The notes under the pieces: model-generated
The model's input: the letters and a program-made list of their open reading frames with translations, nothing else
Database searches by the model: none
What the model was told of the DNA's origin: nothing
Program-made: the position numbers and the translations under genes
IMG/VR virus record: IMGVR_UViG_3300018914_000001
Span: 1 to 64,000 of that record
From: a virus
Strand: one strand, 5' to 3'
Length of the DNA: 64,000 bases
Shown: in pieces, positions 1 through 64,000 of the stretch
Layout of the letters: the number at the start of each line of letters is the position of its first letter
Numbering within the stretch: position 1 is the first letter of the stretch

Positions 1-116
1 AAAATCTTTTTGGTAGGCATTCCTGTGCGGTTCTGATCGTAATAGCCTTCTTCTAGAATTTCTTTGACAAGAGTTAGGTATTGTACGTCTGCACTGTATC
101 CTCTCATTCTTCCCAT
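1..116 (-). CDS. Thymidylate synthase-like protein (5' end only)
   Basis: Only the first 38 codons are in the window; the gene runs off the left edge. The N-terminus contains YLTLVKEILEEG and DQNRTGMPT, which match the opening helix and the DRTGT-type loop of thymidylate synthases and the related phage dUMP/dCMP hydroxymethylases. These enzymes add a one-carbon unit to a pyrimidine nucleotide. The start ATG at 116 follows AAAGGAGGGCG at good spacing. A place next to dUTPase, thioredoxin and ribonucleotide reductase fits nucleotide synthesis. Too little is present to separate synthase from hydroxymethylase. Confidence 0.7.
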   Translation of the reverse strand, partial: MGRMRGYSADVQYLTLVKEILEEGYYDQNRTGMPTKKI

Positions 117-117
117 T

Positions 118-852
118 TTATCGCCCTCCTTTGCTTGGCACAGACCAAGCTCTGCAATCTTCTGCTGTAATCTCCAGACAATTCATCTGATGTCCAAAGC
201 AACAGCCCCCATCAATTCCAATCTTTCCTTCTCCATGCCATACATTCCCTAGTGTATTTGGATTTATCCTCATAGTTGGCGTATGACCAAAAACAACTGT
301 CTTTCCAGTGTTATGAGGGTGATGAATAAATTCATCTCTAATCCACATATATACATTCTTTGAAGATGCTCTCCAACTTGTAGCAACTGGATTAATACCA
401 GCATGTACAAAGATGTGTGTATTAGTCTCATAGAAGAGTGGCAATCTCCGAATAAAGTCAATTTCGCTTTTGCATTGAGCCAAGAAGTGCATTCTTGCTC
501 TTTCTACGCTATCCCAATTATCCTGTCTAATATGCGGGAAAAAACTCTCCATTGTCTCAATACCACCATTGAAAGCAAATAACATATCTTGATCTTTTAA
601 GTCTAGCCAATCAAGAAACATTTGCTCATGATTTCCTCTTAACACGATAGCTCCATTGGAAGATAAAGTCATCACCTCTTGAATAACCTCTTTACTCTGA
701 CTTCCTCTATCTATGTAATCGCCTAGTAGAATAAGTTGGTCATTTTCAGAATCGTAACCCATCAAATCTAAAAGCTCTATAAACTCGTCATAGCTACCAT
801 GAATATCACTGATGGCAAGGATTCTATGTTTTCCGTTTGGTATATGATTCAT
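118..852 (-). CDS. Calcineurin-like serine/threonine phosphatase
   Basis: This is a metallophosphatase of the lambda-phosphatase/PrpE type, which uses two metal ions to hydrolyse phosphoesters. The family motifs appear in order: DIHG near residue 15, GDYIDRG near 45, RGNHE near 70, VHAGI near 145 and FGHTPT near 185. I place the start at the ATG at 852 because AGGAGGTG lies 6 bases upstream; a GTG nine bases earlier overlaps that ribosome binding site. The stop is adjacent to the start of the thymidylate synthase-like gene. The substrate, protein or dinucleotide, cannot be told from sequence. Confidence 0.85.
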   Translation of the reverse strand: MNHIPNGKHRILAISDIHGSYDEFIELLDLMGYDSENDQLILLGDYIDRGSQSKEVIQEVMTLSSNGAIVLRGNHEQMFLDWLDLKDQDMLFAFNGGIETMESFFPHIRQDNWDSVERARMHFLAQCKSEIDFIRRLPLFYETNTHIFVHAGINPVATSWRASSKNVYMWIRDEFIHHPHNTGKTVVFGHTPTMRINPNTLGNVWHGEGKIGIDGGCCFGHQMNCLEITAEDCRAWSVPSKGGR

Positions 853-869
853 TTTTAACACCTCCTGTT

Positions 870-898
870 AAAAAAAGAGCTACTAACTCGTAGCTCTT
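870..898 (-). terminator. Rho-independent terminator after thioredoxin
   Basis: On the minus strand AGAGCTAC and GTAGCTCT form an 8-bp stem with a short loop, followed by a run of T residues. It starts right at the thioredoxin stop codon and precedes the phosphatase ribosome binding site. Confidence 0.8.
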
Positions 899-1257
899 TA
901 CGCATGTCGCATAACCAAGTCAATGACAGCGTGTTTGCTTTGAAAGCCAGAAACATCATCCACAATCTCGCCATCCTTGAACACGATCATGCGTGGAACA
1001 CCCATGACTCCAAAGTGTGTAGTGATTTCTGGATTCTCGTCTACGTCAATGTTGATAATAGAAAATGGCATACCTTTTATTTTAGTAGAGAATCCTTTGA
1101 TGTGCTCAGGCTTATTTTCTACGAAGTCTATAGAAAATTCATCGAAAGCATCCGAAATACTACGTGCTAACATTTTACATGGAGCGCACCAAGTGGCACT
1201 AAATTTTACAATATGAAGTCCAGTCGATATTTCTCCTTGCAGTTCTTGCAGTGTCAT
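898..1257 (-). CDS. Thioredoxin
   Basis: A 119-residue thioredoxin-fold protein with the active site WCAPC near residue 23 and the cis-proline segment GVPR near residue 87. It would reduce protein disulfides; the likely client is the class II ribonucleotide reductase encoded downstream. A terminator lies immediately after the stop codon. Length and motif spacing are normal for thioredoxin. Confidence 0.92.
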   Translation of the reverse strand: MTLQELQGEISTGLHIVKFSATWCAPCKMLARSISDAFDEFSIDFVENKPEHIKGFSTKIKGMPFSIINIDVDENPEITTHFGVMGVPRMIVFKDGEIVDDVSGFQSKHAVIDLVMRHA

Positions 1258-1263
1258 TTTTCA

Positions 1264-1356
1264 TCATCCCTTCTTGAAAATTAGCCAATCAATCCAACCA
1301 TATACAGCCCCAGCAATAGAAGCGATTAACAACCAGCTCAAATATGTTTCCCACAT
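1264..1356 (-). CDS. Small membrane protein, 30 residues
   Basis: The ORF starts MWETYLSWLLIASIAGAV, has one hydrophobic segment and ends in KKG. The stop overlaps the ribosome binding region of thioredoxin. The upstream SD-like sequence, GAGG about 10 bases before the ATG, is moderate. There is no recognisable family. It is one of several tiny single-pass membrane proteins in this window. Confidence 0.5.
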   Translation of the reverse strand: MWETYLSWLLIASIAGAVYGWIDWLIFKKG

Positions 1357-1359
1357 ACC

Positions 1360-1851
1360 CTAAAACCTCAAATGCTTCTTGTCATTGACAAGCTTTGCAC
1401 CCTCAACTTTAATCCCATTCTTCATATCTTCCAACATAGCCTTCTTGTCCATCTTGTCAGGTTGTGGAATTTTATATTTGTCTGCCACCTTAGCTTCGTC
1501 AATGACTTCAACAGAAGCAGGATTTGCTTGTAGACGAATATTGAATAGACCAGCTTTAACCTTTTCGATTTTCGCTTGCTCCATGCAATTTTGAGCATAA
1601 TTCTTTAAGCTTTCAGCGCGATTCTCTAGAGCCTTAGCGCGTTGAGCAAGACGCTTCGCTTCTTCGTCAAACATCTTAGCCTCTGCCATCAAATTCTTGT
1701 AGTATTTAGCAATACCTTCTAGTTTGTCCTCCAGAAGAATCTCTAATGAATCAAGAGTGTCAATAATAGATTGGTTATCAGCGTCCTCAGCTTCCATCAT
1801 GTCGTTAAGCTGAGACATCAGTCCAGTAATCTCATAAAGTTTAAGTGACAT
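1360..1851 (-). CDS. Siphovirus Gp157-like coiled-coil protein
   Basis: A 163-residue acidic and basic coiled coil. The start MSLKLYEITGLMSQLNDMM and the C-terminal part (positions about 115-160, NPASVEV and IPQPDKMDKKAMLEDMKNG) match the phage Gp157 family, described in streptococcal phages and linked to phage resistance when expressed; its mechanism is unknown. I chose the ATG at 1851 because GGGGGAG lies just upstream. A longer frame exists but has no ribosome binding site. Confidence 0.75.
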   Translation of the reverse strand: MSLKLYEITGLMSQLNDMMEAEDADNQSIIDTLDSLEILLEDKLEGIAKYYKNLMAEAKMFDEEAKRLAQRAKALENRAESLKNYAQNCMEQAKIEKVKAGLFNIRLQANPASVEVIDEAKVADKYKIPQPDKMDKKAMLEDMKNGIKVEGAKLVNDKKHLRF

Positions 1852-1855
1852 TGTT

Positions 1856-2068
1856 TTACTCCCCCTTGAACTGTTTGTAAAAATCTTCGCGAATATGGTA
1901 CGAATCAAATGGCTCCAAGTATCTATAGCCAATCATTTCACCACTTCTTGTTTTGTGATGAATATTTGTCCTGTCTGCAATTGGCTGTGGAATAAAATAG
2001 TATTCTATGCCAGAGCCTAGCCAATCTATATATTCCTGCTTACTGACTTCTATAAATATTTTAGTCAT
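1856..2068 (-). CDS. Hypothetical protein, 70 residues
   Basis: No family is recognised. The protein is tyrosine-rich, with HIREDFYKQ near the C-terminus. It overlaps the upstream membrane-protein gene by four bases (ATGA-type junction), which indicates translational coupling. It lies directly ahead of the Gp157-like gene. Confidence 0.65.
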   Translation of the reverse strand: MTKIFIEVSKQEYIDWLGSGIEYYFIPQPIADRTNIHHKTRSGEMIGYRYLEPFDSYHIREDFYKQFKGE

Positions 2069-2250
2069 TGTTTTCCTCTTCTCTTTTCTCGATACGCGAC
2101 TGCAAATACCCCTGAATAAAGGATAGCAGGAATAATGTAGCTGTAAACATTAACGATGCTATACGAATTTGCTGAAACTTGATCCAAGTAGAGTACTAGA
2201 TACGTAATTGCAAGCGCACCAATATAGAAAGCTAATGCACGTTTCATCAT
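2065..2250 (-). CDS. Small two-pass membrane protein
   Basis: Sixty-one residues with two hydrophobic segments (ALAFYIGALAITYLVLYL and YIIPAILYSGVFAVAY) and a basic tail EKRRGKQ. I start at the ATG at 2250, which follows GGGGGTAATTAAC; an upstream in-frame ATG lies inside the preceding gene. Unknown function. Confidence 0.6.
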   Translation of the reverse strand: MMKRALAFYIGALAITYLVLYLDQVSANSYSIVNVYSYIIPAILYSGVFAVAYREKRRGKQ

Positions 2251-2255
2251 GTTAA

Positions 2256-2495
2256 TTACCCCCAATGCCCATGCTTTTTGAGAATTTCAATAATCTCGTC
2301 AGCATAAGGCTCATCAGTGTTAATGACAATGTATTTATGATCTGGACTCTTGTTGTCGTTAACCCTTCCTTCTTTAATGGTTTTACGTAACATATCCAGA
2401 TATTCAATCTCCCATGAAAAAGCATATTTTTGAATGTCATCATTTTTTAGGACTGTAAACTTTCCAAAATCTCCACCTTCAGTCACTATTATCAC
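2256..2495 (-). CDS. Hypothetical protein, 79 residues
   Basis: No recognised family. The central part (FSWEIEYLDMLRKTIKEG) is helical and acidic, ending ILKKHGHWG. It lies in a run of small, closely packed unknown genes upstream of the thioredoxin region. Confidence 0.6.
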   Translation of the reverse strand: MIIVTEGGDFGKFTVLKNDDIQKYAFSWEIEYLDMLRKTIKEGRVNDNKSPDHKYIVINTDEPYADEIIEILKKHGHWG

Positions 2496-2523
2496 CTCGC
2501 TAAAAGAAGAGTTTTATATAATA

Positions 2524-2793
2524 CTAAAAACGCAAACTGATAGAATATCTCCAGTGGAAGTCCTCTCCATCGTCAACCTCAATGTCTTCCATGTCATTTT
2601 CGCACTCCAGAGAGTATTCTTCAAGTATCTCCAGAAGTTCTTCAAACATATGAAAATCTGTGCCACTCCAATACCCTTTAAAAACAAGATAAAGAAACTG
2701 TCTGTAAGCTTCATCACCATGCTTTTGTTTTATCGACTCACGGATCAGAGGCTGAGTCATGGTGTGCATGAGGGAAACTCTTTGTAAATCCAT
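2524..2793 (-). CDS. Hypothetical acidic protein, 89 residues
   Basis: No recognised family. The second half is strongly acidic (ELLEILEEYSLECENDMEDI, then DDGED). It follows dUTPase in the same direction after about 60 bases. Confidence 0.6.
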   Translation of the reverse strand: MDLQRVSLMHTMTQPLIRESIKQKHGDEAYRQFLYLVFKGYWSGTDFHMFEELLEILEEYSLECENDMEDIEVDDGEDFHWRYSISLRF

Positions 2794-2854
2794 ATTCTTT
2801 CACCTCTTTGATTATAATTTTGCTTTTATAGAGTAGAGAGGGGTAAAAACCCCT

Positions 2855-3511
2855 CTATTTCACTCCTGTACTGCCATGACCGCCACGATCTGCATTACCA
2901 AGGACTTCTACTTCTACGAAGTCAACTTTAGGCATCTTGCGGTTGATGCGGAATTGGCACACACGATCATTCTTGCTAATGAAGGTATCTCGCGTAGCAT
3001 ATACTGGCAGAAACCATTGGTCATTATCACCACAGTATGACTCATCAATGACAGCATAGTGGTTAGCTTGAAGGATACCATAGTTCTTGAACGTGCTAGA
3101 ACGTGGCACAACGTTAGCCTCATATCCTTCTGGCAGTTGCATTGCTACACCAAGCGGGATCAGTTTGAACTCTCCTGCTTTCAACTCAATGGATTCAGCC
3201 GCACGAAGATCAATCCAGTCGCCAATAGCGATCTTGGCTACCTTATCAATTTCATTGTCAAAGTATTTGATAAGAACCTTCAATTGCTTACGGTTAACAC
3301 CTTTACCTTTTGGCTTAGATTCATCCTTGCGAAGCTTGGTAATCTCCCATAGCTTAAACACACTGGAAACAAGCTCTCCATTCAGGAAATATGTAACCAT
3401 AGCTTCATAATTTTTAAGGTCGAGAGATTTGATGCGACCTCTTGCTTTCAACTCCTTAATCCAGACATATTCCTTTTCCTTGTAATATTTTTTCTTTTTT
3501 TGTTCAATCAT
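2855..3511 (-). CDS. dUTPase with N-terminal extension
   Basis: Trimeric-type dUTP diphosphatase that converts dUTP to dUMP and pyrophosphate, keeping uracil out of DNA and feeding thymidylate synthesis. The conserved motifs are present in order: [10 protein letters not shown] near residue 135, [11 protein letters not shown] near 153, DRVCQFRI near 182 and the C-terminal arm RGGHGSTG near 207. About 75 residues precede the family core ([20 protein letters not shown]...), an unusual extension that could bind a partner or act as a separate domain. The substrate is well supported; the extension is unassigned. Confidence 0.93.
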
Positions 3512-3564
3512 TTTATCACTTCTCCTTTTATTAGAACATAGGTCTATGAATGTCGTGCTCTATT

Positions 3565-3648
3565 TCACAACATTTTTTTGTCAAGCCATGAAAGCAAGAC
3601 AATGATTGCAATAAAGCCTAGTATGAAAATTATCCAATGATATTCCAA
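3565..3648 (-). CDS. Possible tiny membrane peptide (TTG start)
   Basis: A 27-codon frame opening at TTG reads through one hydrophobic segment (WIIFILGFIAIIVLLSWL). It overlaps the end of the upstream gene by 19 bases. Its ribosome binding site is poor. I list it because several similar single-pass peptides occur in the window, but it may not be translated. Confidence 0.3.
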   Translation of the reverse strand: MEYHWIIFILGFIAIIVLLSWLDKKML

Positions 3649-3818
3649 CCGCCATAATTATTCTCAGCAAGCCATTTAGAGTACATGGTGTCAATCATCT
3701 GGTCAATCTCTTCTTTGGTCATCCCCACTAATTCATCATCATCAATTTCAATGACTTCAGTATATTCACTTCGAATATACCTAGTGGCAATGCGGAAATT
3801 TACCTTTATAAATACCAC
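3630..3818 (-). CDS. Hypothetical protein, 62 residues
   Basis: No recognised family. It contains an acidic middle (EVIEIDDDELVGMTKEEIDQ) that resembles a short helix-capped linker. It sits between two other small unknown genes upstream of dUTPase. Confidence 0.6.
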   Translation of the reverse strand: MVFIKVNFRIATRYIRSEYTEVIEIDDDELVGMTKEEIDQMIDTMYSKWLAENNYGGWNIIG

Positions 3819-3824
3819 TTCCTT

Positions 3825-4028
3825 TTATTCGTATAAGAATCGCACACACTCAATGTTTTGAACGTATACAATATCAGTTGTAACACCATTGTCATCATTT
3901 ATAACAAGAGGGTTTGATGTTATGTTGCCATCTTTGTCAAAAAAATTTAAAACACGTTTTGCAGATTCTCCTCTGAACGTCATTTGTCTTCCGCTTACCA
4001 TTTCAAATATAACTCTTTCTAGCTCCAT
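3825..4028 (-). CDS. Hypothetical protein, 67 residues
   Basis: No recognised family; a beta-rich small protein beginning MELERVIFEMVSGRQMTF. It follows the ribonucleotide reductase gene in the same direction. Confidence 0.6.
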   Translation of the reverse strand: MELERVIFEMVSGRQMTFRGESAKRVLNFFDKDGNITSNPLVINDDNGVTTDIVYVQNIECVRFLYE

Positions 4029-4045
4029 AACAATACACCTCCTTT

Positions 4046-4068
4046 TGATAAGGGGAGGGGCTTTCGCC
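4046..4068 (-). terminator. Hairpin after ribonucleotide reductase
   Basis: GGGGC-GAAA-GCCCC forms a tight hairpin ten bases after the nrdJ stop, followed by TCCCCTTAT. The poly-T tract is weak, so this may be an mRNA-stabilising stem rather than an efficient terminator. Confidence 0.4.
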
Positions 4069-4078
4069 CCACACCAAT

Positions 4079-7078
4079 TTAGTTACACTTCGAATCTCCG
4101 CAAGCTACACAAATGCAGTTTGCCTTGTCAAACGCTTGTTCGCCGCATTTAGAGCATTTTTGGAACACCATCTTTGGCTTGCCCTTCTTAATCTTGACAT
4201 TGCTTGGAATAGGAACTTCAATCTTTCCATAAGCTACATGCTCCAGTAGCGTTGCAAGTTTAGCAGGAAGAGTTACCATAGTCTGTCCTTTGCGAAGTTG
4301 TTTAGCGACTTCATCAATGTTATCACCAGTTCTAATTTGGCGAGTCACCAGTCTACCAATGACACTAGCCATTTCTTCGAACTCCTTGGTGTTAGAAGTG
4401 ATGAACACTTCAAAAGGTTGACCATCTTCATCAACGTTAATATTAATGTAAGCCTTCACCATCTTATCGCCAAATGGTACTTTCACTTTCTCAGTGAATC
4501 CATACAGGCGACTTGGGCGTTTCGAAAATTCATGAGTAGCTTCTTTATCGCCAACCCATTCTGCTTCATACTCCTGCAAGAAATTAAGCTTTTCAATGTC
4601 GCCTTGTTCCATCTCAGCCAGTTTTTCGGCCTCAATATGAACTTCCAACTTGGCGTCTTCCTTGTCTACAGCGAGAACTTGAGCTTCACGTGAACTATCA
4701 CGATAGATCGTCATGCCTTTCAGACCAAGATCGTATGAAAGCATGTATAATTCATCAGTCTGCTCTACAGTGAAGTCTCTTGGTGCATTAGCAGTCTTCG
4801 AAATCGAAGAGTCAGTCCATTTTTGGATAGCCGCTTGAACCTTAACGTGATCTGCTGGCGAAAGCTCCATAGCAGTTACAAACCATTCTGGCAGTTCGTC
4901 AATACTGCCTAAGCCATTCTTCTCCATGTATTGCAGAGCGATATGACAGATTTGCTGTGCAAAGCCAAGTCTGCTAGCTCTCCAGAACTCAAATGCAAAG
5001 TATGGCTCAACACCTGTTGTCGTGCCGCCAAACAGTTCTACAAACAGAGGAATGTAGTCGATGTATGTAGCAGTCGAACCAGTTGGTGCTTGCGTCAGAG
5101 AGGTTACGTTTCGAATACCATACTTTTTCAGAAGTTCATCCATCGAAGGGAACTCAGAAAGCATACGTTTCATAAATCCAGATTGGATAAATTTCTCGTA
5201 TTCGTAGGCAGGGAACGCACCCTTTTCTTCTGCGAGTTTAATGCTTGCCATGTAGTGCTGATACGCAATGAATTTATAAAGAGTATCAATAAACTCATTA
5301 CCTTCATCAGAACCATAACGAAGCTCTAGCTTAATCATCAGAGTGCCAAGTCCCATCGAGCCAATGCCAACTCTGCGCTCTTTCATTTGTGTTTCACGAT
5401 TTTCTTCCATGAAATAGTCAGTGTAATCAATGATATTATCTTGCAGTCTTTGAGATGTATGGCAAGCTCTAGCAAGAGAATCCCAATCGACCTGTAGATA
5501 CTTCTCTAATTCTTCGTATTTTGGGTAAAAATACAAAGAGGTTTTATTACTTACATTAGCCCCTCTCAGAGAAGATTTTCCACGCACATAATAACGTGGC
5601 AATACATGATGTCCAAGATTGCAAACACCCCATGCAGGAAGCCCTTGCTCGCCGCAAGGATTGGTACAAATGATGTAGTGGAAGTACCAGCTATTAGACT
5701 CCTTATTGTAACGCTCCAGCCATACAACTCCTGGCTCTGCGGACGCATGTGCGCTCTCAATAATCAAATTCCATATCTCTAAAGATTGTTTTAAGTCAGC
5801 ATTCAGACAATATACACTTTCAGCATTTGCCTCAACCACACTCTTGGCAAGTTTGACATTATTCATAAACGTATCGTCAATGCCAACAGAGATATTAGCA
5901 CCTGACAGATAACCCATTTCTCGCTTACGAGTAATGAACTTGACGATGTGAGGGTTGTTAGAATTGCAAATCAACATCAACGCTCCGCGACGAGAGCCAC
6001 CTTGAATAATTAGATGGACGATAGCAGAAAATACTTCTGCAAAGTCAACGCAGTCAATAGTTTCTTGTTGAAGCAGTTGAGCAATCAGCACAAACAGTTC
6101 CATCCAAGATACTGAGCCAGAAGAACGTCCATTCACGCCTTTGACGATAGCATTTCGCTTACGTAGATCGTTGAAATTGATAGCCACAGAGTATTTCTTG
6201 TACGAAAACTCTGCCATGTTCTTCATATTGTCAAACAGTCCGTCATCAACACTGTCAACAGCATTGTAAGAAAACACATTTCTTGTTTTAGCTCTTTCAA
6301 TAATTGCGTTGTCGAACTCTTCCTGAGTCGTTACAATTGTTACACCTTTAAACTTGCCAAGGCGAATACGTTGTAGCAATTCTTTATAGTCAGCATGGCT
6401 ATTGTCAAGATAGAAAATGAAATCGCTTTCAGTTGCGCCAGAGCCAGAGATTGTGTTAAATGTTGAAATATTGATGCCAACACCGCCACCTCTACGCATG
6501 ATACTGGCTTCCTTGTATGCAACCTCAAGACCATCCAAGAATTGCTCCATTGGGTTTTCTAGGGACTCAGGGCTACGAGCAACGAAACAGTTGTAAGCTG
6601 TCAAATTGGCACGTTGACCTGTTACAAACTCCTGTCCAAGCATCAGTTGGATACGACCGCCTAAGCTATAACGGTATCCATCAAATAGCCAGCGGAATTC
6701 ATTCTCCCAAAACTCTCTGGTTGTCATCGTTTCTTCAACACTAGAGCCACCCTTAGCCCAACGCTCCCAAAGCTGAGAGGGCTTCGTTTCAAGTGGTTTA
6801 TGCAATAGATCAAGTTCAACTTCATGTGTGTCGCCAAAACGATCTTCAACGACAGCCTTTCCATTTTTTAGAATCATGATCTTGCCTACTCGCTTAGAGC
6901 CTTTATCGTCAACAATAGCGACAACTGTATCTCCAGTTTTGTAACCTTCGTAAGTAGGAATTGCATAACGATCAAGAGCAATTAGCTCGTCAAGTCCTCC
7001 ATCTTTTGAGAACTCCATGTTTTCAAATTCGAATTCGTAGTGTTGTTTCAAAACAAATCCCTCCAATATTTTTCGCAT
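4079..7078 (-). CDS. nrdJ: Adenosylcobalamin-dependent (class II) ribonucleotide reductase
   Basis: A 999-residue enzyme that makes deoxyribonucleotides using vitamin B12 radical chemistry. Diagnostic pieces include NCFVARSPES near residue 163 (first catalytic cysteine), NPCGEQGLPAWGVCNLG near 472 (radical cysteine and glutamate), APTGSTATYID near 667 (phosphate binding) and the characteristic GLKGMTIYRDSSR near 795. The C-terminus ends in a cysteine cluster, CSKCGE followed by CICVACGDSKC, which is a zinc or redox tail that thioredoxin could reduce. The frame is intact. A strong promoter lies at 7181-7209. Confidence 0.95.
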   Translation of the reverse strand: MRKILEGFVLKQHYEFEFENMEFSKDGGLDELIALDRYAIPTYEGYKTGDTVVAIVDDKGSKRVGKIMILKNGKAVVEDRFGDTHEVELDLLHKPLETKPSQLWERWAKGGSSVEETMTTREFWENEFRWLFDGYRYSLGGRIQLMLGQEFVTGQRANLTAYNCFVARSPESLENPMEQFLDGLEVAYKEASIMRRGGGVGINISTFNTISGSGATESDFIFYLDNSHADYKELLQRIRLGKFKGVTIVTTQEEFDNAIIERAKTRNVFSYNAVDSVDDGLFDNMKNMAEFSYKKYSVAINFNDLRKRNAIVKGVNGRSSGSVSWMELFVLIAQLLQQETIDCVDFAEVFSAIVHLIIQGGSRRGALMLICNSNNPHIVKFITRKREMGYLSGANISVGIDDTFMNNVKLAKSVVEANAESVYCLNADLKQSLEIWNLIIESAHASAEPGVVWLERYNKESNSWYFHYIICTNPCGEQGLPAWGVCNLGHHVLPRYYVRGKSSLRGANVSNKTSLYFYPKYEELEKYLQVDWDSLARACHTSQRLQDNIIDYTDYFMEENRETQMKERRVGIGSMGLGTLMIKLELRYGSDEGNEFIDTLYKFIAYQHYMASIKLAEEKGAFPAYEYEKFIQSGFMKRMLSEFPSMDELLKKYGIRNVTSLTQAPTGSTATYIDYIPLFVELFGGTTTGVEPYFAFEFWRASRLGFAQQICHIALQYMEKNGLGSIDELPEWFVTAMELSPADHVKVQAAIQKWTDSSISKTANAPRDFTVEQTDELYMLSYDLGLKGMTIYRDSSREAQVLAVDKEDAKLEVHIEAEKLAEMEQGDIEKLNFLQEYEAEWVGDKEATHEFSKRPSRLYGFTEKVKVPFGDKMVKAYININVDEDGQPFEVFITSNTKEFEEMASVIGRLVTRQIRTGDNIDEVAKQLRKGQTMVTLPAKLATLLEHVAYGKIEVPIPSNVKIKKGKPKMVFQKCSKCGEQAFDKANCICVACGDSKCN

Positions 7079-7180
7079 TTCCCCTTTTACTCATATTTTT
7101 GATAATCAATATATTGACTATCTTCCCGAAAAAAGAATGGTCAGCAAAAATATCTAACCATTCATCTCTCGGTACTTATT

Positions 7181-7209
7181 AGTATACCAATAATTTCGTG
7201 TTCTGTCAA
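7181..7209 (-). promoter_or_regulatory. Promoter for nrdJ
   Basis: On the minus strand TTGACA and TATACT are separated by 17 bases, with TTGG just before the -10 (extended -10). It faces nrdJ, about 100 bases upstream of its start. Confidence 0.85.
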
Positions 7210-7223
7210 GAGTCTTATTCAAA

Positions 7224-7439
7224 TTAAAAATCTTCAAATAGAGCGCAAGCTTCGGTGTCCTTTAATTTGAAGGAGCCGTTACGATTACAATATTCGACAT
7301 TTTCCCCTATCTCTCTAATGCTTTTGTCAGAATTAACAACATAACCCACTTGCGAACAAGAATACCAGAAGCAATCTCGACAGCTTTTTGGCTTCTTTTT
7401 GAATAAATTTTTAAACACAGTCATCAAATTTCTAAACAC
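7224..7439 (-). CDS. Hypothetical cysteine-containing protein, 71 residues
   Basis: No known family. The basic start (KNLFKKKPKSCRDCFW) carries CRDC and further cysteines (SCS, YC, AC), spaced like a small zinc-binding domain. It starts one base after the RecJ-like gene stop, so the two are probably cotranslated. Confidence 0.6.
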   Translation of the reverse strand: MFRNLMTVFKNLFKKKPKSCRDCFWYSCSQVGYVVNSDKSIREIGENVEYCNRNGSFKLKDTEACALFEDF

Positions 7440-9095
7440 TTAGCTCACCACTTCGTAATCGTCTAAGAACAACTGAGGCGTAATGATGGTTTTCCATTTA
7501 CCTTTCCACTTATTCAAATTTAAAGAGCCAACCGCTACTATACTCTCAGCGCAATCCTGAACAGAATCGAAAAACTCTTGATTGGTTCTGAATTTCATCA
7601 AAACAAATGGATTTTTCTCATCATTGCAATCAATACGAACAGTGGAGCCTCCACCCATTTGTCGCTTGCCTACTACCACAAGGTTGCGAACAAGAAATTT
7701 GGTTTCCCTCATGCCCTTACCTGTGACGAAGTTGAATTCCATCACCTTCTCAATGAGATCATAAGTGATGTCTTGAACATCAAGTTCCAGATCGTATTGA
7801 TTACCTTTATCTTCAAGATTAACTCCAACGCCAATATGTTTGACAAATTCTTCAAAATTCTTTTGCAAAACACCAACCCCACATGCTTGATCGTGACCAG
7901 CCGCAAACAGAGCTTGAGGCATCTGACTAATGTGACCTCTTATATTAAACCCATAACCTCTGGCACTGCCACGAAACAAAGGTTCGCCATCCTTTGTCTT
8001 AGCATGTGTGAGAACAACAGTGGGCTTACGGTACTTGTTAGCAATATCACCAGCTACCAAACCAGTAAATCCGCTGGTAATTGTATCATCGACAAGTACA
8101 ATAATATTGCGATGCTGAAGTTCGTGTTCGATCTTTTCAGAATATCGCTTTACAAAATCAGCTTGCATTAATTTACGCCTATCATTCAACTCTTTCGCTT
8201 CAGCCGCTAAGTTAGCACATAAGAAATAATCATCAGTTGATAGAAGTTTGAGTGCAAGCTCAATTTTGTCCATACGTGAAGCACCATTCAAAGTGGGCGT
8301 GATAGTAAACCCAATCGTTCCAGAATTAACATCAAAAAGATTAATTTTATTAGCCTGAAGAATAGCCTTCAAACCTTCATTCTTGATGTTTTTCAAGCCC
8401 TGATAAACGATATATCTGTTCTCAGGTTCGCGCATAGACATGACATCACCATGTAAGCCGACAGCTACAAGGTCTATAAACTCATCAGCAGTTCCAGAGC
8501 CAAGATAATCGTCCAACACCTGTACTGTCTTCCATACGATGCCAACACCAGATAATTCCTTGTTGGGATAATCACACATTTGATTGTTGACAATAAGAGC
8601 ATATGGATTTTCACATTCAGGGTGATGATGGTCAAGAATGATGATTTCAATACCTTTTTCTTTAAGCTCCCTACAAGCCTCAGCAGAAGATGTCGAAGAG
8701 TCTACAATGATAAGCAACTCAGTATCTTCTGGTACAACATCCATCGCTTGCTCAATCCCATGTCCTGCCGAACGTTGAACATGGAAGTAAGAAACATCTA
8801 CACCAAACTGCTTCAAGAAATTGTACATTACGACAGTTGCCGTGATACCATCAGCATCAATATCAGAAAAAATACGAATCTTCTTGCCAGTTCTCATAGC
8901 ATCAAGAATGATCTTGCAAGCCTGTTCGATATTATCGAGAAGACGAGGGTCATGAAGATCAGATTCACGCGGATTCAGAAACCTATTCAAATCATCAATT
9001 CCATTGATCTTCGCAAGTTTCTCTTGAACGTCATCGTATTCACTGTAAAGCTTTACAGGAGTCTTCTTTGTCCAGTTTTTCATTGAATAATCCAA
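7440..9095 (-). CDS. DHH-family RecJ-like single-strand exonuclease
   Basis: A 551-residue DHH phosphoesterase. Motif I is DIDADGITA near residue 78, motif II IVDSSTS near 128, the DHH signature is LDHHHPE near 152, and the DHHA1 nucleic-acid-binding signature AAGHDQACGVG lies near 412. RecJ proteins degrade single-stranded DNA 5' to 3' in repair and recombination. The C-terminal OB-like part is present, so it looks full length. It stands upstream of small unknown genes and near the primase and helicase, which suggests a role in DNA replication or recombination. Confidence 0.9.
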   Translation of the reverse strand: MDYSMKNWTKKTPVKLYSEYDDVQEKLAKINGIDDLNRFLNPRESDLHDPRLLDNIEQACKIILDAMRTGKKIRIFSDIDADGITATVVMYNFLKQFGVDVSYFHVQRSAGHGIEQAMDVVPEDTELLIIVDSSTSSAEACRELKEKGIEIIILDHHHPECENPYALIVNNQMCDYPNKELSGVGIVWKTVQVLDDYLGSGTADEFIDLVAVGLHGDVMSMREPENRYIVYQGLKNIKNEGLKAILQANKINLFDVNSGTIGFTITPTLNGASRMDKIELALKLLSTDDYFLCANLAAEAKELNDRRKLMQADFVKRYSEKIEHELQHRNIIVLVDDTITSGFTGLVAGDIANKYRKPTVVLTHAKTKDGEPLFRGSARGYGFNIRGHISQMPQALFAAGHDQACGVGVLQKNFEEFVKHIGVGVNLEDKGNQYDLELDVQDITYDLIEKVMEFNFVTGKGMRETKFLVRNLVVVGKRQMGGGSTVRIDCNDEKNPFVLMKFRTNQEFFDSVQDCAESIVAVGSLNLNKWKGKWKTIITPQLFLDDYEVVS

Positions 9096-9280
9096 CCCCC
9101 ATCTCTAATGATGCTTCGCACAAGCCATGCAGAGTAATTGGTAGAGCCAGTATGTTGCTTACATTCTACTTCATCGAAAAAATCCCACGATATTTTATAC
9201 CCATTTTCATTTTTTTCAATTTCATACATAACATAATCACAATCTTTGTGTTTAACAGTGAACTTATCTGGAAGGTTCAT
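9080..9280 (-). CDS. Hypothetical protein, 66 residues
   Basis: No recognised family. I start at the ATG at 9280 because GGAGGGTGGCGA lies directly upstream. It overlaps the RecJ-like gene start by 16 bases, so translation is likely coupled. Confidence 0.65.
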   Translation of the reverse strand: MNLPDKFTVKHKDCDYVMYEIEKNENGYKISWDFFDEVECKQHTGSTNYSAWLVRSIIRDGGWIIQ

Positions 9281-9669
9281 TCGCCACCCTCCCTTTCTTT
9301 GAAGGTATGACAACCACAATACTTACAACCGCAAGGACTCATATTTTCGTATGTGTCAAAGTGTCTATAGTAAGTATGACCGCACTCGCATATTCTGCTG
9401 TCTCCATATTCAGGGTTATAGCATCTGTTGCCAATCTCTTCAAGGTCGATAAGGTATGGTTGATCTTTTTGGCTCACTTCTTTTAAATCGAGAGCGTGAC
9501 CTTCAATTTTTACACCGTTAACAAATTCCAAATTGTAATATCCAGTGCCTCCATCCATTAGATCGCCGTCTGAATATTTCTCTATTTTCTTCAAAGTCGA
9601 AATAAAAGAACCCTGAACACAGCAGTCATCAAAAGATACTTTGTATACCTTCCCCACTTCCACCTTCAT
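9277..9669 (-). CDS. Hypothetical zinc-binding protein, 130 residues
   Basis: The C-terminal third is cysteine- and histidine-rich (CECGHTYYRHF, then CGCKYCGCHTF), a likely zinc site resembling those in phage DUF-type proteins. The N-terminal half looks like a small beta barrel (GKVYKVSFDD). It overlaps neighbours on both sides by four bases. Function unknown. Confidence 0.65.
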   Translation of the reverse strand: MKVEVGKVYKVSFDDCCVQGSFISTLKKIEKYSDGDLMDGGTGYYNLEFVNGVKIEGHALDLKEVSQKDQPYLIDLEEIGNRCYNPEYGDSRICECGHTYYRHFDTYENMSPCGCKYCGCHTFKEREGGE

Positions 9670-10304
9670 GCTCGTTCACCTCCAAAGTTAATGTCATTAA
9701 TCATAGGACTTTTGTAGACTTTAACATGGTCAGGCTTAAAACGAGACATCGCCAATGCCCTATACATGTTATCTCTGCCAGTTGGGTTCGCAGTATGGAG
9801 GTAGATTGTTTGAACAAGGTCAGTATTACCATTAGCCCACTGCTCCTCAATCCAACAAGCTACATCATACCCTGTCTTCTCTGTTCCAAGATCATGGTCA
9901 AGAGAAATGGTGTGAATGTAATATCCTGTGTAGTTTTCAGGAATATCATAGATTTCACCTTTGAGCATAGCAATGCATTCCTCGTATGTACGAGCCAACA
10001 GGAATTCTCGTGGACAGTCTCTTACATCATCAAGATAAATGTTGATAGGAGCTTTAGCTAGGTACAATGGCTGAAAATGACGCACAGGCTCACCAAATGG
10101 CAATACGTCATCAAGAGAAAGCTTATCCAATCTAGACAGGTAAGCTTCTCTCGTGGCATTCTTCCAGTCTATTTCGACCTTCCCTGTGCCGTTACACGCT
10201 TCACAAGGGAGGTCGATACCAGAACCCCAAGGAGTTACCCCGCCACTATCAATACAGCTTTCTCCACCACAATTTGGGCATAGCTTCTTCATACGATCAT
10301 TCAT
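9666..10304 (-). CDS. Zinc-finger protein with cyclic-phosphate-processing receiver-like domain
   Basis: Residues about 8-45 hold a DnaJ-type zinc site (CPNCGGESC and CEACNGTG). Residues about 90-205 begin INIYLDDVRDCP and contain SLDHDLG and GYDVACWIEEQ, the pattern of the receiver-like cREC family predicted in conflict systems to process cyclic phosphate ends of RNA or nucleotides. I see the DDxR and HDL residues; the enzymatic role is a family-level prediction. The presence of RNA ligase and kinase genes elsewhere in the window makes an RNA-end role plausible. Confidence 0.65.
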   Translation of the reverse strand: MNDRMKKLCPNCGGESCIDSGGVTPWGSGIDLPCEACNGTGKVEIDWKNATREAYLSRLDKLSLDDVLPFGEPVRHFQPLYLAKAPINIYLDDVRDCPREFLLARTYEECIAMLKGEIYDIPENYTGYYIHTISLDHDLGTEKTGYDVACWIEEQWANGNTDLVQTIYLHTANPTGRDNMYRALAMSRFKPDHVKVYKSPMINDINFGGERA

Positions 10305-10569
10305 TCTCAGTCACCACTGCTTTATATCGTGAGGATGGATAGTGTTGAAAATTTGGATGATTTTTCTTAACCCACTCATATAATAATTCAGGAGTTTCAG
10401 ATTGAGACTCATGAAGACGACAACCATTATAAAGACAGGTCAAATAATAAACTATACCACCCATTCCGTCACCATGAACAGTGATGAGACAGGTGTCATG
10501 TTGAGTATTGCCTAAAGCTACAAAATCACCCCGCGTAAACTTTGGCTTCTTAGGAAGTTCACACTTCAT
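10297..10569 (-). CDS. Hypothetical protein, 90 residues
   Basis: No recognised family. It overlaps the zinc-finger gene and the primase gene by eight and four bases, so it belongs to the same translational unit. FTRGDFVALGNTQHDTCL suggests a small beta-barrel start. Confidence 0.6.
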   Translation of the reverse strand: MKCELPKKPKFTRGDFVALGNTQHDTCLITVHGDGMGGIVYYLTCLYNGCRLHESQSETPELLYEWVKKNHPNFQHYPSSRYKAVVTENE

Positions 10570-11711
10570 ACAGCATCTTCCCCTTTCCAGAAGTATTTCA
10601 ACTTATTATTATATAAATAATCCCATACTTTCTTTCCCCTGTCAATAGGAGATTCTTTGCCAGTCAACAAATCTTCTTCATCTCTTACAAGATAAACAAG
10701 ACGACCAGCGAAGTGATTTTGTAACTGATCCTGATAAAATCTATCACTTTTTACCAGAGTCACTATGTTATCGTCTTCTATTTTCTCAAATTCTTTGTCC
10801 TTATCCCAAGCAAAGATGAAGCGTATACCTACGCCAAGCTCTTTAAGGATATGTATTTGCGCATCAGTGATTTTATCACCTTCAATAGAAACGGCGTTTT
10901 TGTATCCAAATTGCCATAGTAGCCATACAGACTTTGCACCTTCAACAATGATAACTTCTTGCTGTTCGAAGATATATGGTAACGCTCTATGAAGATTGTA
11001 TAATTCAACAGATTTATTACAAGAATAAATATAACGATACTTTTGCTCCTTCATGATCTCAGGGTTGTCACCAAAATATCTTCCCTTAACACCAATAAGC
11101 TTCCCGTATCTATCTCTAACAGCAAACACTGCACGTTTGGTTGTATGATCTAGTGCAACCTCAAACTCTATTTGAGTTTTACGGCTAATACCTTCATCTA
11201 TCCAAGGTTGCCAAGTACACTGAAGAAAAGAGTCCATAATACTGTCATTTAACACGTCATTTTCTGTAAACAATACTTCTCTCTTGCGTTTTTGTCTGAT
11301 GTAATCAAGCCAAGGAGTCCAATTCTTCTTTTTTCTTTCTTCTTTTTTGCCATTCACAAGTACCGCCAAAGAAGTTTCAAACATTTCGCGATATCCAAGT
11401 GTATTGCAAATCCATTTTTTTATCTCAAAGAGATAATCTTTTACACTTTCAAATGTTCGAGCATCAAACAAGATATACCCAATAATAGCAAATATATCCC
11501 CATTTATGCCCCTTGTGTATACGTTGGCAGTTAGACTTGGATTTTTATTAACTTGGACGCTTCGTTTGTAGCTAGAATAGAACTCTGGAGGAAGTTGTGC
11601 CTCCCATCTCTTTGGTAGCTCCCTAATATTTTGACAGCCTAATGCTTCTAATACATCGCCAATTCGCTCCTCGTTATAGATTCGCTCTTTGATCTCCCTT
11701 AGGTCACTCAC
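10566..11711 (-). CDS. DnaG-like TOPRIM primase
   Basis: A 381-residue protein with a TOPRIM core: VIIVEGAKSVWLLWQFG near residue 240, then VSIEGDKITD and FAWDKDKE near 290. These carry the glutamate and DxD metal ligands used to make RNA primers. The N-terminal region where DnaG has its zinc finger has only one cysteine, so the zinc domain seems degenerate. It lies one gene away from the DnaB-like helicase, the usual partner. Confidence 0.85.
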   Translation of the reverse strand: MSDLREIKERIYNEERIGDVLEALGCQNIRELPKRWEAQLPPEFYSSYKRSVQVNKNPSLTANVYTRGINGDIFAIIGYILFDARTFESVKDYLFEIKKWICNTLGYREMFETSLAVLVNGKKEERKKKNWTPWLDYIRQKRKREVLFTENDVLNDSIMDSFLQCTWQPWIDEGISRKTQIEFEVALDHTTKRAVFAVRDRYGKLIGVKGRYFGDNPEIMKEQKYRYIYSCNKSVELYNLHRALPYIFEQQEVIIVEGAKSVWLLWQFGYKNAVSIEGDKITDAQIHILKELGVGIRFIFAWDKDKEFEKIEDDNIVTLVKSDRFYQDQLQNHFAGRLVYLVRDEEDLLTGKESPIDRGKKVWDYLYNNKLKYFWKGEDAV

Positions 11712-12112
11712 ATTAGCACCACCCTATAACCATATTTCTCAAAGGATTTAGCTATCAATTTCCTATGACACATATCAGGGTTAGAACAAAAACAGGCAAT
11801 GGCTATGTCAGCACCACCATCTAGGCGTTTTGCAATACCCTTGAATGCCAGAAGTGATCTTTCATTCTCTCTCATCTCCTTATTGAACCTAGGGGTATAA
11901 TGTTCTCTGAATGCTTGCTCGTTCCATTCCCCTTTCTCCTTGACTCTTTGTACACGTCTCCACAGGCTTGGGCTAGGAGCTAAGTAGGGCACATGCACCC
12001 ATCCTTTAGGAAGAGGGCTAGGAGGATGACAGACGCACAAAAGTTTGATAGAGCAAGAGGAGGGCAAAGCCTCCCACTTACTCAGTGAAATTGCGTATAA
12101 CGTTCCTGTCAC
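11708..12112 (-). CDS. DUF488-like protein
   Basis: Residues 85-134 (ERSLLAFKGIAKRLDGGADIA, then ACFCSNPDMCHRKLIAKSF) match the C-terminal signature of DUF488 proteins, whose conserved C-x(5)-CHR cluster suggests metal or nucleotide binding. The function of the family is not settled. It overlaps the primase gene by four bases. Confidence 0.65.
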   Translation of the reverse strand: MTGTLYAISLSKWEALPSSCSIKLLCVCHPPSPLPKGWVHVPYLAPSPSLWRRVQRVKEKGEWNEQAFREHYTPRFNKEMRENERSLLAFKGIAKRLDGGADIAIACFCSNPDMCHRKLIAKSFEKYGYRVVLM

Positions 12113-12243
12113 TTCACGTCCATCCTGTCCACATTGTAGCGGTAGTCATCCATCTCTTTTTGTAAATCATACTTAAAAGCGTGATATTTCCAGTATAGGA
12201 TGATTGGAGAAGCAATGAGGTAAAGAATCGCATTCTCTTTCAT
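12109..12243 (-). CDS. Small single-pass membrane protein
   Basis: Forty-four residues, with an N-terminal hydrophobic segment (AILYLIASPIILYWKYHAF) and a charged tail. I start at the ATG at 12243 because AAAGGAGGTTGGCAC precedes it; a longer frame exists inside the helicase gene without a ribosome binding site. Unknown function. Confidence 0.6.
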   Translation of the reverse strand: MKENAILYLIASPIILYWKYHAFKYDLQKEMDDYRYNVDRMDVK

Positions 12244-12256
12244 GTGCCAACCTCCT

Positions 12257-13819
12257 TTAAAAATCTTTTCTGATGGTAGTCCATCCAATTTCCTGCCAAG
12301 TATTATTGGTAAAGTTTGGACGAAGAACCAGCACATCCAGTCCAGTATCGTTTGATTCGCCATCTCTATTTTTGGCTACAAAGTAGAAGTAGTAAGGAAT
12401 TTCTTTCCCCTTCTTATCATACCTCTCTAGCTCAAACTCTTCTTTCATGACCTGCTCTCCCTCATCCTCGTTGAATGGGTCTTCTTTTATCCTGTACACA
12501 GTGACGGCTCTCTTCTCTCCTTTGTACTCATCATCGAATATCCTCCTGCCAAGTAGCAGAAAGCTTGCTTCGTTCTTGATTTTCTTAGAGTCACCAAGAG
12601 CCTTTTCTGTTAGGAAGCGCATTCCGATAGATTCATCGCCTAGCTGAACGTTAACCCAAATAGCAAGGTTCAAGCCGCCGCCATCCGCTCTCGCCAGCTT
12701 GTAGAGGTTCTTAAAGTCATCCGTAAAGGCTTCCCAACGTGCCTTTCCTTGCAAGTCATCAGGTGGCTTGCCAGTGTCAATAAGAACTCGCTTATAGCCT
12801 CTATTCGCATAATGAACCACGTGCTTCTTCACATTGTCCATTGTATAAGACTCCATGAAGACAAAGGCTAATAGTTTTTTGTTTCCATTGGTTATATCTT
12901 TAATGTATTGAATTGCTTGGCGAAGCTTCGCCTTCTCGTCTTCTGTAAAATTGCCTTTCTTCAGGCGTTTCCTATTGAAGTCGAGTTTTAGCACGCCTAA
13001 TGCGGTGATGAGAAGCATTCTTTGAAACTCAGTTTTCGATTGTTCGTTCGCGATAACCAAAAGTTTCTCTTTGTTAATAAGACAAGACATGATTAACAGG
13101 GCAAATGTAATACTTGTTTTACCACGTCCAGAGTGAAGGGCATGGATATACACGTTGCCAAAATCCCATCCATTTGCTACCTCTGTTAAAAGAGGCGCAC
13201 CATGAAACGCTAAGCCAATAGATGGGTTGCTACTCATGTTTTCAATGAACGCTTCTTCGTCCTCAAAGTCTTCAAGCAAATATACTTCATCAACCTTGTT
13301 GCTGATACCAAGCCCAATCTTATTCAGTCGATCAACCCAATAAGAGTGTAGTGTTGTCGCGTTAAGCTTGCGGTAGTCATACTTCCCATCTACCTTCAGA
13401 ACTCTTTCGCCAAGCATCTCAACAAGTTCACGAAGCATACCGTATTTGATAACCTTGTCGTAATAGCCATCAAGGTTATCAAAGTCTTGTTTTGTTTCCT
13501 CCATAATATCCTCAATCGTCTGAAACTCACCAAAATACTCATATTTTTTGAGCATTTTAGGATTCAGTTGCTTCAGAGATTCATATGCGGTAATGTCAGT
13601 AAACTTCCTGATCTCATTATTCCACATGTGTCTTCCTAGTTGGAAGAAGAATGCCCAAACAGGATTGAGAAACGTTTTGTTACTGATCTTGTCTTCAGTG
13701 TAGAGGTCGTAGTATTCTGGCTTATTCCAAAATAAGCCGCATAGATATGACTCAGCTATTTGCACTTCCTCTTGCTGAGTGGTCATATCAACACCATTAA
13801 CTACTAAACTTTTCGTCAA
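12257..13819 (-). CDS. DnaB-like replicative helicase
   Basis: A 520-residue RecA-fold ATPase. The Walker A loop reads HSGRGKTS near residue 230, in the context NVYIHALHSGRGKTSITFAL. A Walker B-like RVLIDTG lies near 345. The N-terminal 150 residues resemble the helical DnaB N domain. It would unwind DNA at the fork, with the primase encoded three genes downstream. Walker A is slightly atypical (GRGKT rather than GxGKT/S after a longer loop) but complete. Confidence 0.85.
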   Translation of the reverse strand: MTKSLVVNGVDMTTQQEEVQIAESYLCGLFWNKPEYYDLYTEDKISNKTFLNPVWAFFFQLGRHMWNNEIRKFTDITAYESLKQLNPKMLKKYEYFGEFQTIEDIMEETKQDFDNLDGYYDKVIKYGMLRELVEMLGERVLKVDGKYDYRKLNATTLHSYWVDRLNKIGLGISNKVDEVYLLEDFEDEEAFIENMSSNPSIGLAFHGAPLLTEVANGWDFGNVYIHALHSGRGKTSITFALLIMSCLINKEKLLVIANEQSKTEFQRMLLITALGVLKLDFNRKRLKKGNFTEDEKAKLRQAIQYIKDITNGNKKLLAFVFMESYTMDNVKKHVVHYANRGYKRVLIDTGKPPDDLQGKARWEAFTDDFKNLYKLARADGGGLNLAIWVNVQLGDESIGMRFLTEKALGDSKKIKNEASFLLLGRRIFDDEYKGEKRAVTVYRIKEDPFNEDEGEQVMKEEFELERYDKKGKEIPYYFYFVAKNRDGESNDTGLDVLVLRPNFTNNTWQEIGWTTIRKDF

Positions 13820-13835
13820 AGTACATCAACCCCTA

Positions 13836-14408
13836 TCAATCGTCAAGCAAATCCTCAAGTTCCGTTTTCTCTGTTCTTCGGAACTTCCTTTCTTCGTTGT
13901 TGCTTCTCGAAGCAACTTCGATTTCAGCAGATGTGATAGCTTTTTGAGACTCCTTAGTCTTCTGCTGTCTAAATACTTCGTTAACCTTACTTATTACAAC
14001 GGAAAAGCAATACATAAATTCAGCATGGTCACTTTTAAAATCGCCACCTTTGCTTTCACGAATCTTTCCTATTTGACGCTCTGACTTCTTGTACGCTTGC
14101 AAGATAACGTCATAAGGAACTCCTTCTCGATACTTCTTAACGACAGTGCCCCTAAATTTAACAGTGCCATGTCGAAGATTTTGTAGGGCTTCAATGATAC
14201 CAGTTCCAAGCGTTTGGAAATTGTGGACAGCTTTGACAAACTCGAACAGCTCAATCCACGATTCATTTTCCTTTTGTTTAAACTCTTTCTCTTTTAGCCA
14301 ATTCTCATGACAAGAAGGGTGAAAGTATTTGTTTTGGTTATAAATAACCTCTTTCACCATTTCATCACGTTCATGCTTTTCATTGCAGACTTGGCATTTT
14401 ACCTTCAC
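13836..14408 (-). CDS. Hypothetical zinc-binding protein next to helicase
   Basis: The N-terminus has CQVCNEKHERDEM followed by HPSCHENW, a likely zinc-binding treble-clef. The rest is helical and charged, ending in an acidic ELEDLLDD. It lies 17 bases upstream of the helicase gene in the place where phages often carry a helicase loader, but there is no sequence motif proving that role. Confidence 0.6.
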   Translation of the reverse strand: MKVKCQVCNEKHERDEMVKEVIYNQNKYFHPSCHENWLKEKEFKQKENESWIELFEFVKAVHNFQTLGTGIIEALQNLRHGTVKFRGTVVKKYREGVPYDVILQAYKKSERQIGKIRESKGGDFKSDHAEFMYCFSVVISKVNEVFRQQKTKESQKAITSAEIEVASRSNNEERKFRRTEKTELEDLLDD

Positions 14409-14440
14409 TGTGTCCAGCTCCTTATCTTTAAAAGGGTCGC

Positions 14441-15073
14441 CTATCTCAATGTTTTCATCATGTTGATATGCATAAGAGTTTGATTCAGAACATGCTTGGC
14501 AATCTCTTCTATTTGTCTGTTAGCCTGAATTAGACGATAACGACTTACCCACCCTTGCGGATGTGGTTTGGAAAGCTCCAACATTCCTTTCCTAACCCTT
14601 TCAAAATATGCATCATCTCTTGCCTCAAACCTGTCATCCTCATCTCTTTGACGGAATGGCTCCCCATCAAAAACAAATGTGATGTCAGGTAATGTGAATC
14701 CTGTCGAAATATAGTGTAGCGCCTCTAGTGTTCCCCTGTCCCATCCAAGACCATAACCTTGGTAAGCAAGGGTTGAATCAAAATATCTGTCACACACAAC
14801 AACCTTTCCTGCAATCAACGCTGGCTCAATCACCTCATGGAAATGTTGCGCTCTATCAGCATTCATCAAGAAAAGTTCGGCAGAGGGGGATAAGTTCATC
14901 TCTTTCCCCTTTAGAATAGCGCGAAACTGAGGTGTATAAGGTTCTTTGGTGTACAAAGATTCAACATTCGCTTCATTTAGATTCTCAACAAGCTTCAGGG
15001 CTTGTGTTGTTTTTCCAATACCTTCGCATGTGCTTTCAAAGGTGACTAAAAAACCTTCGTATTTCCTCACCAT
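14441..15073 (-). CDS. tmk: Thymidylate kinase
   Basis: A 210-residue P-loop kinase that phosphorylates dTMP to dTDP. The P-loop is ESTCEGIGKTT near residue 13 (usual form EGxDGxGKTT), the DRY motif is VCDRYFDSTLAYQG near 94, and the lid-like region is RFEARDDAYFERV near 150. It completes the dTTP pathway with the dUTPase and the thymidylate synthase-like gene. The cysteine in the P-loop is unusual. Confidence 0.9.
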   Translation of the reverse strand: MVRKYEGFLVTFESTCEGIGKTTQALKLVENLNEANVESLYTKEPYTPQFRAILKGKEMNLSPSAELFLMNADRAQHFHEVIEPALIAGKVVVCDRYFDSTLAYQGYGLGWDRGTLEALHYISTGFTLPDITFVFDGEPFRQRDEDDRFEARDDAYFERVRKGMLELSKPHPQGWVSRYRLIQANRQIEEIAKHVLNQTLMHINMMKTLR

Positions 15074-15348
15074 CTTGCGTCCCTCCAGTCGAGGACAACT
15101 TTCGAAAGGCTATTCCAAAAATTAGGGAAGGCTACCTGAATATCGCTTGGAATAGAAGTGCCATTTTGAGTGAGAGCTAACATATGCTCCACAGAGCGTA
15201 TATTGCTTTGATTCACAACGATATAATCTGACCGAAGCTGATTAACCCTACCTTTTCCTGTTGCTTCCTCTAAGCATCTAAGCATAAACAAGAAGCACTT
15301 TTTCTCTTCAGCGTCCAAATAAACCTTAAAGGCTTTTTCTATCCTCAT
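15067..15348 (-). CDS. Hypothetical protein, 93 residues
   Basis: No recognised family. It ends seven bases inside the thymidylate kinase start and begins inside the preceding gene, a chain of overlapping starts and stops. The sequence is mixed alpha/beta with no motif I can name. Confidence 0.6.
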   Translation of the reverse strand: MRIEKAFKVYLDAEEKKCFLFMLRCLEEATGKGRVNQLRSDYIVVNQSNIRSVEHMLALTQNGTSIPSDIQVAFPNFWNSLSKVVLDWRDARW

Positions 15349-15514
15349 CTAAACCCCCACCATTCTTTTCATTGTAATAGACAGTGATAAATTCAGTCCA
15401 TGCAGAGACAAACGTGAACTCCTCTGGAGTCCACGTTTCAACTTCTCTGTCAATGATAGAGGTAGCAAGAGCCTCACACGAATGTATAAGATTCTTCAGA
15501 ACATCCTCTAGCAT
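15326..15514 (-). CDS. Hypothetical protein, 62 residues
   Basis: No recognised family; helical, ending NGGGLDEDRKSL. It overlaps the following gene by 23 bases. Confidence 0.55.
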   Translation of the reverse strand: MLEDVLKNLIHSCEALATSIIDREVETWTPEEFTFVSAWTEFITVYYNEKNGGGLDEDRKSL

Positions 15515-15522
15515 TCTATCAC

Positions 15523-16014
15523 CTAAAACTCACGCAATTTGCGCTCAATTTCGCGTTTGATGGCCTTCAAGGTTGCAATCTCGACTCCCTTTGCTTTGTC
15601 GTATACATCACCATTCTGGCATTTTACTTTGGCTCTGCGCTCCTTGCCGTCCAACCCTTTGTAAAAAATAATAGTGTAGGGATCAGCATGGATAACTTTG
15701 CTTACAAACAACATTAGTGCCGCGAAATCATCAATACTTGTAGTTTCTGGCTTAGATTTTTCGGTTACTACGCCAACGAACATGTCACTAGACCAATAGT
15801 AATTAAAGTTGTCAACGCGAAACAGACCACGATGTTTGCTAATATCAGTGATTTTTACTTCCTTGCCAGCAAGTTCAACCATATCAGGCACAACATCACA
15901 AAGTCTATCATCATGATGACTATACATTTTATTTGCGTCTAAGTCCTTGCGAACTAAAACTTTATCGCCAACCTTCACCTTAGCCCAATCTACATTTTTG
16001 TTTACTTTTGCCAT
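15523..16014 (-). CDS. Hypothetical protein with beta-barrel N-terminus
   Basis: 163 residues. The start (WAKVKVGDKVLVRKDLD and LAGKEVKITDI) looks like a KOW/SH3-like small barrel often seen in phage proteins. Residues 95-163 form a separate helical part ending in IKREIERKLREF. Function not identifiable. Confidence 0.6.
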   Translation of the reverse strand: MAKVNKNVDWAKVKVGDKVLVRKDLDANKMYSHHDDRLCDVVPDMVELAGKEVKITDISKHRGLFRVDNFNYYWSSDMFVGVVTEKSKPETTSIDDFAALMLFVSKVIHADPYTIIFYKGLDGKERRAKVKCQNGDVYDKAKGVEIATLKAIKREIERKLREF

Positions 16015-16064
16015 TTTTAATGCACCCCTTTTGTCACTTGTTTTATCAAGTGACCAGTAGTGCT

Positions 16065-16382
16065 TTAGTGCCCATATGGTTTATGCCATACGTGCCAAAT
16101 CCAAAGCTCGTCCGCTACTTCGTCTGGATACTGAAACATCCCAACACGCTTAATTACTTCCCCTCTCATAATCTCATTATTATAGCCAGTGCCACTAATA
16201 AAAAATGTATGAGGGACAAGTGGTTTCTCAGTGTCACAATCAAAATACGCATAGGGCAAACCATCATCTTTGATGGCGATACCAACCATATCCGCTCCCA
16301 AAGGAACCTCAGCAACGTGTTTTACCGCTTCACGATTTGCTTTATCTCCTGTGGGTAATTGCACATACCAAGTAGTAAGCAT
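16065..16382 (-). CDS. Hypothetical protein, DUF7352-like
   Basis: 105 residues. The order VPLGADMVGI, GLPYAYFDCD, FFISGTGY and ELWIWHVWHK resembles a small phage family (tentatively DUF7352) with the pattern PxGA ... TG ... WHVF. No function is known. It has its own promoter at 16437-16465. Confidence 0.5.
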   Translation of the reverse strand: MLTTWYVQLPTGDKANREAVKHVAEVPLGADMVGIAIKDDGLPYAYFDCDTEKPLVPHTFFISGTGYNNEIMRGEVIKRVGMFQYPDEVADELWIWHVWHKPYGH

Positions 16383-16436
16383 TTGTTGTTAACCTCACTT
16401 TTGAAAGTATTAGACGTTACCGATCACTTCTTTTGT

Positions 16437-16465
16437 AGTATACCAATAATCAGGGGATTTGTCAA
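16437..16465 (-). promoter_or_regulatory. Promoter upstream of 16065-16382
   Basis: TTGACA, 17 bases, TATACT on the minus strand, with ATTATTGG before the -10, nearly the same as the nrdJ promoter. Confidence 0.85.
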
Positions 16466-16468
16466 CAC

Positions 16469-16678
16469 CTAAATTTGTTTTGGTTGCTGACCTCTAAACA
16501 CCATTTTCCCCTTAGTAGTTCCAAATTCATAATGAAGAATGGCACTACCATTCTCCACGGTCATGATGACTTTCACATTATCTTTTGGAAGCTGTTTCAA
16601 GAGACGTTTTACGTCAGCCTCACGCACCCAAACGATTTCCTGCTTCTCATTTGTGAATGGGATAAGATTAGCCTTCAA
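16469..16678 (-). CDS. Hypothetical protein, 69 residues
   Basis: No recognised family. It ends just upstream of the promoter for the next gene and overlaps the preceding gene by about ten bases. Confidence 0.55.
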   Translation of the reverse strand: MKANLIPFTNEKQEIVWVREADVKRLLKQLPKDNVKVIMTVENGSAILHYEFGTTKGKMVFRGQQPKQI

Positions 16679-16892
16679 CCTTTCTCACTCCTCCATAGGG
16701 CATCTTTTCGTAACCTTTCGGAAGATCAACTACCTCCCAATGCTCCTGAAGAACTTTCGGATTTTCACCTAACTCTTTTACTAATATTTGCCTCTCCTCA
16801 TCCCATGTATGAATAGAGAAGCCAAAAGAGGAATAGTGAACTGTGCCTAATTCTCCATTCTCTTTGTGTTTTACAACATCTCCAATGCGCAT
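16668..16892 (-). CDS. Hypothetical protein, 74 residues
   Basis: Starts MRIGDVVKHKENGELGTVHY, the look of a small beta-barrel domain. I chose the ATG at 16892 because GGCAGGTGTTGAA lies upstream. No known function. Confidence 0.55.
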   Translation of the reverse strand: MRIGDVVKHKENGELGTVHYSSFGFSIHTWDEERQILVKELGENPKVLQEHWEVVDLPKGYEKMPYGGVRKVEG

Positions 16893-16919
16893 TTCAACAC
16901 CTGCCAATTCTTGAGTTTA

Positions 16920-17120
16920 CTACCTTGATGAAACTTCCAACGGCTTCAACGTAGCAACTGCTCCACATCTGTTACAGCGATGGATAGCCAGCTTGCTTGC
17001 ATTCATGAGTTTTGCAGGATCGTTGCCCCAAGGGTTATTGTTATTGAGAATGATAGGACGTTCGTAAATCATTTCACCTTTTTCACAGCTAGTGCATTCA
17101 AGCTTACTAGTACGTTTCAT
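16920..17120 (-). CDS. Zinc-ribbon protein, 66 residues
   Basis: Two CxxC knuckles, CTSCEKGE near residue 9 and CNRCGAVA near 49, form a likely zinc ribbon. It is one of several small zinc-binding proteins here and could bind nucleic acid or protein; nothing more specific can be said. Confidence 0.6.
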   Translation of the reverse strand: MKRTSKLECTSCEKGEMIYERPIILNNNNPWGNDPAKLMNASKLAIHRCNRCGAVATLKPLEVSSR

Positions 17121-17143
17121 GTTATCAATCCTCCTGTGTTTTT

Positions 17144-17353
17144 TTATAATTCAATCCTTTTGTATAAAAACGCACGAACTTCCAACCCTTCTTCAGTCAT
17201 AGCATCTGCACATGATATACATAGGGATCGCTCACCAGTTCTATCAAGAAAGCTACGCATGATTGGTTCTCCATCTTTCAGATCGTAGCTTTGTCCTTGT
17301 AAGTCAATAACGTGATCGTATCCTTCTTTTCCGCATCGACAACAGTTAGCCAT
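17144..17353 (-). CDS. Zinc-binding protein, 69 residues
   Basis: CCRCGKEG at the N-terminus and CISCADAM near residue 45 form a probable four-cysteine zinc site. No family assignment. Confidence 0.6.
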   Translation of the reverse strand: MANCCRCGKEGYDHVIDLQGQSYDLKDGEPIMRSFLDRTGERSLCISCADAMTEEGLEVRAFLYKRIEL

Positions 17354-17560
17354 CTACCCCATCTCCTTAAATAAACAGTCCAGTAAGGCAATAGCCCTTG
17401 TTTGTTGTATATGCCCACCAAACTCCAAGGCAATCTTTGCCGCTTTTTCTGTAGACATTCTACTCCAATTATTCGCAATTATATCAATCGAATTACGAAT
17501 AACATCTTCACTTTCACCTGTTATAGCGCACAATTCCCGAATCAGCGAGTCGCGTCCCAT
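17354..17560 (-). CDS. Hypothetical protein, 68 residues
   Basis: Starts MGRDSLIRELCAITGESED after a strong ribosome binding site (AAAGGGGGG). Fully helical. It abuts the next gene without a gap. Unknown function. Confidence 0.6.
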   Translation of the reverse strand: MGRDSLIRELCAITGESEDVIRNSIDIIANNWSRMSTEKAAKIALEFGGHIQQTRAIALLDCLFKEMG

Positions 17561-17607
17561 TATGATCCCCCCTTTCGTTAAAACTGAGATTTTAGAGAAA
17601 AGACAAC

Positions 17608-17871
17608 TTATACTTTTAATCGAATCCACCAGCAATTACTGAGGCTGTGACCATCACCTTCAAAGATATGCTCAACTTTCTCGCTCTCAAGAAACTTTGA
17701 AAGCTCTTTTAAAGTCTTATATTCTACGCTTGAGGTTCCTCCATATAAAGCAATATGGATTAGCAATCTATGTTGTACCTCGCCATGCTTTTCGATGAAT
17801 TTTTGAGCCAGCTCAGGTTCAGAGAAGCGGTTGATTAGAGCAATTTGCTTCAAATACCTATCATTTCCCAT
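17608..17871 (-). CDS. Hypothetical protein, 87 residues
   Basis: No recognised family; helical N-terminal half, then a basic and aromatic C-terminus (NCWWIRLKV). Confidence 0.55.
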   Translation of the reverse strand: MGNDRYLKQIALINRFSEPELAQKFIEKHGEVQHRLLIHIALYGGTSSVEYKTLKELSKFLESEKVEHIFEGDGHSLSNCWWIRLKV

Positions 17872-17910
17872 CTTCAGAAAACCTCCTCTTTAAAAGTTTC
17901 GTTTTAACGA

Positions 17911-18159
17911 TTAGCAGTCTTCCGCTTCTCTTGGTTTCCTCACACTAAACACTTTGTATGGACAAGCTCCAGAAAGTGTGTAGTAACGTTCTTTGACAGT
18001 GATGGACTGAATTTCCTCAGCATCCACATCAATATGGATGTCGAAATTCGAATACTCATCAGCATATTTTCGAACTTCTTTGTCACAAATAGCCTCAATG
18101 GGCAAGCCTCGTTGATAGGCGTTGATGTTTTCTCTTGTCGTGTAAAGATGGACTCTCAC
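17911..18159 (-). CDS. Hypothetical protein, 82 residues
   Basis: No recognised family. It lies three bases after a lipoprotein gene and probably shares its transcript. Confidence 0.55.
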   Translation of the reverse strand: MRVHLYTTRENINAYQRGLPIEAICDKEVRKYADEYSNFDIHIDVDAEEIQSITVKERYYTLSGACPYKVFSVRKPREAEDC

Positions 18160-18162
18160 GGT

Positions 18163-18453
18163 TTACTCCTCCTGTACTGACACGATTCTGCCGCCCCATT
18201 GGGTCGAAGTATCTTTGTCGGCTTCGATGGTATATTTGGTATTACTGGAGAAGTTGCGGATTACCTTACTTTTAGAACTTTCCCAAAAAATTCGGACAGT
18301 TCCTTTTTGATCTTTGAAAACGTATGAAGTATAACCTCTTACAGTTCCAACACCTTCATACGTAAGACCAGATATTTTATCAACATTATTGCCGTCACTG
18401 CATCCAGTCAGCAACAAGCCTACAACTACAGAAAGAGCAAGAATCTTTTTCAA
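18163..18453 (-). CDS. Small lipoprotein
   Basis: Signal sequence KKILALSVVVGLLLTGCSDG, with the lipobox LLTGC, so it should be lipid-anchored outside the membrane. I place the start at the TTG at 18453 after GGGAGGCG. It overlaps the SLOG-domain gene by four bases. Two other small lipoproteins occur at 40731 and 49466; such proteins in phages can act in superinfection exclusion, but that is only inference. Confidence 0.7.
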   Translation of the reverse strand: MKKILALSVVVGLLLTGCSDGNNVDKISGLTYEGVGTVRGYTSYVFKDQKGTVRIFWESSKSKVIRNFSSNTKYTIEADKDTSTQWGGRIVSVQEE

Positions 18454-18869
18454 AACACAATCGCCTCCCATTCCTTGTGGCGCTTACCATTAAAGTCAAA
18501 TGCTCTTATAGGCAAGCCATATTTGTTTGCATTCTGAATCATATTTTTTGTTCCAGTGCTTTTGCCATCCCAAAAGACTACAACAGCATCTGATATTTCT
18601 GCCATTTTCTCGTTGCGAACAATACCAGCACTCACTCCATGAGCCTCCCAATTTGCAGGAAACCTCAATATCTCATACTTGTTGTCTTTTGCGAATAGCT
18701 CACCAAGCTTATCAGCACCATTAGCACAGCCAGAGACGATTACAATTTTGTAACCATCTCTAACTTTGCTGGAGAGTATAGAGGTTAATGCAACTTTCAC
18801 CACGTTAAAGTTTTTTACGCTTTTATGATGGAAGTCTCGGCAACCAGCTACTACTAACCTAAACACCAT
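18450..18869 (-). CDS. YspA-like SLOG-domain protein (DUF2493)
   Basis: 139 residues starting MVFRLVVAGCRDFHHK, with IVIVSGCANGADKLGELFA near 55 and FWDGKSTGTKNMI near 105. This is the Rossmann-like SLOG fold that binds nucleotides or nucleotide-derived ligands. The ATG at 18869 follows a GGTGAAATGC; longer starts are inside the upstream gene. Function of the family is not established. Confidence 0.7.
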   Translation of the reverse strand: MVFRLVVAGCRDFHHKSVKNFNVVKVALTSILSSKVRDGYKIVIVSGCANGADKLGELFAKDNKYEILRFPANWEAHGVSAGIVRNEKMAEISDAVVVFWDGKSTGTKNMIQNANKYGLPIRAFDFNGKRHKEWEAIVF

Positions 18870-19194
18870 ACGGCATTTCACCATGCTCATAAATATACCG
18901 CAATACCTCTGCTGTCTCATGAGCGTTTTTATCAATGCTCCAATCAGTGAATTCATCCCAAACTTCACGAGAGATTCCAGTAATGCGGTCAAGATTATAC
19001 CAATGGACATCTTCTCCATCTAGCTCAAAAATAGCATTATACATGCGTCCTGCTACAACTTCGGCTCCTGCTTCCAGCAGGATTCGAATAGCCGCTCAAC
19101 CTTTGTGAGTGTTAACATCCCACCACGCTCTGCCGCTATATTGAGGGTCTACTTCGATCTGGTCTGCAACCTTCAAAAGCAGTTCTCTTGACAT
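18859..19194 (-). pseudogene. Unknown protein gene interrupted by in-frame TGA
   Basis: A good start (ATG at 19194 after GGGGGCGAGATA) opens a frame of 32 codons ending TGA at 19096-19098. The same frame continues for another 78 codons to 18859 with no other stop (…WWDVNTHKG, stop, AAIRILLEAGAEV…). The downstream part has no convincing ribosome binding site of its own. It is therefore either a nonsense mutation, a readthrough gene, or two genes in register. No family is recognised. Confidence 0.55.
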
Positions 19195-20015
19195 TATCTC
19201 GCCCCCTTAACTTCTTCAATAATTTTGTGTTTAATGATGTCCTGAGAAAGCTTCAGAAATGTATTGCTGACAGAATCTTCCATCTTACTCTCATCAACCT
19301 TCTCCAAAAATGAATCTCTCAAATTCTTAGCAAGCCCCATCGTGTGATCGACCATCTGCGAAGCAACCTCTAAGGATGGGCGATTCAGCTTATATTGCAT
19401 AAGAGCTTCTATCCTGCTTTCATCTGTTAGACGAAGACACTCCTCTAGTCTTTTCCCATTGAGAATATAGTCTGTCATTACAAACCACAATCTCAAAATG
19501 TGATGAGCTTGTTTTCCATCATAGCCATGCTTCTCAATCTTATGGGCGATAGAAGGGTAGGGATGACACAGGGCTTTTTGCTTTTCACACATCATTCCAT
19601 ATATTGCTCTGACGAATTGCGCCGACAATGCTGACACAAGATCGTTACGCAAGCTAATGATGGTGTCGAATTCACGTTGAAACTTATTGTCTACAACATA
19701 GTAGTCTGTAAACAATGTTTCGATATATGCGGGATTGCCCTTCAACAGTGTTTGAAAATGCAGTCTGATGTCTTTCACATCACACTGCCCCCATTCTGTA
19801 TCGACCACTATAGAAACAGGCTTGCTGTCTGCTACAAGGTCATCCAGAGTAGGAATGATAATTGCCTTCATGTCGATGTCTGATTGGTACTCCTCAGTAT
19901 TGAGGTCTAACCCATAGTTTTGCGAACCATAGATGCAGATATATGCAACAGAGTACCCTTCAGATTCTAGGATGGATTTTTGTCTTACAAGGCTGTCCAT
20001 CAACATCTTCGACAT
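19194..20015 (-). CDS. Predicted nucleotidyltransferase
   Basis: 273 residues. IYGSQNYGL near residue 28 and SDIDMKAII near 43 give the G-S-x-N-Y ... S-D-x-D active-site pattern of a minimal nucleotidyltransferase of the COG3541 kind, which would transfer a nucleotide onto a protein or RNA. The rest is helical. I start at the ATG at 20015 behind GAGGGAG. The target is unknown. Confidence 0.75.
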   Translation of the reverse strand: MSKMLMDSLVRQKSILESEGYSVAYICIYGSQNYGLDLNTEEYQSDIDMKAIIIPTLDDLVADSKPVSIVVDTEWGQCDVKDIRLHFQTLLKGNPAYIETLFTDYYVVDNKFQREFDTIISLRNDLVSALSAQFVRAIYGMMCEKQKALCHPYPSIAHKIEKHGYDGKQAHHILRLWFVMTDYILNGKRLEECLRLTDESRIEALMQYKLNRPSLEVASQMVDHTMGLAKNLRDSFLEKVDESKMEDSVSNTFLKLSQDIIKHKIIEEVKGAR

Positions 20016-20062
20016 ACTATTCAACTCCCTCTTTAGCAATCTGCCTTTTAACTTGCATTCTC

Positions 20063-20434
20063 TCAATAATAGGCATCCTGATTGGACTGCTCTTGCTTCT
20101 TCTCTTTGCGCGGGAAGACAAGGAACAGCCAACGCAGATCGACTTTCCAAAAGCGATTGAAGAATGCGCTGATTACAGCCCAGATGCTGACTGCAAGGTT
20201 GATCGCAGGAACCAATATAAAAATCAGTTGAGCGCGAGCTTCCTCTTTCGTTAGACGTGTTTTTACCTTGACAGACTCAGAGCTACCCTTAACCCGCTCC
20301 CATTCGTAACCATCATCGTTTTCAGGCTCCAGATAAACTTCAATAACCATGAGAACCCAACTGATTACGATGGAAACTCCCCAAAATTTTAGAAAACCTC
20401 CAAGGCTGATTCCCCAAAATGTCCATTCTAACAT
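20063..20434 (-). CDS. Membrane protein, 123 residues
   Basis: Two clear hydrophobic segments (about residues 5-30 and 70-90) flank a charged loop, and the C-terminus is basic and acidic (FPRKEKKQEQSNQD). Probably an inner-membrane protein of unknown function. Confidence 0.6.
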   Translation of the reverse strand: MLEWTFWGISLGGFLKFWGVSIVISWVLMVIEVYLEPENDDGYEWERVKGSSESVKVKTRLTKEEARAQLIFILVPAINLAVSIWAVISAFFNRFWKVDLRWLFLVFPRKEKKQEQSNQDAYY

Positions 20435-20512
20435 TTCTTATCACCATTCTTTCTTTGAGTTTGAATAGTTAAAACAGTTTTTTCTTGATAAGAATAAATC
20501 TTGTTTAGCTTC

Positions 20513-20812
20513 TTAATAAACTTCTCCCATCTGTTCATTGTCAGCCCTCTTTCTACGTTTTCTCTTCTCCTTGATTTCATCCTTTTCAGAGATACCTAGT
20601 TTCGCAAAGAGTTCTTTCTGCTCTCTGCTTCCATCTAAGACTCTAAACTGATAACCAAGGACTCTCTGGTGCATGGGGTACAGTGGAGCGTAGAATGTTA
20701 CCATTGGCTCCAGTGGAATCTTCACCCTAGTATTGTCTGTTACAACAATTAACGTATCAGGCTCACCTTCCTCTACACTTTTCCATCTCCAGAAGCATTG
20801 TCTAATTTGCAT
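20513..20812 (-). CDS. Hypothetical protein, 99 residues
   Basis: The N-terminal 60 residues are beta-like (PDTLIVVTDNTRVKIPL). The C-terminus is strongly basic (KEKRKRRKRA), possibly for nucleic acid binding. No family recognised. Confidence 0.6.
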   Translation of the reverse strand: MQIRQCFWRWKSVEEGEPDTLIVVTDNTRVKIPLEPMVTFYAPLYPMHQRVLGYQFRVLDGSREQKELFAKLGISEKDEIKEKRKRRKRADNEQMGEVY

Positions 20813-20869
20813 GTTGCATCACCTACGCTTGTTGGCTTCCTCCTCCATCCAAGCGGTCAAAGGTTTTAC

Positions 20870-21013
20870 TTAGTCATCATCACCAAAGTCAAAAGACGAA
20901 GAGGAAGATGAACCATTGGACGAGTAACTACTACTGTTGGAGCCACTAGAGCCGCCAATAGGTGCTAGTACAAGAACCAACAAAACTATTCCTGCAATAA
21001 ACCACAAAACCAA
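20870..21013 (-). CDS. Small membrane protein with serine-rich tail (TTG start)
   Basis: A 47-residue frame starts at TTG behind AAGGAGTGATGCGAA. It has one membrane segment (FIAGIVLLVLVLA), then a serine/glycine tract and an acidic end FDFGDDD. The strong ribosome binding site supports translation. Unknown function. Confidence 0.55.
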   Translation of the reverse strand: MVLWFIAGIVLLVLVLAPIGGSSGSNSSSYSSNGSSSSSSFDFGDDD

Positions 21014-21026
21014 TTCGCATCACTCC

Positions 21027-21605
21027 TTATGGTGTATGTATGACTCTTAATTGCACTTTTTGTCGTCCTCTTCGCAGTGCTTCTTCCACTGTAACGACAT
21101 ACACATCAAGGATGTTGCCTTTAATGGCTCCTCCAGTGTCTTCTGCTATCCTTTGCTCGACAGAGCCATCTGGATACATAACCTCAACAGTTGAACCAAG
21201 TGGAATTACCCTTGGGTCTACCGCAAGTGTTCTGCCAGCAGTTGGGATAGTACCTGTAGCTGTTCTTCCTGTGCCGCTTCCTTCTGCAAGCGTGTAGAAA
21301 GTAGCTACATATGGTTGCCACTGTTGCACATTTTCGCCGCTTCGAGAGGCAAGAGTGAGTTGTCTTTTGGCTTCTGCTTTTTCTTTCTCATCTCTCTCTT
21401 TTTTAGCCTGCTCAATTTGTCGTTGTCGTTGTTGCTCTTTGACAAGACGTTTCATGGCATCCAAGTCTTTAACTTGTTGCTCGTATTCTTCGCCAGCCAA
21501 TGAAAGAAAAGCAGGAGGTTTGTCACCTCCTGCTACTCCATTCGGTAGTAGCGTAGAAGAAGCAACAAGGAGTGCTGTGGCTGTTGTGATAACCGTCTTC
21601 TTCAT
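21027..21605 (-). CDS. Secreted 3D-domain protein
   Basis: A signal peptide (TVITTATALLVASSTLLPNG), a glutamine/lysine-rich coiled coil at about 35-85, then a C-terminal 3D domain (VATFYTLAEG, RTLAVDPRVIPLGS, AEDTGGAIKG) as in Gram-positive YabE/YorM-type proteins and lytic transglycosylases. The three conserved aspartates are present. It probably acts on or sits in the cell wall. Promoter at 21638-21666. Confidence 0.85.
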   Translation of the reverse strand: MKKTVITTATALLVASSTLLPNGVAGGDKPPAFLSLAGEEYEQQVKDLDAMKRLVKEQQRQRQIEQAKKERDEKEKAEAKRQLTLASRSGENVQQWQPYVATFYTLAEGSGTGRTATGTIPTAGRTLAVDPRVIPLGSTVEVMYPDGSVEQRIAEDTGGAIKGNILDVYVVTVEEALRRGRQKVQLRVIHTP

Positions 21606-21637
21606 AGCAACCTCCTTGTATTACAATCCTACTAATT

Positions 21638-21666
21638 ATACTACCACTTCTATGATTGATTGTCAA
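21638..21666 (-). promoter_or_regulatory. Promoter for the 3D-domain gene
   Basis: TTGACA, 17 bases, TAGTAT, with GTGG before the -10 element; an overlapping TATAAT lies three bases further on. Confidence 0.75.
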
Positions 21667-21683
21667 CATTTTTTTGAAGGAAT

Positions 21684-22760
21684 TTAGAGACTACGAACAA
21701 AATCAAGACAATCTTGCAACTGTTTTGCTGTTAGGTCTTCCTTCTTGTAGTTGACAGTGCCAATTAACTCTTTAAACTTGGCTTTAACTTGATCTTTTGC
21801 ACTTGGATTTAGAGAGTTGATAGCTTCTGTAATCAAGTCACGAAGATCATCTAAGGATGCTTGCTCTTGTTCTTGCTCTAAGTAAGCTTCTGCCTCTGCC
21901 TCACGTACTGCGGCTTGCTCCTCACGCAATTTCTGAATGTCTACGCCAGAACCTACAGAGTTAAGAACTGCCTTCTCAAAAACATCATAAAACAAATCGA
22001 CATTGTAGGGGATGCGAGATTCAATATTCTCAAAACGGGAGCCAGCCTCTAGCTCTCCATCGCCTCTAAAGTAGATATAACGAGTATCTACAAGCTCATC
22101 TCCAATTTGCTCTTTTGCAATATCAATGAAAATAATGAAGTCAGACATGTTAATAATCAGATCACGTGCGCGATTTTGTAGATTGACAGTGGTCTTATCA
22201 TAGCTTACACCATCACGTGATTCAAATTTTTTATCTTTATCGTGAGTGATGAACCACAATCCATACCCTGCACGTTGCAGACGCTTAATTTGCGTATCAA
22301 CAGTCTTGGCAACTAGATCGTAGCCGCCGCCCCAAGGGATGTCGCTAATTGTTTTATAGCGTTTGCCATCTTCACGTGATTTCAGCAAAAGAGCGTATTC
22401 AGTAGCCATCACCCACATTTCGTCAACTGTATCAATACCAATAAACTCAATGGAAGGTTCAAATTCTACGCCAGCCTTTTTAGCCTCTTCTCTTTCATCT
22501 GCTCTTAGGGCAATCAAATCATCTACAATGGAAATAAATTCTTTCCAGTTTGGAACATCTTCTGCGAAGACACCAGACAGCGCTTGATAACCTTTTTCAA
22601 AAGCAAGCAATTGACCTTTTGAAGAATCCCCAAAAGCCTTTTGAATCAACTTATGAAACAGTGTTGTCTTGCCAGCCTTTGGACGACCATAAATAGTCCA
22701 AATATAATCTTGGATTCTTGCTTTTGGTACATTTGCTTTTCTGTTTTTAAAACGTGACAT
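21684..22760 (-). CDS. RecA-fold AAA ATPase (Sak4-like)
   Basis: 358 residues. Walker A is YGRPKAGKTTLF near residue 24; the Walker B region is EFIGIDTVDEMW near 107. The arrangement is that of the phage AAA domain (PF13479) group that includes Sak4-type recombination ATPases, often encoded next to single-strand binding proteins, as here. The C-terminal 80 residues are helical and acidic. A role in annealing or strand exchange is an inference from context. Confidence 0.75.
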   Translation of the reverse strand: MSRFKNRKANVPKARIQDYIWTIYGRPKAGKTTLFHKLIQKAFGDSSKGQLLAFEKGYQALSGVFAEDVPNWKEFISIVDDLIALRADEREEAKKAGVEFEPSIEFIGIDTVDEMWVMATEYALLLKSREDGKRYKTISDIPWGGGYDLVAKTVDTQIKRLQRAGYGLWFITHDKDKKFESRDGVSYDKTTVNLQNRARDLIINMSDFIIFIDIAKEQIGDELVDTRYIYFRGDGELEAGSRFENIESRIPYNVDLFYDVFEKAVLNSVGSGVDIQKLREEQAAVREAEAEAYLEQEQEQASLDDLRDLITEAINSLNPSAKDQVKAKFKELIGTVNYKKEDLTAKQLQDCLDFVRSL

Positions 22761-22900
22761 TAATAAGATTCCCCCTTATGGCTAAGGAGGTCGCTTCATA
22801 TCACTTCCTGTTCTTAACTGTTCTATTTTGATATTCAGGGCATCTTGTTTGAAACAACCCCCTATATGTTGATAGTTTATACCTTTACTATATATCGTAG

Positions 22901-22925
22901 CTATAGGGGCTTGTAGCCCCTATAG
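22901..22925 (-). terminator. Perfect hairpin between SSB-like and ATPase genes
   Basis: CTATAGGGGC and GCCCCTATAG form a 10-bp stem with a five-base loop. No T tract follows on either strand, so it may regulate or stabilise the mRNA rather than terminate it. The rest of the 184-base gap (22761-22944) holds nothing else recognisable. Confidence 0.45.
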
Positions 22926-22944
22926 TACAATAATCAAAGGATTA

Positions 22945-23991
22945 TTAGAATGGCAAATCATCATCTGAGATATCAATTGGCGGCAAGTCATCCTCGTTGT
23001 CATTCCAGCTACCCTCTTCGTCTTTGGCATCATTGCCGTAGTTTTGCTCTTCTTCAGAAGGTGCAAAATCTTCCTCAGTGTAAACGCCCTCTACGCGATT
23101 AGAGGATTCAACACCAGTAATGCGCATTTCGTTAACCCATTCGGTTGCATTAGGGATTGGGTTTTCATCAGAACCCCAATCATCCTCCTCGATTGTGGTA
23201 GCTTCAACAGCTACAGCACCAGAAATGACACGACCATATACAGGGATGGTGTCGCCAAATTTTAAGCGTTTACTTACGTTGTCAGCCAGCTTCGGATGTG
23301 TAGCAGTGTCAATGACAAACTGAGCTGGAGCAAACGTTTTATTGTATGCAATACAGATACCATCTACATGTAGCTTGCCGTCAATAAGCGCGGATTGATC
23401 GTATACAATCTCTTGATGGAAAAATGCTTGCTCTTCAAAGTCCTGAGCATCAAAATCTACAGGCTCCTGCGTGAGAGCAATATAGTCAATGCGATATGTG
23501 ACCTGACGCTTCATCTTTCCTTGTTTGTCTTTGTATTCACTGTATTCAATTCGACCAGTGACTTTTACAGACATTCCATCTTTTAATAGCGTGTAAATTT
23601 TGTCAACTGCATCAAAGCCATGAAGACGCTCAAACTTCAGTTTTTCAACGCCTTTGTCATCAATTTCTTTCTCTAGCCCAATAGTTGGAAGCATACCGCC
23701 AAGATACCAGCCTTCAGGCAGAGAATTACGCTTTGTAAACGGAATATCTCTTTCTTCAGCCTTGTTTTCCTTCTTTTTGATCTTAACAGTGTCAACTTGT
23801 GAACCCATGATCTCCACGGTTGGAGAGTTGGCCTTGCTCGTCTTGATATTGAAGCGAAGCCTTCTCCATTTTTTGTTTGGGTCTTTCTTGGTCTTCTCCT
23901 CAGTGAAGGCATTATTGCGTGTTAAGCCAGCTACAATACCAACAAATTCAAAACGACCTTTAGTTTCAATAAGTTTTTCTTTATTTGCCAT
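22945..23991 (-). CDS. SSB-like single-stranded DNA-binding protein
   Basis: 348 residues with a beta-rich N-terminal 250 residues (FEFVGIVAGL, VKVTGRIEYSEY) suggesting OB folds, and a long acidic tail ending DISDDDLPF. That ending matches the tip by which bacterial SSBs recruit partners (consensus DDDIPF). It is longer than host SSBs. It has its own promoter and is followed by the ATPase, which fits a replication/recombination pair. The OB folds are inferred, while the acidic tip is seen directly. Confidence 0.75.
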   Translation of the reverse strand: MANKEKLIETKGRFEFVGIVAGLTRNNAFTEEKTKKDPNKKWRRLRFNIKTSKANSPTVEIMGSQVDTVKIKKKENKAEERDIPFTKRNSLPEGWYLGGMLPTIGLEKEIDDKGVEKLKFERLHGFDAVDKIYTLLKDGMSVKVTGRIEYSEYKDKQGKMKRQVTYRIDYIALTQEPVDFDAQDFEEQAFFHQEIVYDQSALIDGKLHVDGICIAYNKTFAPAQFVIDTATHPKLADNVSKRLKFGDTIPVYGRVISGAVAVEATTIEEDDWGSDENPIPNATEWVNEMRITGVESSNRVEGVYTEEDFAPSEEEQNYGNDAKDEEGSWNDNEDDLPPIDISDDDLPF

Positions 23992-24044
23992 GTTGCTATT
24001 CCTCCCTTGTAGTACACCTATTTACTTGCTTGCTCACAGTGAGT

Positions 24045-24073
24045 ATTATATCAATAATTAGAGGATTTGTCAA
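24045..24073 (-). promoter_or_regulatory. Promoter for the SSB-like gene
   Basis: TTGACA, 17 bases, TATAAT on the minus strand, about 55 bases upstream of the start; both hexamers match the consensus. Confidence 0.9.
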
Positions 24074-24079
24074 GAGGGA

Positions 24080-24499
24080 TTAAGATTCCCCCTTACTCCT
24101 TGCTAAAACAAGTCGAATGATCGGCTTGTCTGGTTCCTCTTGATGTAAATTGTACACATCCTCCAATGTCAAACTTCCTTTATCGAGAAGCGTGTCAATA
24201 AAACTCACTTGCTCATAGTCAATAGGAAGCAGAGCCAAATTCTCCAATGCCTTCTTAGCATCTTTTTGATAAAATTCAACAAATTCAAAAAATGTGAATT
24301 TGCGTTGATTTAGTTTCCATTTACGGAAGGAGGCAATCGCCATTAGCTTCGAGCAAGGTTTACCCATATGATTATTGACAAATTCACGAAAGTCTTCCAA
24401 ATCATTGATAAGGATAATGGCTTTTTCATAGAGAGCCTTATCAGTGCCAAACATATCCAGAAGCGCTTTTTTGTAGTTGTTGGTAATTGCTTGTGTCAT
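24080..24499 (-). CDS. Hypothetical helical protein, 139 residues
   Basis: No recognised family; entirely helical by composition. The stop abuts the SSB promoter. Its own promoter is at 24542-24570. Confidence 0.6.
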   Translation of the reverse strand: MTQAITNNYKKALLDMFGTDKALYEKAIILINDLEDFREFVNNHMGKPCSKLMAIASFRKWKLNQRKFTFFEFVEFYQKDAKKALENLALLPIDYEQVSFIDTLLDKGSLTLEDVYNLHQEEPDKPIIRLVLARSKGES

Positions 24500-24541
24500 A
24501 TCGTGATGTGCCCCCTAAAAGTGAAGTAATTTTGGAACCTC

Positions 24542-24570
24542 ATTGTACCATCCTAGAGAGTGAATTGCAA
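24542..24570 (-). promoter_or_regulatory. Promoter for 24080-24499
   Basis: TTGCAA, 17 bases, TACAAT, with ATGG before the -10. Confidence 0.75.
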
Positions 24571-24639
24571 GAATATTTTAAGTCGAATAATGTCGAACGG
24601 TGTCAAATCATCGAAATAGTTTAAACTTCCTTGGATGGT

Positions 24640-25386
24640 TTAAATTTCCTTGGGAAAAGTATGAAGTCCTTTCAATTGGAGGAAGAGAAGATTTGCCATT
24701 TTCGATAAGAGGTTATCACCTTCAAGGATGAGTTCTTTGAAGCCAATCCAGAGCGGATATGCATTTTGCTCTACCATGCTTCCATCAGTTGTTCTATCGC
24801 CCTGTTTAAGACCAGTTACGTTGATAGCAAATAAATGCATAGTAGCAGTTGACATCTTAGTAGTATTAAACATACCAAAATAGGTCAACCTATCACGAGA
24901 AGCAACAAAACCAGATTCTTCTTGTAGCTCTTTCAGCGCACACTGAGCGGGAGTGATAGAATTATCATCATATCCTCCAGTCAAAGCGTATGTCTTGAAG
25001 ATGTCGCCGTGGGCTGGACGCTTCTCACGCACGGCGAGGAAAGAAATTTCTCCATCTTCTCCTATCGCATAGGGAAGAATGCCAACGCCTATATCATTCC
25101 ATTTTGGCTCGTGAGAAAACGTGTAGCCGCTATCTTGAAAGCGGTACACATGCAACCAACTATTGCCACCAAGAAAATCAACAGGTTTACCATGAAAATG
25201 TGTTTGAACTTTAATCAAATTGAAATTTGCTTCAACAAATTCCTCTGTAAGATCAAGAGCTTTACCTTGATCGTTAATCACACAATAAACAAGACCTGTG
25301 GATTCTCGAAGAAAGTCAAATACATCATAGGTAGCTCCCTTGGTAAAATCTTTCAACGAATTTGATGTGCATTCAAGCTTCATCAT
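24640..25386 (-). CDS. NUDIX hydrolase with extra N-terminal domain
   Basis: 248 residues. The NUDIX box reads GGYDDNSITPAQCALKELQEESG near residue 137 (given here as GGYDD… and ELQEESG), the signature for cleaving a nucleoside diphosphate linked to X. The first 60 residues (TKGATYDVFDFLRES…) are a separate small barrel. Possible substrates include NAD derivatives or oxidised nucleotides; sequence does not decide. Confidence 0.85.
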   Translation of the reverse strand: MMKLECTSNSLKDFTKGATYDVFDFLRESTGLVYCVINDQGKALDLTEEFVEANFNLIKVQTHFHGKPVDFLGGNSWLHVYRFQDSGYTFSHEPKWNDIGVGILPYAIGEDGEISFLAVREKRPAHGDIFKTYALTGGYDDNSITPAQCALKELQEESGFVASRDRLTYFGMFNTTKMSTATMHLFAINVTGLKQGDRTTDGSMVEQNAYPLWIGFKELILEGDNLLSKMANLLFLQLKGLHTFPKEI

Positions 25387-25694
25387 TCTGCCACCTCTCT
25401 GTATGTTAAAACAGCATTTTTGTAGGCTTCTTGCTTCTGCCTACGAGATTCAGACACTTGCTTACTAGAAGGGTACAGCCCTTCCTCTTGGATAAGTCTT
25501 CTTGCCCTTGTGATAGATTCAGGCGGCGTAGCTCGTTCCATAAAAGAATTATACAAAGCTCTTCGGCCACTTTGCATATCCACATTATCTACCAACATCC
25601 AGTATAACATAAGGAGCGTTTTGTCGCTATCCCTAGCTTGCGGATATTGTTCCAAAAGATATTCGACGTGTTGCCTTACTGTCTTCTTAGCCAT
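25383..25694 (-). CDS. Hypothetical phage protein, 103 residues
   Basis: Residues 55-80 (SITRARRLIQEEGLYPSS) resemble a conserved phage motif found after uncharacterised N-terminal helices. It overlaps the NUDIX start by four bases. Function unknown. Confidence 0.6.
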   Translation of the reverse strand: MAKKTVRQHVEYLLEQYPQARDSDKTLLMLYWMLVDNVDMQSGRRALYNSFMERATPPESITRARRLIQEEGLYPSSKQVSESRRQKQEAYKNAVLTYREVAE

Positions 25695-25697
25695 TTT

Positions 25698-25865
25698 CTA
25701 GTAGCAGATGCCAATGTTAATCGACTCAACATACATCTGTCGCCTGTGCTGATGTCTTTGGATAGAGTCACCTTCTGCTATCAGAAAAGAGTCGAATTCA
25801 TTCTGGAGAACGTTTGCCTCTTCTTCTTGTATTGAGGCAAAAAGTTCATCTTTGTCGATTAGCAT
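25698..25865 (-). CDS. Hypothetical protein, 55 residues
   Basis: A 55-codon frame (MLIDKDELFASIQEEE…) starts behind AAAGGGTGTTGCAG and ends three bases before the next gene. Acidic and helical. No family recognised. Confidence 0.55.
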   Translation of the reverse strand: MLIDKDELFASIQEEEANVLQNEFDSFLIAEGDSIQRHQHRRQMYVESINIGICY

Positions 25866-25914
25866 GTTCTGCAACACCCTTTCTAATATCTTTCTATTAC
25901 AAGTCCTTCTTGCC

Positions 25915-26043
25915 TTAGAAGTTTGTACGCTTCACTGCCAACAGTGAAGCCAAACAATGTTTTCGACTACTTAGAACATGTTGCTTGCCATCAATCTCAA
26001 CCCTACTTGGAAAATGACTCTCGCATTGTTTACATTGTGGCAA
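25915..26043 (-). CDS. HNH-type zinc knuckle fragment (TTG start)
   Basis: A 42-codon frame from a TTG behind AAGGGAAGTG reads CKQCESHFPSRVEIDGK, then HVLSSRKHCL. This is the start of a common phage HNH-endonuclease pattern (CxxC … IDGK … RKYCxxC), but it ends soon after. A second frame continues FTVGSEAYKLLRQEG, so a frameshift or decay of a longer gene is possible. Confidence 0.35.
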   Translation of the reverse strand: MPQCKQCESHFPSRVEIDGKQHVLSSRKHCLASLLAVKRTNF

Positions 26044-26070
26044 TAAATCACTTCCCTTTTAGTAAGGATT

Positions 26071-26147
26071 TGGTGGGCACATGGGGACTTGAACCCCAAA
26101 CCTTCAGATTATGAATCTGCCGCGCTAACCGATTGCGCCATATGCCC
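26071..26147 (-). tRNA. tRNA-Met (CAT)
   Basis: Full cloverleaf on the minus strand: acceptor GGGCATA/TGTGCCC, anticodon loop TTCATAA, T loop TTCAAGT, and encoded ACCA. It could equally be an elongator Met or an Ile-CAT that needs lysidine; the sequence alone does not separate them. Confidence 0.9.
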
Positions 26148-26154
26148 TTAAAAC

Positions 26155-26231
26155 TGGTGTGGCGAAGGAGATTCGAACTCCCACTGGACAAGGTTTAAGC
26201 TTGTTATCTCTGCCTATTGGATTACCGCCAC
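26155..26231 (-). tRNA. tRNA with TAA anticodon (Leu codon) on a class I body
   Basis: Acceptor GTGGCGG/TCGCCAC, D stem ATC/GAT, anticodon arm ACAAG-CTTAAAC-CTTGT, T loop TTCGAAT, encoded ACCA. The anticodon TAA reads UUA (Leu), but the variable loop is only five bases (CCAGT), whereas bacterial leucine tRNAs have a long variable arm. The charged amino acid is therefore uncertain. Confidence 0.8.
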
Positions 26232-26238
26232 AAAATTA

Positions 26239-26270
26239 GAAAAAATATTGGGGTGATTCAGGCTCACCCC
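26239..26270 (-). terminator. Terminator after terC
   Basis: GGGGTGA and TCACCCC form a stem with a seven-base loop, followed by AATATTTTTTC on the minus strand. Confidence 0.7.
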
Positions 26271-26278
26271 ATACCTTT

Positions 26279-32650: not shown

Positions 32651-32680
32651 AGGACGCGCATGAGAGAGTCGAACTCTCAA
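32651..32680 (-). pseudogene. tRNA 3'-half remnant
   Basis: A good T arm (GAGAG-TTCGACT-CTCTC) followed by ATGCGCG and TCC has no matching 5' half upstream. It may be a decayed tRNA or a trans-acting half. Confidence 0.4.
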
Positions 32681-32689
32681 CAGTGATAT

Positions 32690-32764
32690 TGGTGCGGGAG
32701 ACAGGACTCGAACCTGCATAGGCTAGCTCCCAAGGCTAGTGGTCAACCTTTGACCCACTCCCAC
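32690..32764 (-). tRNA. tRNA-Pro (TGG)
   Basis: Acceptor GTGGGAG/CTCCCGC, D arm GGTC/GACC, anticodon arm CTAGC-CTTGGGA-GCTAG, T arm GCAGG-TTCGAGT-CCTGT, encoded ACCA. Confidence 0.93.
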
Positions 32765-32771
32765 ATAAAAT

Positions 32772-32996
32772 CTGTGCGGGCTGTTCTTTGGCGACAACCC
32801 GCCTTTACCACATGTATACTTTAGCCAATGGTCATGACTTCCGCTATCGCATACAGTACAATCTAGTGCGTCAGATTGTTTACGGAAAGGTTTTTCAATC
32901 AACTAGTATCGCGGAAACCTTCGAACCTATGCCCTCATCCCCTTTGGCACGTGTGGCTCTCCCCGCAAAACCATGAGAGCTTTCCCATCTCACTAC
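32772..32996 (-). other. Structured non-coding stretch with a tRNA-like remnant
   Basis: No gene fits here. On the minus strand GCGGGTTGT/ACAGCCCGC forms a strong hairpin at 32772-32803; CAATCT/AGATTG forms another near 32860. At 32911-32966 GCGGGGA and TTTCCGC can pair as an acceptor around GGTTCGAAGG, the outline of a 56-base degenerate tRNA. Confidence 0.4.
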
Positions 32997-33119
32997 CTAA
33001 CAGTCGCCACCGCCACTGTCACAGCTTCCATTGTCAGAGCCGCCATCATCGCCGCCCCAATCACCTCCACCGCCACCAGTTGGGCGCGGTCTACGCTTTG
33101 TGTTGTTGAATCGTTCCAT
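32997..33119 (-). CDS. Small Gly/Asp-rich protein, 40 residues
   Basis: Starts MERFNNTKRRPRPTGGGGGD and continues as glycine, aspartate and serine repeats, ending CDSGGGDC. Ribosome binding site TTGGAGGCG. Probably disordered; the two cysteines near the end could bind metal. It lies between tRNA genes. Confidence 0.55.
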   Translation of the reverse strand: MERFNNTKRRPRPTGGGGGDWGGDDGGSDNGSCDSGGGDC

Positions 33120-33154
33120 TGTACAACGCCTCCAAATATTTGTTAGGTATTACT

Positions 33155-33229
33155 TGGCACACCCTGCTGGAGTCGAACCAACGTCTCAGGATTCGTAGTC
33201 CTGCGCTCTATCCATTGAGCTAAGGATGT
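33155..33229 (-). tRNA. tRNA-Arg (ACG)
   Basis: Acceptor ACATCCT/AGGGTGT, D arm GCTC/GAGC, anticodon arm CAGGA-CTACGAA-TCCTG, T arm GTTGG-TTCGACT-CCAGC, encoded GCCA. Confidence 0.93.
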
Positions 33230-33233
33230 ATAA

Positions 33234-33262
33234 GGTGGAAGCTCAAAGCTACGACTTCCACC
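33234..33262 (-). other. Hairpin between tRNA genes
   Basis: GGTGGAAG and CTTCCACC form an 8-bp stem with a 13-base loop. It may be a processing signal; no T tract follows. Confidence 0.4.
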
Positions 33263-33275
33263 AAAGCTTTGATGA

Positions 33276-33365
33276 TGAGGATTGAGAGGACTCGAACCTC
33301 CACGAAGCCGCTAAGCCTCACACCCGCCACATGGATGCGCGTCTGCCAATTTCGCCACATTCCTC
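33276..33365 (-). tRNA. Class II tRNA with GTG anticodon
   Basis: The body looks like a leucine tRNA: GGCGAAATTGGCAGACGCG in the D region and a long variable arm GAGGC/GCTTC. The anticodon arm is CATCC-ATGTGGC-GGGTG, giving GTG, a histidine anticodon. Acceptor GAGGAAT/AATCCTC has one mismatch; no CCA is encoded (TCA follows). If charged with leucine it would misread CAC codons; if not, it may be a decoy or pseudogene. Confidence 0.6.
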
Positions 33366-33370
33366 ATAGG

Positions 33371-33449
33371 CTCAGGGGGTTGGATTCGAACCAACGAACA
33401 GCGAGTCGCGACACTCACACTGGCATCTGCCGCTTAATGCTACCCCTGA
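33371..33449 (-). tRNA. tRNA with expanded anticodon arm, isotype unclear
   Basis: Acceptor TCAGGGG/CCCCTGA, D arm GCAT/ATGC, T arm GTTGG-TTCGAAT-CCAAC are good. The anticodon arm GTGAG/CTCGC closes an eight-base loop TGTCGCGA, and three extra bases precede it. CGC, TCG and GTC are all possible anticodons. No CCA encoded. Confidence 0.55.
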
Positions 33450-33475
33450 ATAGATAATAATTGCTGACTATTCAG
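33446..33475 (-). ncRNA. Partial element H overlapping a tRNA 5' end
   Basis: CTGAATAG-TCAGCAATTATTAT-CTATTCAG is an 8-bp hairpin whose loop carries CAGCAAT. Its 3' strand shares TCAG with the acceptor stem of the following tRNA, so hairpin and tRNA folding exclude each other. It lacks the TAGGCRC consensus. Confidence 0.4.
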
Positions 33476-33806
33476 CCACGCAGTAACCCATAGGTCAATC
33501 ATACCAAGCACCCATAGACTGTTAATCGTGGATTTAATCGAACTTTCGAAACCTCAGTCCTAAGCTTTGACTCGCCCTATCATTTGGGCATTCAAGAAGA
33601 ATTTTGAGTCTTCAGCTTTAACCACTTGAACTTTGAGATTTGAGCTTTCATCAGCATTTGTAGAATTTCATCAAATATGATGTAACCTCAATATCTTTTT
33701 CCTGAATAAAGGAAACCAAGTAGTTAGATACTATTTTAACGTAAATAGTGGACGAGTATTGAGTTTATGAGTGTTTCGAATAGCCAGCAATCAGTTTATG
33801 TAACCC
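33476..33806 (-). other. Gene-free stretch, 330 bases
   Basis: No convincing gene. Visible structures are GCCC-AAATGATA-GGGC near 33585 and ACTATTT/AAATAGT near 33727-33752. A decayed T-arm-like AGTTCGATT occurs near 33540. Several GAGCTTT/AACTTTG-type repeats are present. Confidence 0.4.
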
Positions 33807-33832
33807 TGACTAGTAAACTACCTAGTCAGGAA
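33807..33832 (-). terminator. Hairpin at the end of the 33822 gene
   Basis: CCTGACTAG and CTAGTCAGG form a 9-bp stem that includes the stop codon TAG. It has no T tract, so it may act on translation or stability. Confidence 0.45.
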
Positions 33833-34445
33833 TCACAATTTTGGTGATCGTGTTGCTTTCAGACAGAGTAAAATCAACTTCGTTCAAGAACTCAGCGATT
33901 TCCTTCTCCATCTTCTCAATCTTCTCACGAAGATTGTTGACAGAAACGAGCTTCGCTTGGTTCTGCTCCAAGAAGGGCTTGGACGTAGACTCGTATTGCT
34001 CTGTCGAGACTTTGGTGTCCTTGCCGAACGTGGACTTAATCAGTTCGTCAAGACGAATCTGAACTTGCTCATTCTCACGTTCAACTCTTGCAACAGCTTG
34101 GTTATACTCAGTGCGAAGCTTGCTCAGCAAGGTCTGCTCATAGACAATCGAAGACTTGCGCTCGATTGCTTCTGCAACAGACATCTCTTTGCCGCCAATC
34201 GTAACCATCGTTACAGCGTTAGACGCTACGATGGCAGACTTGATAGCCTTACGGCGTTCCATCAAGTCAAGGATAGATTGCAAGTGAGATTCTTGCTTCT
34301 TCACGAACTCATCGTTCGAGGTGTAGCCAGTAACCACTTTCTTGCCAGTGGTCATTACAGCGAACTTTCCGCTGTGAATCGTGCTGTTGATACGCGAGTC
34401 AAGCAATTTCAACTCTGCAAGACCGCGAGTTACAGAAATATCCAT
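33822..34445 (-). CDS. Coiled-coil protein, 207 residues
   Basis: No family recognised. It starts MDISVTRGLAELKLLDSRIN; heptad-rich helices span about residues 45-70, 95-130 and 155-190. It is encoded between tRNA-Ser and the gene-free stretch. It might be related to the ter-cluster coiled coil, but no specific motif supports that. Confidence 0.65.
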   Translation of the reverse strand: MDISVTRGLAELKLLDSRINSTIHSGKFAVMTTGKKVVTGYTSNDEFVKKQESHLQSILDLMERRKAIKSAIVASNAVTMVTIGGKEMSVAEAIERKSSIVYEQTLLSKLRTEYNQAVARVERENEQVQIRLDELIKSTFGKDTKVSTEQYESTSKPFLEQNQAKLVSVNNLREKIEKMEKEIAEFLNEVDFTLSESNTITKIVIPD

Positions 34446-34482
34446 GTGGATGATTCCACCTTTCGTTTGAATTTTGAATATA

Positions 34483-34573
34483 TGGCGGCGGGTGAGGGGA
34501 TCGAACCCCCGCTACAGTTCTCCTGTAGTCACCTGTTTTCAAGACAGGAGCATTACCACTCTGCCAACCCGCC
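34483..34573 (-). tRNA. tRNA-Ser (TGA)
   Basis: Class II tRNA: acceptor GGCGGGT/ACCCGCC, anticodon arm CCTGT-CTTGAAA-ACAGG, long variable arm CTACAG/CTGTAG, T loop TTCGATC, encoded GCCA. Confidence 0.93.
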
Positions 34574-34980
34574 ATATTGTTGTGAGCCAGCCAGCACGAT
34601 CCGTTACTAGCCAACCCACAACCGAATTGTGTTAGCCCCACCATCTACATCATCACTCGCTCTCGCGAATCTTTGCGTACTGCCACTTGTAGGAGCTACC
34701 TACTTCGCCGTACTGCTATGCCAAAGGGATGATGCCCACGCTAACACTCACGCACTGAGTAGGATTTTATTTGCAGTGTGTGACCTCGCCTGATTAGCCT
34801 TGCGACTCATCCCTACTGACTATCGCAATGTTACACTAACGCATTTTCAGGCTACAACTTGCATGAGATTTCGGACACTCCGACCACTCAATGTTGACGT
34901 GACATAACACAATCATCAAAGTCTCACTGAGAAGACTTGTATCATTAGGCAATTGCCTGTGTGATACTCACAAAATTTGC
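34574..34980 (-). other. Structured gene-free stretch, about 400 bases
   Basis: No supportable ORF. On the minus strand there are several hairpins: TCGC-GAGA-GCGA near 34660, TCGGA-GTG-TCCGA near 34870, AAGTCT/AGACTT near 34919-34939, and GTATCA/TGATAC enclosing AGGC-AATT-GCCT at about 34937-34967. GCAGTACG occurs twice near 34675 and 34710. It may be a long non-coding RNA or decayed tRNA DNA. Confidence 0.4.
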
Positions 34981-35035
34981 TAGGCGCATTCATTCCTCTA
35001 TGCACGAAGTTTGGTTTGATTGCTGTTAGCGCCTA
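34981..35035 (-). ncRNA. Y-RNA-like stem element I (Cys-type anticodon hairpin)
   Basis: TAGGCGC/GCGCCTA close a 55-base element, and TAACAGCAAT follows the 5' strand. The insert can form CTTC-GTGCATA-GAGG, a seven-base loop with U33 and anticodon GCA (Cys). It lies eight bases after the stop of the upstream protein gene. Confidence 0.65.
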
Positions 35036-35043
35036 TGACTGGG

Positions 35044-35343
35044 TTACTTACCCCAAATTCTTGTGATGATTTTATGACCTTTTTCGTCACGTTTGAACCA
35101 GTCAGGTTTGTGCATTAATGGCGGTTTCTGGCGAAAGTTCACCAGAAGATGAACGTCTGCTTTGTCGCCAGTGACTTTGAAGCCCTCAGACTTCAATTTT
35201 GCCACCCAATCAGCGGCATTGTCTTCCGCTTCAGAGCGTGTTGCACCAGCATCTTGCAGAATAACATCTTTTTCAGTCACTTCAATAGTGTCGCCAATCT
35301 TATTACGCTTGGTGACATGTGCAGTTGCGTAAAACTTATTCAT
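35044..35343 (-). CDS. Hypothetical protein, 99 residues
   Basis: Starts MNKFYATAHVTKRNKIGDTI; basic, mixed alpha/beta. The ATG at 35343 follows AAAGGAGTG. It is bracketed by elements J (in its leader) and I (just after its stop). Unknown function. Confidence 0.6.
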   Translation of the reverse strand: MNKFYATAHVTKRNKIGDTIEVTEKDVILQDAGATRSEAEDNAADWVAKLKSEGFKVTGDKADVHLLVNFRQKPPLMHKPDWFKRDEKGHKIITRIWGK

Positions 35344-35380
35344 ATAATACACTCCTTTAGGGGTGAATTTTCGAGATCAC

Positions 35381-35448
35381 AAGACGCTGTTTGCTTGGGT
35401 GCAAAATTAAAAGTTTTGTCCAATAGTTGTAGTTGCTGTAAGCGTCCT
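35381..35448 (-). ncRNA. Y-RNA-like stem element J (Lys-type anticodon hairpin)
   Basis: AGGACGC/GCGTCTT close a 68-base element, TTACAGCAA follows the 5' strand and GCAAACA precedes the 3' strand. The insert contains CAAAA-CTTTTAA-TTTTG, a perfect tRNA-Lys(TTT)-type anticodon arm. It ends 37 bases before a start codon. Confidence 0.7.
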
Positions 35449-35453
35449 TTGCT

Positions 35454-35541
35454 TGGCGGGTAGAACAGGATTCGAACCTGTGGGGCTGTGACACCCACCA
35501 GCTTTCCAAGCTGGCTCTTTAAACCACTCAGACATCTACCC
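35454..35541 (-). tRNA. tRNA-Ser (GGA)
   Basis: Class II: acceptor GGGTAGA/TCTACCC, anticodon arm CCAGC-TTGGAAA-GCTGG, long variable arm, T arm ACAGG-TTCGAAT-CCTGT, encoded GCCA. Confidence 0.93.
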
Positions 35542-35548
35542 ATTTCAA

Positions 35549-35641
35549 TGGCGGATGGAGAGGGATTCGAACCCTCGCGGCAACTCATCGTCACCCTAGC
35601 TGGTTAGCAACCAGCCCTCTTCACCACTTGAGTACCCATCC
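35549..35641 (-). tRNA. tRNA-Ser (GCT)
   Basis: Class II: acceptor GGATGGG/TCCATCC, anticodon arm GCTGG-TTGCTAA-CCAGC, long variable arm, T arm GAGGG-TTCGAAT-CCCTC, encoded GCCA. Confidence 0.93.
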
Positions 35642-35646
35642 ATCAC

Positions 35647-35702
35647 TAGGCACTATCACATGTTCGATTAAAAGTCGAGTGTGTAATTGCTGTTAGTGCC
35701 TA
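35647..35702 (-). ncRNA. Y-RNA-like stem element K (Lys-type anticodon hairpin)
   Basis: TAGGCACTA/TAGTGCCTA close a 56-base element with 9 bp, and ACAGCAATTA follows. The insert forms CACA/TGTG and TCGA-CTTTTAA-TCGA, a tRNA-Lys(TTT)-type loop. It lies seven bases after the HNH gene stop. Confidence 0.7.
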
Positions 35703-35709
35703 TATAGTT

Positions 35710-36162
35710 TTAGGTCACATGTGACCATAATTTGTATCTTCGTATTGCTGATATAGTTGAATGATGAACCCCATATTTTAATGCCAAGGAAGTATTCGTA
35801 CTTACCTTATCACTTCTGATTGCTCGAACGTCATCCTCTGTTAGTGTAGATTGAGGATTCTTGTTACCTTTCGTTGAACGATCACGTTCAACCATATCAT
35901 GCATATTTTGAACATGTGTTCCTAGTTCAAGATGTTCAGGATTAATGCACATTGGGTTGTCACATTTATGACGAACTAACATGTTATCAGGTATTTCACC
36001 AAAACATTGTTCGTAAATATGCCTGTGCATATAAGTTTTAATACGTATGCCTTTAATCATCTGTTGATGTAAGATATAGCCATCTTTCTTACGCGAGGCA
36101 TGAGATGTACAGATAAAGCAGTTATTCTCATCAATAACGAACTCTACTGGCTTTCTACTCAT
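35710..36162 (-). CDS. HNH endonuclease with C-terminal DNA-binding repeat
   Basis: 150 residues. The HNH core is MHRHIYEQCFGEIPDNM, VRHKCDNPMCINPEHLE (near 85) and HVQNMHDM. The C-terminus (LTEDDVRAIRSDK, LALKYGVHHSTISAI) is the helix-turn-helix repeat common in homing endonucleases. Such free-standing enzymes cut DNA and spread between phages. Start at 36162 behind AAAGGAGGTG. Confidence 0.9.
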   Translation of the reverse strand: MSRKPVEFVIDENNCFICTSHASRKKDGYILHQQMIKGIRIKTYMHRHIYEQCFGEIPDNMLVRHKCDNPMCINPEHLELGTHVQNMHDMVERDRSTKGNKNPQSTLTEDDVRAIRSDKVSTNTSLALKYGVHHSTISAIRRYKLWSHVT

Positions 36163-36187
36163 CTCATTCACCTCCTTTGAAAATCTG

Positions 36188-36264
36188 TGGAGGCGCATGG
36201 GGGAATCGAACCCTCCGAATCGTAGATTGAAAGTCTACTGTGTTATCCACTTCACCAATGCGCC
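36188..36264 (-). tRNA. tRNA-Glu (TTC)
   Basis: Acceptor GGCGCAT/ATGCGCC, D arm GTG/CAC, anticodon arm GTAGA-CTTTCAA-TCTAC, T arm with one mismatch (GAGGG/CCCCC), discriminator T and encoded CCA. Confidence 0.9.
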
Positions 36265-36272
36265 ATACTTCG

Positions 36273-36346
36273 TGGAGACAGGAATGGGATTCGAACCCAC
36301 TAACCTTAGAGTTGCAATCCAAGTCCAGTCCAAACTGGCTCCTGCC
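36273..36346 (-). tRNA. tRNA-Cys (GCA)
   Basis: Acceptor GGCAGGA/TCCTGTC, anticodon arm TTGGA-TTGCAAC-TCTAA, T arm GTGGG-TTCGAAT-CCCAT, discriminator T and CCA. The D arm region GCCAGTTTGGACTGG is compact. Confidence 0.88.
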
Positions 36347-36351
36347 ATGAT

Positions 36352-36410
36352 TGGGGAGAGGATGCGGATTTGCACCGCTCCTAGGATACTAGCTCGAAAG
36401 CCATCCTCTC
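36352..36410 (-). tRNA. Truncated tRNA-like gene without a normal D arm
   Basis: Acceptor GAGAGGA/TCCTCTC, CCCA at the 3' end, T-like arm GCGG-TGCAAAT-CCGC. Only about 20 bases separate the acceptor from a CTAG/CTAG hairpin, and GGC-TTTCGA-GCT is the only anticodon-like loop (CGA or TCG). Possibly a pseudogene or a tRNA mimic. Confidence 0.45.
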
Positions 36411-36418
36411 CATGATAC

Positions 36419-36484
36419 TAGGCGCAATCACTTGGTTCACAGATTGTTAGTCCGTTATATAGCGAGAATTGCTGTTTGCGCCTA
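36419..36484 (-). ncRNA. Y-RNA-like stem element L (anticodon-like hairpin AAC)
   Basis: TAGGCGCAA/TTGCGCCTA close a 66-base element with 9 bp, and ACAGCAATTC follows. The insert forms ACGGA-CTAACAA-TCTGT, a five-pair arm with a seven-base loop, U33 and anticodon AAC. It lies 14 bases after a protein gene. Confidence 0.7.
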
Positions 36485-36498
36485 CAATAATCAGAGGA

Positions 36499-36684
36499 TT
36501 AATCTAAATCATTGCTGATAACGTTTATCTTGTCGTAACCAATTGTAAAGCGTTTAAACCTTAATGTCAACTTCTTTGAGTCTTTCCAATTACCACAAGA
36601 GGTACAATAAGCAACTCTGCCATGTTCTACGTTAGTGAAATTGTCTTCACTTCCGCATTCGCAGACAACTATCAACTTTATCAT
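36499..36684 (-). CDS. Zinc-ribbon protein, 61 residues
   Basis: Two knuckles, CECGSE near residue 8 and CTSCGNW near 28, form a zinc ribbon. The remainder is basic. Start at 36684 behind GAAAGGGGCG. Promoter at 36728-36756. Likely nucleic-acid or protein binding. Confidence 0.65.
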   Translation of the reverse strand: MIKLIVVCECGSEDNFTNVEHGRVAYCTSCGNWKDSKKLTLRFKRFTIGYDKINVISNDLD

Positions 36685-36727
36685 GGCATTATCGCCCCTT
36701 TCATTACCCGAAGTAGTGACATTTACT

Positions 36728-36756
36728 ATCTTACCACATTGCCGCCAACCTGTCAA
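36728..36756 (-). promoter_or_regulatory. Promoter for the zinc-ribbon gene
   Basis: TTGACA, 17 bases, TAAGAT with GTGG before the -10. Confidence 0.85.
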
Positions 36757-36764
36757 CATCTTTT

Positions 36765-36964
36765 TTGTCAGAGTATCGGGCTTGCAATAAGTAAAGGATT
36801 TTGTGAGTCGTTTGAGGAGATGCGCGACTCCTCCTCAAACTCAAAGCTCTCATCTCTGTGCAAAAGCAAAGTGCATTCAATCTCCATCTTATGAAGAGTG
36901 TAGGGGCACTATTCAGAAAGCAAGTGGAGATTGATTTGAAGGATGCCCTTGGCTCATCCTTACA
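36765..36964 (-). ncRNA. Structured ncRNA candidate, about 200 bases
   Basis: After a promoter at 36971-36999 the minus strand carries three clean helices in a row: GGATG/CATCC, TCAATCTCCA/TGGAGATTGA (10 bp around a 42-base loop), and GTTTGAGGAG/CTCCTCAAAC (10 bp, perfect). A 39-codon ATG frame inside lacks a ribosome binding site. No known RNA family is recognised, and the 3' end is not defined by a terminator. Confidence 0.5.
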
Positions 36965-36970
36965 TTCACT

Positions 36971-36999
36971 ATGTTATCATACCATTGCGCTAGTGTCAA
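36971..36999 (-). promoter_or_regulatory. Promoter of the structured ncRNA candidate
   Basis: TTGACA, 17 bases, TAACAT on the minus strand; TATGAT lies in between but at too short a spacing. Confidence 0.65.
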
Positions 37000-37040
37000 C
37001 AACAAATTTTGGAGTCTTTTCGCAAAAGTACGGGAATTTT

Positions 37041-37073
37041 TAAAAAGGTGGCATACCTTTTTGTAGGTATGCC
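37041..37073 (-). terminator. Terminator of the small RNA at 37041-37118
   Basis: GGCATACCT and AGGTATGCC form a 9-bp stem with loop ACAAAA, then ACCTTTTTAAAA. Confidence 0.85.
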
Positions 37074-37118
37074 CAATGGAGAGAAGAGGAGATAGATATG
37101 TAGCTCAGTTCCTGCTAC
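37041..37118 (-). ncRNA. Small RNA with anti-Shine-Dalgarno-like tract
   Basis: A promoter at 37125-37153 and a terminator at 37041-37073 define a transcript of about 78 bases. It begins with hairpin GTAGC/GCTAC, has an unpaired ATCTCCTCTTCTCTCC tract and ends in the terminator. The C/T-rich tract could pair with ribosome binding sites (GGAGA) on mRNAs, the usual layout of a bacterial trans-acting sRNA. Targets are unknown. Confidence 0.65.
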
Positions 37119-37124
37119 TCTTTT

Positions 37125-37153
37125 ATCATACCATCATCTAATAGAGATGTCAA
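37125..37153 (-). promoter_or_regulatory. Promoter of the small RNA
   Basis: TTGACA, 17 bases, TATGAT with ATGG before the -10; it overlaps the end of the HNH gene. Confidence 0.88.
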
Positions 37154-37566
37154 CTCTCCTCGTTTCCTTTTTTCTCGTTACATCGGGTACACATAGGCTG
37201 GTAGTTTTCAATTACGTCCAGCCCCCCTTTAGAACGTGGAATAATATGGTCTTTGGTCATTAAAACCTCATTTCCATCTTCATCCAACGCATAGAGGTTA
37301 AAGTGATAATTGCGATCATACTCAGAGTGCTTCTCCTTGGCAAAGAAGGCTCCTTTGATACCGCATGTTACGCAATCGCAACCCTTTTCCTTGAAGACAT
37401 ACAAGCGTTGAGATGACATCTTGATCTCGTCACCATCAAAGTTGTAACGAAGCTTCTCGTAGCGAGTTTTACCATCCACAATAGACTTGACATGTCCACG
37501 TGGACGATCAGGGCAAACAATATGAGGCAATACAGCTTCAAGCGGATAGATGCTTTTGCGAATCAT
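37150..37566 (-). CDS. HNH endonuclease-like protein
   Basis: 138 residues. CVTCG near 66, then TKDHIIPRSKGGLDVIENYQ near 105 and CTRCNEKKGN near 127 give the DH…N…H-type HNH fold with zinc cysteines. It may cut DNA as a homing or restriction-like nuclease. Promoter at 37636-37664 and a short leader ORF precede it. Confidence 0.85.
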   Translation of the reverse strand: MIRKSIYPLEAVLPHIVCPDRPRGHVKSIVDGKTRYEKLRYNFDGDEIKMSSQRLYVFKEKGCDCVTCGIKGAFFAKEKHSEYDRNYHFNLYALDEDGNEVLMTKDHIIPRSKGGLDVIENYQPMCTRCNEKKGNEES

Positions 37567-37604
37567 ATAGCCTCCCCCTTTGCTTCATTGCAAGTTTTAC
37601 ACAT
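37563..37604 (-). CDS. 13-residue leader peptide
   Basis: A strong ribosome binding site (AGGAGGAATCACC) precedes MCKTCNEAKGEAI, whose stop overlaps the HNH start codon. The CxxCNExKG motif copies the end of the HNH protein (CTRCNEKKGN), so it may be a duplicated remnant. Translation could be coupled. Confidence 0.4.
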   Translation of the reverse strand: MCKTCNEAKGEAI

Positions 37605-37635
37605 TGGTGATTCCTCCTAGAAAAAATATATCCCT

Positions 37636-37664
37636 ATCATATAAAATAATAGGGATAATGTCAA
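37636..37664 (-). promoter_or_regulatory. Promoter for leader peptide and HNH gene
   Basis: TTGACA, 17 bases, TATGAT on the minus strand. Confidence 0.85.
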
Positions 37665-37667
37665 TAG

Positions 37668-38708
37668 TTATTTTGCACTAGTATCTGCTTCGTGAAGAAA
37701 CATCAGCTTTTGGAACGTTTGCTCTCCTACAAAGTTTTTGAATTTTTCGACTGCTTTTTCTTTCACGTCTTTATATTGCATCAAACGCATATGATATTGA
37801 ACAAGTTCAACAACACGCAATATGGTGTCGATATCATAGCCCCATCTTTGCAGAACAAGAGCCGCAATTTGAGCAGAAACATTCTCATGCCCAATAAAAT
37901 TTGCATAGCGACCATTAAATTCCTTGGTGTAGCCTTTACCTACATCATGGAACAGAGCCGCAAGCATCATCTCTGTTTTGCCCTCAGACATGCCAAAGAC
38001 CTGTTCATAATGCTCATAGGTATAACTCATGGCATGATAGATGTGTCTGGAGACAGAAAAGGCATGGTATTTGCTGTCCTGCGGAAGATTGATACATGGC
38101 TTAAACTCAGGCGCGAGAGTGAGAAGCCAATTAAAGAATTTGTCGTGTTCAATAGCCCCAAATTGAGAAAGAGTAGCATCAACAGCATGACGCCAATCGA
38201 CACGAATTGGGTCTACAAACTTCATAAATTTAATCAAGTCCCACCCCTCAGAATATGTAGGAACTTGCAATCCTTTATACATTTTTCTGATGACTTCTTC
38301 GCCCACAGAACGATCACGAATGCTATCTCTGAAAATACACTTTCCAACAGACGTGTTGAAGTACACAGCGGTAGCCGCAAGGTGATGCTTTGCCATTTCC
38401 TTCAGCAGAGAAGTGCGCCGCTTAGCAGAGGTGTTGGTAGCATCATAAATTACGTTGATGCCTTTCTGAAGGTTTTCTTTAACACGACTATGCAAAAGTT
38501 CAAAGACTTTAGCATGAGATTCGCCTACAGTCTCGCAATTGGGCAGAAGTTGCGTAGCCTCATCTCCTGACAACTCTTTCCGAATATCATCAGAGGAAAG
38601 CCATACAGTATTTTCTTTATTCTCTTGCATGTACCGCTTTGCCCATGTGGTTTTACCAGAAGCAGGAAGACCTACCAAAACGATCAATTCACCTTTATTC
38701 GACATCAT
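37668..38708 (-). CDS. Polynucleotide kinase-like/HD hydrolase fusion
   Basis: 346 residues. The N-terminal half is a P-loop kinase of the T4 polynucleotide kinase type: LVGLPASGKTTWAKR near 10, SSDDIRKEL near 38, IYDATNTSAKRR near 88. The C-terminal half is an HD phosphohydrolase: HIYHAMSYTYEH near 215, LAALFHDVGKG near 240, IGHENVSA near 260. T4 Pnkp pairs a kinase with a phosphatase to heal RNA breaks; here the second domain is HD. With the RNA ligase at 39516 this could be an RNA repair pair. The substrate is inferred. Confidence 0.85.
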   Translation of the reverse strand: MMSNKGELIVLVGLPASGKTTWAKRYMQENKENTVWLSSDDIRKELSGDEATQLLPNCETVGESHAKVFELLHSRVKENLQKGINVIYDATNTSAKRRTSLLKEMAKHHLAATAVYFNTSVGKCIFRDSIRDRSVGEEVIRKMYKGLQVPTYSEGWDLIKFMKFVDPIRVDWRHAVDATLSQFGAIEHDKFFNWLLTLAPEFKPCINLPQDSKYHAFSVSRHIYHAMSYTYEHYEQVFGMSEGKTEMMLAALFHDVGKGYTKEFNGRYANFIGHENVSAQIAALVLQRWGYDIDTILRVVELVQYHMRLMQYKDVKEKAVEKFKNFVGEQTFQKLMFLHEADTSAK

Positions 38709-39129
38709 CAATCGCTCCTCCGTCATAATGGTAATCAAGGTAATAATAGTAATCGTAACATCCTCTGCATCCATCAGCAAATTCTCCACGTGAAAATGTT
38801 GCTGAAGTTCCATCTGTAAATTTCAGTGTTACAGATTCTGCTTCGATACCGCCAGCGTCAGTAATTTCATCAAGAGCTACATCTTCAATCGTCTTACCCT
38901 TCATCTTCTGAAGTCTTTGAACTATGTAGTCTATCTGCCTCTGACGTTTTTGTTTCTCTTGCTCTTTTTTAACACGTTCTGCTTCTTGCTGTGCTAAGGC
39001 TCTCTCCCTAGATTTTTTAGCAAGCTCCCTTTCATTGCAAGCACCGCATTTGCCAAACCTCTGACTTTCGAATGTTGACATTGCGCTACCGCAATTACAA
39101 AATGATATGCCATTCAAACTACTAATCAC
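38695..39129 (-). CDS. Zinc-finger/coiled-coil protein, 144 residues
   Basis: N-terminal CNCGSAM and CGACNERE form a zinc site, then a coiled coil (residues 40-80), and a C-terminal domain TVLKFTDGTSATF-like (ESVTLKFTDGTSATFSRGEF) with a YDYYYYLDYHYDGG tail. It overlaps the kinase-HD gene by 14 bases. Unknown function. Confidence 0.6.
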   Translation of the reverse strand: MISSLNGISFCNCGSAMSTFESQRFGKCGACNERELAKKSRERALAQQEAERVKKEQEKQKRQRQIDYIVQRLQKMKGKTIEDVALDEITDAGGIEAESVTLKFTDGTSATFSRGEFADGCRGCYDYYYYLDYHYDGGAIDDVE

Positions 39130-39472
39130 TCTCCTTTCTTACACCTACTTTCTCCCATACAGATTTTCCAAGCTCATAACCAAGCCTAAAATCCTCAATC
39201 TTCAGAACAAGTTGACAGCTTTGTTCGCTATCGCCGTCAAACCCACAAATAACTCCACGCACAAAATCCTGTCCAAATTCCCCCATCGCAACATGAATAA
39301 TATCAACATTGACTCCCTTTCTACGAATATCAAATTTCTTTTCATAGTAGGCTCCAAGGGCACAAGCACAGCCATTTCTCAGAGTTAAACGTTGGCGTGG
39401 AGTCAGTCCAGTCTCCTCGTATGCTTGAACAATTTCTTCAACAGTTGGAAAAGTCACTTTATGCTTGTTCAT
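39122..39472 (-). CDS. Hypothetical protein, 116 residues
   Basis: Contains ETGLTPRQRLTLRNGCACAL and GVNVDIIHVAMGEFGQDF, resembling phage proteins of the DUF-type that carry CACALG. Start at 39472 behind AAAGGGTGGAG. No function known. Confidence 0.6.
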   Translation of the reverse strand: MNKHKVTFPTVEEIVQAYEETGLTPRQRLTLRNGCACALGAYYEKKFDIRRKGVNVDIIHVAMGEFGQDFVRGVICGFDGDSEQSCQLVLKIEDFRLGYELGKSVWEKVGVRKESD

Positions 39473-39515
39473 TTTTCTCCACCCTTTCGTTGTAGGATTA
39501 GCAAGTTCAGCGAGA

Positions 39516-40682
39516 TCAGTTTTTTCTCGTATCAAAGTACCATTTTGCGGCTGTTTTTCGAATTTCAAGTTCAGTTTCTTTGTTGTCATACATGAGGAAT
39601 GCAAGACCACGAACGTATTTGCCATCTTCATTTTGCGTTTGCTCCATGACAAATTTGGCGTAATCCTTTCTCGACTGGCACTCTTCGCTCAGAGAATAAG
39701 TCCAGATATAGCCAGCCGCACATTCAAACTTTGCAGAAACAGAGCAGAGCAAATCTTGAAGCTCCTCAATTTCTGCGCGAAACTCTTCTGGCACAGCAGT
39801 AATAAGATCATTAAGTTTGCCTTCAACCCACGATTGAACTATTCGCTTTTTGGAGAGTCCATAGGCAATTCTATGGACTTTCATGTATTCGTCACCCTTT
39901 ACTTTCAAGCGAAGCACCGCACCGTCATCAAGCACCCAACGAAGTACGAAACCTTCCTCAGAGTAATGAAGTGTTTTGGCTTTAGCTACAATCTCCTCAA
40001 TTGTGCCTTCAACCTTTTTAGTTACTGGCAGGTTGAAAGATGAACCAAGAGCACTGAGGGTGCTGTAGCCAAAGTCAAAACCTGTAAATCTATTTGTTGC
40101 ACCAATTAATACTAAATCGGTAAAATCATATGGTACAACAACCTTTGTTTCAGGGTGAATAATTTCGCACATAAGAGTGAGAGCGATATATGTCCCACTA
40201 CGAAGGAAAAGGCTGTTAGAACGACTGTATTTATCATCCCAAATCTGTTGTGCAATTTGCGATTGAGGAGAGGTGAAACTGCCGCGAGTAGCCCAACGAA
40301 TCTTTCCATCCAGCCTGTACATGATGCCTAGGGAACCATCTTGTTTAATAGTGATTTCAGGCTTTGGCGCAATTTTTACTCCCGCAATATAACCATTGTT
40401 GGTTATCTTAGTGCGCGGAATCATTGCGTCAAAAGCAGGATTTTCGCCATAGTTGAAAAACTTGGGAAAAGGTCTAGCAAGAACTTCACCAGTTTTTTCG
40501 TTAAGAATCAATCCTCTACATTGAATGTTTATGCCGTTCCATTGGCGTGAATAAACAAGTTCAGGTGTATAGTTTAAAAGAATAACATCAGAGTTTTCAG
40601 GATGCCGAATGAGATTGACGTTACCCTTCTCCACTTCTATCATGTACTGTTCTTTGGTTGGTATAGTGCCATTGAGTTTCAT
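39516..40682 (-). CDS. T4 Rnl1-like RNA ligase
   Basis: 388 residues. The nucleotidyltransferase motifs are in order: motif I KQDGSLGI near 115 with the AMP-accepting lysine, RGLILNEKTGEV before it near 57, motif IV EEGFVLRW near 243, and motif V RLKVKGDEYMKVH near 258. PFPKFFNYGE near 74 is typical of Rnl1-type enzymes. It would join 5'-phosphate and 3'-OH RNA ends; in T4 the role is repair of cleaved tRNA anticodon loops. Start at 40682 behind GGGAGAG. This fits the tRNA-rich and anticodon-mimic content of the window. Confidence 0.88.
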   Translation of the reverse strand: MKLNGTIPTKEQYMIEVEKGNVNLIRHPENSDVILLNYTPELVYSRQWNGINIQCRGLILNEKTGEVLARPFPKFFNYGENPAFDAMIPRTKITNNGYIAGVKIAPKPEITIKQDGSLGIMYRLDGKIRWATRGSFTSPQSQIAQQIWDDKYSRSNSLFLRSGTYIALTLMCEIIHPETKVVVPYDFTDLVLIGATNRFTGFDFGYSTLSALGSSFNLPVTKKVEGTIEEIVAKAKTLHYSEEGFVLRWVLDDGAVLRLKVKGDEYMKVHRIAYGLSKKRIVQSWVEGKLNDLITAVPEEFRAEIEELQDLLCSVSAKFECAAGYIWTYSLSEECQSRKDYAKFVMEQTQNEDGKYVRGLAFLMYDNKETELEIRKTAAKWYFDTRKN

Positions 40683-40730
40683 TGATACAATCACTCTCCC
40701 ATTGTTTATTAGATGTATAGCCTGATAAAA

Positions 40731-40985
40731 CTATTCAAGCTCACCACATCCCATTACTGTTTTCCCATCTGTAGAGTAAACAGGCGACAAGCTATTTGAG
40801 TGAGAACGACTTCTGAAATAGAAACATCCAGTCTCCTTGTGTTTAACTATGTCATACATTCCATATCCTTCGTAAACAACGCCATCTCGTACAAGAAGTA
40901 AATCGCTATTAGAGGTTGCGCTGTTGGCACTACATCCAATAGCTAACATCGAAAGAGTCAGAATAAAAACAAAATTTTTGTTCAT
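40731..40985 (-). CDS. Small lipoprotein
   Basis: MNKNFVFILTLSMLAIGCSA is a signal sequence with lipobox LAIGC; the rest (GVVYEGYGMYDIVKHKETGC) resembles the lipoprotein at 49466. It should be anchored to the membrane surface. Start at 40985 behind AGGGGG. Confidence 0.75.
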   Translation of the reverse strand: MNKNFVFILTLSMLAIGCSANSATSNSDLLLVRDGVVYEGYGMYDIVKHKETGCFYFRSRSHSNSLSPVYSTDGKTVMGCGELE

Positions 40986-41025
40986 AAGATAACCCCCTAA
41001 AAGATCGCTTTTCTGTATAGCATGA

Positions 41026-41048
41026 TAATGGGGTAGTTTCCTACCCCA
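41026..41048 (-). terminator. Hairpin after the TerF-like gene
   Basis: GGGGTAG-GAAA-CTACCCC stem-loop followed by ATTATCAT. Confidence 0.5.
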
Positions 41049-41060
41049 CACCATTTTTAT

Positions 41061-41855
41061 TTACTTTACAATGCCTTTAGCACGTGCATTCTTCAACCAT
41101 TGAGGAAACTTGTACAACATCTTTTGGTATAGTTCGTCCTCACTCATTTTCAAGAAGTCATTCATAGAGAAAAAGCCTACATTGTCCAGCTTGCTTGCTT
41201 GCTGAAGGAAGTTGAATCCAAAGCCTATTCCTACGAATTGAAAGAAGATAGGAAGGTCTTTGGTAGCTTCCAACAGGCGCATAGCCTTTTCCCTGTCTTG
41301 ATTTTCTCCATCTGTGACAATCATTACATATGCAGGTTCTTCGACAGTTTCAATGGCGGTAGAGCCATCTTGCTTTTTGTTAAATCCAAAGATTTTTCCA
41401 ATCCCACCAAGGATACTGTTAAGTACGTTTTTAGCGGAGGCGGGTAAGATGCCAGTGCTGGCGTACTTGTCGATTACAGCCTGAATGGATGGTGCATATG
41501 CAGTTCCTCCATCAGTGCCATATCTTCTGTACAGATTGTCAGCGTAACCATAGAAGTCATCTTTACTCAGTTCGCCAATGTCAACGACAGAATGGTTCAG
41601 CAAGAACATGTCGATTGCTCCATTGTCATCAAAGCGAACACCAAGAGCCAGAAGCTTGTCTATAATAGCTTGTACAGTTCCATTGCGGAACATCCCATCC
41701 ATAGAAGGAGAGTAATCAGTGACAAGAGCTACTTTTGCCTTCTGTCCATTCAATCCGCAAACCTCAACAGCTTTTTGTGCAACCTTTTGAAGATTAACAA
41801 ACTGTTGCTGTGCTTCGGCCTTACCAAGATTTACTTTATAAAAAGGTTGAGACAT
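41061..41855 (-). CDS. TerF-like von Willebrand A protein
   Basis: 264 residues. The metal-ion-dependent adhesion site is TDYSPSMDGMF near 46 (DxSxS), with GTDGGTAYAP near 112 and MIVTDGEN near 177. This matches the vWA domain found at the C-terminus of TerF. Together with terC and terD it extends the ter system; vWA proteins usually mediate metal-dependent protein contacts. Confidence 0.85.
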   Translation of the reverse strand: MSQPFYKVNLGKAEAQQQFVNLQKVAQKAVEVCGLNGQKAKVALVTDYSPSMDGMFRNGTVQAIIDKLLALGVRFDDNGAIDMFLLNHSVVDIGELSKDDFYGYADNLYRRYGTDGGTAYAPSIQAVIDKYASTGILPASAKNVLNSILGGIGKIFGFNKKQDGSTAIETVEEPAYVMIVTDGENQDREKAMRLLEATKDLPIFFQFVGIGFGFNFLQQASKLDNVGFFSMNDFLKMSEDELYQKMLYKFPQWLKNARAKGIVK

Positions 41856-41857
41856 TT

Positions 41858-42415
41858 TTATACTCCTCCTTGTTTGTCTACAGCCAAAAGACTGGTGACA
41901 ATTTCATTTACCATCTTGCCATCTGCTTTGCCTTTAACAAGAGGCATCAGTTTGCCCATCAGCTTGCCTTTATCAGAAGTGCTGTAGTAGTCGTGAGCTT
42001 CCATAATGCTCATGACCAAACCCTTTACTTCGTCATAGGACATTTGCTGAGGCATGAATTCCATCAGCAGTTTAATACTGTGTTCTTTCTCCATGCGAAT
42101 GCCAGCGTGAGTATTCGCTTTTTCATACTGTTGCGGATCAAATTCATCAGTGATTGCTACAGACTCAGGCAGAGCGTCGAGCATATCTTGATGAGATTTG
42201 ATTTCCTTTTTTACAACAGCAATAAACTCGTCTTCTGTGAGATCACGCCGCATCGCCTTTTCAGCTTTTTGCACAGCGTCTTTCAAGCCGCGATATGTAG
42301 ACAGACGGTTCTTTTCGGTTCCATCAGTCCAATCGCGCCCAATTTTACGAACATCTTGCATGGCGGTTTTGATAAGCCCCTCGATGCTGGAGTTGTATTT
42401 TTGATACAGACTCAT
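41858..42415 (-). CDS. YqeY/GatB-tail-like protein
   Basis: 185 residues. The C-terminal two thirds (KADGKMVNEIV, STSDKGKLMGKLMPLVKGKADG) match the YqeY domain that GatB uses to contact tRNA. Stand-alone YqeY proteins have unclear roles. A tRNA-related function would fit this locus. It ends two bases before the TerF-like gene. Promoter at 42455-42483. Confidence 0.8.
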   Translation of the reverse strand: MSLYQKYNSSIEGLIKTAMQDVRKIGRDWTDGTEKNRLSTYRGLKDAVQKAEKAMRRDLTEDEFIAVVKKEIKSHQDMLDALPESVAITDEFDPQQYEKANTHAGIRMEKEHSIKLLMEFMPQQMSYDEVKGLVMSIMEAHDYYSTSDKGKLMGKLMPLVKGKADGKMVNEIVTSLLAVDKQGGV

Positions 42416-42454
42416 TTCGACATCCTCCTTGTATTCAATTATTCCTCTACTAAT

Positions 42455-42483
42455 AATATAAGGATTAGCAAAGGAATTGTCAA
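42455..42483 (-). promoter_or_regulatory. Promoter for the YqeY-like and TerF-like genes
   Basis: TTGACA, 17 bases, TATATT on the minus strand. Confidence 0.8.
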
Positions 42484-42486
42484 CCC

Positions 42487-43056
42487 CTAAATACGAAATT
42501 TTTCTATTGAATTGATGGCTTTATTAAGAACTTTTAGTTCATCGGCTAATATTGACAACTTTGCCCTGCATTCTTCAATATGATTAATTTCCGTTGATGT
42601 ATTTAATGTATCAAGACATTCATTAATTTTTGCCCTTATGATTTCGCGTCTAAGCGCATAATCAAATTCAGGCGGGACAACAACTTCTTTATAAATATTG
42701 TCATCCATAATATGTCCAGATAATATTTTTACCCTGTAAATATGGTCATTTTTAGAGTAGAATTTTTCTGCATCAAGAGCAAGCATTTCTATAAATTTAT
42801 CTAGGATCAGTATAAAATCAGCATCTTTTCTAGATATACGAAGCTTCTCTATTAAAATGCTAACACAACTTCCTTTTCCAGCGTAATTATGAACATGAAT
42901 GATATATTCATCCAAACTACTAAAAGAAATGATTAATGAATCTCCTTTGATAGTAGTCTTACAGAGAATATATTGTTTTGCGAAATGAAACCATTTTTCA
43001 AATTTTTCTTTGCTAGCCTCCCCTATAATATTTACATAACTAACAAGTTTGTTCAT
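42487..43056 (-). CDS. Hypothetical protein, 189 residues
   Basis: No recognised family; mixed alpha/beta N-terminus, helical C-terminus. More AT-rich than its neighbours, which suggests a different origin. Confidence 0.6.
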   Translation of the reverse strand: MNKLVSYVNIIGEASKEKFEKWFHFAKQYILCKTTIKGDSLIISFSSLDEYIIHVHNYAGKGSCVSILIEKLRISRKDADFILILDKFIEMLALDAEKFYSKNDHIYRVKILSGHIMDDNIYKEVVVPPEFDYALRREIIRAKINECLDTLNTSTEINHIEECRAKLSILADELKVLNKAINSIEKFRI

Positions 43057-43074
43057 TTCTTATCACCTCTCCTT

Positions 43075-43257
43075 TTATGCTTTACTATATTTCATTTCAT
43101 TCGTCTTCAAATCAAATTCAGCAAAGAGGTAACTTCCATCCTTCTCAATCTTAGCCCATCTAGATTGAATTTTACCACCACACGAACATTTGATTTTTTC
43201 TTTCTGTCGAATTTCGATTTGACCACATGATTTACACCAATTCACCAATTGAAGCAT
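43075..43257 (-). CDS. Zinc-ribbon protein, 60 residues
   Basis: WCKSCGQ near residue 7 and KCSCGGK near 23 form a zinc ribbon. Start at 43257 behind GAGAGGGTG. Unknown function. Confidence 0.6.
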   Translation of the reverse strand: MLQLVNWCKSCGQIEIRQKEKIKCSCGGKIQSRWAKIEKDGSYLFAEFDLKTNEMKYSKA

Positions 43258-43277
43258 AGTTCTACACACCCTCTCAT

Positions 43278-43460
43278 TTAGGCAAATAGCAAAAAGAATA
43301 TAAGACACATAATGATAAAAGCTCCAATCCATCTAATACAACGCCACACCAATTTAAAACAAAAAATAATAGCCATTAATATAATTTGCAAAATGTACGC
43401 TGGCAACATTAACAAAGTCCACAACCCAATAATCATTTTATTGAGAAATTTTTGATACAT
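43278..43460 (-). CDS. Small two-pass membrane protein
   Basis: Sixty residues with two hydrophobic segments and a central RCIRW. Ribosome binding site AGGAGAGGG. It abuts the NAD kinase gene. Confidence 0.6.
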   Translation of the reverse strand: MYQKFLNKMIIGLWTLLMLPAYILQIILMAIIFCFKLVWRCIRWIGAFIIMCLIFFLLFA

Positions 43461-43461
43461 T

Positions 43462-44274
43462 TTATCCCTCTCCTGCAATTAGTTTTTCGCGTACACGTTG
43501 CCAAAATGGATGTGGGCGGTAACGTGCAAACTTTATTTTTTTATCTGCAAGTTGCACTGTTATTTTGTATACATTTCCAACATCAACTTTTTTTCCATCA
43601 ATTCCAATTACATAATCATTTCTATTATTTGGAATGTATATATCAAGTGTTTCTCCCCTGCCTAAAATCATAGGATTGTTTAGTATCTTAAACTTAACAT
43701 TGCTAATCCACGCCACCCCATTTACTTGCATACAATCCAAGGATGGATGATATATAGCACCGCCTAAAGAATGATTATATGCTGTAGAACCACATGGAGC
43801 GGACACTACAATGCCATCTCCATGCGCGACTTCAAATGGTTGTTCATTTACAAATAAAGACGCAACAAGTGTGTTGAAGTCAGTAGCCTTTATAGCTAAA
43901 TCATTAGCACTGTAGAAGGTGTGAATGCCTTCTTCCTTTGTTACAATGTCAACTCTGATTGTCGTGTAATCCGCAATCTCTGGCTCACCTTGTATCATCA
44001 TTTCAGCAAGCCTATGATATTCTTCTTTACCCCAATCAGCAAAAAAGCCCAAGGTTCCAGTGTGAATGCCTACGTAAGTACAATCGAATTGGTATTTATG
44101 AAACGCTCTTAATACTGTTCCATCTCCACCAACACAGATTACACACTGAGGTTTGTCACTCAATTCCCAGCCAGCACCTTGCAATCTGTGCAACATTTGG
44201 TCACGAACATTGACGCTATGATAATCTCCTTCATCCTTGATAATTATGTTAAACGTTTTCTTTTCGTTTTTCAT
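43462..44274 (-). CDS. NAD kinase
   Basis: 270 residues. GGDGT near residue 48, HTGTLGFFAD near 71, NDLAIKA near 125 and DGIVVSAPCGSTAYNHSLGG (near 153) are the defining motifs of NAD kinase, which makes NADP from NAD and ATP. The protein is full length. Carrying it could raise NADPH for deoxyribonucleotide synthesis. Start at 44274 behind GGGAGTG. Confidence 0.93.
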   Translation of the reverse strand: MKNEKKTFNIIIKDEGDYHSVNVRDQMLHRLQGAGWELSDKPQCVICVGGDGTVLRAFHKYQFDCTYVGIHTGTLGFFADWGKEEYHRLAEMMIQGEPEIADYTTIRVDIVTKEEGIHTFYSANDLAIKATDFNTLVASLFVNEQPFEVAHGDGIVVSAPCGSTAYNHSLGGAIYHPSLDCMQVNGVAWISNVKFKILNNPMILGRGETLDIYIPNNRNDYVIGIDGKKVDVGNVYKITVQLADKKIKFARYRPHPFWQRVREKLIAGEG

Positions 44275-44354
44275 AAACACACTCCCATTCATCTAATTAT
44301 CTAAAGGTTATCATAATAATCTAAGATATCATAATAACTCATTATATCACCCTT

Positions 44355-44624
44355 TTATTCAAATGGAATACTTCTGTAGTCAATCATTCGATCACGAATT
44401 TTAACCCCATCAGTAGGTAATAAATATTTTAATATTTTTCCATCATACTCTAAAGATTTTGCTTCACAGTTGGAGGAGCCATGCTTATCCACAAGCTCCC
44501 ATGCAACCTCTCGCGGATAATATGTTAGCCCACCATCTTTAGGAATCAAAGTGTATCCAATAACGACAGGAATAACGCTCCCTTCCTGTTTCTTAGCAAC
44601 TGCATTAACAAGTTTGTAGTTCAT
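44355..44624 (-). CDS. Hypothetical protein, 89 residues
   Basis: No recognised family; central YPREVAWELVDKHGSSN. Separated from NAD kinase by about 80 AT-rich bases. Confidence 0.55.
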   Translation of the reverse strand: MNYKLVNAVAKKQEGSVIPVVIGYTLIPKDGGLTYYPREVAWELVDKHGSSNCEAKSLEYDGKILKYLLPTDGVKIRDRMIDYRSIPFE

Positions 44625-44629
44625 GTTGT

Positions 44630-45235
44630 TTACACTCCTAGTTCTTTTTTTAGGTTGCCAAGCATAAGTTTGATCTCCTCTGGTGTAAAACGTTCGTATC
44701 CCACAGGTTCATTTCGATATGCGAATCTGTTGATATAGACATCCTTACTCTTCAGTTCTTGGTCGCTGAATTGGTATAAGAGAAGACATGTAGGCTCATC
44801 ACTGGCAATAATACTGTGAATCGTTTGAGTATCACAATAGTATCCCTGACCAGCAGTGTAAATGTTGCTAGTCTCTATGTCAAGCCCAAGATTTGCTTGA
44901 AAAATCAAACGTTGATCTCTAGGCTTGTACCAATCATAGGTATATTTCCTATAGTCATAACCTTCACCTTCTACAAAAGTGTCATGTTGTACAGAGCCAT
45001 ATAACACTTCTGTAGTGAAATTATAGCCATGATTGTGCGGATTTACAAGGTGTACACCTTTGGCTTCGATCAGCTCAGGAATGAGAAAAAAGAGTTTCAT
45101 GTTCATCTTCTCGCTCCTGAACAGGTCGATGTACCACAACCCTTTTGCGTGATAATCCTTGAAAGAGTTTTGAATACAAGACTTCATGGAAAGTTGGTCG
45201 ATCAAATTTGCTACGATGTGCTTGGCTATGCTCAT
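44630..45235 (-). CDS. Cupin-like protein, 201 residues
   Basis: NPHNHGYNFTTEVLYG near 68 and YYCDTQTIHSI near 133 resemble the two metal-binding motifs of cupins (HxH…E…H). A cupin could be a small-molecule dioxygenase or binding protein; the substrate is unknown. Confidence 0.65.
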   Translation of the reverse strand: MSIAKHIVANLIDQLSMKSCIQNSFKDYHAKGLWYIDLFRSEKMNMKLFFLIPELIEAKGVHLVNPHNHGYNFTTEVLYGSVQHDTFVEGEGYDYRKYTYDWYKPRDQRLIFQANLGLDIETSNIYTAGQGYYCDTQTIHSIIASDEPTCLLLYQFSDQELKSKDVYINRFAYRNEPVGYERFTPEEIKLMLGNLKKELGV

Positions 45236-45249
45236 TGTAACATTACCTC

Positions 45250-45360
45250 CTAGTCGAAAACTCTTACGATCAGTTTAAATATCCCATAAACCAACCAGCC
45301 AACAGCTTCGATCAAATCAGAGATGATTGGAATATCAATCTTGCGATTTCGCTTCTTCAT
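45250..45360 (-). CDS. Small amphipathic/membrane protein, 36 residues
   Basis: Starts MKKRNRKIDIPIISDLIEAV, then a hydrophobic segment (GWLVYGIFKLIVRVF). Ribosome binding site GGAGGCTGAGG. It overlaps the next gene. Confidence 0.5.
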   Translation of the reverse strand: MKKRNRKIDIPIISDLIEAVGWLVYGIFKLIVRVFD

Positions 45361-45526
45361 CTTCCTCAGCCTCCATACAAGTTTTCTCTTTCCCTTTTAA
45401 TAAATCTTGATACTCCTTACTACATCTTAGCACTTCACATCTTGGGCAGGGGGAAATGATGAAGAGTTTCCCTGCATAGATACATTTTTCTCCAGACACG
45501 TAAATGCAGTCTTTGGGCATTGCCAT
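45335..45526 (-). CDS. Cysteine-rich protein, 63 residues
   Basis: Contains CIYVSGEKC, CPRCEVLRC and a further cysteine, then an acidic tail. Probably binds zinc or an iron-sulfur centre. No family recognised. Confidence 0.55.
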   Translation of the reverse strand: MAMPKDCIYVSGEKCIYAGKLFIISPCPRCEVLRCSKEYQDLLKGKEKTCMEAEEDEEAKSQD

Positions 45527-45539
45527 TAGTTGTTTCCTC

Positions 45540-45743
45540 CTAGAATATGAGTAATGCGAGAAAGAACAATGGAGTTAGCATAACTGCATACCAGAATCCA
45601 AAGACGAAAAATGCCACAACAAACTTCATGGGCGTTGAAGTTACACGCCTTCCATTGAAAGAGAATTTACCATTACTAAATTGCATGAAGAATGCGGTAA
45701 GAAACGTTATGACGATCCAAAGTAAGAAAAACTTAATGAACAT
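45540..45743 (-). CDS. Two-pass membrane protein, 67 residues
   Basis: Two hydrophobic segments flank a short polar loop (SNGKFSFNGRRVTSTP). Unknown function. Confidence 0.6.
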   Translation of the reverse strand: MFIKFFLLWIVITFLTAFFMQFSNGKFSFNGRRVTSTPMKFVVAFFVFGFWYAVMLTPLFFLALLIF

Positions 45744-45747
45744 TATA

Positions 45748-45864
45748 TCACCCTCTCAATTTAGAATTAAAGGCACACCAAGTTTTAAAGCTTAATGGTT
45801 TTTCATATTCTTTTTTACATCTTCTGACATACAACCTATACCTCAATTTCAACCACCAACTCAT
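45748..45864 (-). CDS. Small basic protein, 38 residues
   Basis: Starts MSWWLKLRYRLYVRRCKKEY behind a strong ribosome binding site (AGGAGGGGCG). Ends LRG. Highly basic and aromatic. Unknown function. Confidence 0.5.
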   Translation of the reverse strand: MSWWLKLRYRLYVRRCKKEYEKPLSFKTWCAFNSKLRG

Positions 45865-45903
45865 TACGCCCCTCCTCTCTAAAATTCCTGTTTTATCGAG
45901 AGC

Positions 45904-46095
45904 TTAAATCCTATTTCGCAAATGTTTGCCACGTCTTTCTTTAAACCAACGCCTAATCGCTCTTTTAGCAAGCCACTTCGTTGGCTCGAAGCCACAACCG
46001 CAGACTGCCACATGAGTTTTTACACCTCTGTTAACAATATACCAGTAAAAACCAAAGTCTTTATCCGTTTCGATTTTACCAACATATCTTTTCAA
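45904..46095 (-). CDS. Hypothetical basic protein, 63 residues (TTG start)
   Basis: Starts at TTG behind GAGAGGG. Contains WLAKRAIRRWFKERRGKHL, a strongly basic helix. No family recognised. The bases 46096-46245 upstream carry a 39-codon frame without a ribosome binding site, which I do not call. Confidence 0.55.
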   Translation of the reverse strand: MKRYVGKIETDKDFGFYWYIVNRGVKTHVAVCGCGFEPTKWLAKRAIRRWFKERRGKHLRNRI

Positions 46096-46245
46096 TTATT
46101 TCATCCCTCTCGATAAAAATTTTCTTTTAACGGAAATTACAACACTAAGATCACTTTGTAAAGTATAGCTGTCGTATCCTTCCGCATCTGTTACAGATAC
46201 TTTGTTGGAGCGCACTCAGATGGGCTACAAGAGTCTGTTATAGAA

Positions 46246-46632
46246 CTAACCTTTTATTGATTTTAATGCGCCACTAATAGAACTAGAAATTCGTTTTGTG
46301 GCACTGCCAATAAACTCTGGTGTTATATCGCCATGAGACTTTATGCAGTCTCTTAAAGCACCAGCGATCAATTTATCAAGTGCCTCCACTTTAAGTTTAT
46401 CAACCTCCTCTATACTAACAATTCTAGTTTCTGCAATTTTTTTAATCTTTCTTCGCTCTTTTAATACTTTTACCACCTTGTTGTCATCTTGATTGTAAAG
46501 AATTTTCTTGTACGCAATTCCGTCGATTCCTACACACATTAAAATATGTGTAATTCCTCTCCCTTGTGCCTTAATGATGTTTACATTTGCACACTTTGAT
46601 TCTTGTAATAACTCAGTTAGCAATTTTTCCAT
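46246..46632 (-). CDS. Hypothetical protein, 128 residues
   Basis: No recognised family; a lysine-rich middle and a glycine/serine-containing C-terminus. Follows the HD gene after about 60 bases. Confidence 0.55.
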   Translation of the reverse strand: MEKLLTELLQESKCANVNIIKAQGRGITHILMCVGIDGIAYKKILYNQDDNKVVKVLKERRKIKKIAETRIVSIEEVDKLKVEALDKLIAGALRDCIKSHGDITPEFIGSATKRISSSISGALKSIKG

Positions 46633-46692
46633 GAGATCACCCTTTTCATAAAATCAATATTTCATTGGAATTGTTTAATTTGTCACAGATTT

Positions 46693-47133
46693 CTAATCTG
46701 TGACCTCTTCTAATAAGGCAAGAGCCTTTTTATATTTATCTGCCCTCTTGATATCCTTATCTGTAATATCTTTTAGTCTAGATAAATCTAAGTTATCTTT
46801 TAGGTCAAGAATCTTTACTCTACGTGCTACTTTATTTTTAGATAACCTGATTATAAATTCCTTATAAGACTCGCCCTTCTGTTTAGTAAGGCAAAGCACT
46901 GCTTCAATGATTTCTTCTGAAAATCCTTCTCTGCGTAAATCATGAATATTAATACAAGTATCTTCGACAACATCGTGTAAGACTGCTACACAACGATCAA
47001 TTTCATTTTTTGCTTTAATCATTAGCCTCAAAGGATGAAGGATATATTGCTCTCCAGCTTTATCTAATTGACCTGCATGAGCTTTTGTTGCTAAGATAAT
47101 TGCCTTACTAAGTTGATTCATTTCTATATCCAT
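46693..47133 (-). CDS. HD-domain hydrolase (SpoT/RelA hydrolase-like)
   Basis: 146 residues. AIILATKAHAGQLDKAG near 10, YILHPLRLM near 30, CVAVLHDVVEDT near 47 and the later HDxxE context match the small stand-alone ppGpp hydrolase (Mesh1/SAH) type. It could remove alarmones or other pyrophosphate nucleotides. Start at 47133 behind AAAGGATG. Confidence 0.8.
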   Translation of the reverse strand: MDIEMNQLSKAIILATKAHAGQLDKAGEQYILHPLRLMIKAKNEIDRCVAVLHDVVEDTCINIHDLRREGFSEEIIEAVLCLTKQKGESYKEFIIRLSKNKVARRVKILDLKDNLDLSRLKDITDKDIKRADKYKKALALLEEVTD

Positions 47134-47158
47134 CTTTTGTTCATCCTTTCGTTTTACT

Positions 47159-47317
47159 CTAAGAAATGTATCCTTTTTCATGTAGAGAGATGAGGAGTTC
47201 AGCCTGAGATATCTTACCTTGCTGTATCCAGTATTCAATAGAGCCTTCTATCATGCTCTCCAGCTTTTTCTTGTCTGATTCAAGGTTGGTTTTTATAAAG
47301 TCAATCATGTTTGACAT
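47159..47317 (-). CDS. Hypothetical protein, 52 residues
   Basis: Starts MSNMIDFIKTNLESDKKKLE behind a strong ribosome binding site (AAGGAG). Helical. It ends ahead of the HD gene. Unknown function. Confidence 0.65.
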   Translation of the reverse strand: MSNMIDFIKTNLESDKKKLESMIEGSIEYWIQQGKISQAELLISLHEKGYIS

Positions 47318-47333
47318 GATAATTCTCCTTCCT

Positions 47334-47777
47334 TTAAGTTGTCAAGTCATACCTACAACTACAATTTCCGCATGTTATTGTAGTGCCATCTGGAAACTCG
47401 TGTGCAGAAAAATCGTTTTTGCTTTCATTAATTGTATCAGATATGCTAGCATAGTCTTCATAGACTACACCAGTATCTGAATGTTTACTCGCAGTTCTCT
47501 TCAATTCATACTCAGAAGTCATACCACAATTCTCACATGAGATTTTCAATATGAATTTCATATGAGGGTCTTTATTATCAACTGTTACTGATTTAACATC
47601 TTCAGGTTGGAACCAATCTTTCAATTCGTCACCGCGCCACAAACTTATAAATAAGGTTCCTTCTGCATCTGCTCCATATTCAAATTCCTCTCCATCACTT
47701 TTGGTAATAACTCCATGATTAGTAGTGATGTCTTGTACTTTTCTCCAATTTATTTTCATACACTCATCATGAGTCAT
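47334..47777 (-). CDS. Zinc-binding protein, 147 residues
   Basis: ISCENCGMTSE near 80 and ITCGNCSCRYD near the C-terminus give a paired CxxC zinc site. The N-terminal half is a beta domain (ITTNHGVITKSDG). Start at 47777 behind AGAGGTG. Confidence 0.6.
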   Translation of the reverse strand: MTHDECMKINWRKVQDITTNHGVITKSDGEEFEYGADAEGTLFISLWRGDELKDWFQPEDVKSVTVDNKDPHMKFILKISCENCGMTSEYELKRTASKHSDTGVVYEDYASISDTINESKNDFSAHEFPDGTTITCGNCSCRYDLTT

Positions 47778-47982
47778 CTCTTTCACCTCTGAGGAAGAGT
47801 TCAAGCGTATTGCTCTTCATTGCCTCTTTCGGAATAGCCTTATGAGCAGGAGTAATGTTCCATCCTACTATCTCTCCATTTTGAAACACTGGTGTAGCAC
47901 CATTGCACAACCCCATCTTTGGGCTAACATTCGTGTAGAAGTCATCAAGCTCACTTTTAGACACGTCTCTAGCTATGAACAT
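47767..47982 (-). CDS. Hypothetical protein, 71 residues
   Basis: No recognised family. It overlaps the preceding and following genes by 11-14 bases. Confidence 0.55.
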   Translation of the reverse strand: MFIARDVSKSELDDFYTNVSPKMGLCNGATPVFQNGEIVGWNITPAHKAIPKEAMKSNTLELFLRGERDDS

Positions 47983-48496
47983 CTTGCACTCCTCCTGTTT
48001 GGATCAGTTTAATAGCTTTTTCTCCAGAGCTAGTTAGACTATACCATCTATGACTTCCTGCCTCCCAATAGCTTACTAACTCTTTGTTACGCAACTGACG
48101 CAGAGAGTATGTGACGATCTCCAATTCTGAAGAGTGAGTTGATACCATGATCTCCATAGGAGTAATGCGTGGATTCGCCGCAAGACAAAAAAGAACACTC
48201 TTCTCATGCAGTGATAGCGACAAGCAGGTTTTAACAAACTGCTCCAACGCCATCCAGTAGATAATCATTTGGCTTATACCATGAGCTAGTCCTAGGTTAA
48301 AACTCTGAAGGTCGCTAGGACGTTCATCATAGATTGTTTGTTCTAAAAGATAGCGAATATTATCTAGAGTAGAAGTATCTTTTGTATGCAACATTTCTGA
48401 TGTATACTGCATTACTGCCAAGAGATGGTCTGTAACCTCTTCTTTGTTAGAAAGCTCCTTCCACTTAATAAGCGACTTCAAAATTAAAGAGTCCAT
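47969..48496 (-). CDS. Winged-helix (MarR-like) transcription regulator
   Basis: 175 residues. Residues about 95-165 (EKSVLFCLAANPRITPMEIM, LRQLRNKELVSYWEAGSHRW, YSLTSSGEKAIKLI) form a winged helix with wing and recognition helix. The N-terminal part is helical and may dimerise. Start at 48496 behind AAGGAAGG. Likely DNA-binding; its target may include nearby promoters. Confidence 0.7.
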   Translation of the reverse strand: MDSLILKSLIKWKELSNKEEVTDHLLAVMQYTSEMLHTKDTSTLDNIRYLLEQTIYDERPSDLQSFNLGLAHGISQMIIYWMALEQFVKTCLSLSLHEKSVLFCLAANPRITPMEIMVSTHSSELEIVTYSLRQLRNKELVSYWEAGSHRWYSLTSSGEKAIKLIQTGGVQDVHS

Positions 48497-48519
48497 TGTC
48501 CTATCCTTCCTTCTCATGG

Positions 48520-48552
48520 AAGACGGGCTAGAGATAACCCCTAGCCCGTCTT
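48520..48552 (-). terminator. 12-bp hairpin before the regulator gene
   Basis: AAGACGGGCTAG and CTAGCCCGTCTT pair perfectly around a nine-base loop, between the stop of the upstream gene and the regulator. No T tract, so it may be an attenuator or operator rather than a plain terminator. Confidence 0.5.
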
Positions 48553-48558
48553 GGCGCG

Positions 48559-49407
48559 TCATTCTCCTTTTAATAATACCTTATGCCTCTTATGCCTGTC
48601 AAGAAGATTCTTACACTTCTCACAAACAGATATGCATATATCAGCGGTACGAACTTCGCCTTTTTTCATTTCTTTTTTTGTCATAACGACAGTAGCTGGC
48701 TGTCTGCATATTGTGCAACTATACCCATCCCTTTCAAGTACAACCTCTCGCAAAGGACGCTGTTTCTTGTGAAGTTTAATTGTATCTCTGCTAACAACAA
48801 CAGCACGATTCTCGCTCACTTCTTTAATCGCATCTTTCATGTCGTACTTCATAGGCTTGTCCTTGTCTAGCCAGTCAGCATACACCCAAGCAAATTTCAA
48901 GGATTCGTCAAGAGTGGGAACCTGAACCTCTTCAAGCTTCTCTTCAAACTCTTTAAGCTCTCCCTGTTTTGCTTCGCGTTGAACAATCCGTATATGCTCA
49001 TTTTTAAAATAGCTAGCCCAGACATCAGCTTGTCCATGTGAATACTTCTGTAGACTGATAACGTTGGCATCCACAGCGCCTATAACGCTCTCCATTGTCG
49101 CAATCAATCCTTTGATATCAAGAGAAGCCAAGATTAGCGTTAGGTTATCAAGTTCACGCTTCACCACTCTGCGGCGACGAAGGATTGCTTGCTGTCTTTT
49201 TAAAAGGTTATGGCTTTTACTTACATGGACAAGTTCTGTTACTTCAATTTCATGATAAAGATTGGATAGATCAGACTGTAGTCCTTCAAGTTCATATGCA
49301 AATTCAGAGTATTTATCTCTGATGCCCCTCAATGTCTCCAGTAATGTTTTTATAAATTGCTGAGATTCAAGGGTAACGTCCGCATATGTTTTTATCTTAG
49401 TAGTCAT
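48559..49407 (-). CDS. Coiled-coil protein with C-terminal zinc/HNH-like domain
   Basis: 282 residues. Long coiled coil (about 10-200), then VLERDGYSCTICRQPATV and ISVCEKCKNLLDRHKRHK: two CxxC pairs in an HNH-like fold without the catalytic histidines. Start at 49407 behind AAGGAGGAGG. Could bind DNA or RNA structurally; not clearly a nuclease. Confidence 0.6.
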   Translation of the reverse strand: MTTKIKTYADVTLESQQFIKTLLETLRGIRDKYSEFAYELEGLQSDLSNLYHEIEVTELVHVSKSHNLLKRQQAILRRRRVVKRELDNLTLILASLDIKGLIATMESVIGAVDANVISLQKYSHGQADVWASYFKNEHIRIVQREAKQGELKEFEEKLEEVQVPTLDESLKFAWVYADWLDKDKPMKYDMKDAIKEVSENRAVVVSRDTIKLHKKQRPLREVVLERDGYSCTICRQPATVVMTKKEMKKGEVRTADICISVCEKCKNLLDRHKRHKVLLKGE

Positions 49408-49465
49408 GACGCGCCCTCCTCCTTGTTGTATAAATTTCTCTTTTAGTGCGATAATGGAAAGGAGC

Positions 49466-49723
49466 TTATTTAAGATTAAACTCCTTTTTAATCGCGTCAA
49501 GGTCTGCTTGACTTCTGTAGGTGCGAATATGCATATCGCCATACACACAGCCAACATCAATTCCATCATTTCTAAGAATGATGTTATTTTCGTATTTGAT
49601 AACAGAGTCACCAGTAATGTAGTGCCCATCCTTGATGACGATATATCGTACACCATCGTCACCAGAGGAACAGCCAGTCAACATAAGCATTGTGACAACC
49701 AATATCGACAGAGTTTTTTTCAT
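49466..49723 (-). CDS. Small lipoprotein
   Basis: MKKTLSILVVTMLMLTGCSS is a signal sequence with lipobox LTGC; the mature part is short and beta-like (IVIKDGHYITGDSVIKYEN). Similar design to 40731-40985. Membrane-anchored. Confidence 0.75.
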   Translation of the reverse strand: MKKTLSILVVTMLMLTGCSSGDDGVRYIVIKDGHYITGDSVIKYENNIILRNDGIDVGCVYGDMHIRTYRSQADLDAIKKEFNLK

Positions 49724-49785
49724 TTTACTCACGACCTTTCAAGAGGTTTAAACTTTAGGAGGGCTTTGTTAGCCCTCCCTACCTA

Positions 49786-50097
49786 TTAGTTAGGATACAC
49801 GCCAATGAGCGAAATACTAAATTTAATAGGTGAAAATTTGTACTTGCGAAAAGAGTTTGATAAATGTTTTAACACTTCTTGACGTGGCGCTTCAGCACAA
49901 CGCACAACAACCAGTGGATTGCTATCAGATTCTTTGACAACCTCCTGCTCTAATGCTGTCATGTCAAACACATGATGAACAGTGGCAAAAGTCTCTTCAT
50001 GCTTAATGCGAACTTTCGATAGGTTGCCCTCAATGTCTGAAAAAGCTTTCTTCGCCGCCGTTGATGCTTCTTGTGTGGCTTGCATCTTATCAGCCAA
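49786..50097 (-). CDS. Hypothetical protein, 103 residues
   Basis: No recognised family; starts MADKMQATQEASTAAKKAF, ends with hydrophobic ISLIGVYPN. Promoter at 50140-50169. Confidence 0.6.
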   Translation of the reverse strand: MADKMQATQEASTAAKKAFSDIEGNLSKVRIKHEETFATVHHVFDMTALEQEVVKESDSNPLVVVRCAEAPRQEVLKHLSNSFRKYKFSPIKFSISLIGVYPN

Positions 50098-50139
50098 AGC
50101 TTATACCTCCTTCTCGGTTACAATAATCTTTGTATTAGT

Positions 50140-50169
50140 AGAATAAAACAGAACAGGGGAATCCGTCAA
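50140..50169 (-). promoter_or_regulatory. Promoter for 49786-50097
   Basis: TTGACG, 18 bases, TATTCT on the minus strand. Confidence 0.6.
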
Positions 50170-50210
50170 GCTTTTTCTTAGCGGCTTCCCCTGTAAGTTT
50201 GGTTAACATA

Positions 50211-51236
50211 TTAAATTGCATGAACCTTAGCATAAACCTCTTGTGGGTCAATGCCATAAAGTTTCGTAATCACTTCTTCGTTGATGTACTCTTTCATGTT
50301 CCAGATGTGATTGATGTTGAATTTCTCAGCAACTTTATTCAAGAGTTCTTTGTTTATTTCGCCATAGATCATCATAAGCTCTTTGGCATAGTAGATCATG
50401 CCAGAGCGTACAATGTCTTTAGCAGTCAGATTTCGGTATTCAAAACCTGCTCTATTCCTCACCTGTTCGATACGATGAGTGATAAGGTCTTTTTTGGCAG
50501 GTGCATCATAAGTCTTATTGCGATTGGCAACAGCGCGAACAACATAATCATTGTCAATCAAGTCAATGGTTCGCGGAATATTGGCGGGTATGCTGTCATC
50601 CATATCTCCATTGTCTTTGTAGTAGACCTTTACTTTAATTGCCTCTTCCACCGCCTTAATTGTGCGCGGATGAACAGCCATATGGTAAGGTTCGCCCTGA
50701 GCGTTCGTTCTTGCAGTAAGACGAAGAACACTGCCAGAGAGAACGTCTTGTTTTTTAAGATTGCGGATTTCCGAAAACTCCTTGCCTTGAACACCTTCGA
50801 ACAACAAGTAGAAGGGGATTGCGTCTTGCGGATTTTCACAAAAGTCAGCAAGCGTCATGATCTCATCAAAAGAGTAGTACTCTCTTACAGTTTCGTCGGC
50901 AAATTGGTTCCACCACTCTCTGCCGACAGTTGCCAGTGGATTAAATTTTCGCAAGTTCATGGTAACAGCCCAAGAAAAATAACTGCTGAGAATGCGCCCA
51001 TACGTGCGGGCATTGCCAAGAGTTGAAGGGTTCAGAGTCTTCATCAGAGATGTAACCTCTGCTACGTTAAATTCTGCCAACTCTTTCTTAAGTGCCTCTT
51101 CAAAGTTGCGGCACTTCTCTAAAAGAAGCTTGTAGTCAGCTCGTGTGCTGTCTTTTTTGATTGTTTGCAAAAATGCTTCCTTGCGTTCTTGCGCATACAT
51201 TGTTTTAGCTTCCGTTTGTCCTTCTTGAATGGTCAT
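50211..51236 (-). CDS. MrpR-like degenerate tyrosine recombinase
   Basis: 341 residues with an N-terminal SAM-like part (residues 70-140) and a catalytic-domain fold: FLLFEGVQGKEFSEIRNLKKQDV-like (GVQGKEFSEIRNLKKQDV near 167) where integrases have TGxRxxE, then LITHRIEQVRNRAG near 262 and MIYYAKELMM near 290. The first catalytic arginine is replaced, so strand cleavage is unlikely. This is the pattern of the SP-beta MrpR/YopR repressors. It may control the phage's developmental switch. Start at 51236 behind AGGAGGG. Confidence 0.7.
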   Translation of the reverse strand: MTIQEGQTEAKTMYAQERKEAFLQTIKKDSTRADYKLLLEKCRNFEEALKKELAEFNVAEVTSLMKTLNPSTLGNARTYGRILSSYFSWAVTMNLRKFNPLATVGREWWNQFADETVREYYSFDEIMTLADFCENPQDAIPFYLLFEGVQGKEFSEIRNLKKQDVLSGSVLRLTARTNAQGEPYHMAVHPRTIKAVEEAIKVKVYYKDNGDMDDSIPANIPRTIDLIDNDYVVRAVANRNKTYDAPAKKDLITHRIEQVRNRAGFEYRNLTAKDIVRSGMIYYAKELMMIYGEINKELLNKVAEKFNINHIWNMKEYINEEVITKLYGIDPQEVYAKVHAI

Positions 51237-51414
51237 AACCATTCCCTCCTGCCAAAGTAATGTTTGCTGTTTGCTAGCATTAAAGTGGTGCTGTTGTAAC
51301 CACCCTTACATTATCATTATATGCAGTTGGGCTTGGTTTATACCATAGGAGTTCGCTGGAAGCATAAAATTTTAGCCCAACTTTCAAGGGGAGGGAAGCC
51401 CTGCCCCTTGAAAT

Positions 51415-51942
51415 TTACCCATTGCCTTGCTGGTCTTTATAGCGACTAATGATGTCATCCAACAGAACGGGACGATAGTTGGTTTTTTCCACAGACACGT
51501 TCACATATTGTTTGCTGTCGTAGCTTAACGTGTGCAAATGTCCATGAATATTCACATAAGGCATCGCATCGCTCAGGAACACAGGCTCATGAGACAGAAT
51601 GAAAAAACCGCCGTAGATGATAGGGTAAGGGCTTACCTCATCAAAGCCAACATCCTTCCACCATTGGATGTTTTGTCCTCTGTCATGGTTCCCAAGGATT
51701 AATGTTTTGTGACCATTCAAAAGGCTGACAATGCCTCTTGTCTTGTTCTGGTTGAGGAATGAGAAGTCACCAAGGACAAACACACTATCCTCTGTGGCAA
51801 CCACATCGTTCCAGCTTTTGATAAGCTCATCGTCCATTGCTCTTGCAGACTTGAATGGTCTTCCAAAATACCTGATGATCTCCTCATGACCAAAATGCGG
51901 GTCAGAGTAAACGAAAGTTCTAGGCGAGGTCATCATACCCAT
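51415..51942 (-). CDS. Calcineurin-like metallophosphoesterase
   Basis: 175 residues. SDPHFGHEEII near 13 (DxH), LGDFSF near 54, ILGNHDRG near 81, LSHEPV near 116 and HGHLHT near 130 are complete. This small subgroup is common in phages and bacteria; its physiological substrate is not known. Start at 51942 behind GGAGGGC. Confidence 0.85.
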   Translation of the reverse strand: MGMMTSPRTFVYSDPHFGHEEIIRYFGRPFKSARAMDDELIKSWNDVVATEDSVFVLGDFSFLNQNKTRGIVSLLNGHKTLILGNHDRGQNIQWWKDVGFDEVSPYPIIYGGFFILSHEPVFLSDAMPYVNIHGHLHTLSYDSKQYVNVSVEKTNYRPVLLDDIISRYKDQQGNG

Positions 51943-52267
51943 GAATGCCCTCCTCCTTATCCTCATCTTCTTCGCTTTGGAAGGGATTCATACCTTGCTT
52001 TACTGCCGCAACATCCCATTCGTCAAATTGGTCACGCTCTTTAACAATCATATTGATGTCAGAACCTTCGAGAATGGGTAGACGTTTGATCTCCAGCAGA
52101 AGAGAAGAGACATTGTTCTCCATCAATCTTGCATACGCCACTAGTTGCAACTCAGTATCGGCAAGTTTGCCATCTATTCTGCTATCTTCGAGACGCTTCA
52201 GAAAAGCTTGAAAAGCTTGCTTCTCTTTTTGAAACTGCTTTTCAAATTGACTTAGGACAGTTACCAT
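51920..52267 (-). CDS. Hypothetical helical protein, 115 residues
   Basis: Coiled-coil-like N-terminus (QFEKQFQKEKQAFQAFLKRL) and an acidic tail (SEEDEDKEEG). It overlaps the phosphoesterase start by 23 bases. Promoter at 52320-52348. Confidence 0.6.
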   Translation of the reverse strand: MVTVLSQFEKQFQKEKQAFQAFLKRLEDSRIDGKLADTELQLVAYARLMENNVSSLLLEIKRLPILEGSDINMIVKERDQFDEWDVAAVKQGMNPFQSEEDEDKEEGIHGYDDLA

Positions 52268-52319
52268 TTAACTCAGCCTCCATCTTTGGCTTCCTAGGTC
52301 TTACCTCTGTCTTTTTCTC

Positions 52320-52348
52320 AGTTTACTATTGAACAGAGGTATTGTCAA
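52320..52348 (-). promoter_or_regulatory. Promoter for 51920-52267
   Basis: TTGACA, 17 bases, TAAACT; it overlaps the end of the upstream gene. Confidence 0.65.
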
Positions 52349-52805
52349 CAGCCTTTTCCAGCAATTGAAACAATTTCATTTTACTGAAAGCATCAAGAGA
52401 AAGGAGGGATTGCAATTGCTCAGTTTGCAATTCAGATATGAGTATGTCAGCTACAAGCTCAGGGGTAGCGCCAACTCTCTCCTTTTGTGTCAACTCTTCT
52501 TCTGCCCTTCTCGCAAGACGAATAGCCTCTCTGTATTGATCTTCAGTCACTTCAACGCCTTTTATGTTGAACCATTTGCGTTTCGTGATGTTTTTCTCTA
52601 CAATACGCGAGAAGTAGCCGTATGATGCCTTATACCTATACTCCCTCATCTTTCCATTCTTATCAGCCTTTCGAACATTGATGAGTTCAACAGCCAAAGG
52701 CTTAGGCGCAATAGTCAAGGCATAGGCGCATGAAGCGTTCAGGTCATCATCTTTGTCCAACACTAGAGAGATGTGTTTGTCTTCATAAGATAAGTAAATC
52801 TGCAT
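52326..52805 (-). CDS. Hypothetical protein, 159 residues
   Basis: Starts MQIYLSYEDKHISLVLDKDD behind GGGGG. A basic middle (KADKNGKMREYRYKASYG) and helical C-terminus. No family recognised. Confidence 0.6.
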   Translation of the reverse strand: MQIYLSYEDKHISLVLDKDDDLNASCAYALTIAPKPLAVELINVRKADKNGKMREYRYKASYGYFSRIVEKNITKRKWFNIKGVEVTEDQYREAIRLARRAEEELTQKERVGATPELVADILISELQTEQLQSLLSLDAFSKMKLFQLLEKAVDNTSVQ

Positions 52806-52873
52806 ACAAATACCCCCATAAGGAGAAAGAGGAGGTGGGTGCAATAACCTCCTCCTCTTGTCGCCGTTATTTG

Positions 52874-54199
52874 TTAGAGATTCAATTCTTCAGCTTGCTT
52901 CCCTGCTTCATCTTCTTCTTTCGCTTCGATCACAGGAGCAGGGTCAAGAGTACTGGTTACTGCGACTTCAGTCTGAACAGTCGTTTGCGGCTCTACATCA
53001 ATCGGCTTGCCATCTTCGCCCTCTTTCCACATCGGCTCAGGACGCACCTCACTATTTTCAGCTTTCGGCTCTTCAGCTTTCGGCTCTTCAGCTTTATCAT
53101 TATTGACAGGAGACGATGCCGCCGCCAAGCCAGTGGGCGTTATGCCCTTCTTCGGTTCTTGGTATTGGAACGTTGCACCGCCACGTGCCAATACTTCTTC
53201 TACCCATTTCAGGACGATTTTGATACGTTTGGTCACTTTGTCTTTCTTAGCAGTGCCAGAACCAGTGGTTTCAGTGTAATGGGAGTATTTATAGCTCCCA
53301 GCAAGCGTTTCCTTCTTCTTGATCTTGTAGAAGAAGTATTCGACCATACCGCCAAACTGCTTGGGAGTCCAACCAGCATCCAAGCAACGCGAAGCCATGA
53401 TGTAGATGGATGGAATTTGTGCCTTGCGGAGCATACTGTATTGGTCAGGAAAAGAATCGCCCATGAACTTGAACACTTGACGAATGCGGTTATTCTTCTC
53501 AGCGTCCATACCTTTTTCGTTCAGGTTGACAGCGAATGCGCGAATGTCATCCCCGCCGAAGCCAGTGGTCATTTTGCTGTAGTCCTCTGCGTACTCCAAC
53601 ATCATAGCGGAAAGAATGACTTCTTCGTCTTGGAAGCGATTGCGCTGATTGTCAGTGAGGTTAGAGGAATGTTTCATGAAATAGTATTCCCCTACCTCCT
53701 GCACGAAGTTCATGACTTCAGTGCCAGCCATAACGCGGGTGAGTTCCACTTTTGTCAGAGATTCGCCATTATTGAGGCGGATAAACAGTTCTTCGATTTC
53801 ATCATCCGTGATGTCAGTATAGGTGAAGAAGAACAGTTTGTATTCCTTGATCTTGTCTTTCAGCACGTCAGGCAGTTGGCTGTAGAACAAACCTTTGATT
53901 TCGTAACGATTGCCGTTGACAATCGCGTCAGGAGTCGAAGCGTCCAGTTTGAACTGATCTGCAACGTAGCGGAGGATAGTGGTGAGGCGTTGTTTGCCAT
54001 CCAAAACGTCCATTGCTTCGCCTTCACCCAAGATTGCGTGAATGGGATTGGTGGGGAAGCCAATGATAACAGAGTGCATAAACAGAGAGCGGCGGGCGTC
54101 TTTCCAAACTTCGTTACGCTGAATTGCCATTTCAAAGTTCAGGTTTTCTTCGTTGCGCATCAGTTGTGCTACCATTACGTGGTCAGTCAAATATTTCAT
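52874..54199 (-). CDS. DUF262 (ParB/GmrS-like) protein
   Basis: 441 residues. FEMAIQRNEVWKDARRSLFM near 22 and DVLDGKQRLTTILRY near 64 are the defining DUF262 motifs (RxxxW and DGQQRxxT), the ParB-like nucleotide-using domain that forms the N-terminal half of GmrSD-type restriction enzymes. The C-terminal nuclease (DUF1524) is absent; instead there is a proline/glutamate-rich tail with KAEEPKAEEPKAE repeats. Without a nuclease it may regulate or protect. Promoter at 54285-54313. Confidence 0.8.
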   Translation of the reverse strand: MKYLTDHVMVAQLMRNEENLNFEMAIQRNEVWKDARRSLFMHSVIIGFPTNPIHAILGEGEAMDVLDGKQRLTTILRYVADQFKLDASTPDAIVNGNRYEIKGLFYSQLPDVLKDKIKEYKLFFFTYTDITDDEIEELFIRLNNGESLTKVELTRVMAGTEVMNFVQEVGEYYFMKHSSNLTDNQRNRFQDEEVILSAMMLEYAEDYSKMTTGFGGDDIRAFAVNLNEKGMDAEKNNRIRQVFKFMGDSFPDQYSMLRKAQIPSIYIMASRCLDAGWTPKQFGGMVEYFFYKIKKKETLAGSYKYSHYTETTGSGTAKKDKVTKRIKIVLKWVEEVLARGGATFQYQEPKKGITPTGLAAASSPVNNDKAEEPKAEEPKAENSEVRPEPMWKEGEDGKPIDVEPQTTVQTEVAVTSTLDPAPVIEAKEEDEAGKQAEELNL

Positions 54200-54284
54200 G
54201 AGTTAACATCCTTTCTGCCCTCTTTGTGGGGCATCGAATTTTTTTATTTTGGTGAGGGTCTTGCTTCGCTCAACCCTTGATTTC

Positions 54285-54313
54285 ATCTTACTACAAGTTT
54301 ATCCAATTTGCAA
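54285..54313 (-). promoter_or_regulatory. Promoter for the DUF262 gene
   Basis: TTGCAA, 17 bases, TAAGAT on the minus strand. Confidence 0.7.
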
Positions 54314-54318
54314 GGGTT

Positions 54319-54444
54319 TTATGCGATTTTCTTCAAAAACTTTTTCAGTAATGCGGAGTGAGGAGAAAGCCCATCACTAACGCCGCAAGGAGGAAGCATA
54401 TCATAGTCTTTGCAAAGCACCATGCTCCATAGCTTAAACCCCAT
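54319..54444 (-). CDS. Hypothetical protein, 41 residues
   Basis: Starts MGFKLWSMVLCKDYDMLPPC behind GAAAGGGCG; ends KKFLKKIA. It is 13 bases downstream of the helix-turn-helix gene. Unknown function. Confidence 0.45.
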   Translation of the reverse strand: MGFKLWSMVLCKDYDMLPPCGVSDGLSPHSALLKKFLKKIA

Positions 54445-54457
54445 CTTCCACGCCCTT

Positions 54458-54745
54458 TCAACGAAGTTTGCCGCCCCCTTTCGCCTTCTTACTCTTCTTC
54501 TTTTCCTCATGTCGCTTAAACGCTTCAATCTCACGTCTATCCCATACAGGAGTCGCGGCAAGATATGCGATAGGCTTAGGGAAAATCTTAGAGTATTCTG
54601 GACGCTTTTCAGGGTTTAGGTAGTTCCTGATAGTTGTATGGGATACTCCAAGGTAATCCATCACCTCTTTGAATCCCATCAGGTTTTCAGGGGCTACCAA
54701 GCGCGAAGTAGGACGTTTGAGCTTGATGGTTTTCACTATCAACAA
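54458..54745 (-). CDS. AlpA/excisionase-like helix-turn-helix protein
   Basis: 95 residues. ENLMGFKEVMDYLGVSHTTIRNYLNPEK (positions about 20-47; core LGVSHTTIRNYL) is a MerR/excisionase-type DNA-binding helix-turn-helix, followed by PVWDRREIEAF, the usual end of such domains, and a basic tail. It probably regulates transcription, perhaps at the inverted repeat directly upstream. Promoter at 54767-54796. Confidence 0.8.
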   Translation of the reverse strand: MLIVKTIKLKRPTSRLVAPENLMGFKEVMDYLGVSHTTIRNYLNPEKRPEYSKIFPKPIAYLAATPVWDRREIEAFKRHEEKKKSKKAKGGGKLR

Positions 54746-54766
54746 GGTTCACCCCTTACATAATTC

Positions 54767-54796
54767 ATTATATGCGTTTCGTTGCTCTTTATGCAA
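54767..54796 (-). promoter_or_regulatory. Promoter for the helix-turn-helix gene
   Basis: TTGCAT, 18 bases, TATAAT on the minus strand. Confidence 0.7.
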
Positions 54797-54843
54797 GAGC
54801 TTTTGGAAATATTTTTTGAGGTGCGATATCCGCTTTTGGGAGT

Positions 54844-54977
54844 TAAAAGGGTAACTGGACAACCTCCTCTTTAATATATCGTTTGAGGTTATATTTTATA
54901 TTTCTTATCGGTATATATCTCTAATATATAAATACTTAACGATATATTAGAGAAGAGGTTGGATAGTTACCCTTTTA
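54844..54977. repeat. 40-bp inverted repeat with AT-rich centre
   Basis: Left arm 54844-54883 and right arm 54938-54977 match as inverted copies at 35 of 40 positions by my alignment (both begin TAAAAGGGTAACT and end TAATATATCGTT). The 54-base centre is nearly all A/T with repeated ATATAT. It lies in a 316-base gene-free gap (54746-55061) next to a helix-turn-helix gene. It could be an operator, a replication origin or a mobile-element scar. Confidence 0.85.
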
Positions 54978-55061
54978 GTCTCTAAAACACTCTCGCGGTA
55001 AGACTGCTCAAAGAAGGTTTTGAATCGCTTCTTGGCCGCCTAGGAGCCTCACAGAGAGGCT

Positions 55062-55322
55062 TTAAGTGGAGGGTAGGTACTTGGGTGTTCCCGCCTCCAT
55101 TCTTTGGTTTAGACGAACATGAATCTGTACGCTATCAAGCTTGATGTTATGAAGAACGCATTCTTCGCCGTATACAGACTGCAAATATTCATACAGTTGT
55201 TTGGCGAAAGCCACATCTTCATCAGCATTGTCAAAAACGACAAACCCATTAATGTCAAGCTCATTAAAGATTCGAGCAAGCTTAGATGGATTAATATTTT
55301 TAGACTTATGATAAGTGGTCAT
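55062..55322 (-). CDS. Hypothetical protein, 86 residues
   Basis: No recognised family; NPSKLARIFNELDINGFVVF in the first half. Start at 55322 behind AAAGGGG. Confidence 0.55.
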   Translation of the reverse strand: MTTYHKSKNINPSKLARIFNELDINGFVVFDNADEDVAFAKQLYEYLQSVYGEECVLHNIKLDSVQIHVRLNQRMEAGTPKYLPST

Positions 55323-55334
55323 TAACACACCCCT

Positions 55335-55586
55335 TTATAATGGAAATAATTTTCTCTCCAAAAATTTTACATCAAGTTCAGCAACAAGTCTGCTATGGGG
55401 CTTACCACTTACATAAACAGTTGATTCACTAGGTATTCCGTTAATGTAAGCAGTATCGCCATCAAGGTTAAGCTCTGATAAGCCAATGATACCCTGATAT
55501 GTCTTTTGGAGATATTTCTTTCCAGCTTTTGACAAGAGCCAAAGCTGATTAATTTCAACACCTTTACTCTTGACAGTATCGCTCAC
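55335..55586 (-). CDS. Hypothetical protein, 83 residues
   Basis: No recognised family. It lies 12 bases upstream of the previous gene in the same direction. Confidence 0.55.
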   Translation of the reverse strand: MSDTVKSKGVEINQLWLLSKAGKKYLQKTYQGIIGLSELNLDGDTAYINGIPSESTVYVSGKPHSRLVAELDVKFLERKLFPL

Positions 55587-55605
55587 GATACCCCACCTCC
55601 CTTAA

Positions 55606-55893
55606 TTAAGTAATCCATCCTTTGAATGGGTCGCGCATCAGGTTAAAGCGATCTCCTTCCCATTCATCACACTCCCCATTTGATTCATTGCACATTGTTT
55701 CAACTTTAACAAGTTGACTCTTTTCCCAATACTCAACAAGGATAAAAGTAAAGTCGTGAATCTTGGGAATTTCAGATGTCAACTTAAAGAAGTCGAAAAC
55801 AGCATCATTACACTCATCTTTGTCGGCTCCAACATAAATCGTTCTATCGCCAGATGAATGAAGCAACTTAGCCTTAGCAATAAGAGTTTGCAT
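55606..55893 (-). CDS. Hypothetical protein, 95 residues
   Basis: Starts MQTLIAKAKLLHSSGDRTIY behind AAGGAGATGG. No family recognised. Confidence 0.55.
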   Translation of the reverse strand: MQTLIAKAKLLHSSGDRTIYVGADKDECNDAVFDFFKLTSEIPKIHDFTFILVEYWEKSQLVKVETMCNESNGECDEWEGDRFNLMRDPFKGWIT

Positions 55894-55934
55894 AAATACC
55901 ATCTCCTTATTTAATTTAGCGGCATTAACTCCAC

Positions 55935-55996
55935 CCCTTAAATCATTGAATGGATGATTTAAGGGCTAGAGGGAAGGGTTAACCCTTCCATTAGCC
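55935..55996 (-). terminator. Two hairpins after the DUF2786 gene
   Basis: GGAAGGGTTAACCCTTCC is a perfect palindrome, followed by CCCTTAAATCA/TGATTTAAGGG, an 11-bp stem. Together they may end or insulate the transcript; the T tract is poor. Confidence 0.5.
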
Positions 55997-56953
55997 TTAT
56001 TTAATTAAGCCAGTAGGACGTTGAATATTTTTACCAGCCTTTTGACCAGCGCCATATGCGGCGGCATTGCCATACCGCCTCTGACGTTGAGAAGCCTTCA
56101 TTTTATGACTAGTGAAGCCTTTAGAAAGCTCCTCCCAGTATTGCTTGACTGGCTCAACGATAACCAAAGCGGTAGACTGAGCAACTTCGTCAGTAACTTC
56201 CACTTCTTCATCGTTATCCCACAGTTCGTCATCATCTTCCAGAAACTGGTCAGGGGTGAAATTCCGCAAGTCTCTGATGAGGATGTACTTGGGCTTTCCT
56301 TCTTCGTCGCTGGTCAGGATTTTCTTCGTGCCCTCTGGCAGAGCAAGGAGTTTATTCTTAGCAAGGAGTTTAATATCCTCTTTAAGTTGCTCCTTGAACT
56401 TCTGCTCAATGCCATTAACAAAACCAGAGAGCCAGTCATGACGCAACTTTTCTTGATCTGACTTCTTTTTAGCGATAGGCACAAGATTTTTGCGAAGTTT
56501 CCAGACATAACCCTCTGACATGTGCATGGCTACCTGCTGGGCAAAATCAAACAGTTCAGCCGCGAATTGGGCATCGCTTTCCAGCCCAACAAAGACAGCC
56601 CTATAACGTTCTTCTTTTGCCCAATCAATATAGTAGTAGCAACGGAAGGCTTTTGCGAGTACCCTTGCCAAGTTAGACTCGAACCAAGTCCATTCATAGT
56701 GATTTATAGTGCGCCACTCGACAACCTTTTGTTCTTTCTTTTCTTCTATTACTTTTTTAGCTTTTTCAATTTCTGCCTCAGTGATGTTATGTTTCAACAT
56801 CAGCTTATAGGCGAGCTTCATTGCATTTTGAGCTTCACCTTTTTGGCGGTCATCGTTACCTTTCAGGATAGAATCCTTCAAGGCGTGAAGCTTCTGAATC
56901 TGAAGAATAACATCATTGCGGTCTTTGCTTTGTTTGCTTTCGTTTTGTTCCAT
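55997..56953 (-). CDS. DUF2786-family protein
   Basis: 318 residues. KLHALKDSILKGNDDRQKGEAQ, then KLAYKLMLKHNITEAEI (residues about 22-62) is the DUF2786 helical pair; the middle (about 85-190) resembles the domain that usually follows it. The C-terminal part is acidic, then basic. Function unknown; found in phages and plasmids. A parS-like sequence overlaps its start. Confidence 0.75.
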   Translation of the reverse strand: MEQNESKQSKDRNDVILQIQKLHALKDSILKGNDDRQKGEAQNAMKLAYKLMLKHNITEAEIEKAKKVIEEKKEQKVVEWRTINHYEWTWFESNLARVLAKAFRCYYYIDWAKEERYRAVFVGLESDAQFAAELFDFAQQVAMHMSEGYVWKLRKNLVPIAKKKSDQEKLRHDWLSGFVNGIEQKFKEQLKEDIKLLAKNKLLALPEGTKKILTSDEEGKPKYILIRDLRNFTPDQFLEDDDELWDNDEEVEVTDEVAQSTALVIVEPVKQYWEELSKGFTSHKMKASQRQRRYGNAAAYGAGQKAGKNIQRPTGLIK

Positions 56954-56961
56954 GTGAAACG
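56946..56961. promoter_or_regulatory. parS-like site, imperfect
   Basis: TGTTCCATGTGAAACG differs from the Bacillus parS form TGTTCCACGTGAAACA at two positions and covers the start codon of the DUF2786 gene. Confidence 0.4.
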
Positions 56962-56990
56962 CTCTCCTTTCGTATTACCTCTTGCTTCTT

Positions 56991-57020
56991 ATTATAGTCG
57001 ATACGTTGCCATTTATGCAA
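56991..57020 (-). promoter_or_regulatory. Promoter for the DUF2786 gene
   Basis: TTGCAT, 18 bases, TATAAT on the minus strand. Confidence 0.75.
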
Positions 57021-57030
57021 CCCCTTTTGC

Positions 57031-57069
57031 AAAAAAAATAAAAAGGAATGAGCGAATAGCCCATTCCTT
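57031..57069 (-). terminator. Rho-independent terminator
   Basis: AAGGAATG and CATTCCTT form an 8-bp stem followed by TTTATTTTTTTT on the minus strand, seven bases after the stop of the 57076 gene. Confidence 0.92.
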
Positions 57070-57075
57070 AAAAAG

Positions 57076-57684
57076 TTAACCTTGCACTTCACCTGGTACA
57101 CGTTTCAGCTTGCTTGTTTCAATTCCCAGCACACCAGAATTGTCGAAGTTGACAGAGGCGAAGGACTTATCTTCGCTCAGAGCGACGATGTTTCCGTATT
57201 GGGTAGTAAACCCTTCGAAAACAACTCTGTCACCATCTTGCGGAATCCATTCATCCTCCTCCACAGATGTTTCCGCCACATCCCAGCCTTTGGGCATATA
57301 ATGCTCCATTGTCGTCTGAGCATTCGCATGAGCTTTTTTAGTAGTGGCTTCTTCACGTTTCATCAGCATGAGCAAGGGAGCCAACATGAAGGCTTCCAGA
57401 ATTTGGATGTCCTCTGCATACTCATCAGAGGAGGAAAGTGCAATGGTCTTCAGGTTTTCCCATGCTCTGAAGACCTCCAGAACGTTTTGACTTGCGGGCA
57501 TGATCTCCTCTACTTTGACGCGCAACGCCCCGCCTCCCGCCATAGCGACATAGAGGGCATTTTCATCAATGCCGCCAGCCTCAGTTTCAGGCAGAATTTC
57601 CATAATTTTCGGCTCTTCTAAGCCTGCCTCTTTCTCGCATAGCAGGATGCCCTTTTCAATCATTGCCAGCAGAGTTCTAATCAT
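57076..57684 (-). CDS. Hypothetical protein, 202 residues
   Basis: N-terminal helical region, then a C-terminal beta barrel (WIPQDGDRVVFEGF, GNIVALSEDKSFASVNFD, KLKRVPGE) of the KOW/SH3-like kind. Start at 57684 behind GAGGAGG. Terminator follows. Function unknown. Confidence 0.65.
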   Translation of the reverse strand: MIRTLLAMIEKGILLCEKEAGLEEPKIMEILPETEAGGIDENALYVAMAGGGALRVKVEEIMPASQNVLEVFRAWENLKTIALSSSDEYAEDIQILEAFMLAPLLMLMKREEATTKKAHANAQTTMEHYMPKGWDVAETSVEEDEWIPQDGDRVVFEGFTTQYGNIVALSEDKSFASVNFDNSGVLGIETSKLKRVPGEVQG

Positions 57685-57744
57685 TATTAATAACCTCCTC
57701 ATTTTTTTCATTTTTATTCGACTACACTATATTATATACGACAA

Positions 57745-57770
57745 AGAGCAGGTTAATTCCTGCTCTTTCG
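57745..57770 (-). other. Hairpin upstream of 57076-57684
   Basis: AAAGAGCAGG and CCTGCTCTTT pair over 10 bp. On the plus strand a T-rich tract follows, so it may work as a terminator for plus-strand transcription; on the minus strand TATAAT follows closely and may be a -10 element. Confidence 0.5.
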
Positions 57771-57793
57771 CAAATTTTTTTATTTATTTTTCA

Positions 57794-57895
57794 TTAATGC
57801 ACATACATGACTTGATGGTAAATACGCTCAGCAACCACTGCCAAAATAACAACAGCCGCTACAGTAGTCCAAAAGATGTCTTGTTTTTTAGTCAT
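57794..57895 (-). CDS. Small single-pass membrane protein, 33 residues
   Basis: MTKKQDIFWTTVAAVVILAV plus a short cationic tail, behind GGGGAGGTG. One of a set of tiny membrane proteins; unknown function. Confidence 0.65.
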   Translation of the reverse strand: MTKKQDIFWTTVAAVVILAVVAERIYHQVMYVH

Positions 57896-57996
57896 TTTGT
57901 TCACCTCCCCTTGGTAGTCAGACTTATTTGCAATGTCTTTTTTACGATTTCCCGCATATACATTAAAACAAGAGCCGCGATATGCTGGGCAAGGGT

Positions 57997-58221
57997 TTAG
58001 CAGGGGTAGCCAGCTTCATCGAATCGTATCTCCTTTCTATTTGATTTAGCGCCAGACATTTGGGATTGGATGATACGCGCCGCATCTTTCCTATGTATGT
58101 CTGCCTTTACTTCAATAAAGTCAGAATGATAACGTTTCTCACTAATGCGAATCCCTGCTTGTTGTAGGATGAAAACTTGCTCACTAGTGAGAAAGAGAGT
58201 GGTATGTTTCACGTGGAACAA
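57997..58221 (-). CDS. Hypothetical protein with embedded parS site
   Basis: 74 residues if read from the TTG at 58221 (FHVKHTTLFLTS…). The parS sequence encodes FHVKH. The ribosome binding site AAGGAG is only two bases from that TTG, so a GTG at the V of HVK is a better start. No family recognised. Confidence 0.6.
   Translation of the reverse strand: MFHVKHTTLFLTSEQVFILQQAGIRISEKRYHSDFIEVKADIHRKDAARIIQSQMSGAKSNRKEIRFDEAGYPC
58205..58220. promoter_or_regulatory. parS site (exact Bacillus form)
   Basis: Minus strand TGTTCCACGTGAAACA is an exact copy of a chromosomal parS variant bound by Spo0J/ParB in Bacillus. It lies between the ribosome binding site and start of 57997-58221. Confidence 0.75.
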
Positions 58222-58227
58222 CGCTCC

Positions 58228-58302
58228 TTAGTCGAGTTTCATCAATAAGCGGTCGCTAATTTCGGACAAGACAAGCACACCAATGAAAATTAACGCTTCC
58301 AT
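58228..58302 (-). CDS. 24-residue membrane peptide
   Basis: MEALIFIGVLVLSEISDRLL behind AAAGGAAGTG; its start overlaps the stop of the previous small ORF. Confidence 0.5.
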   Translation of the reverse strand: MEALIFIGVLVLSEISDRLLMKLD

Positions 58303-58400
58303 TATTTCACTTCCTTTCTCTTTGTAAGAACAATCATAGCAGGAACACCAAACCCTATCGCTAACAGGCAAATTATAACAAACCAGTTGGAAGCAGTCAA
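58302..58400 (-). CDS. 32-residue membrane peptide (TTG start)
   Basis: Reads MTASNWFVIICLLAIGFGVP then a basic end, behind TTAGGAGG. Translationally coupled to the 24-residue peptide. Unknown function. Confidence 0.5.
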   Translation of the reverse strand: MTASNWFVIICLLAIGFGVPAMIVLTKRKEVK

Positions 58401-58453
58401 GGCGAATTTTCCTCCTAATTAACTCTTCTCTAAAAGTCTGCTTTTATTGAATT

Positions 58454-58828
58454 TCATTTTTTAAAAATGCGTTTCTTTTTTTGGAGCTTCCCTCCAAAGC
58501 TAATTTTAACTTTCATTTCCGTTGAACTTTTCCATTTAACTTTAATCCTCCTCCTTTTGACTTCTTTCTCTCGAATAACAATTTCCAGTCCAAGCTCATC
58601 CAAAACTTTTAACAGTGTACCAATGGTATAATTTTTACCACTAGTAATTCGCGCAATTTGAGTATAACTAAGATTTGGAATTTTTGCGGCTAAGGTTCTA
58701 AGGGACAGCCCGCTATCATCCATAGCTTCTTTTATGGCTTCAGAGATTTGGAGTTTAGGCTTTTCGATTGCATAATACTCGTTAGGAATCGCACCAAACT
58801 CTTTCGGAAATTCTTCTTGTTTTTTCAT
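58454..58828 (-). CDS. XRE/HigA-like helix-turn-helix protein
   Basis: 124 residues. LQISEAIKEAMDDSGLSLRT, LAAKIPNLSYTQIARITSGK (about 27-66) is an XRE-type helix-turn-helix like the antitoxin HigA; YTIGTLLKVLDELGLEI completes the fold. The tail is very basic. No toxin gene is adjacent. Probably a transcription regulator. Confidence 0.78.
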   Translation of the reverse strand: MKKQEEFPKEFGAIPNEYYAIEKPKLQISEAIKEAMDDSGLSLRTLAAKIPNLSYTQIARITSGKNYTIGTLLKVLDELGLEIVIREKEVKRRRIKVKWKSSTEMKVKISFGGKLQKKKRIFKK

Positions 58829-58849
58829 TTTACTTACCTCTTTTCTTGT

Positions 58850-59053
58850 TTAAAAATTAACTAGAACGCCTTCAGAATAAAGAATGTCAAACACTTCACC
58901 ATAAACTTCTTTAACTCCTTGATATTCTTCAGGAGCCAGTCCTACCAACAGGTCAGCCAGTGCCATTGCTTCTTGCCTAGAGGGTTGCCCCTCCAGTAAC
59001 ATATAAGTATAAGCTAGCCCAAACAAAGTTAAAGCACGTGCGTATTTAGACAT
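58850..59053 (-). CDS. Hypothetical protein, 67 residues
   Basis: No recognised family; helical. It lies two bases after the zinc-knuckle gene. Confidence 0.55.
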   Translation of the reverse strand: MSKYARALTLFGLAYTYMLLEGQPSRQEAMALADLLVGLAPEEYQGVKEVYGEVFDILYSEGVLVNF

Positions 59054-59055
59054 GC

Positions 59056-59307
59056 TTACTCCTCCCCATATTTTAATTTCATTATTTCTTCTAAAGCCTG
59101 ATTAACTCGCACATTTACTTCATACGGTTGGACTTTTGCCTTCTCCTTCTTTGACTCAATATGAAGCGTTCTTTTCTTGCAGTTTACACACCAATTATGT
59201 TTTCTATGTCCTTCGCTTCTTGTTCGCGATTTTCTTCTATGAATCCTAATCTCTTTGCCGCATTTAGTGCAAGTAATATAAGAGTAAGCCAAACGCTTTT
59301 GATGCAT
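59056..59307 (-). CDS. Zinc-knuckle protein, 83 residues
   Basis: CTKCGKEIRIHRRK near 13 and WCVNCKKRTLH near 39 form a zinc ribbon with a basic loop between. Possible nucleic-acid binding. Confidence 0.6.
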   Translation of the reverse strand: MHQKRLAYSYITCTKCGKEIRIHRRKSRTRSEGHRKHNWCVNCKKRTLHIESKKEKAKVQPYEVNVRVNQALEEIMKLKYGEE

Positions 59308-59354
59308 TTAAAACCTCTCCCCTATCTTGTCATGGTTTTCCTCCCAAAGTTTTT

Positions 59355-59398
59355 AATTAGCTCCCCTGCCTTTTTCAAGACAAGGGAGCTAATTTGTT
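59355..59398 (-). terminator. Large hairpin after the sigma-factor gene
   Basis: AATTAGCTCCC and GGGAGCTAATT form an 11-bp stem with an inner GTC/GGC part. It follows the stop of the sigma gene by about ten bases. No clear T tract. Confidence 0.5.
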
Positions 59399-59409
59399 AT
59401 CGTTTATTA

Positions 59410-59889
59410 CTATTCTTCATTCTGCGTGATCCTCCCAATTTCGATTTTCAGGTGGAATTTGCCACCGCGCTTAACGATCTCAACAGCTTCTGACAACAGG
59501 ACAAGCAGTGTATCTCCATTTACCCCATGCAAGGAAGCAGACAGCCCCACGTTCGCGCAGGGAGAGGCTTCCACATTTGCATGTGCGACAACAGGCAGTG
59601 TTTCCAGAACAGGCGGTACTTCCAAAACAGATGCCGCCGCCGCTTGCTGAAGCCCTGTTGCAATTTCGTTCTGCCCTTGTTTAGATTCTAATTGCTTAGC
59701 GATATACGCCTCAACAGCGTCTTTAATTGAAGCGTCAGGCTTGATGTCTTCCGACTTGGAATGAAACTTATACGTTGCGACAGTATTTTGTCCGACACCC
59801 AAAATGATTGCGATGTCTTTTGCCTTCAATTGCGGATAGTTTTCATTGATAAACTTTACCTGAGAAATTTTGGGGTTTGCTTTTGTCAT
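59410..59889 (-). CDS. Possible internal translation product of the sigma gene
   Basis: AAGGAGATGGAAAAC followed by ATG lies in frame within the sigma gene and would yield a 159-residue protein holding only the helix-turn-helix and the C-terminal domain. Internal initiation is inferred only from the ribosome binding site. Confidence 0.4.
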   Translation of the reverse strand: MTKANPKISQVKFINENYPQLKAKDIAIILGVGQNTVATYKFHSKSEDIKPDASIKDAVEAYIAKQLESKQGQNEIATGLQQAAAASVLEVPPVLETLPVVAHANVEASPCANVGLSASLHGVNGDTLLVLLSEAVEIVKRGGKFHLKIEIGRITQNEE

Positions 59890-60639
59890 GTTTTCCATCT
59901 CCTTAATGATTGGTTTGTTGATTTTGGGTGCGTCTTTTATTGTTTCAATCTTAGGTGTTTCAATCTTAGGTGTTGGAGGGATAATTTTTTTAGCGATAGG
60001 CTTATTAACTAACTTAGGATTAAGATTAACAATCTTAGGCTTGTTAACAACTCCTTCGCCTTTTTCAATATACCGCTTGATACGATTCCTAAGTCTTTTG
60101 CAAATTCTACTAATATAAGATTGAGAAATACCTAAAGCATTTCCAATCTCTACTTGTGTTTTTCCCTCCTCAAATTTCATAATTATAATTAAGCGATCTC
60201 TTTCAGGGAGTGAAAAAACAAAATCTTTCACACTAGTTGAGATCATGCTTAATTCAACTTCATCTTCAATATTTTCATCTGAAGGGATTATCTCCCTAAG
60301 CGTAATCCCATTTCCATTACCGTCTGTAATTAGAATCCTGTCTAATGAATCAATGTAAGCATGTTTCTTATTCCTTCTAAGAAACATTAAAATTTCATTT
60401 ATCATACAACGAGATGAGTATGTAGCAAACTTGATGTCTTTGCTGGGGTCAAAGGTGTGATAAGCTTTTAGGAATCCAATTTGAGCATATCCTGCTAAAT
60501 CGTCGATTTCTACATTGGTGTTGGCGAATTTTTTAGCAATATAGAAGGAGAATTTTTTGTTGGATTCGAAAAACTCTCTTTCCGCCTCTTTATCGCCAGC
60601 TTTAGCTTTAACTATCAACTCTTCGTTTTTAAGTTGCAT
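59410..60639 (-). CDS. Sigma-70 family factor with C-terminal extension
   Basis: 409 residues. Region 2 (about 25-95: DDLAGYAQIGFLKAYHTFDP, FATYSSRCMINEIL) and region 4 (about 155-205: LPERDRLIIIMKFEEGKTQV, IGNALGISQSYISRI) are complete and resemble sporulation sigma factors. After residue 205 comes a proline/lysine repeat (KIETPKIET), then a second domain with HTH-like LKAKDIAIILGVGQNTVATY near 275. A strong ribosome binding site (AAGGAG) before the internal ATG at 59889 could make this second domain separately. It likely redirects transcription to phage promoters. Confidence 0.88.
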   Translation of the reverse strand: MQLKNEELIVKAKAGDKEAEREFFESNKKFSFYIAKKFANTNVEIDDLAGYAQIGFLKAYHTFDPSKDIKFATYSSRCMINEILMFLRRNKKHAYIDSLDRILITDGNGNGITLREIIPSDENIEDEVELSMISTSVKDFVFSLPERDRLIIIMKFEEGKTQVEIGNALGISQSYISRICKRLRNRIKRYIEKGEGVVNKPKIVNLNPKLVNKPIAKKIIPPTPKIETPKIETIKDAPKINKPIIKEMENMTKANPKISQVKFINENYPQLKAKDIAIILGVGQNTVATYKFHSKSEDIKPDASIKDAVEAYIAKQLESKQGQNEIATGLQQAAAASVLEVPPVLETLPVVAHANVEASPCANVGLSASLHGVNGDTLLVLLSEAVEIVKRGGKFHLKIEIGRITQNEE

Positions 60640-60666
60640 ATGTCACCCCGCTACTACTCACTTGGC

Positions 60667-60987
60667 TTACAGCCTTTTGAGTCTCGCTTTCATAAATTTT
60701 TGAACCTCTTCTGCGCAACACTTGCGGATATGGGGATAAAAATTTTCAGGGGGTATATCCTGAATACCTTGAACACCGCGAACAAGTCCCACTGTAGCAA
60801 CACTTACGTAATCTTCCAATGGGATGATATTGTGCACTGCATAAAATCTTGCCGCACATTTGACTACTGTACGCAAACTTCGTTCGATCAGCACGTCACG
60901 CGCCGCTTCATTGGGAAGTTTTCTTTGCAAGAAAGCAATTTCTTTGACATTCAATTCTACTGGCAGATTATCAACATTTACAACCAT
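60667..60987 (-). CDS. Orphan sigma region 2-like protein
   Basis: 106 residues. ERSLRTVVKCAARFYAV near 35 and PLEDYVSVATVGLVRGVQGI near 57 match sigma region 2.1-2.2, which binds RNA polymerase; region 4 is missing. It could compete with or modify sigma binding, or be the first half of a split sigma factor. It lies just upstream of the complete sigma gene. Confidence 0.65.
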   Translation of the reverse strand: MVVNVDNLPVELNVKEIAFLQRKLPNEAARDVLIERSLRTVVKCAARFYAVHNIIPLEDYVSVATVGLVRGVQGIQDIPPENFYPHIRKCCAEEVQKFMKARLKRL

Positions 60988-61005
60988 TATCTTTCTCCCC
61001 TTTTT

Positions 61006-61566
61006 TTAAATTTTTCCTTCTCCTTTACATCTAAAGCATATACCGTTTTCAATATGGCTATAGGCTGAAATGTTGCCATCGCCATTACATCTAGGACAAG
61101 TCCGAAGTTGTCTTTTTGTCGCTCTTCGCCATGCCTCAGTACAACTAGGTTTCTTGCAATAGATAAAAAGCTCCTCATCAATGTTGATAGACTCATTGTA
61201 AACATCTATTTCGCATCCACATCGCCAGCAAATTTTGATAAGAGATTCTTTTGGTAGTTCTGGCGGTAGCTCTTCTTTGAAGATTCGTTTTCGTGCTTGA
61301 GCCTCAAACTTATCGTAACCATCTTTAATCTTTTTAAGTTCGCCAATACGTGTAAACGAGAAGTATTCAAAGTTTCCATTCTTATGAATGCGAACCTTAA
61401 TTTCTCCACGCTCAGGAAGCATTGCGTCTGCAAAGACTTCCCTGCCACCTAGAATAAGGGTGACAGGGAACCAATGCTCTTTGTATTGAGTCAGCAACTC
61501 CCCCACTTGACTTTGAATCTGCTCAGTTAAGGTCTGCTGTTTCACGTGGAACATACCTCCCTTCAT
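61006..61566 (-). CDS. DnaJ-type zinc-finger protein with embedded parS site
   Basis: 186 residues if read from the first ATG at 61566. ICWRCGCEIDVY and YCKKPSCTEAW, then CPRCNGDGNIS and CFRCKGEGKI, give two zinc sites of the DnaJ kind at the C-terminus. The N-terminal segment FHVKQ is encoded by a parS sequence. The best start by spacing is the GTG at the V (GGGAGG ten bases before). Function unknown. Confidence 0.65.
   Translation of the reverse strand: MKGGMFHVKQQTLTEQIQSQVGELLTQYKEHWFPVTLILGGREVFADAMLPERGEIKVRIHKNGNFEYFSFTRIGELKKIKDGYDKFEAQARKRIFKEELPPELPKESLIKICWRCGCEIDVYNESINIDEELFIYCKKPSCTEAWRRATKRQLRTCPRCNGDGNISAYSHIENGICFRCKGEGKI
61538..61553. promoter_or_regulatory. parS site (exact Bacillus form)
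   Basis: Minus strand TGTTCCACGTGAAACA, identical to the site at 58205-58220 and to a Bacillus chromosomal parS variant. It lies between ribosome binding site and GTG start. Confidence 0.75.
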
Positions 61567-61569
61567 GGC

Positions 61570-61938
61570 TTAGTGGTGTAGTATACGATCAATTGCATTG
61601 ATGAGCAATTGCATTGACTGCTCTCTTTGCTTATCCCAAACCATTACTGTTTTGATTTTAAAGACAAACCCGCGCTTAACACAGGATAATAACATATCTT
61701 CATATATAATGTATCTGTGCTGTCTGTAGTCAATCAAGACTCTGCCTTGTTGCGCGGCTTCCTCTAAAAATCTTTGGATGGCTGTTTCTCTGCTTTTTAT
61801 GCCGTCTCTTTCCATAATTCTGAGTAGGTCAGGTTCGCGATTGGTTACTTTGCGCCATTCGTATTCACGAATAAACCTCTTCTCTAACCTCAGAACACTA
61901 TGGGCAGTTGCTTCGTAGCGAGAGGGGTTAAAGACCAC
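61570..61938 (-). CDS. Hypothetical protein, 122 residues
   Basis: No recognised family; rich in arginine and glutamate, helix then beta (RVLIDYRQHRYIIYEDMLLS). It overlaps the S1 gene end by 11 bases. Confidence 0.6.
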   Translation of the reverse strand: MVFNPSRYEATAHSVLRLEKRFIREYEWRKVTNREPDLLRIMERDGIKSRETAIQRFLEEAAQQGRVLIDYRQHRYIIYEDMLLSCVKRGFVFKIKTVMVWDKQREQSMQLLINAIDRILHH

Positions 61939-62947
61939 CTCCGTCTAGTTTTTTCTCAATCTTCTCAGCAAACAGCAATCCAAGGTCAATACTGAAGTCT
62001 GTGCCGAACATTGCCATGCACACATCAAACATAGAGTACTTTTCGACAAGTTCAACAAACTTCGCTCTTGCCTCAGGAGAGAGCGGAGTGTGAATAGTTT
62101 TGTTAACCCATTCTTCAATACGTTGGAACTCTTTTTCATTGTAGCTGTTAGTAGCAATCGCGGTTCTGCTCATGTCTTCTCTCTCCTTAATTTTCATGTC
62201 TTGCTCTTCAGGCGCAATTTCGACTTTAAGAACAGGGGCTTGCATTTCTTTTACTACAGGCTGTTGCGGAGTTGCAATAGCGGCTTCAGCGGTTGCCGCC
62301 ACTTCTGAAGTGGTCGATTCTTCTGTAAAACTAAACCGCTCTTTCAACTGACGCGCTAAATCTTCATTGCCTTGAAGTTCATCTAGCTTGAAGGTTGTTT
62401 TCGTCTTTCCGTCTGTTTTCTTGTCATAATCAGGCAAAAGATGGGCATATTGTTTAGTAGAAAGTTCGTATCGTATTTGCCCACCCTCTCTATCTTCTAT
62501 TTTGACAACATCAGCCTTCACTTTATCGCCAACATTGAAGTAGCGAGACGCATTTTGAGTGAAAGATTTCATGATATTTCTGACATGGACAACACCATTA
62601 TCGCCGTTCGGGAGGCTTACGAATGCGCCCCAAGATTCGACACGTGTAACTTCGCCCTCGATTACATCGCCTACCTTGATAGCGATTTCTCTCTCCTCTT
62701 CTTGTAACTCGATCTGCTGTTCTTGCTGACTCTCTTGCAAACCACCGTTCTCCCAATCCTTCTTGATAGAGTAGTAGATATTTTGCATGTAACCTTTGTC
62801 TACTCCGAATTGTTCAGAAGAAGAGCGCAAAAATTCTGCTAAAGAACCACGCACTTGAAAGGCATTCTCGCTTAGTTTATTTCGAACAATCTTGGTGAAC
62901 TCCTCCTTCCAGTTTTCAACTTTGGTTTCAGTGGCAGTATTTGTCAT
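61928..62947 (-). CDS. S1-domain RNA-binding protein
   Basis: 339 residues. Residues about 90-165 hold one S1 domain (KVGDVIEGEVTRVESWGAFV, GVVHVRNIM, VKADVVKIE), the five-strand OB fold that binds RNA in ribosomal S1, PNPase and similar proteins. The N-terminus (about 10-75) is helical; the C-terminus is an alanine/glutamate linker and a final helical part. A role in RNA handling fits the RNA-rich region. Promoter at 62980-63008. Confidence 0.82.
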   Translation of the reverse strand: MTNTATETKVENWKEEFTKIVRNKLSENAFQVRGSLAEFLRSSSEQFGVDKGYMQNIYYSIKKDWENGGLQESQQEQQIELQEEEREIAIKVGDVIEGEVTRVESWGAFVSLPNGDNGVVHVRNIMKSFTQNASRYFNVGDKVKADVVKIEDREGGQIRYELSTKQYAHLLPDYDKKTDGKTKTTFKLDELQGNEDLARQLKERFSFTEESTTSEVAATAEAAIATPQQPVVKEMQAPVLKVEIAPEEQDMKIKEREDMSRTAIATNSYNEKEFQRIEEWVNKTIHTPLSPEARAKFVELVEKYSMFDVCMAMFGTDFSIDLGLLFAEKIEKKLDGGGL

Positions 62948-62979
62948 GTTGAAAGCTCCTTTCAGTAAGAACTAATGTC

Positions 62980-63008
62980 AGTCTAGCATAAACTTTCACG
63001 TTGCGCAA
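62980..63008 (-). promoter_or_regulatory. Promoter for the S1-domain gene
   Basis: TTGCGC, 17 bases, TAGACT; moderate match. Confidence 0.55.

Positions 63009-64000: not shown

Follow-up and report, generated by a model that had tools for sequence, protein, structure and literature searches.

Known ParB-parS systems

The clamp protein ParB depends on CTP; it is loaded onto DNA at parS sites and then slides away from them. In phage phi29, which is not known to have a ParB of its own and whose annotation names none, four exact copies of TGTTTCACGTGGAACA are present at 10445, 15903, 17243, and 18760. Host Spo0J is reported to mediate the entrapment of the phi29 genome in the spore, in a statement of PMC9437464 that cites Meijer et al. 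2005. In Bacillus subtilis, TGTTCCACGTGAAACA is the parS site inside parB (PMC4333373) and has served as a consensus parS sequence (PMC7614844); in the same species, parS placed outside the chromosome changes the distribution of ParB (PMC7614844). Another suggestion in the literature is that segregation genes may help phages to become entrapped in spores (PMC10294663).

The DNA described here belongs to a virus record of 158,514 bases (IMGVR_UViG_3300018914_000001), of which the window, the whole stretch first analysed, covers bases 1-64000. The exact sites of the window are of the same variant as those of phi29, and both phages have multiple exact chromosomal-type parS sites and no recognised ParB of the phage. 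However, phi29 is a 19-kb podophage with sites over half its genome, whereas the sites of the 158-kb record are clustered in the early region; Spo0J-dependent entrapment has been reported for phi29 in a sporulating host, while for the phage of this record Spo0J dependence and a sporulating host are predictions. The phi29 precedent, with its four exact sites and reported Spo0J entrapment, was missed by the initial annotation of the window. The bacterial chromosomal ParABS system (Spo0J/parS, Bacillus) has an identical parS, with several sites clustered over tens of kb, but the record is a virus and gave no parA or parB match. P1-type ParABS systems of phages and plasmids also have centromere-like repeats; however, they have their own ParA and ParB and their own parS, and neither protein was found in the phage of this record.

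A cluster of parS sites in the early-gene region

The initial annotation had placed exact copies at 58205 and 61538 and an imperfect one at 56946, and the same positions were found in this study, the third (present as TGTTCCATGTGAAACG) with two mismatches. The full-genome scan for parS and parAB that it had called for added three sites outside the window and no parAB match (Table 1). The initial annotation thus understated the cluster, of which three of the six members fall beyond the window, in a repeated hairpin family. In total, the record contains four exact parS sites, one with a single mismatch, and one degenerate site, and no other parS was found in the whole record at up to two mismatches.

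Table 1. Positions of the parS sites and of the genes discussed, in the numbering of the record
Feature	Position	Strand	Remarks
DUF7168/DUF2786-like gene	55997-56953	-	PF23771 E 3.4e-18; low end of cluster
Degenerate parS-like site CGTTTCACATGGAACA, 2 mismatches	56946-56961	-	Centred on ATG of DUF7168/DUF2786-like gene
74-aa ORF, start overlaps parS 58205	57997-58221	-	No family match above cut-off
Exact parS TGTTCCACGTGAAACA	58205-58220	-	Over start of ORF 57997-58221
ORF with C-terminal CxxCxGxG zinc-ribbon-like motif, start overlaps parS 61538	61006-61566	-	phrog_9961 E 1.4e-6
Exact parS TGTTCCACGTGAAACA	61538-61553	-	Over start of ORF 61006-61566
Exact parS	69455-69470		Beyond window; tip of intergenic hairpin
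parS, one mismatch	70303-70318		Beyond window; tip of intergenic hairpin
Exact parS	74477-74492		Beyond window; tip of intergenic hairpin
TubZ/FtsZ-like GTPase	89364-90491		PF00091 E 7.8e-16

On the plus strand, the sites at 58205 and 61538 read TGTTTCACGTGGAACA, and the motif had been assigned to a chromosomal parS variant of Bacillus, which is supported by the sequences in PMC4333373 and PMC7614844. The sites of the record agree over 16 bp with the TGTTNCACGTGAAACA-type chromosomal parS consensus; in the exact sites all specified positions are kept and variation is confined to the Y/R position 5/12. The copy at 56946 is too degenerate to be relied on as parS.

Exact TGTTYCACGTGRAACA was observed four times in the record against 0.0002-0.0003 expected from Markov models of order 1-4, and five sites within one mismatch were seen against about 0.01 expected in the whole record under an order-2 model. 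In the window alone, matches at up to three mismatches numbered six, compared with a mean of 0.64 in dinucleotide shuffles, none of which (0/100) reached six. The six sites of the record span 17.5 kb of the early-gene region, an arrangement with a random chance of about 1e-4. Overall, the parS cluster is real, under selection, and ParB-less. As for other host-type motifs, no Noc-binding sites were found in this phage, two DnaA boxes are present, and the candidate Spo0A boxes in the 158 kb (one exact TTTGTCGAAWAA near 84409 and five at up to one mismatch), which in the phi29 mode would be expected at early promoters, could not be told apart from those of relatives.

Start codons and leader hairpins

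The three window sites lie over translation starts, as previously noted: the palindrome centre supplies an in-frame RTG about 10-11 nt after GGAG, namely ATG at 56946 (product MEQNES..), TTG or GTG at 58205, and ATG or GTG at 61538. The sites at 69455, 70303, and 74477 are off start codons. The orthologues of the DUF7168 gene in Alicyclobacillus phage KKP_3916 and in the distant relative G017, described below, have normal starts without the motif, which shows that translation does not depend on the overlap. A role of the motif at start codons was rejected on these grounds, and the overlap is incidental or lineage-specific. A search of viral contigs for near kin of the parS-adjacent ORFs gave none.

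The three sites beyond the window belong to a different context. About 30 intergenic hairpins between 66.5 and 82.5 kb of the record form one covarying family. The outer helix (TAACTGTT/AGCAGTTA) is conserved; it is followed by a mismatch within the stem, a 2x2 internal loop, and an inner helix that is 9-12 bp long and may have any sequence. Pairing is kept in 98.7% of cells and both sides have changed in 10 of 14 pairs, in an alignment that was fitted to the structure and is consequently biased toward pairing. The family had no match in Rfam or in relatives. The parS sites are the apical stems of three members, just upstream of ribosome-binding sites, and these three form palindromes of 26-28 bp that are perfect or nearly so, while the remaining members have unrelated stems and loops of 3-6 nt. 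Since neither exact window site folds into such a hairpin (z -0.88 and +0.08) and only three hairpins carry parS, the common factor is the 16-mer DNA site rather than the hairpin or the start codon, and neither context accounts for it.

Partition genes in the record

The claim that the window encodes no ParB or ParA holds for the whole record, in which no match was obtained to ParB_N (PF02195), AAA_31 (PF13614), or CbiA/ParA (PF01656) with profile searches that gave the expected matches in control genomes. The ParB and ParA of a self-contained type I ParABS system are thus not found among the proteins of the record.

A possible phage-encoded ParB was considered in two ORFs of 143 aa, at 68979-69410 and 72162-72593, which are paralogues of each other (pairwise E 4e-6). 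The former is directly downstream of the 69455 site, and a GYNRLKAIIKYG-like stretch in both recalls ParB box II. They had no match in Pfam, PHROGs, PDB, or phage tblastn searches, and the AlphaFold model, with a mean pLDDT of 41, was useless; identification as ParB is not supportable.

The phage may have some partition genes after all. Upstream of the TubZ-like GTPase lies a protein of 100 aa that matches winged-helix domains weakly, and together they may form a candidate TubRZ-like module at 89065-90491, of the type III (TubZRC) kind of partition system. This candidate module is also present in G017 (47% identity), and the GTPase has a counterpart in phage G.

Distribution of parS among related phages

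Among named phages, those with the most similar terminases are Geobacillus virus E3 (70%) and Alicyclobacillus phage KKP_3916 (61%), and phages that infect Enterococcus, Bacillus, Brevibacillus, and Lactococcus come next. No parS within one mismatch was found in E3, KKP_3916, Sundance, FADO, PJN02, 2S-4, Enterococcus H1, or Lactococcus AM9, nor in SPbeta, phi3T, LC76P1, AR1086-1, phi6255, Phass-1, Slash, or phage G; Perkons has one exact site. Since closer relatives are without it, parS has a patchy distribution, and its absence from closer members of the same family implies that the function is dispensable or replaced. A search of genome contigs with prophage and host-like genes (terminase, TerC-like protein) for the host gave no relative.

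G017, a 169-kb contig picked up solely for its parS sites and compared by genes only afterwards, proved to be a distant collinear relative with 63 ORFs in common and a 45% identical terminase. Of its 13 sites, 12 are exact and the other has a single mismatch, and they span about 19 kb when the contig ends are taken as joined; PF02195 (ParB) had no match. The cluster is syntenic: the genes for the UvrD helicase and the DUF7168 protein flank three of the sites, and the remainder lie beyond UvrD, as in the phage of this record, and the DUF7168 orthologue (17457-18152) marks one cluster end there too. That the cluster has been kept while the terminase diverged to 45% identity argues for selection. 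Some of the G017 sites are hairpin tips, and an exact ATTTCCCGGGAAAT, the Noc-binding-site consensus, lies near its cluster at 166149.

Phage vB_BcoS-136, isolated on Bacillus cohnii, has four exact sites at 29256-30261, all of them intergenic, and no ParB match, and its terminase is 83% identical to those of site-free FADO and PJN02. It resembles the phage of this record in belonging to the same broad terminase family, in its four exact sites, and in its lack of a ParB match, but the sites are at another locus, fall within 1 kb, and are accompanied by no TubZ match. The annotation of the vB_BcoS-136 record makes no remark on parS.

Distribution of parS in other viral contigs

In a blind scan of IMG/VR, two or more sites were found in 10 of the first 80 parS loci listed, whereas a control palindrome, TGTTYCAGCTGRAACA, gave no such locus among its first 80 (Fisher p 0.0014). 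The raw count of parS in viral contigs was rejected as proof of enrichment; the control palindrome also had at least 80 loci and only multiplicity differed. Single parS matches in viral contigs are mostly uninformative. Among 30 parS-bearing records checked, many of which are fragments, one had a weak, sub-cut-off ParB_N match.

An 18-kb contig (G007/L276) with six parS sites within one mismatch belongs to a phage like phi29, as seen from its Phi29_MCP match (E 4e-90) and its type-B viral DNA polymerase. A G+C-rich contig (G010) has three sites inside one ORF; therefore, phage parS is not confined to Firmicute-like genomes.

A proposed role and its alternatives

It is probable that the sites constitute a ParB-less centromere that would nucleate host ParB (Spo0J) on the phage genome, with capture or partition as the likeliest gain. 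The components of this proposal differ in strength. Binding of host ParB to the phage sites, predicted from their sequence, is very likely, and SMC and ParA would probably be recruited as well. Entrapment or partition as the main selected benefit is held more tentatively, at somewhat less than an even chance. ParB-CTP clamps would load at the five to six phage sites and slide across roughly 17 kb of the early region, where they would recruit SMC and contact ParA, and the phage DNA would be treated like the host origin region. The genome could then be captured or partitioned into daughter cells when lysis is delayed, and in sporulating hosts it could enter the forespore, as in phi29-type spore entrapment. 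The host may be a spore former, as suggested only by relatives infecting Geobacillus, Alicyclobacillus, and Bacillus. Since parS outside the chromosome is able to draw ParB to itself in B. subtilis, the economical reading is that host ParB is recruited. By analogy, phi29 offers the strongest lead for what the phage gains, and the cluster, which shares the sequence features of that mode, would work most like the parS copies of phi29. Against this reading stand the closer relatives without parS (E3, KKP_3916, FADO, PJN02, SPbeta, and phi3T), the TubRZ-like module, which could itself perform partition, and the three parS sites in one ORF of the G+C-rich contig.

Replicating phage DNA would also present hundreds of extra parS sites, which could draw ParB and SMC off the host origin and upset segregation or sporulation to the advantage of the phage. 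Several sites per genome would suit such a decoy, and in B. subtilis extra parS on a plasmid or in an array shifts ParB off oriC, with poorer separation of the origins as a result (PMC7614844). However, titration needs neither clustering in one region nor conservation of that clustering between phages with 45% identical terminases, and so few sites would count only after replication; a decoy is therefore unlikely. The location of the sites over starts or in 5' leaders of the early region would instead be compatible with gene regulation, in which loading and sliding of ParB, or roadblocks at start codons and leaders, would keep early genes silent, perhaps during sporulation or for as long as host ParB has not been sequestered. 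Yet orthologues do not keep the start-codon overlap, the sites of G017 and phi29 are found within genes, in the gaps between them, or at their 3' ends, and many neighbouring genes share the leader but lack parS, which makes regulation a slightly poorer prospect than the decoy.

Two further alternatives dispense with ParB. The palindrome could be the operator of another regulator, phage-encoded or a host CACGTG-binding protein, and the phage does have HTH proteins, one of which (58454-58828) adjoins a site. This is improbable, as the exact sites keep every specified parS position, varying only at Y/R 5/12, and the same 16-mer is clustered in phages without an evident shared regulator, including phi29. 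Least credible is that the palindromes are a by-product of RNA hairpins or of chance, i.e. mere stems of leader hairpins or terminators. Three sites are indeed inner stems in the family of roughly 30 covarying copies, but the stems of the other members are unrelated, with loops of 3-6 nt, the exact window sites have the same 16-mer outside any hairpin, and chance would give 3e-4 exact sites. The hairpin or chance reading is strongly disfavoured by these counts.

Significance of ParB-less parS clusters

Beyond this phage, there is somewhat less than an even chance that parS centromeres without a ParB recur as a trait across phages. Phages of separate lineages (large siphovirus-type, phi29-like, and others) would each have retained host-type parS clusters on their own, so that host ParB and SMC load onto their genomes; in the present lineage the sites coincide with two other signals, RNA leader hairpins and start codons, and the Noc-binding-site-like sequence near the G017 cluster suggests imitation of the host origin region. 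The use of host Spo0J has already been reported for phi29, and the main interest is the breadth of parS clusters across phages. In this respect, vB_BcoS-136, with its four exact sites, and the site-free FADO and PJN02 represent comparable phages with and without sites. If the recruitment of host ParB is true, these clusters would show, in nature, ParB and SMC being loaded onto DNA other than the chromosome, and phage use of host ParB would extend from one small phage to large phages. It would suggest a general route to segregation, positioning, or carriage into spores for viruses without partition genes.

parS sites in other viral genomes

The parS sites also form a cluster in G017, the record of a distant collinear relative of the phage, and one exact palindrome resembling a Noc-binding site lies near that cluster, at 166149. 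The intergenic regions there also hold repeats of the motif TGTTGCGG. In an 18-kb contig of a phi29-like phage (L276), six near-exact parS sites are arranged as three close pairs in the gaps separating larger ORFs. A single 392-aa ORF (8144-9322) of the G+C-rich viral contig L279 contains three exact parS copies.

Genes and RNA elements of the record

Features of the studied record and of G017 (window and record share one numbering)
Feature	Position	Strand
parS cluster of G017 (169-kb record), 13 sites	168792 to 18154, spanning record ends	
tRNA array, 15 predicted genes	window 26071-36346	
tRNA array, 14 predicted genes	record 103.5-105.3 kb	
Sigma-70-like factor; adjoining short protein (between parS sites)	window 59410-60639; 60667-60987	
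Intergenic hairpin family, ~30 copies	record 66.5-82.5 kb (L006:2501-18460)	minus
Pair of paralogous orphan proteins, each 143 aa	record 68979-69410; 72162-72593	minus
TubZ/FtsZ-like GTPase, small weakly winged-helix protein upstream	record 89065-90491 (L007:5065-6491)	plus

For the short protein beside the sigma-70-like factor, the match is weak and confined to sigma region 2. Two genes with a zinc motif of the CxxCxGxG type, one in the window (61006-61566) and one in the Bacillus cohnii phage vB_BcoS-136 (30310-31656), have a parS site at their start or a short way upstream of it, which may be a coincidence. The first of the 143-aa orphans is directly downstream of parS 69455; both paralogues carry a stretch like ParB box II and are without family support.

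Many small genes of the record have one member of the hairpin family 5' of the RBS. Its outer helix and internal loops are conserved, the inner helix remains paired though its sequence varies freely, and covariation within the family is strong. It had no match in Rfam and was found in none of the relatives searched; it may act in RNA processing or as a leader element.

The GTPase and winged-helix pair is common to the record and G017, and phage G encodes a similar GTPase. This pair is a candidate TubRZ partition module.
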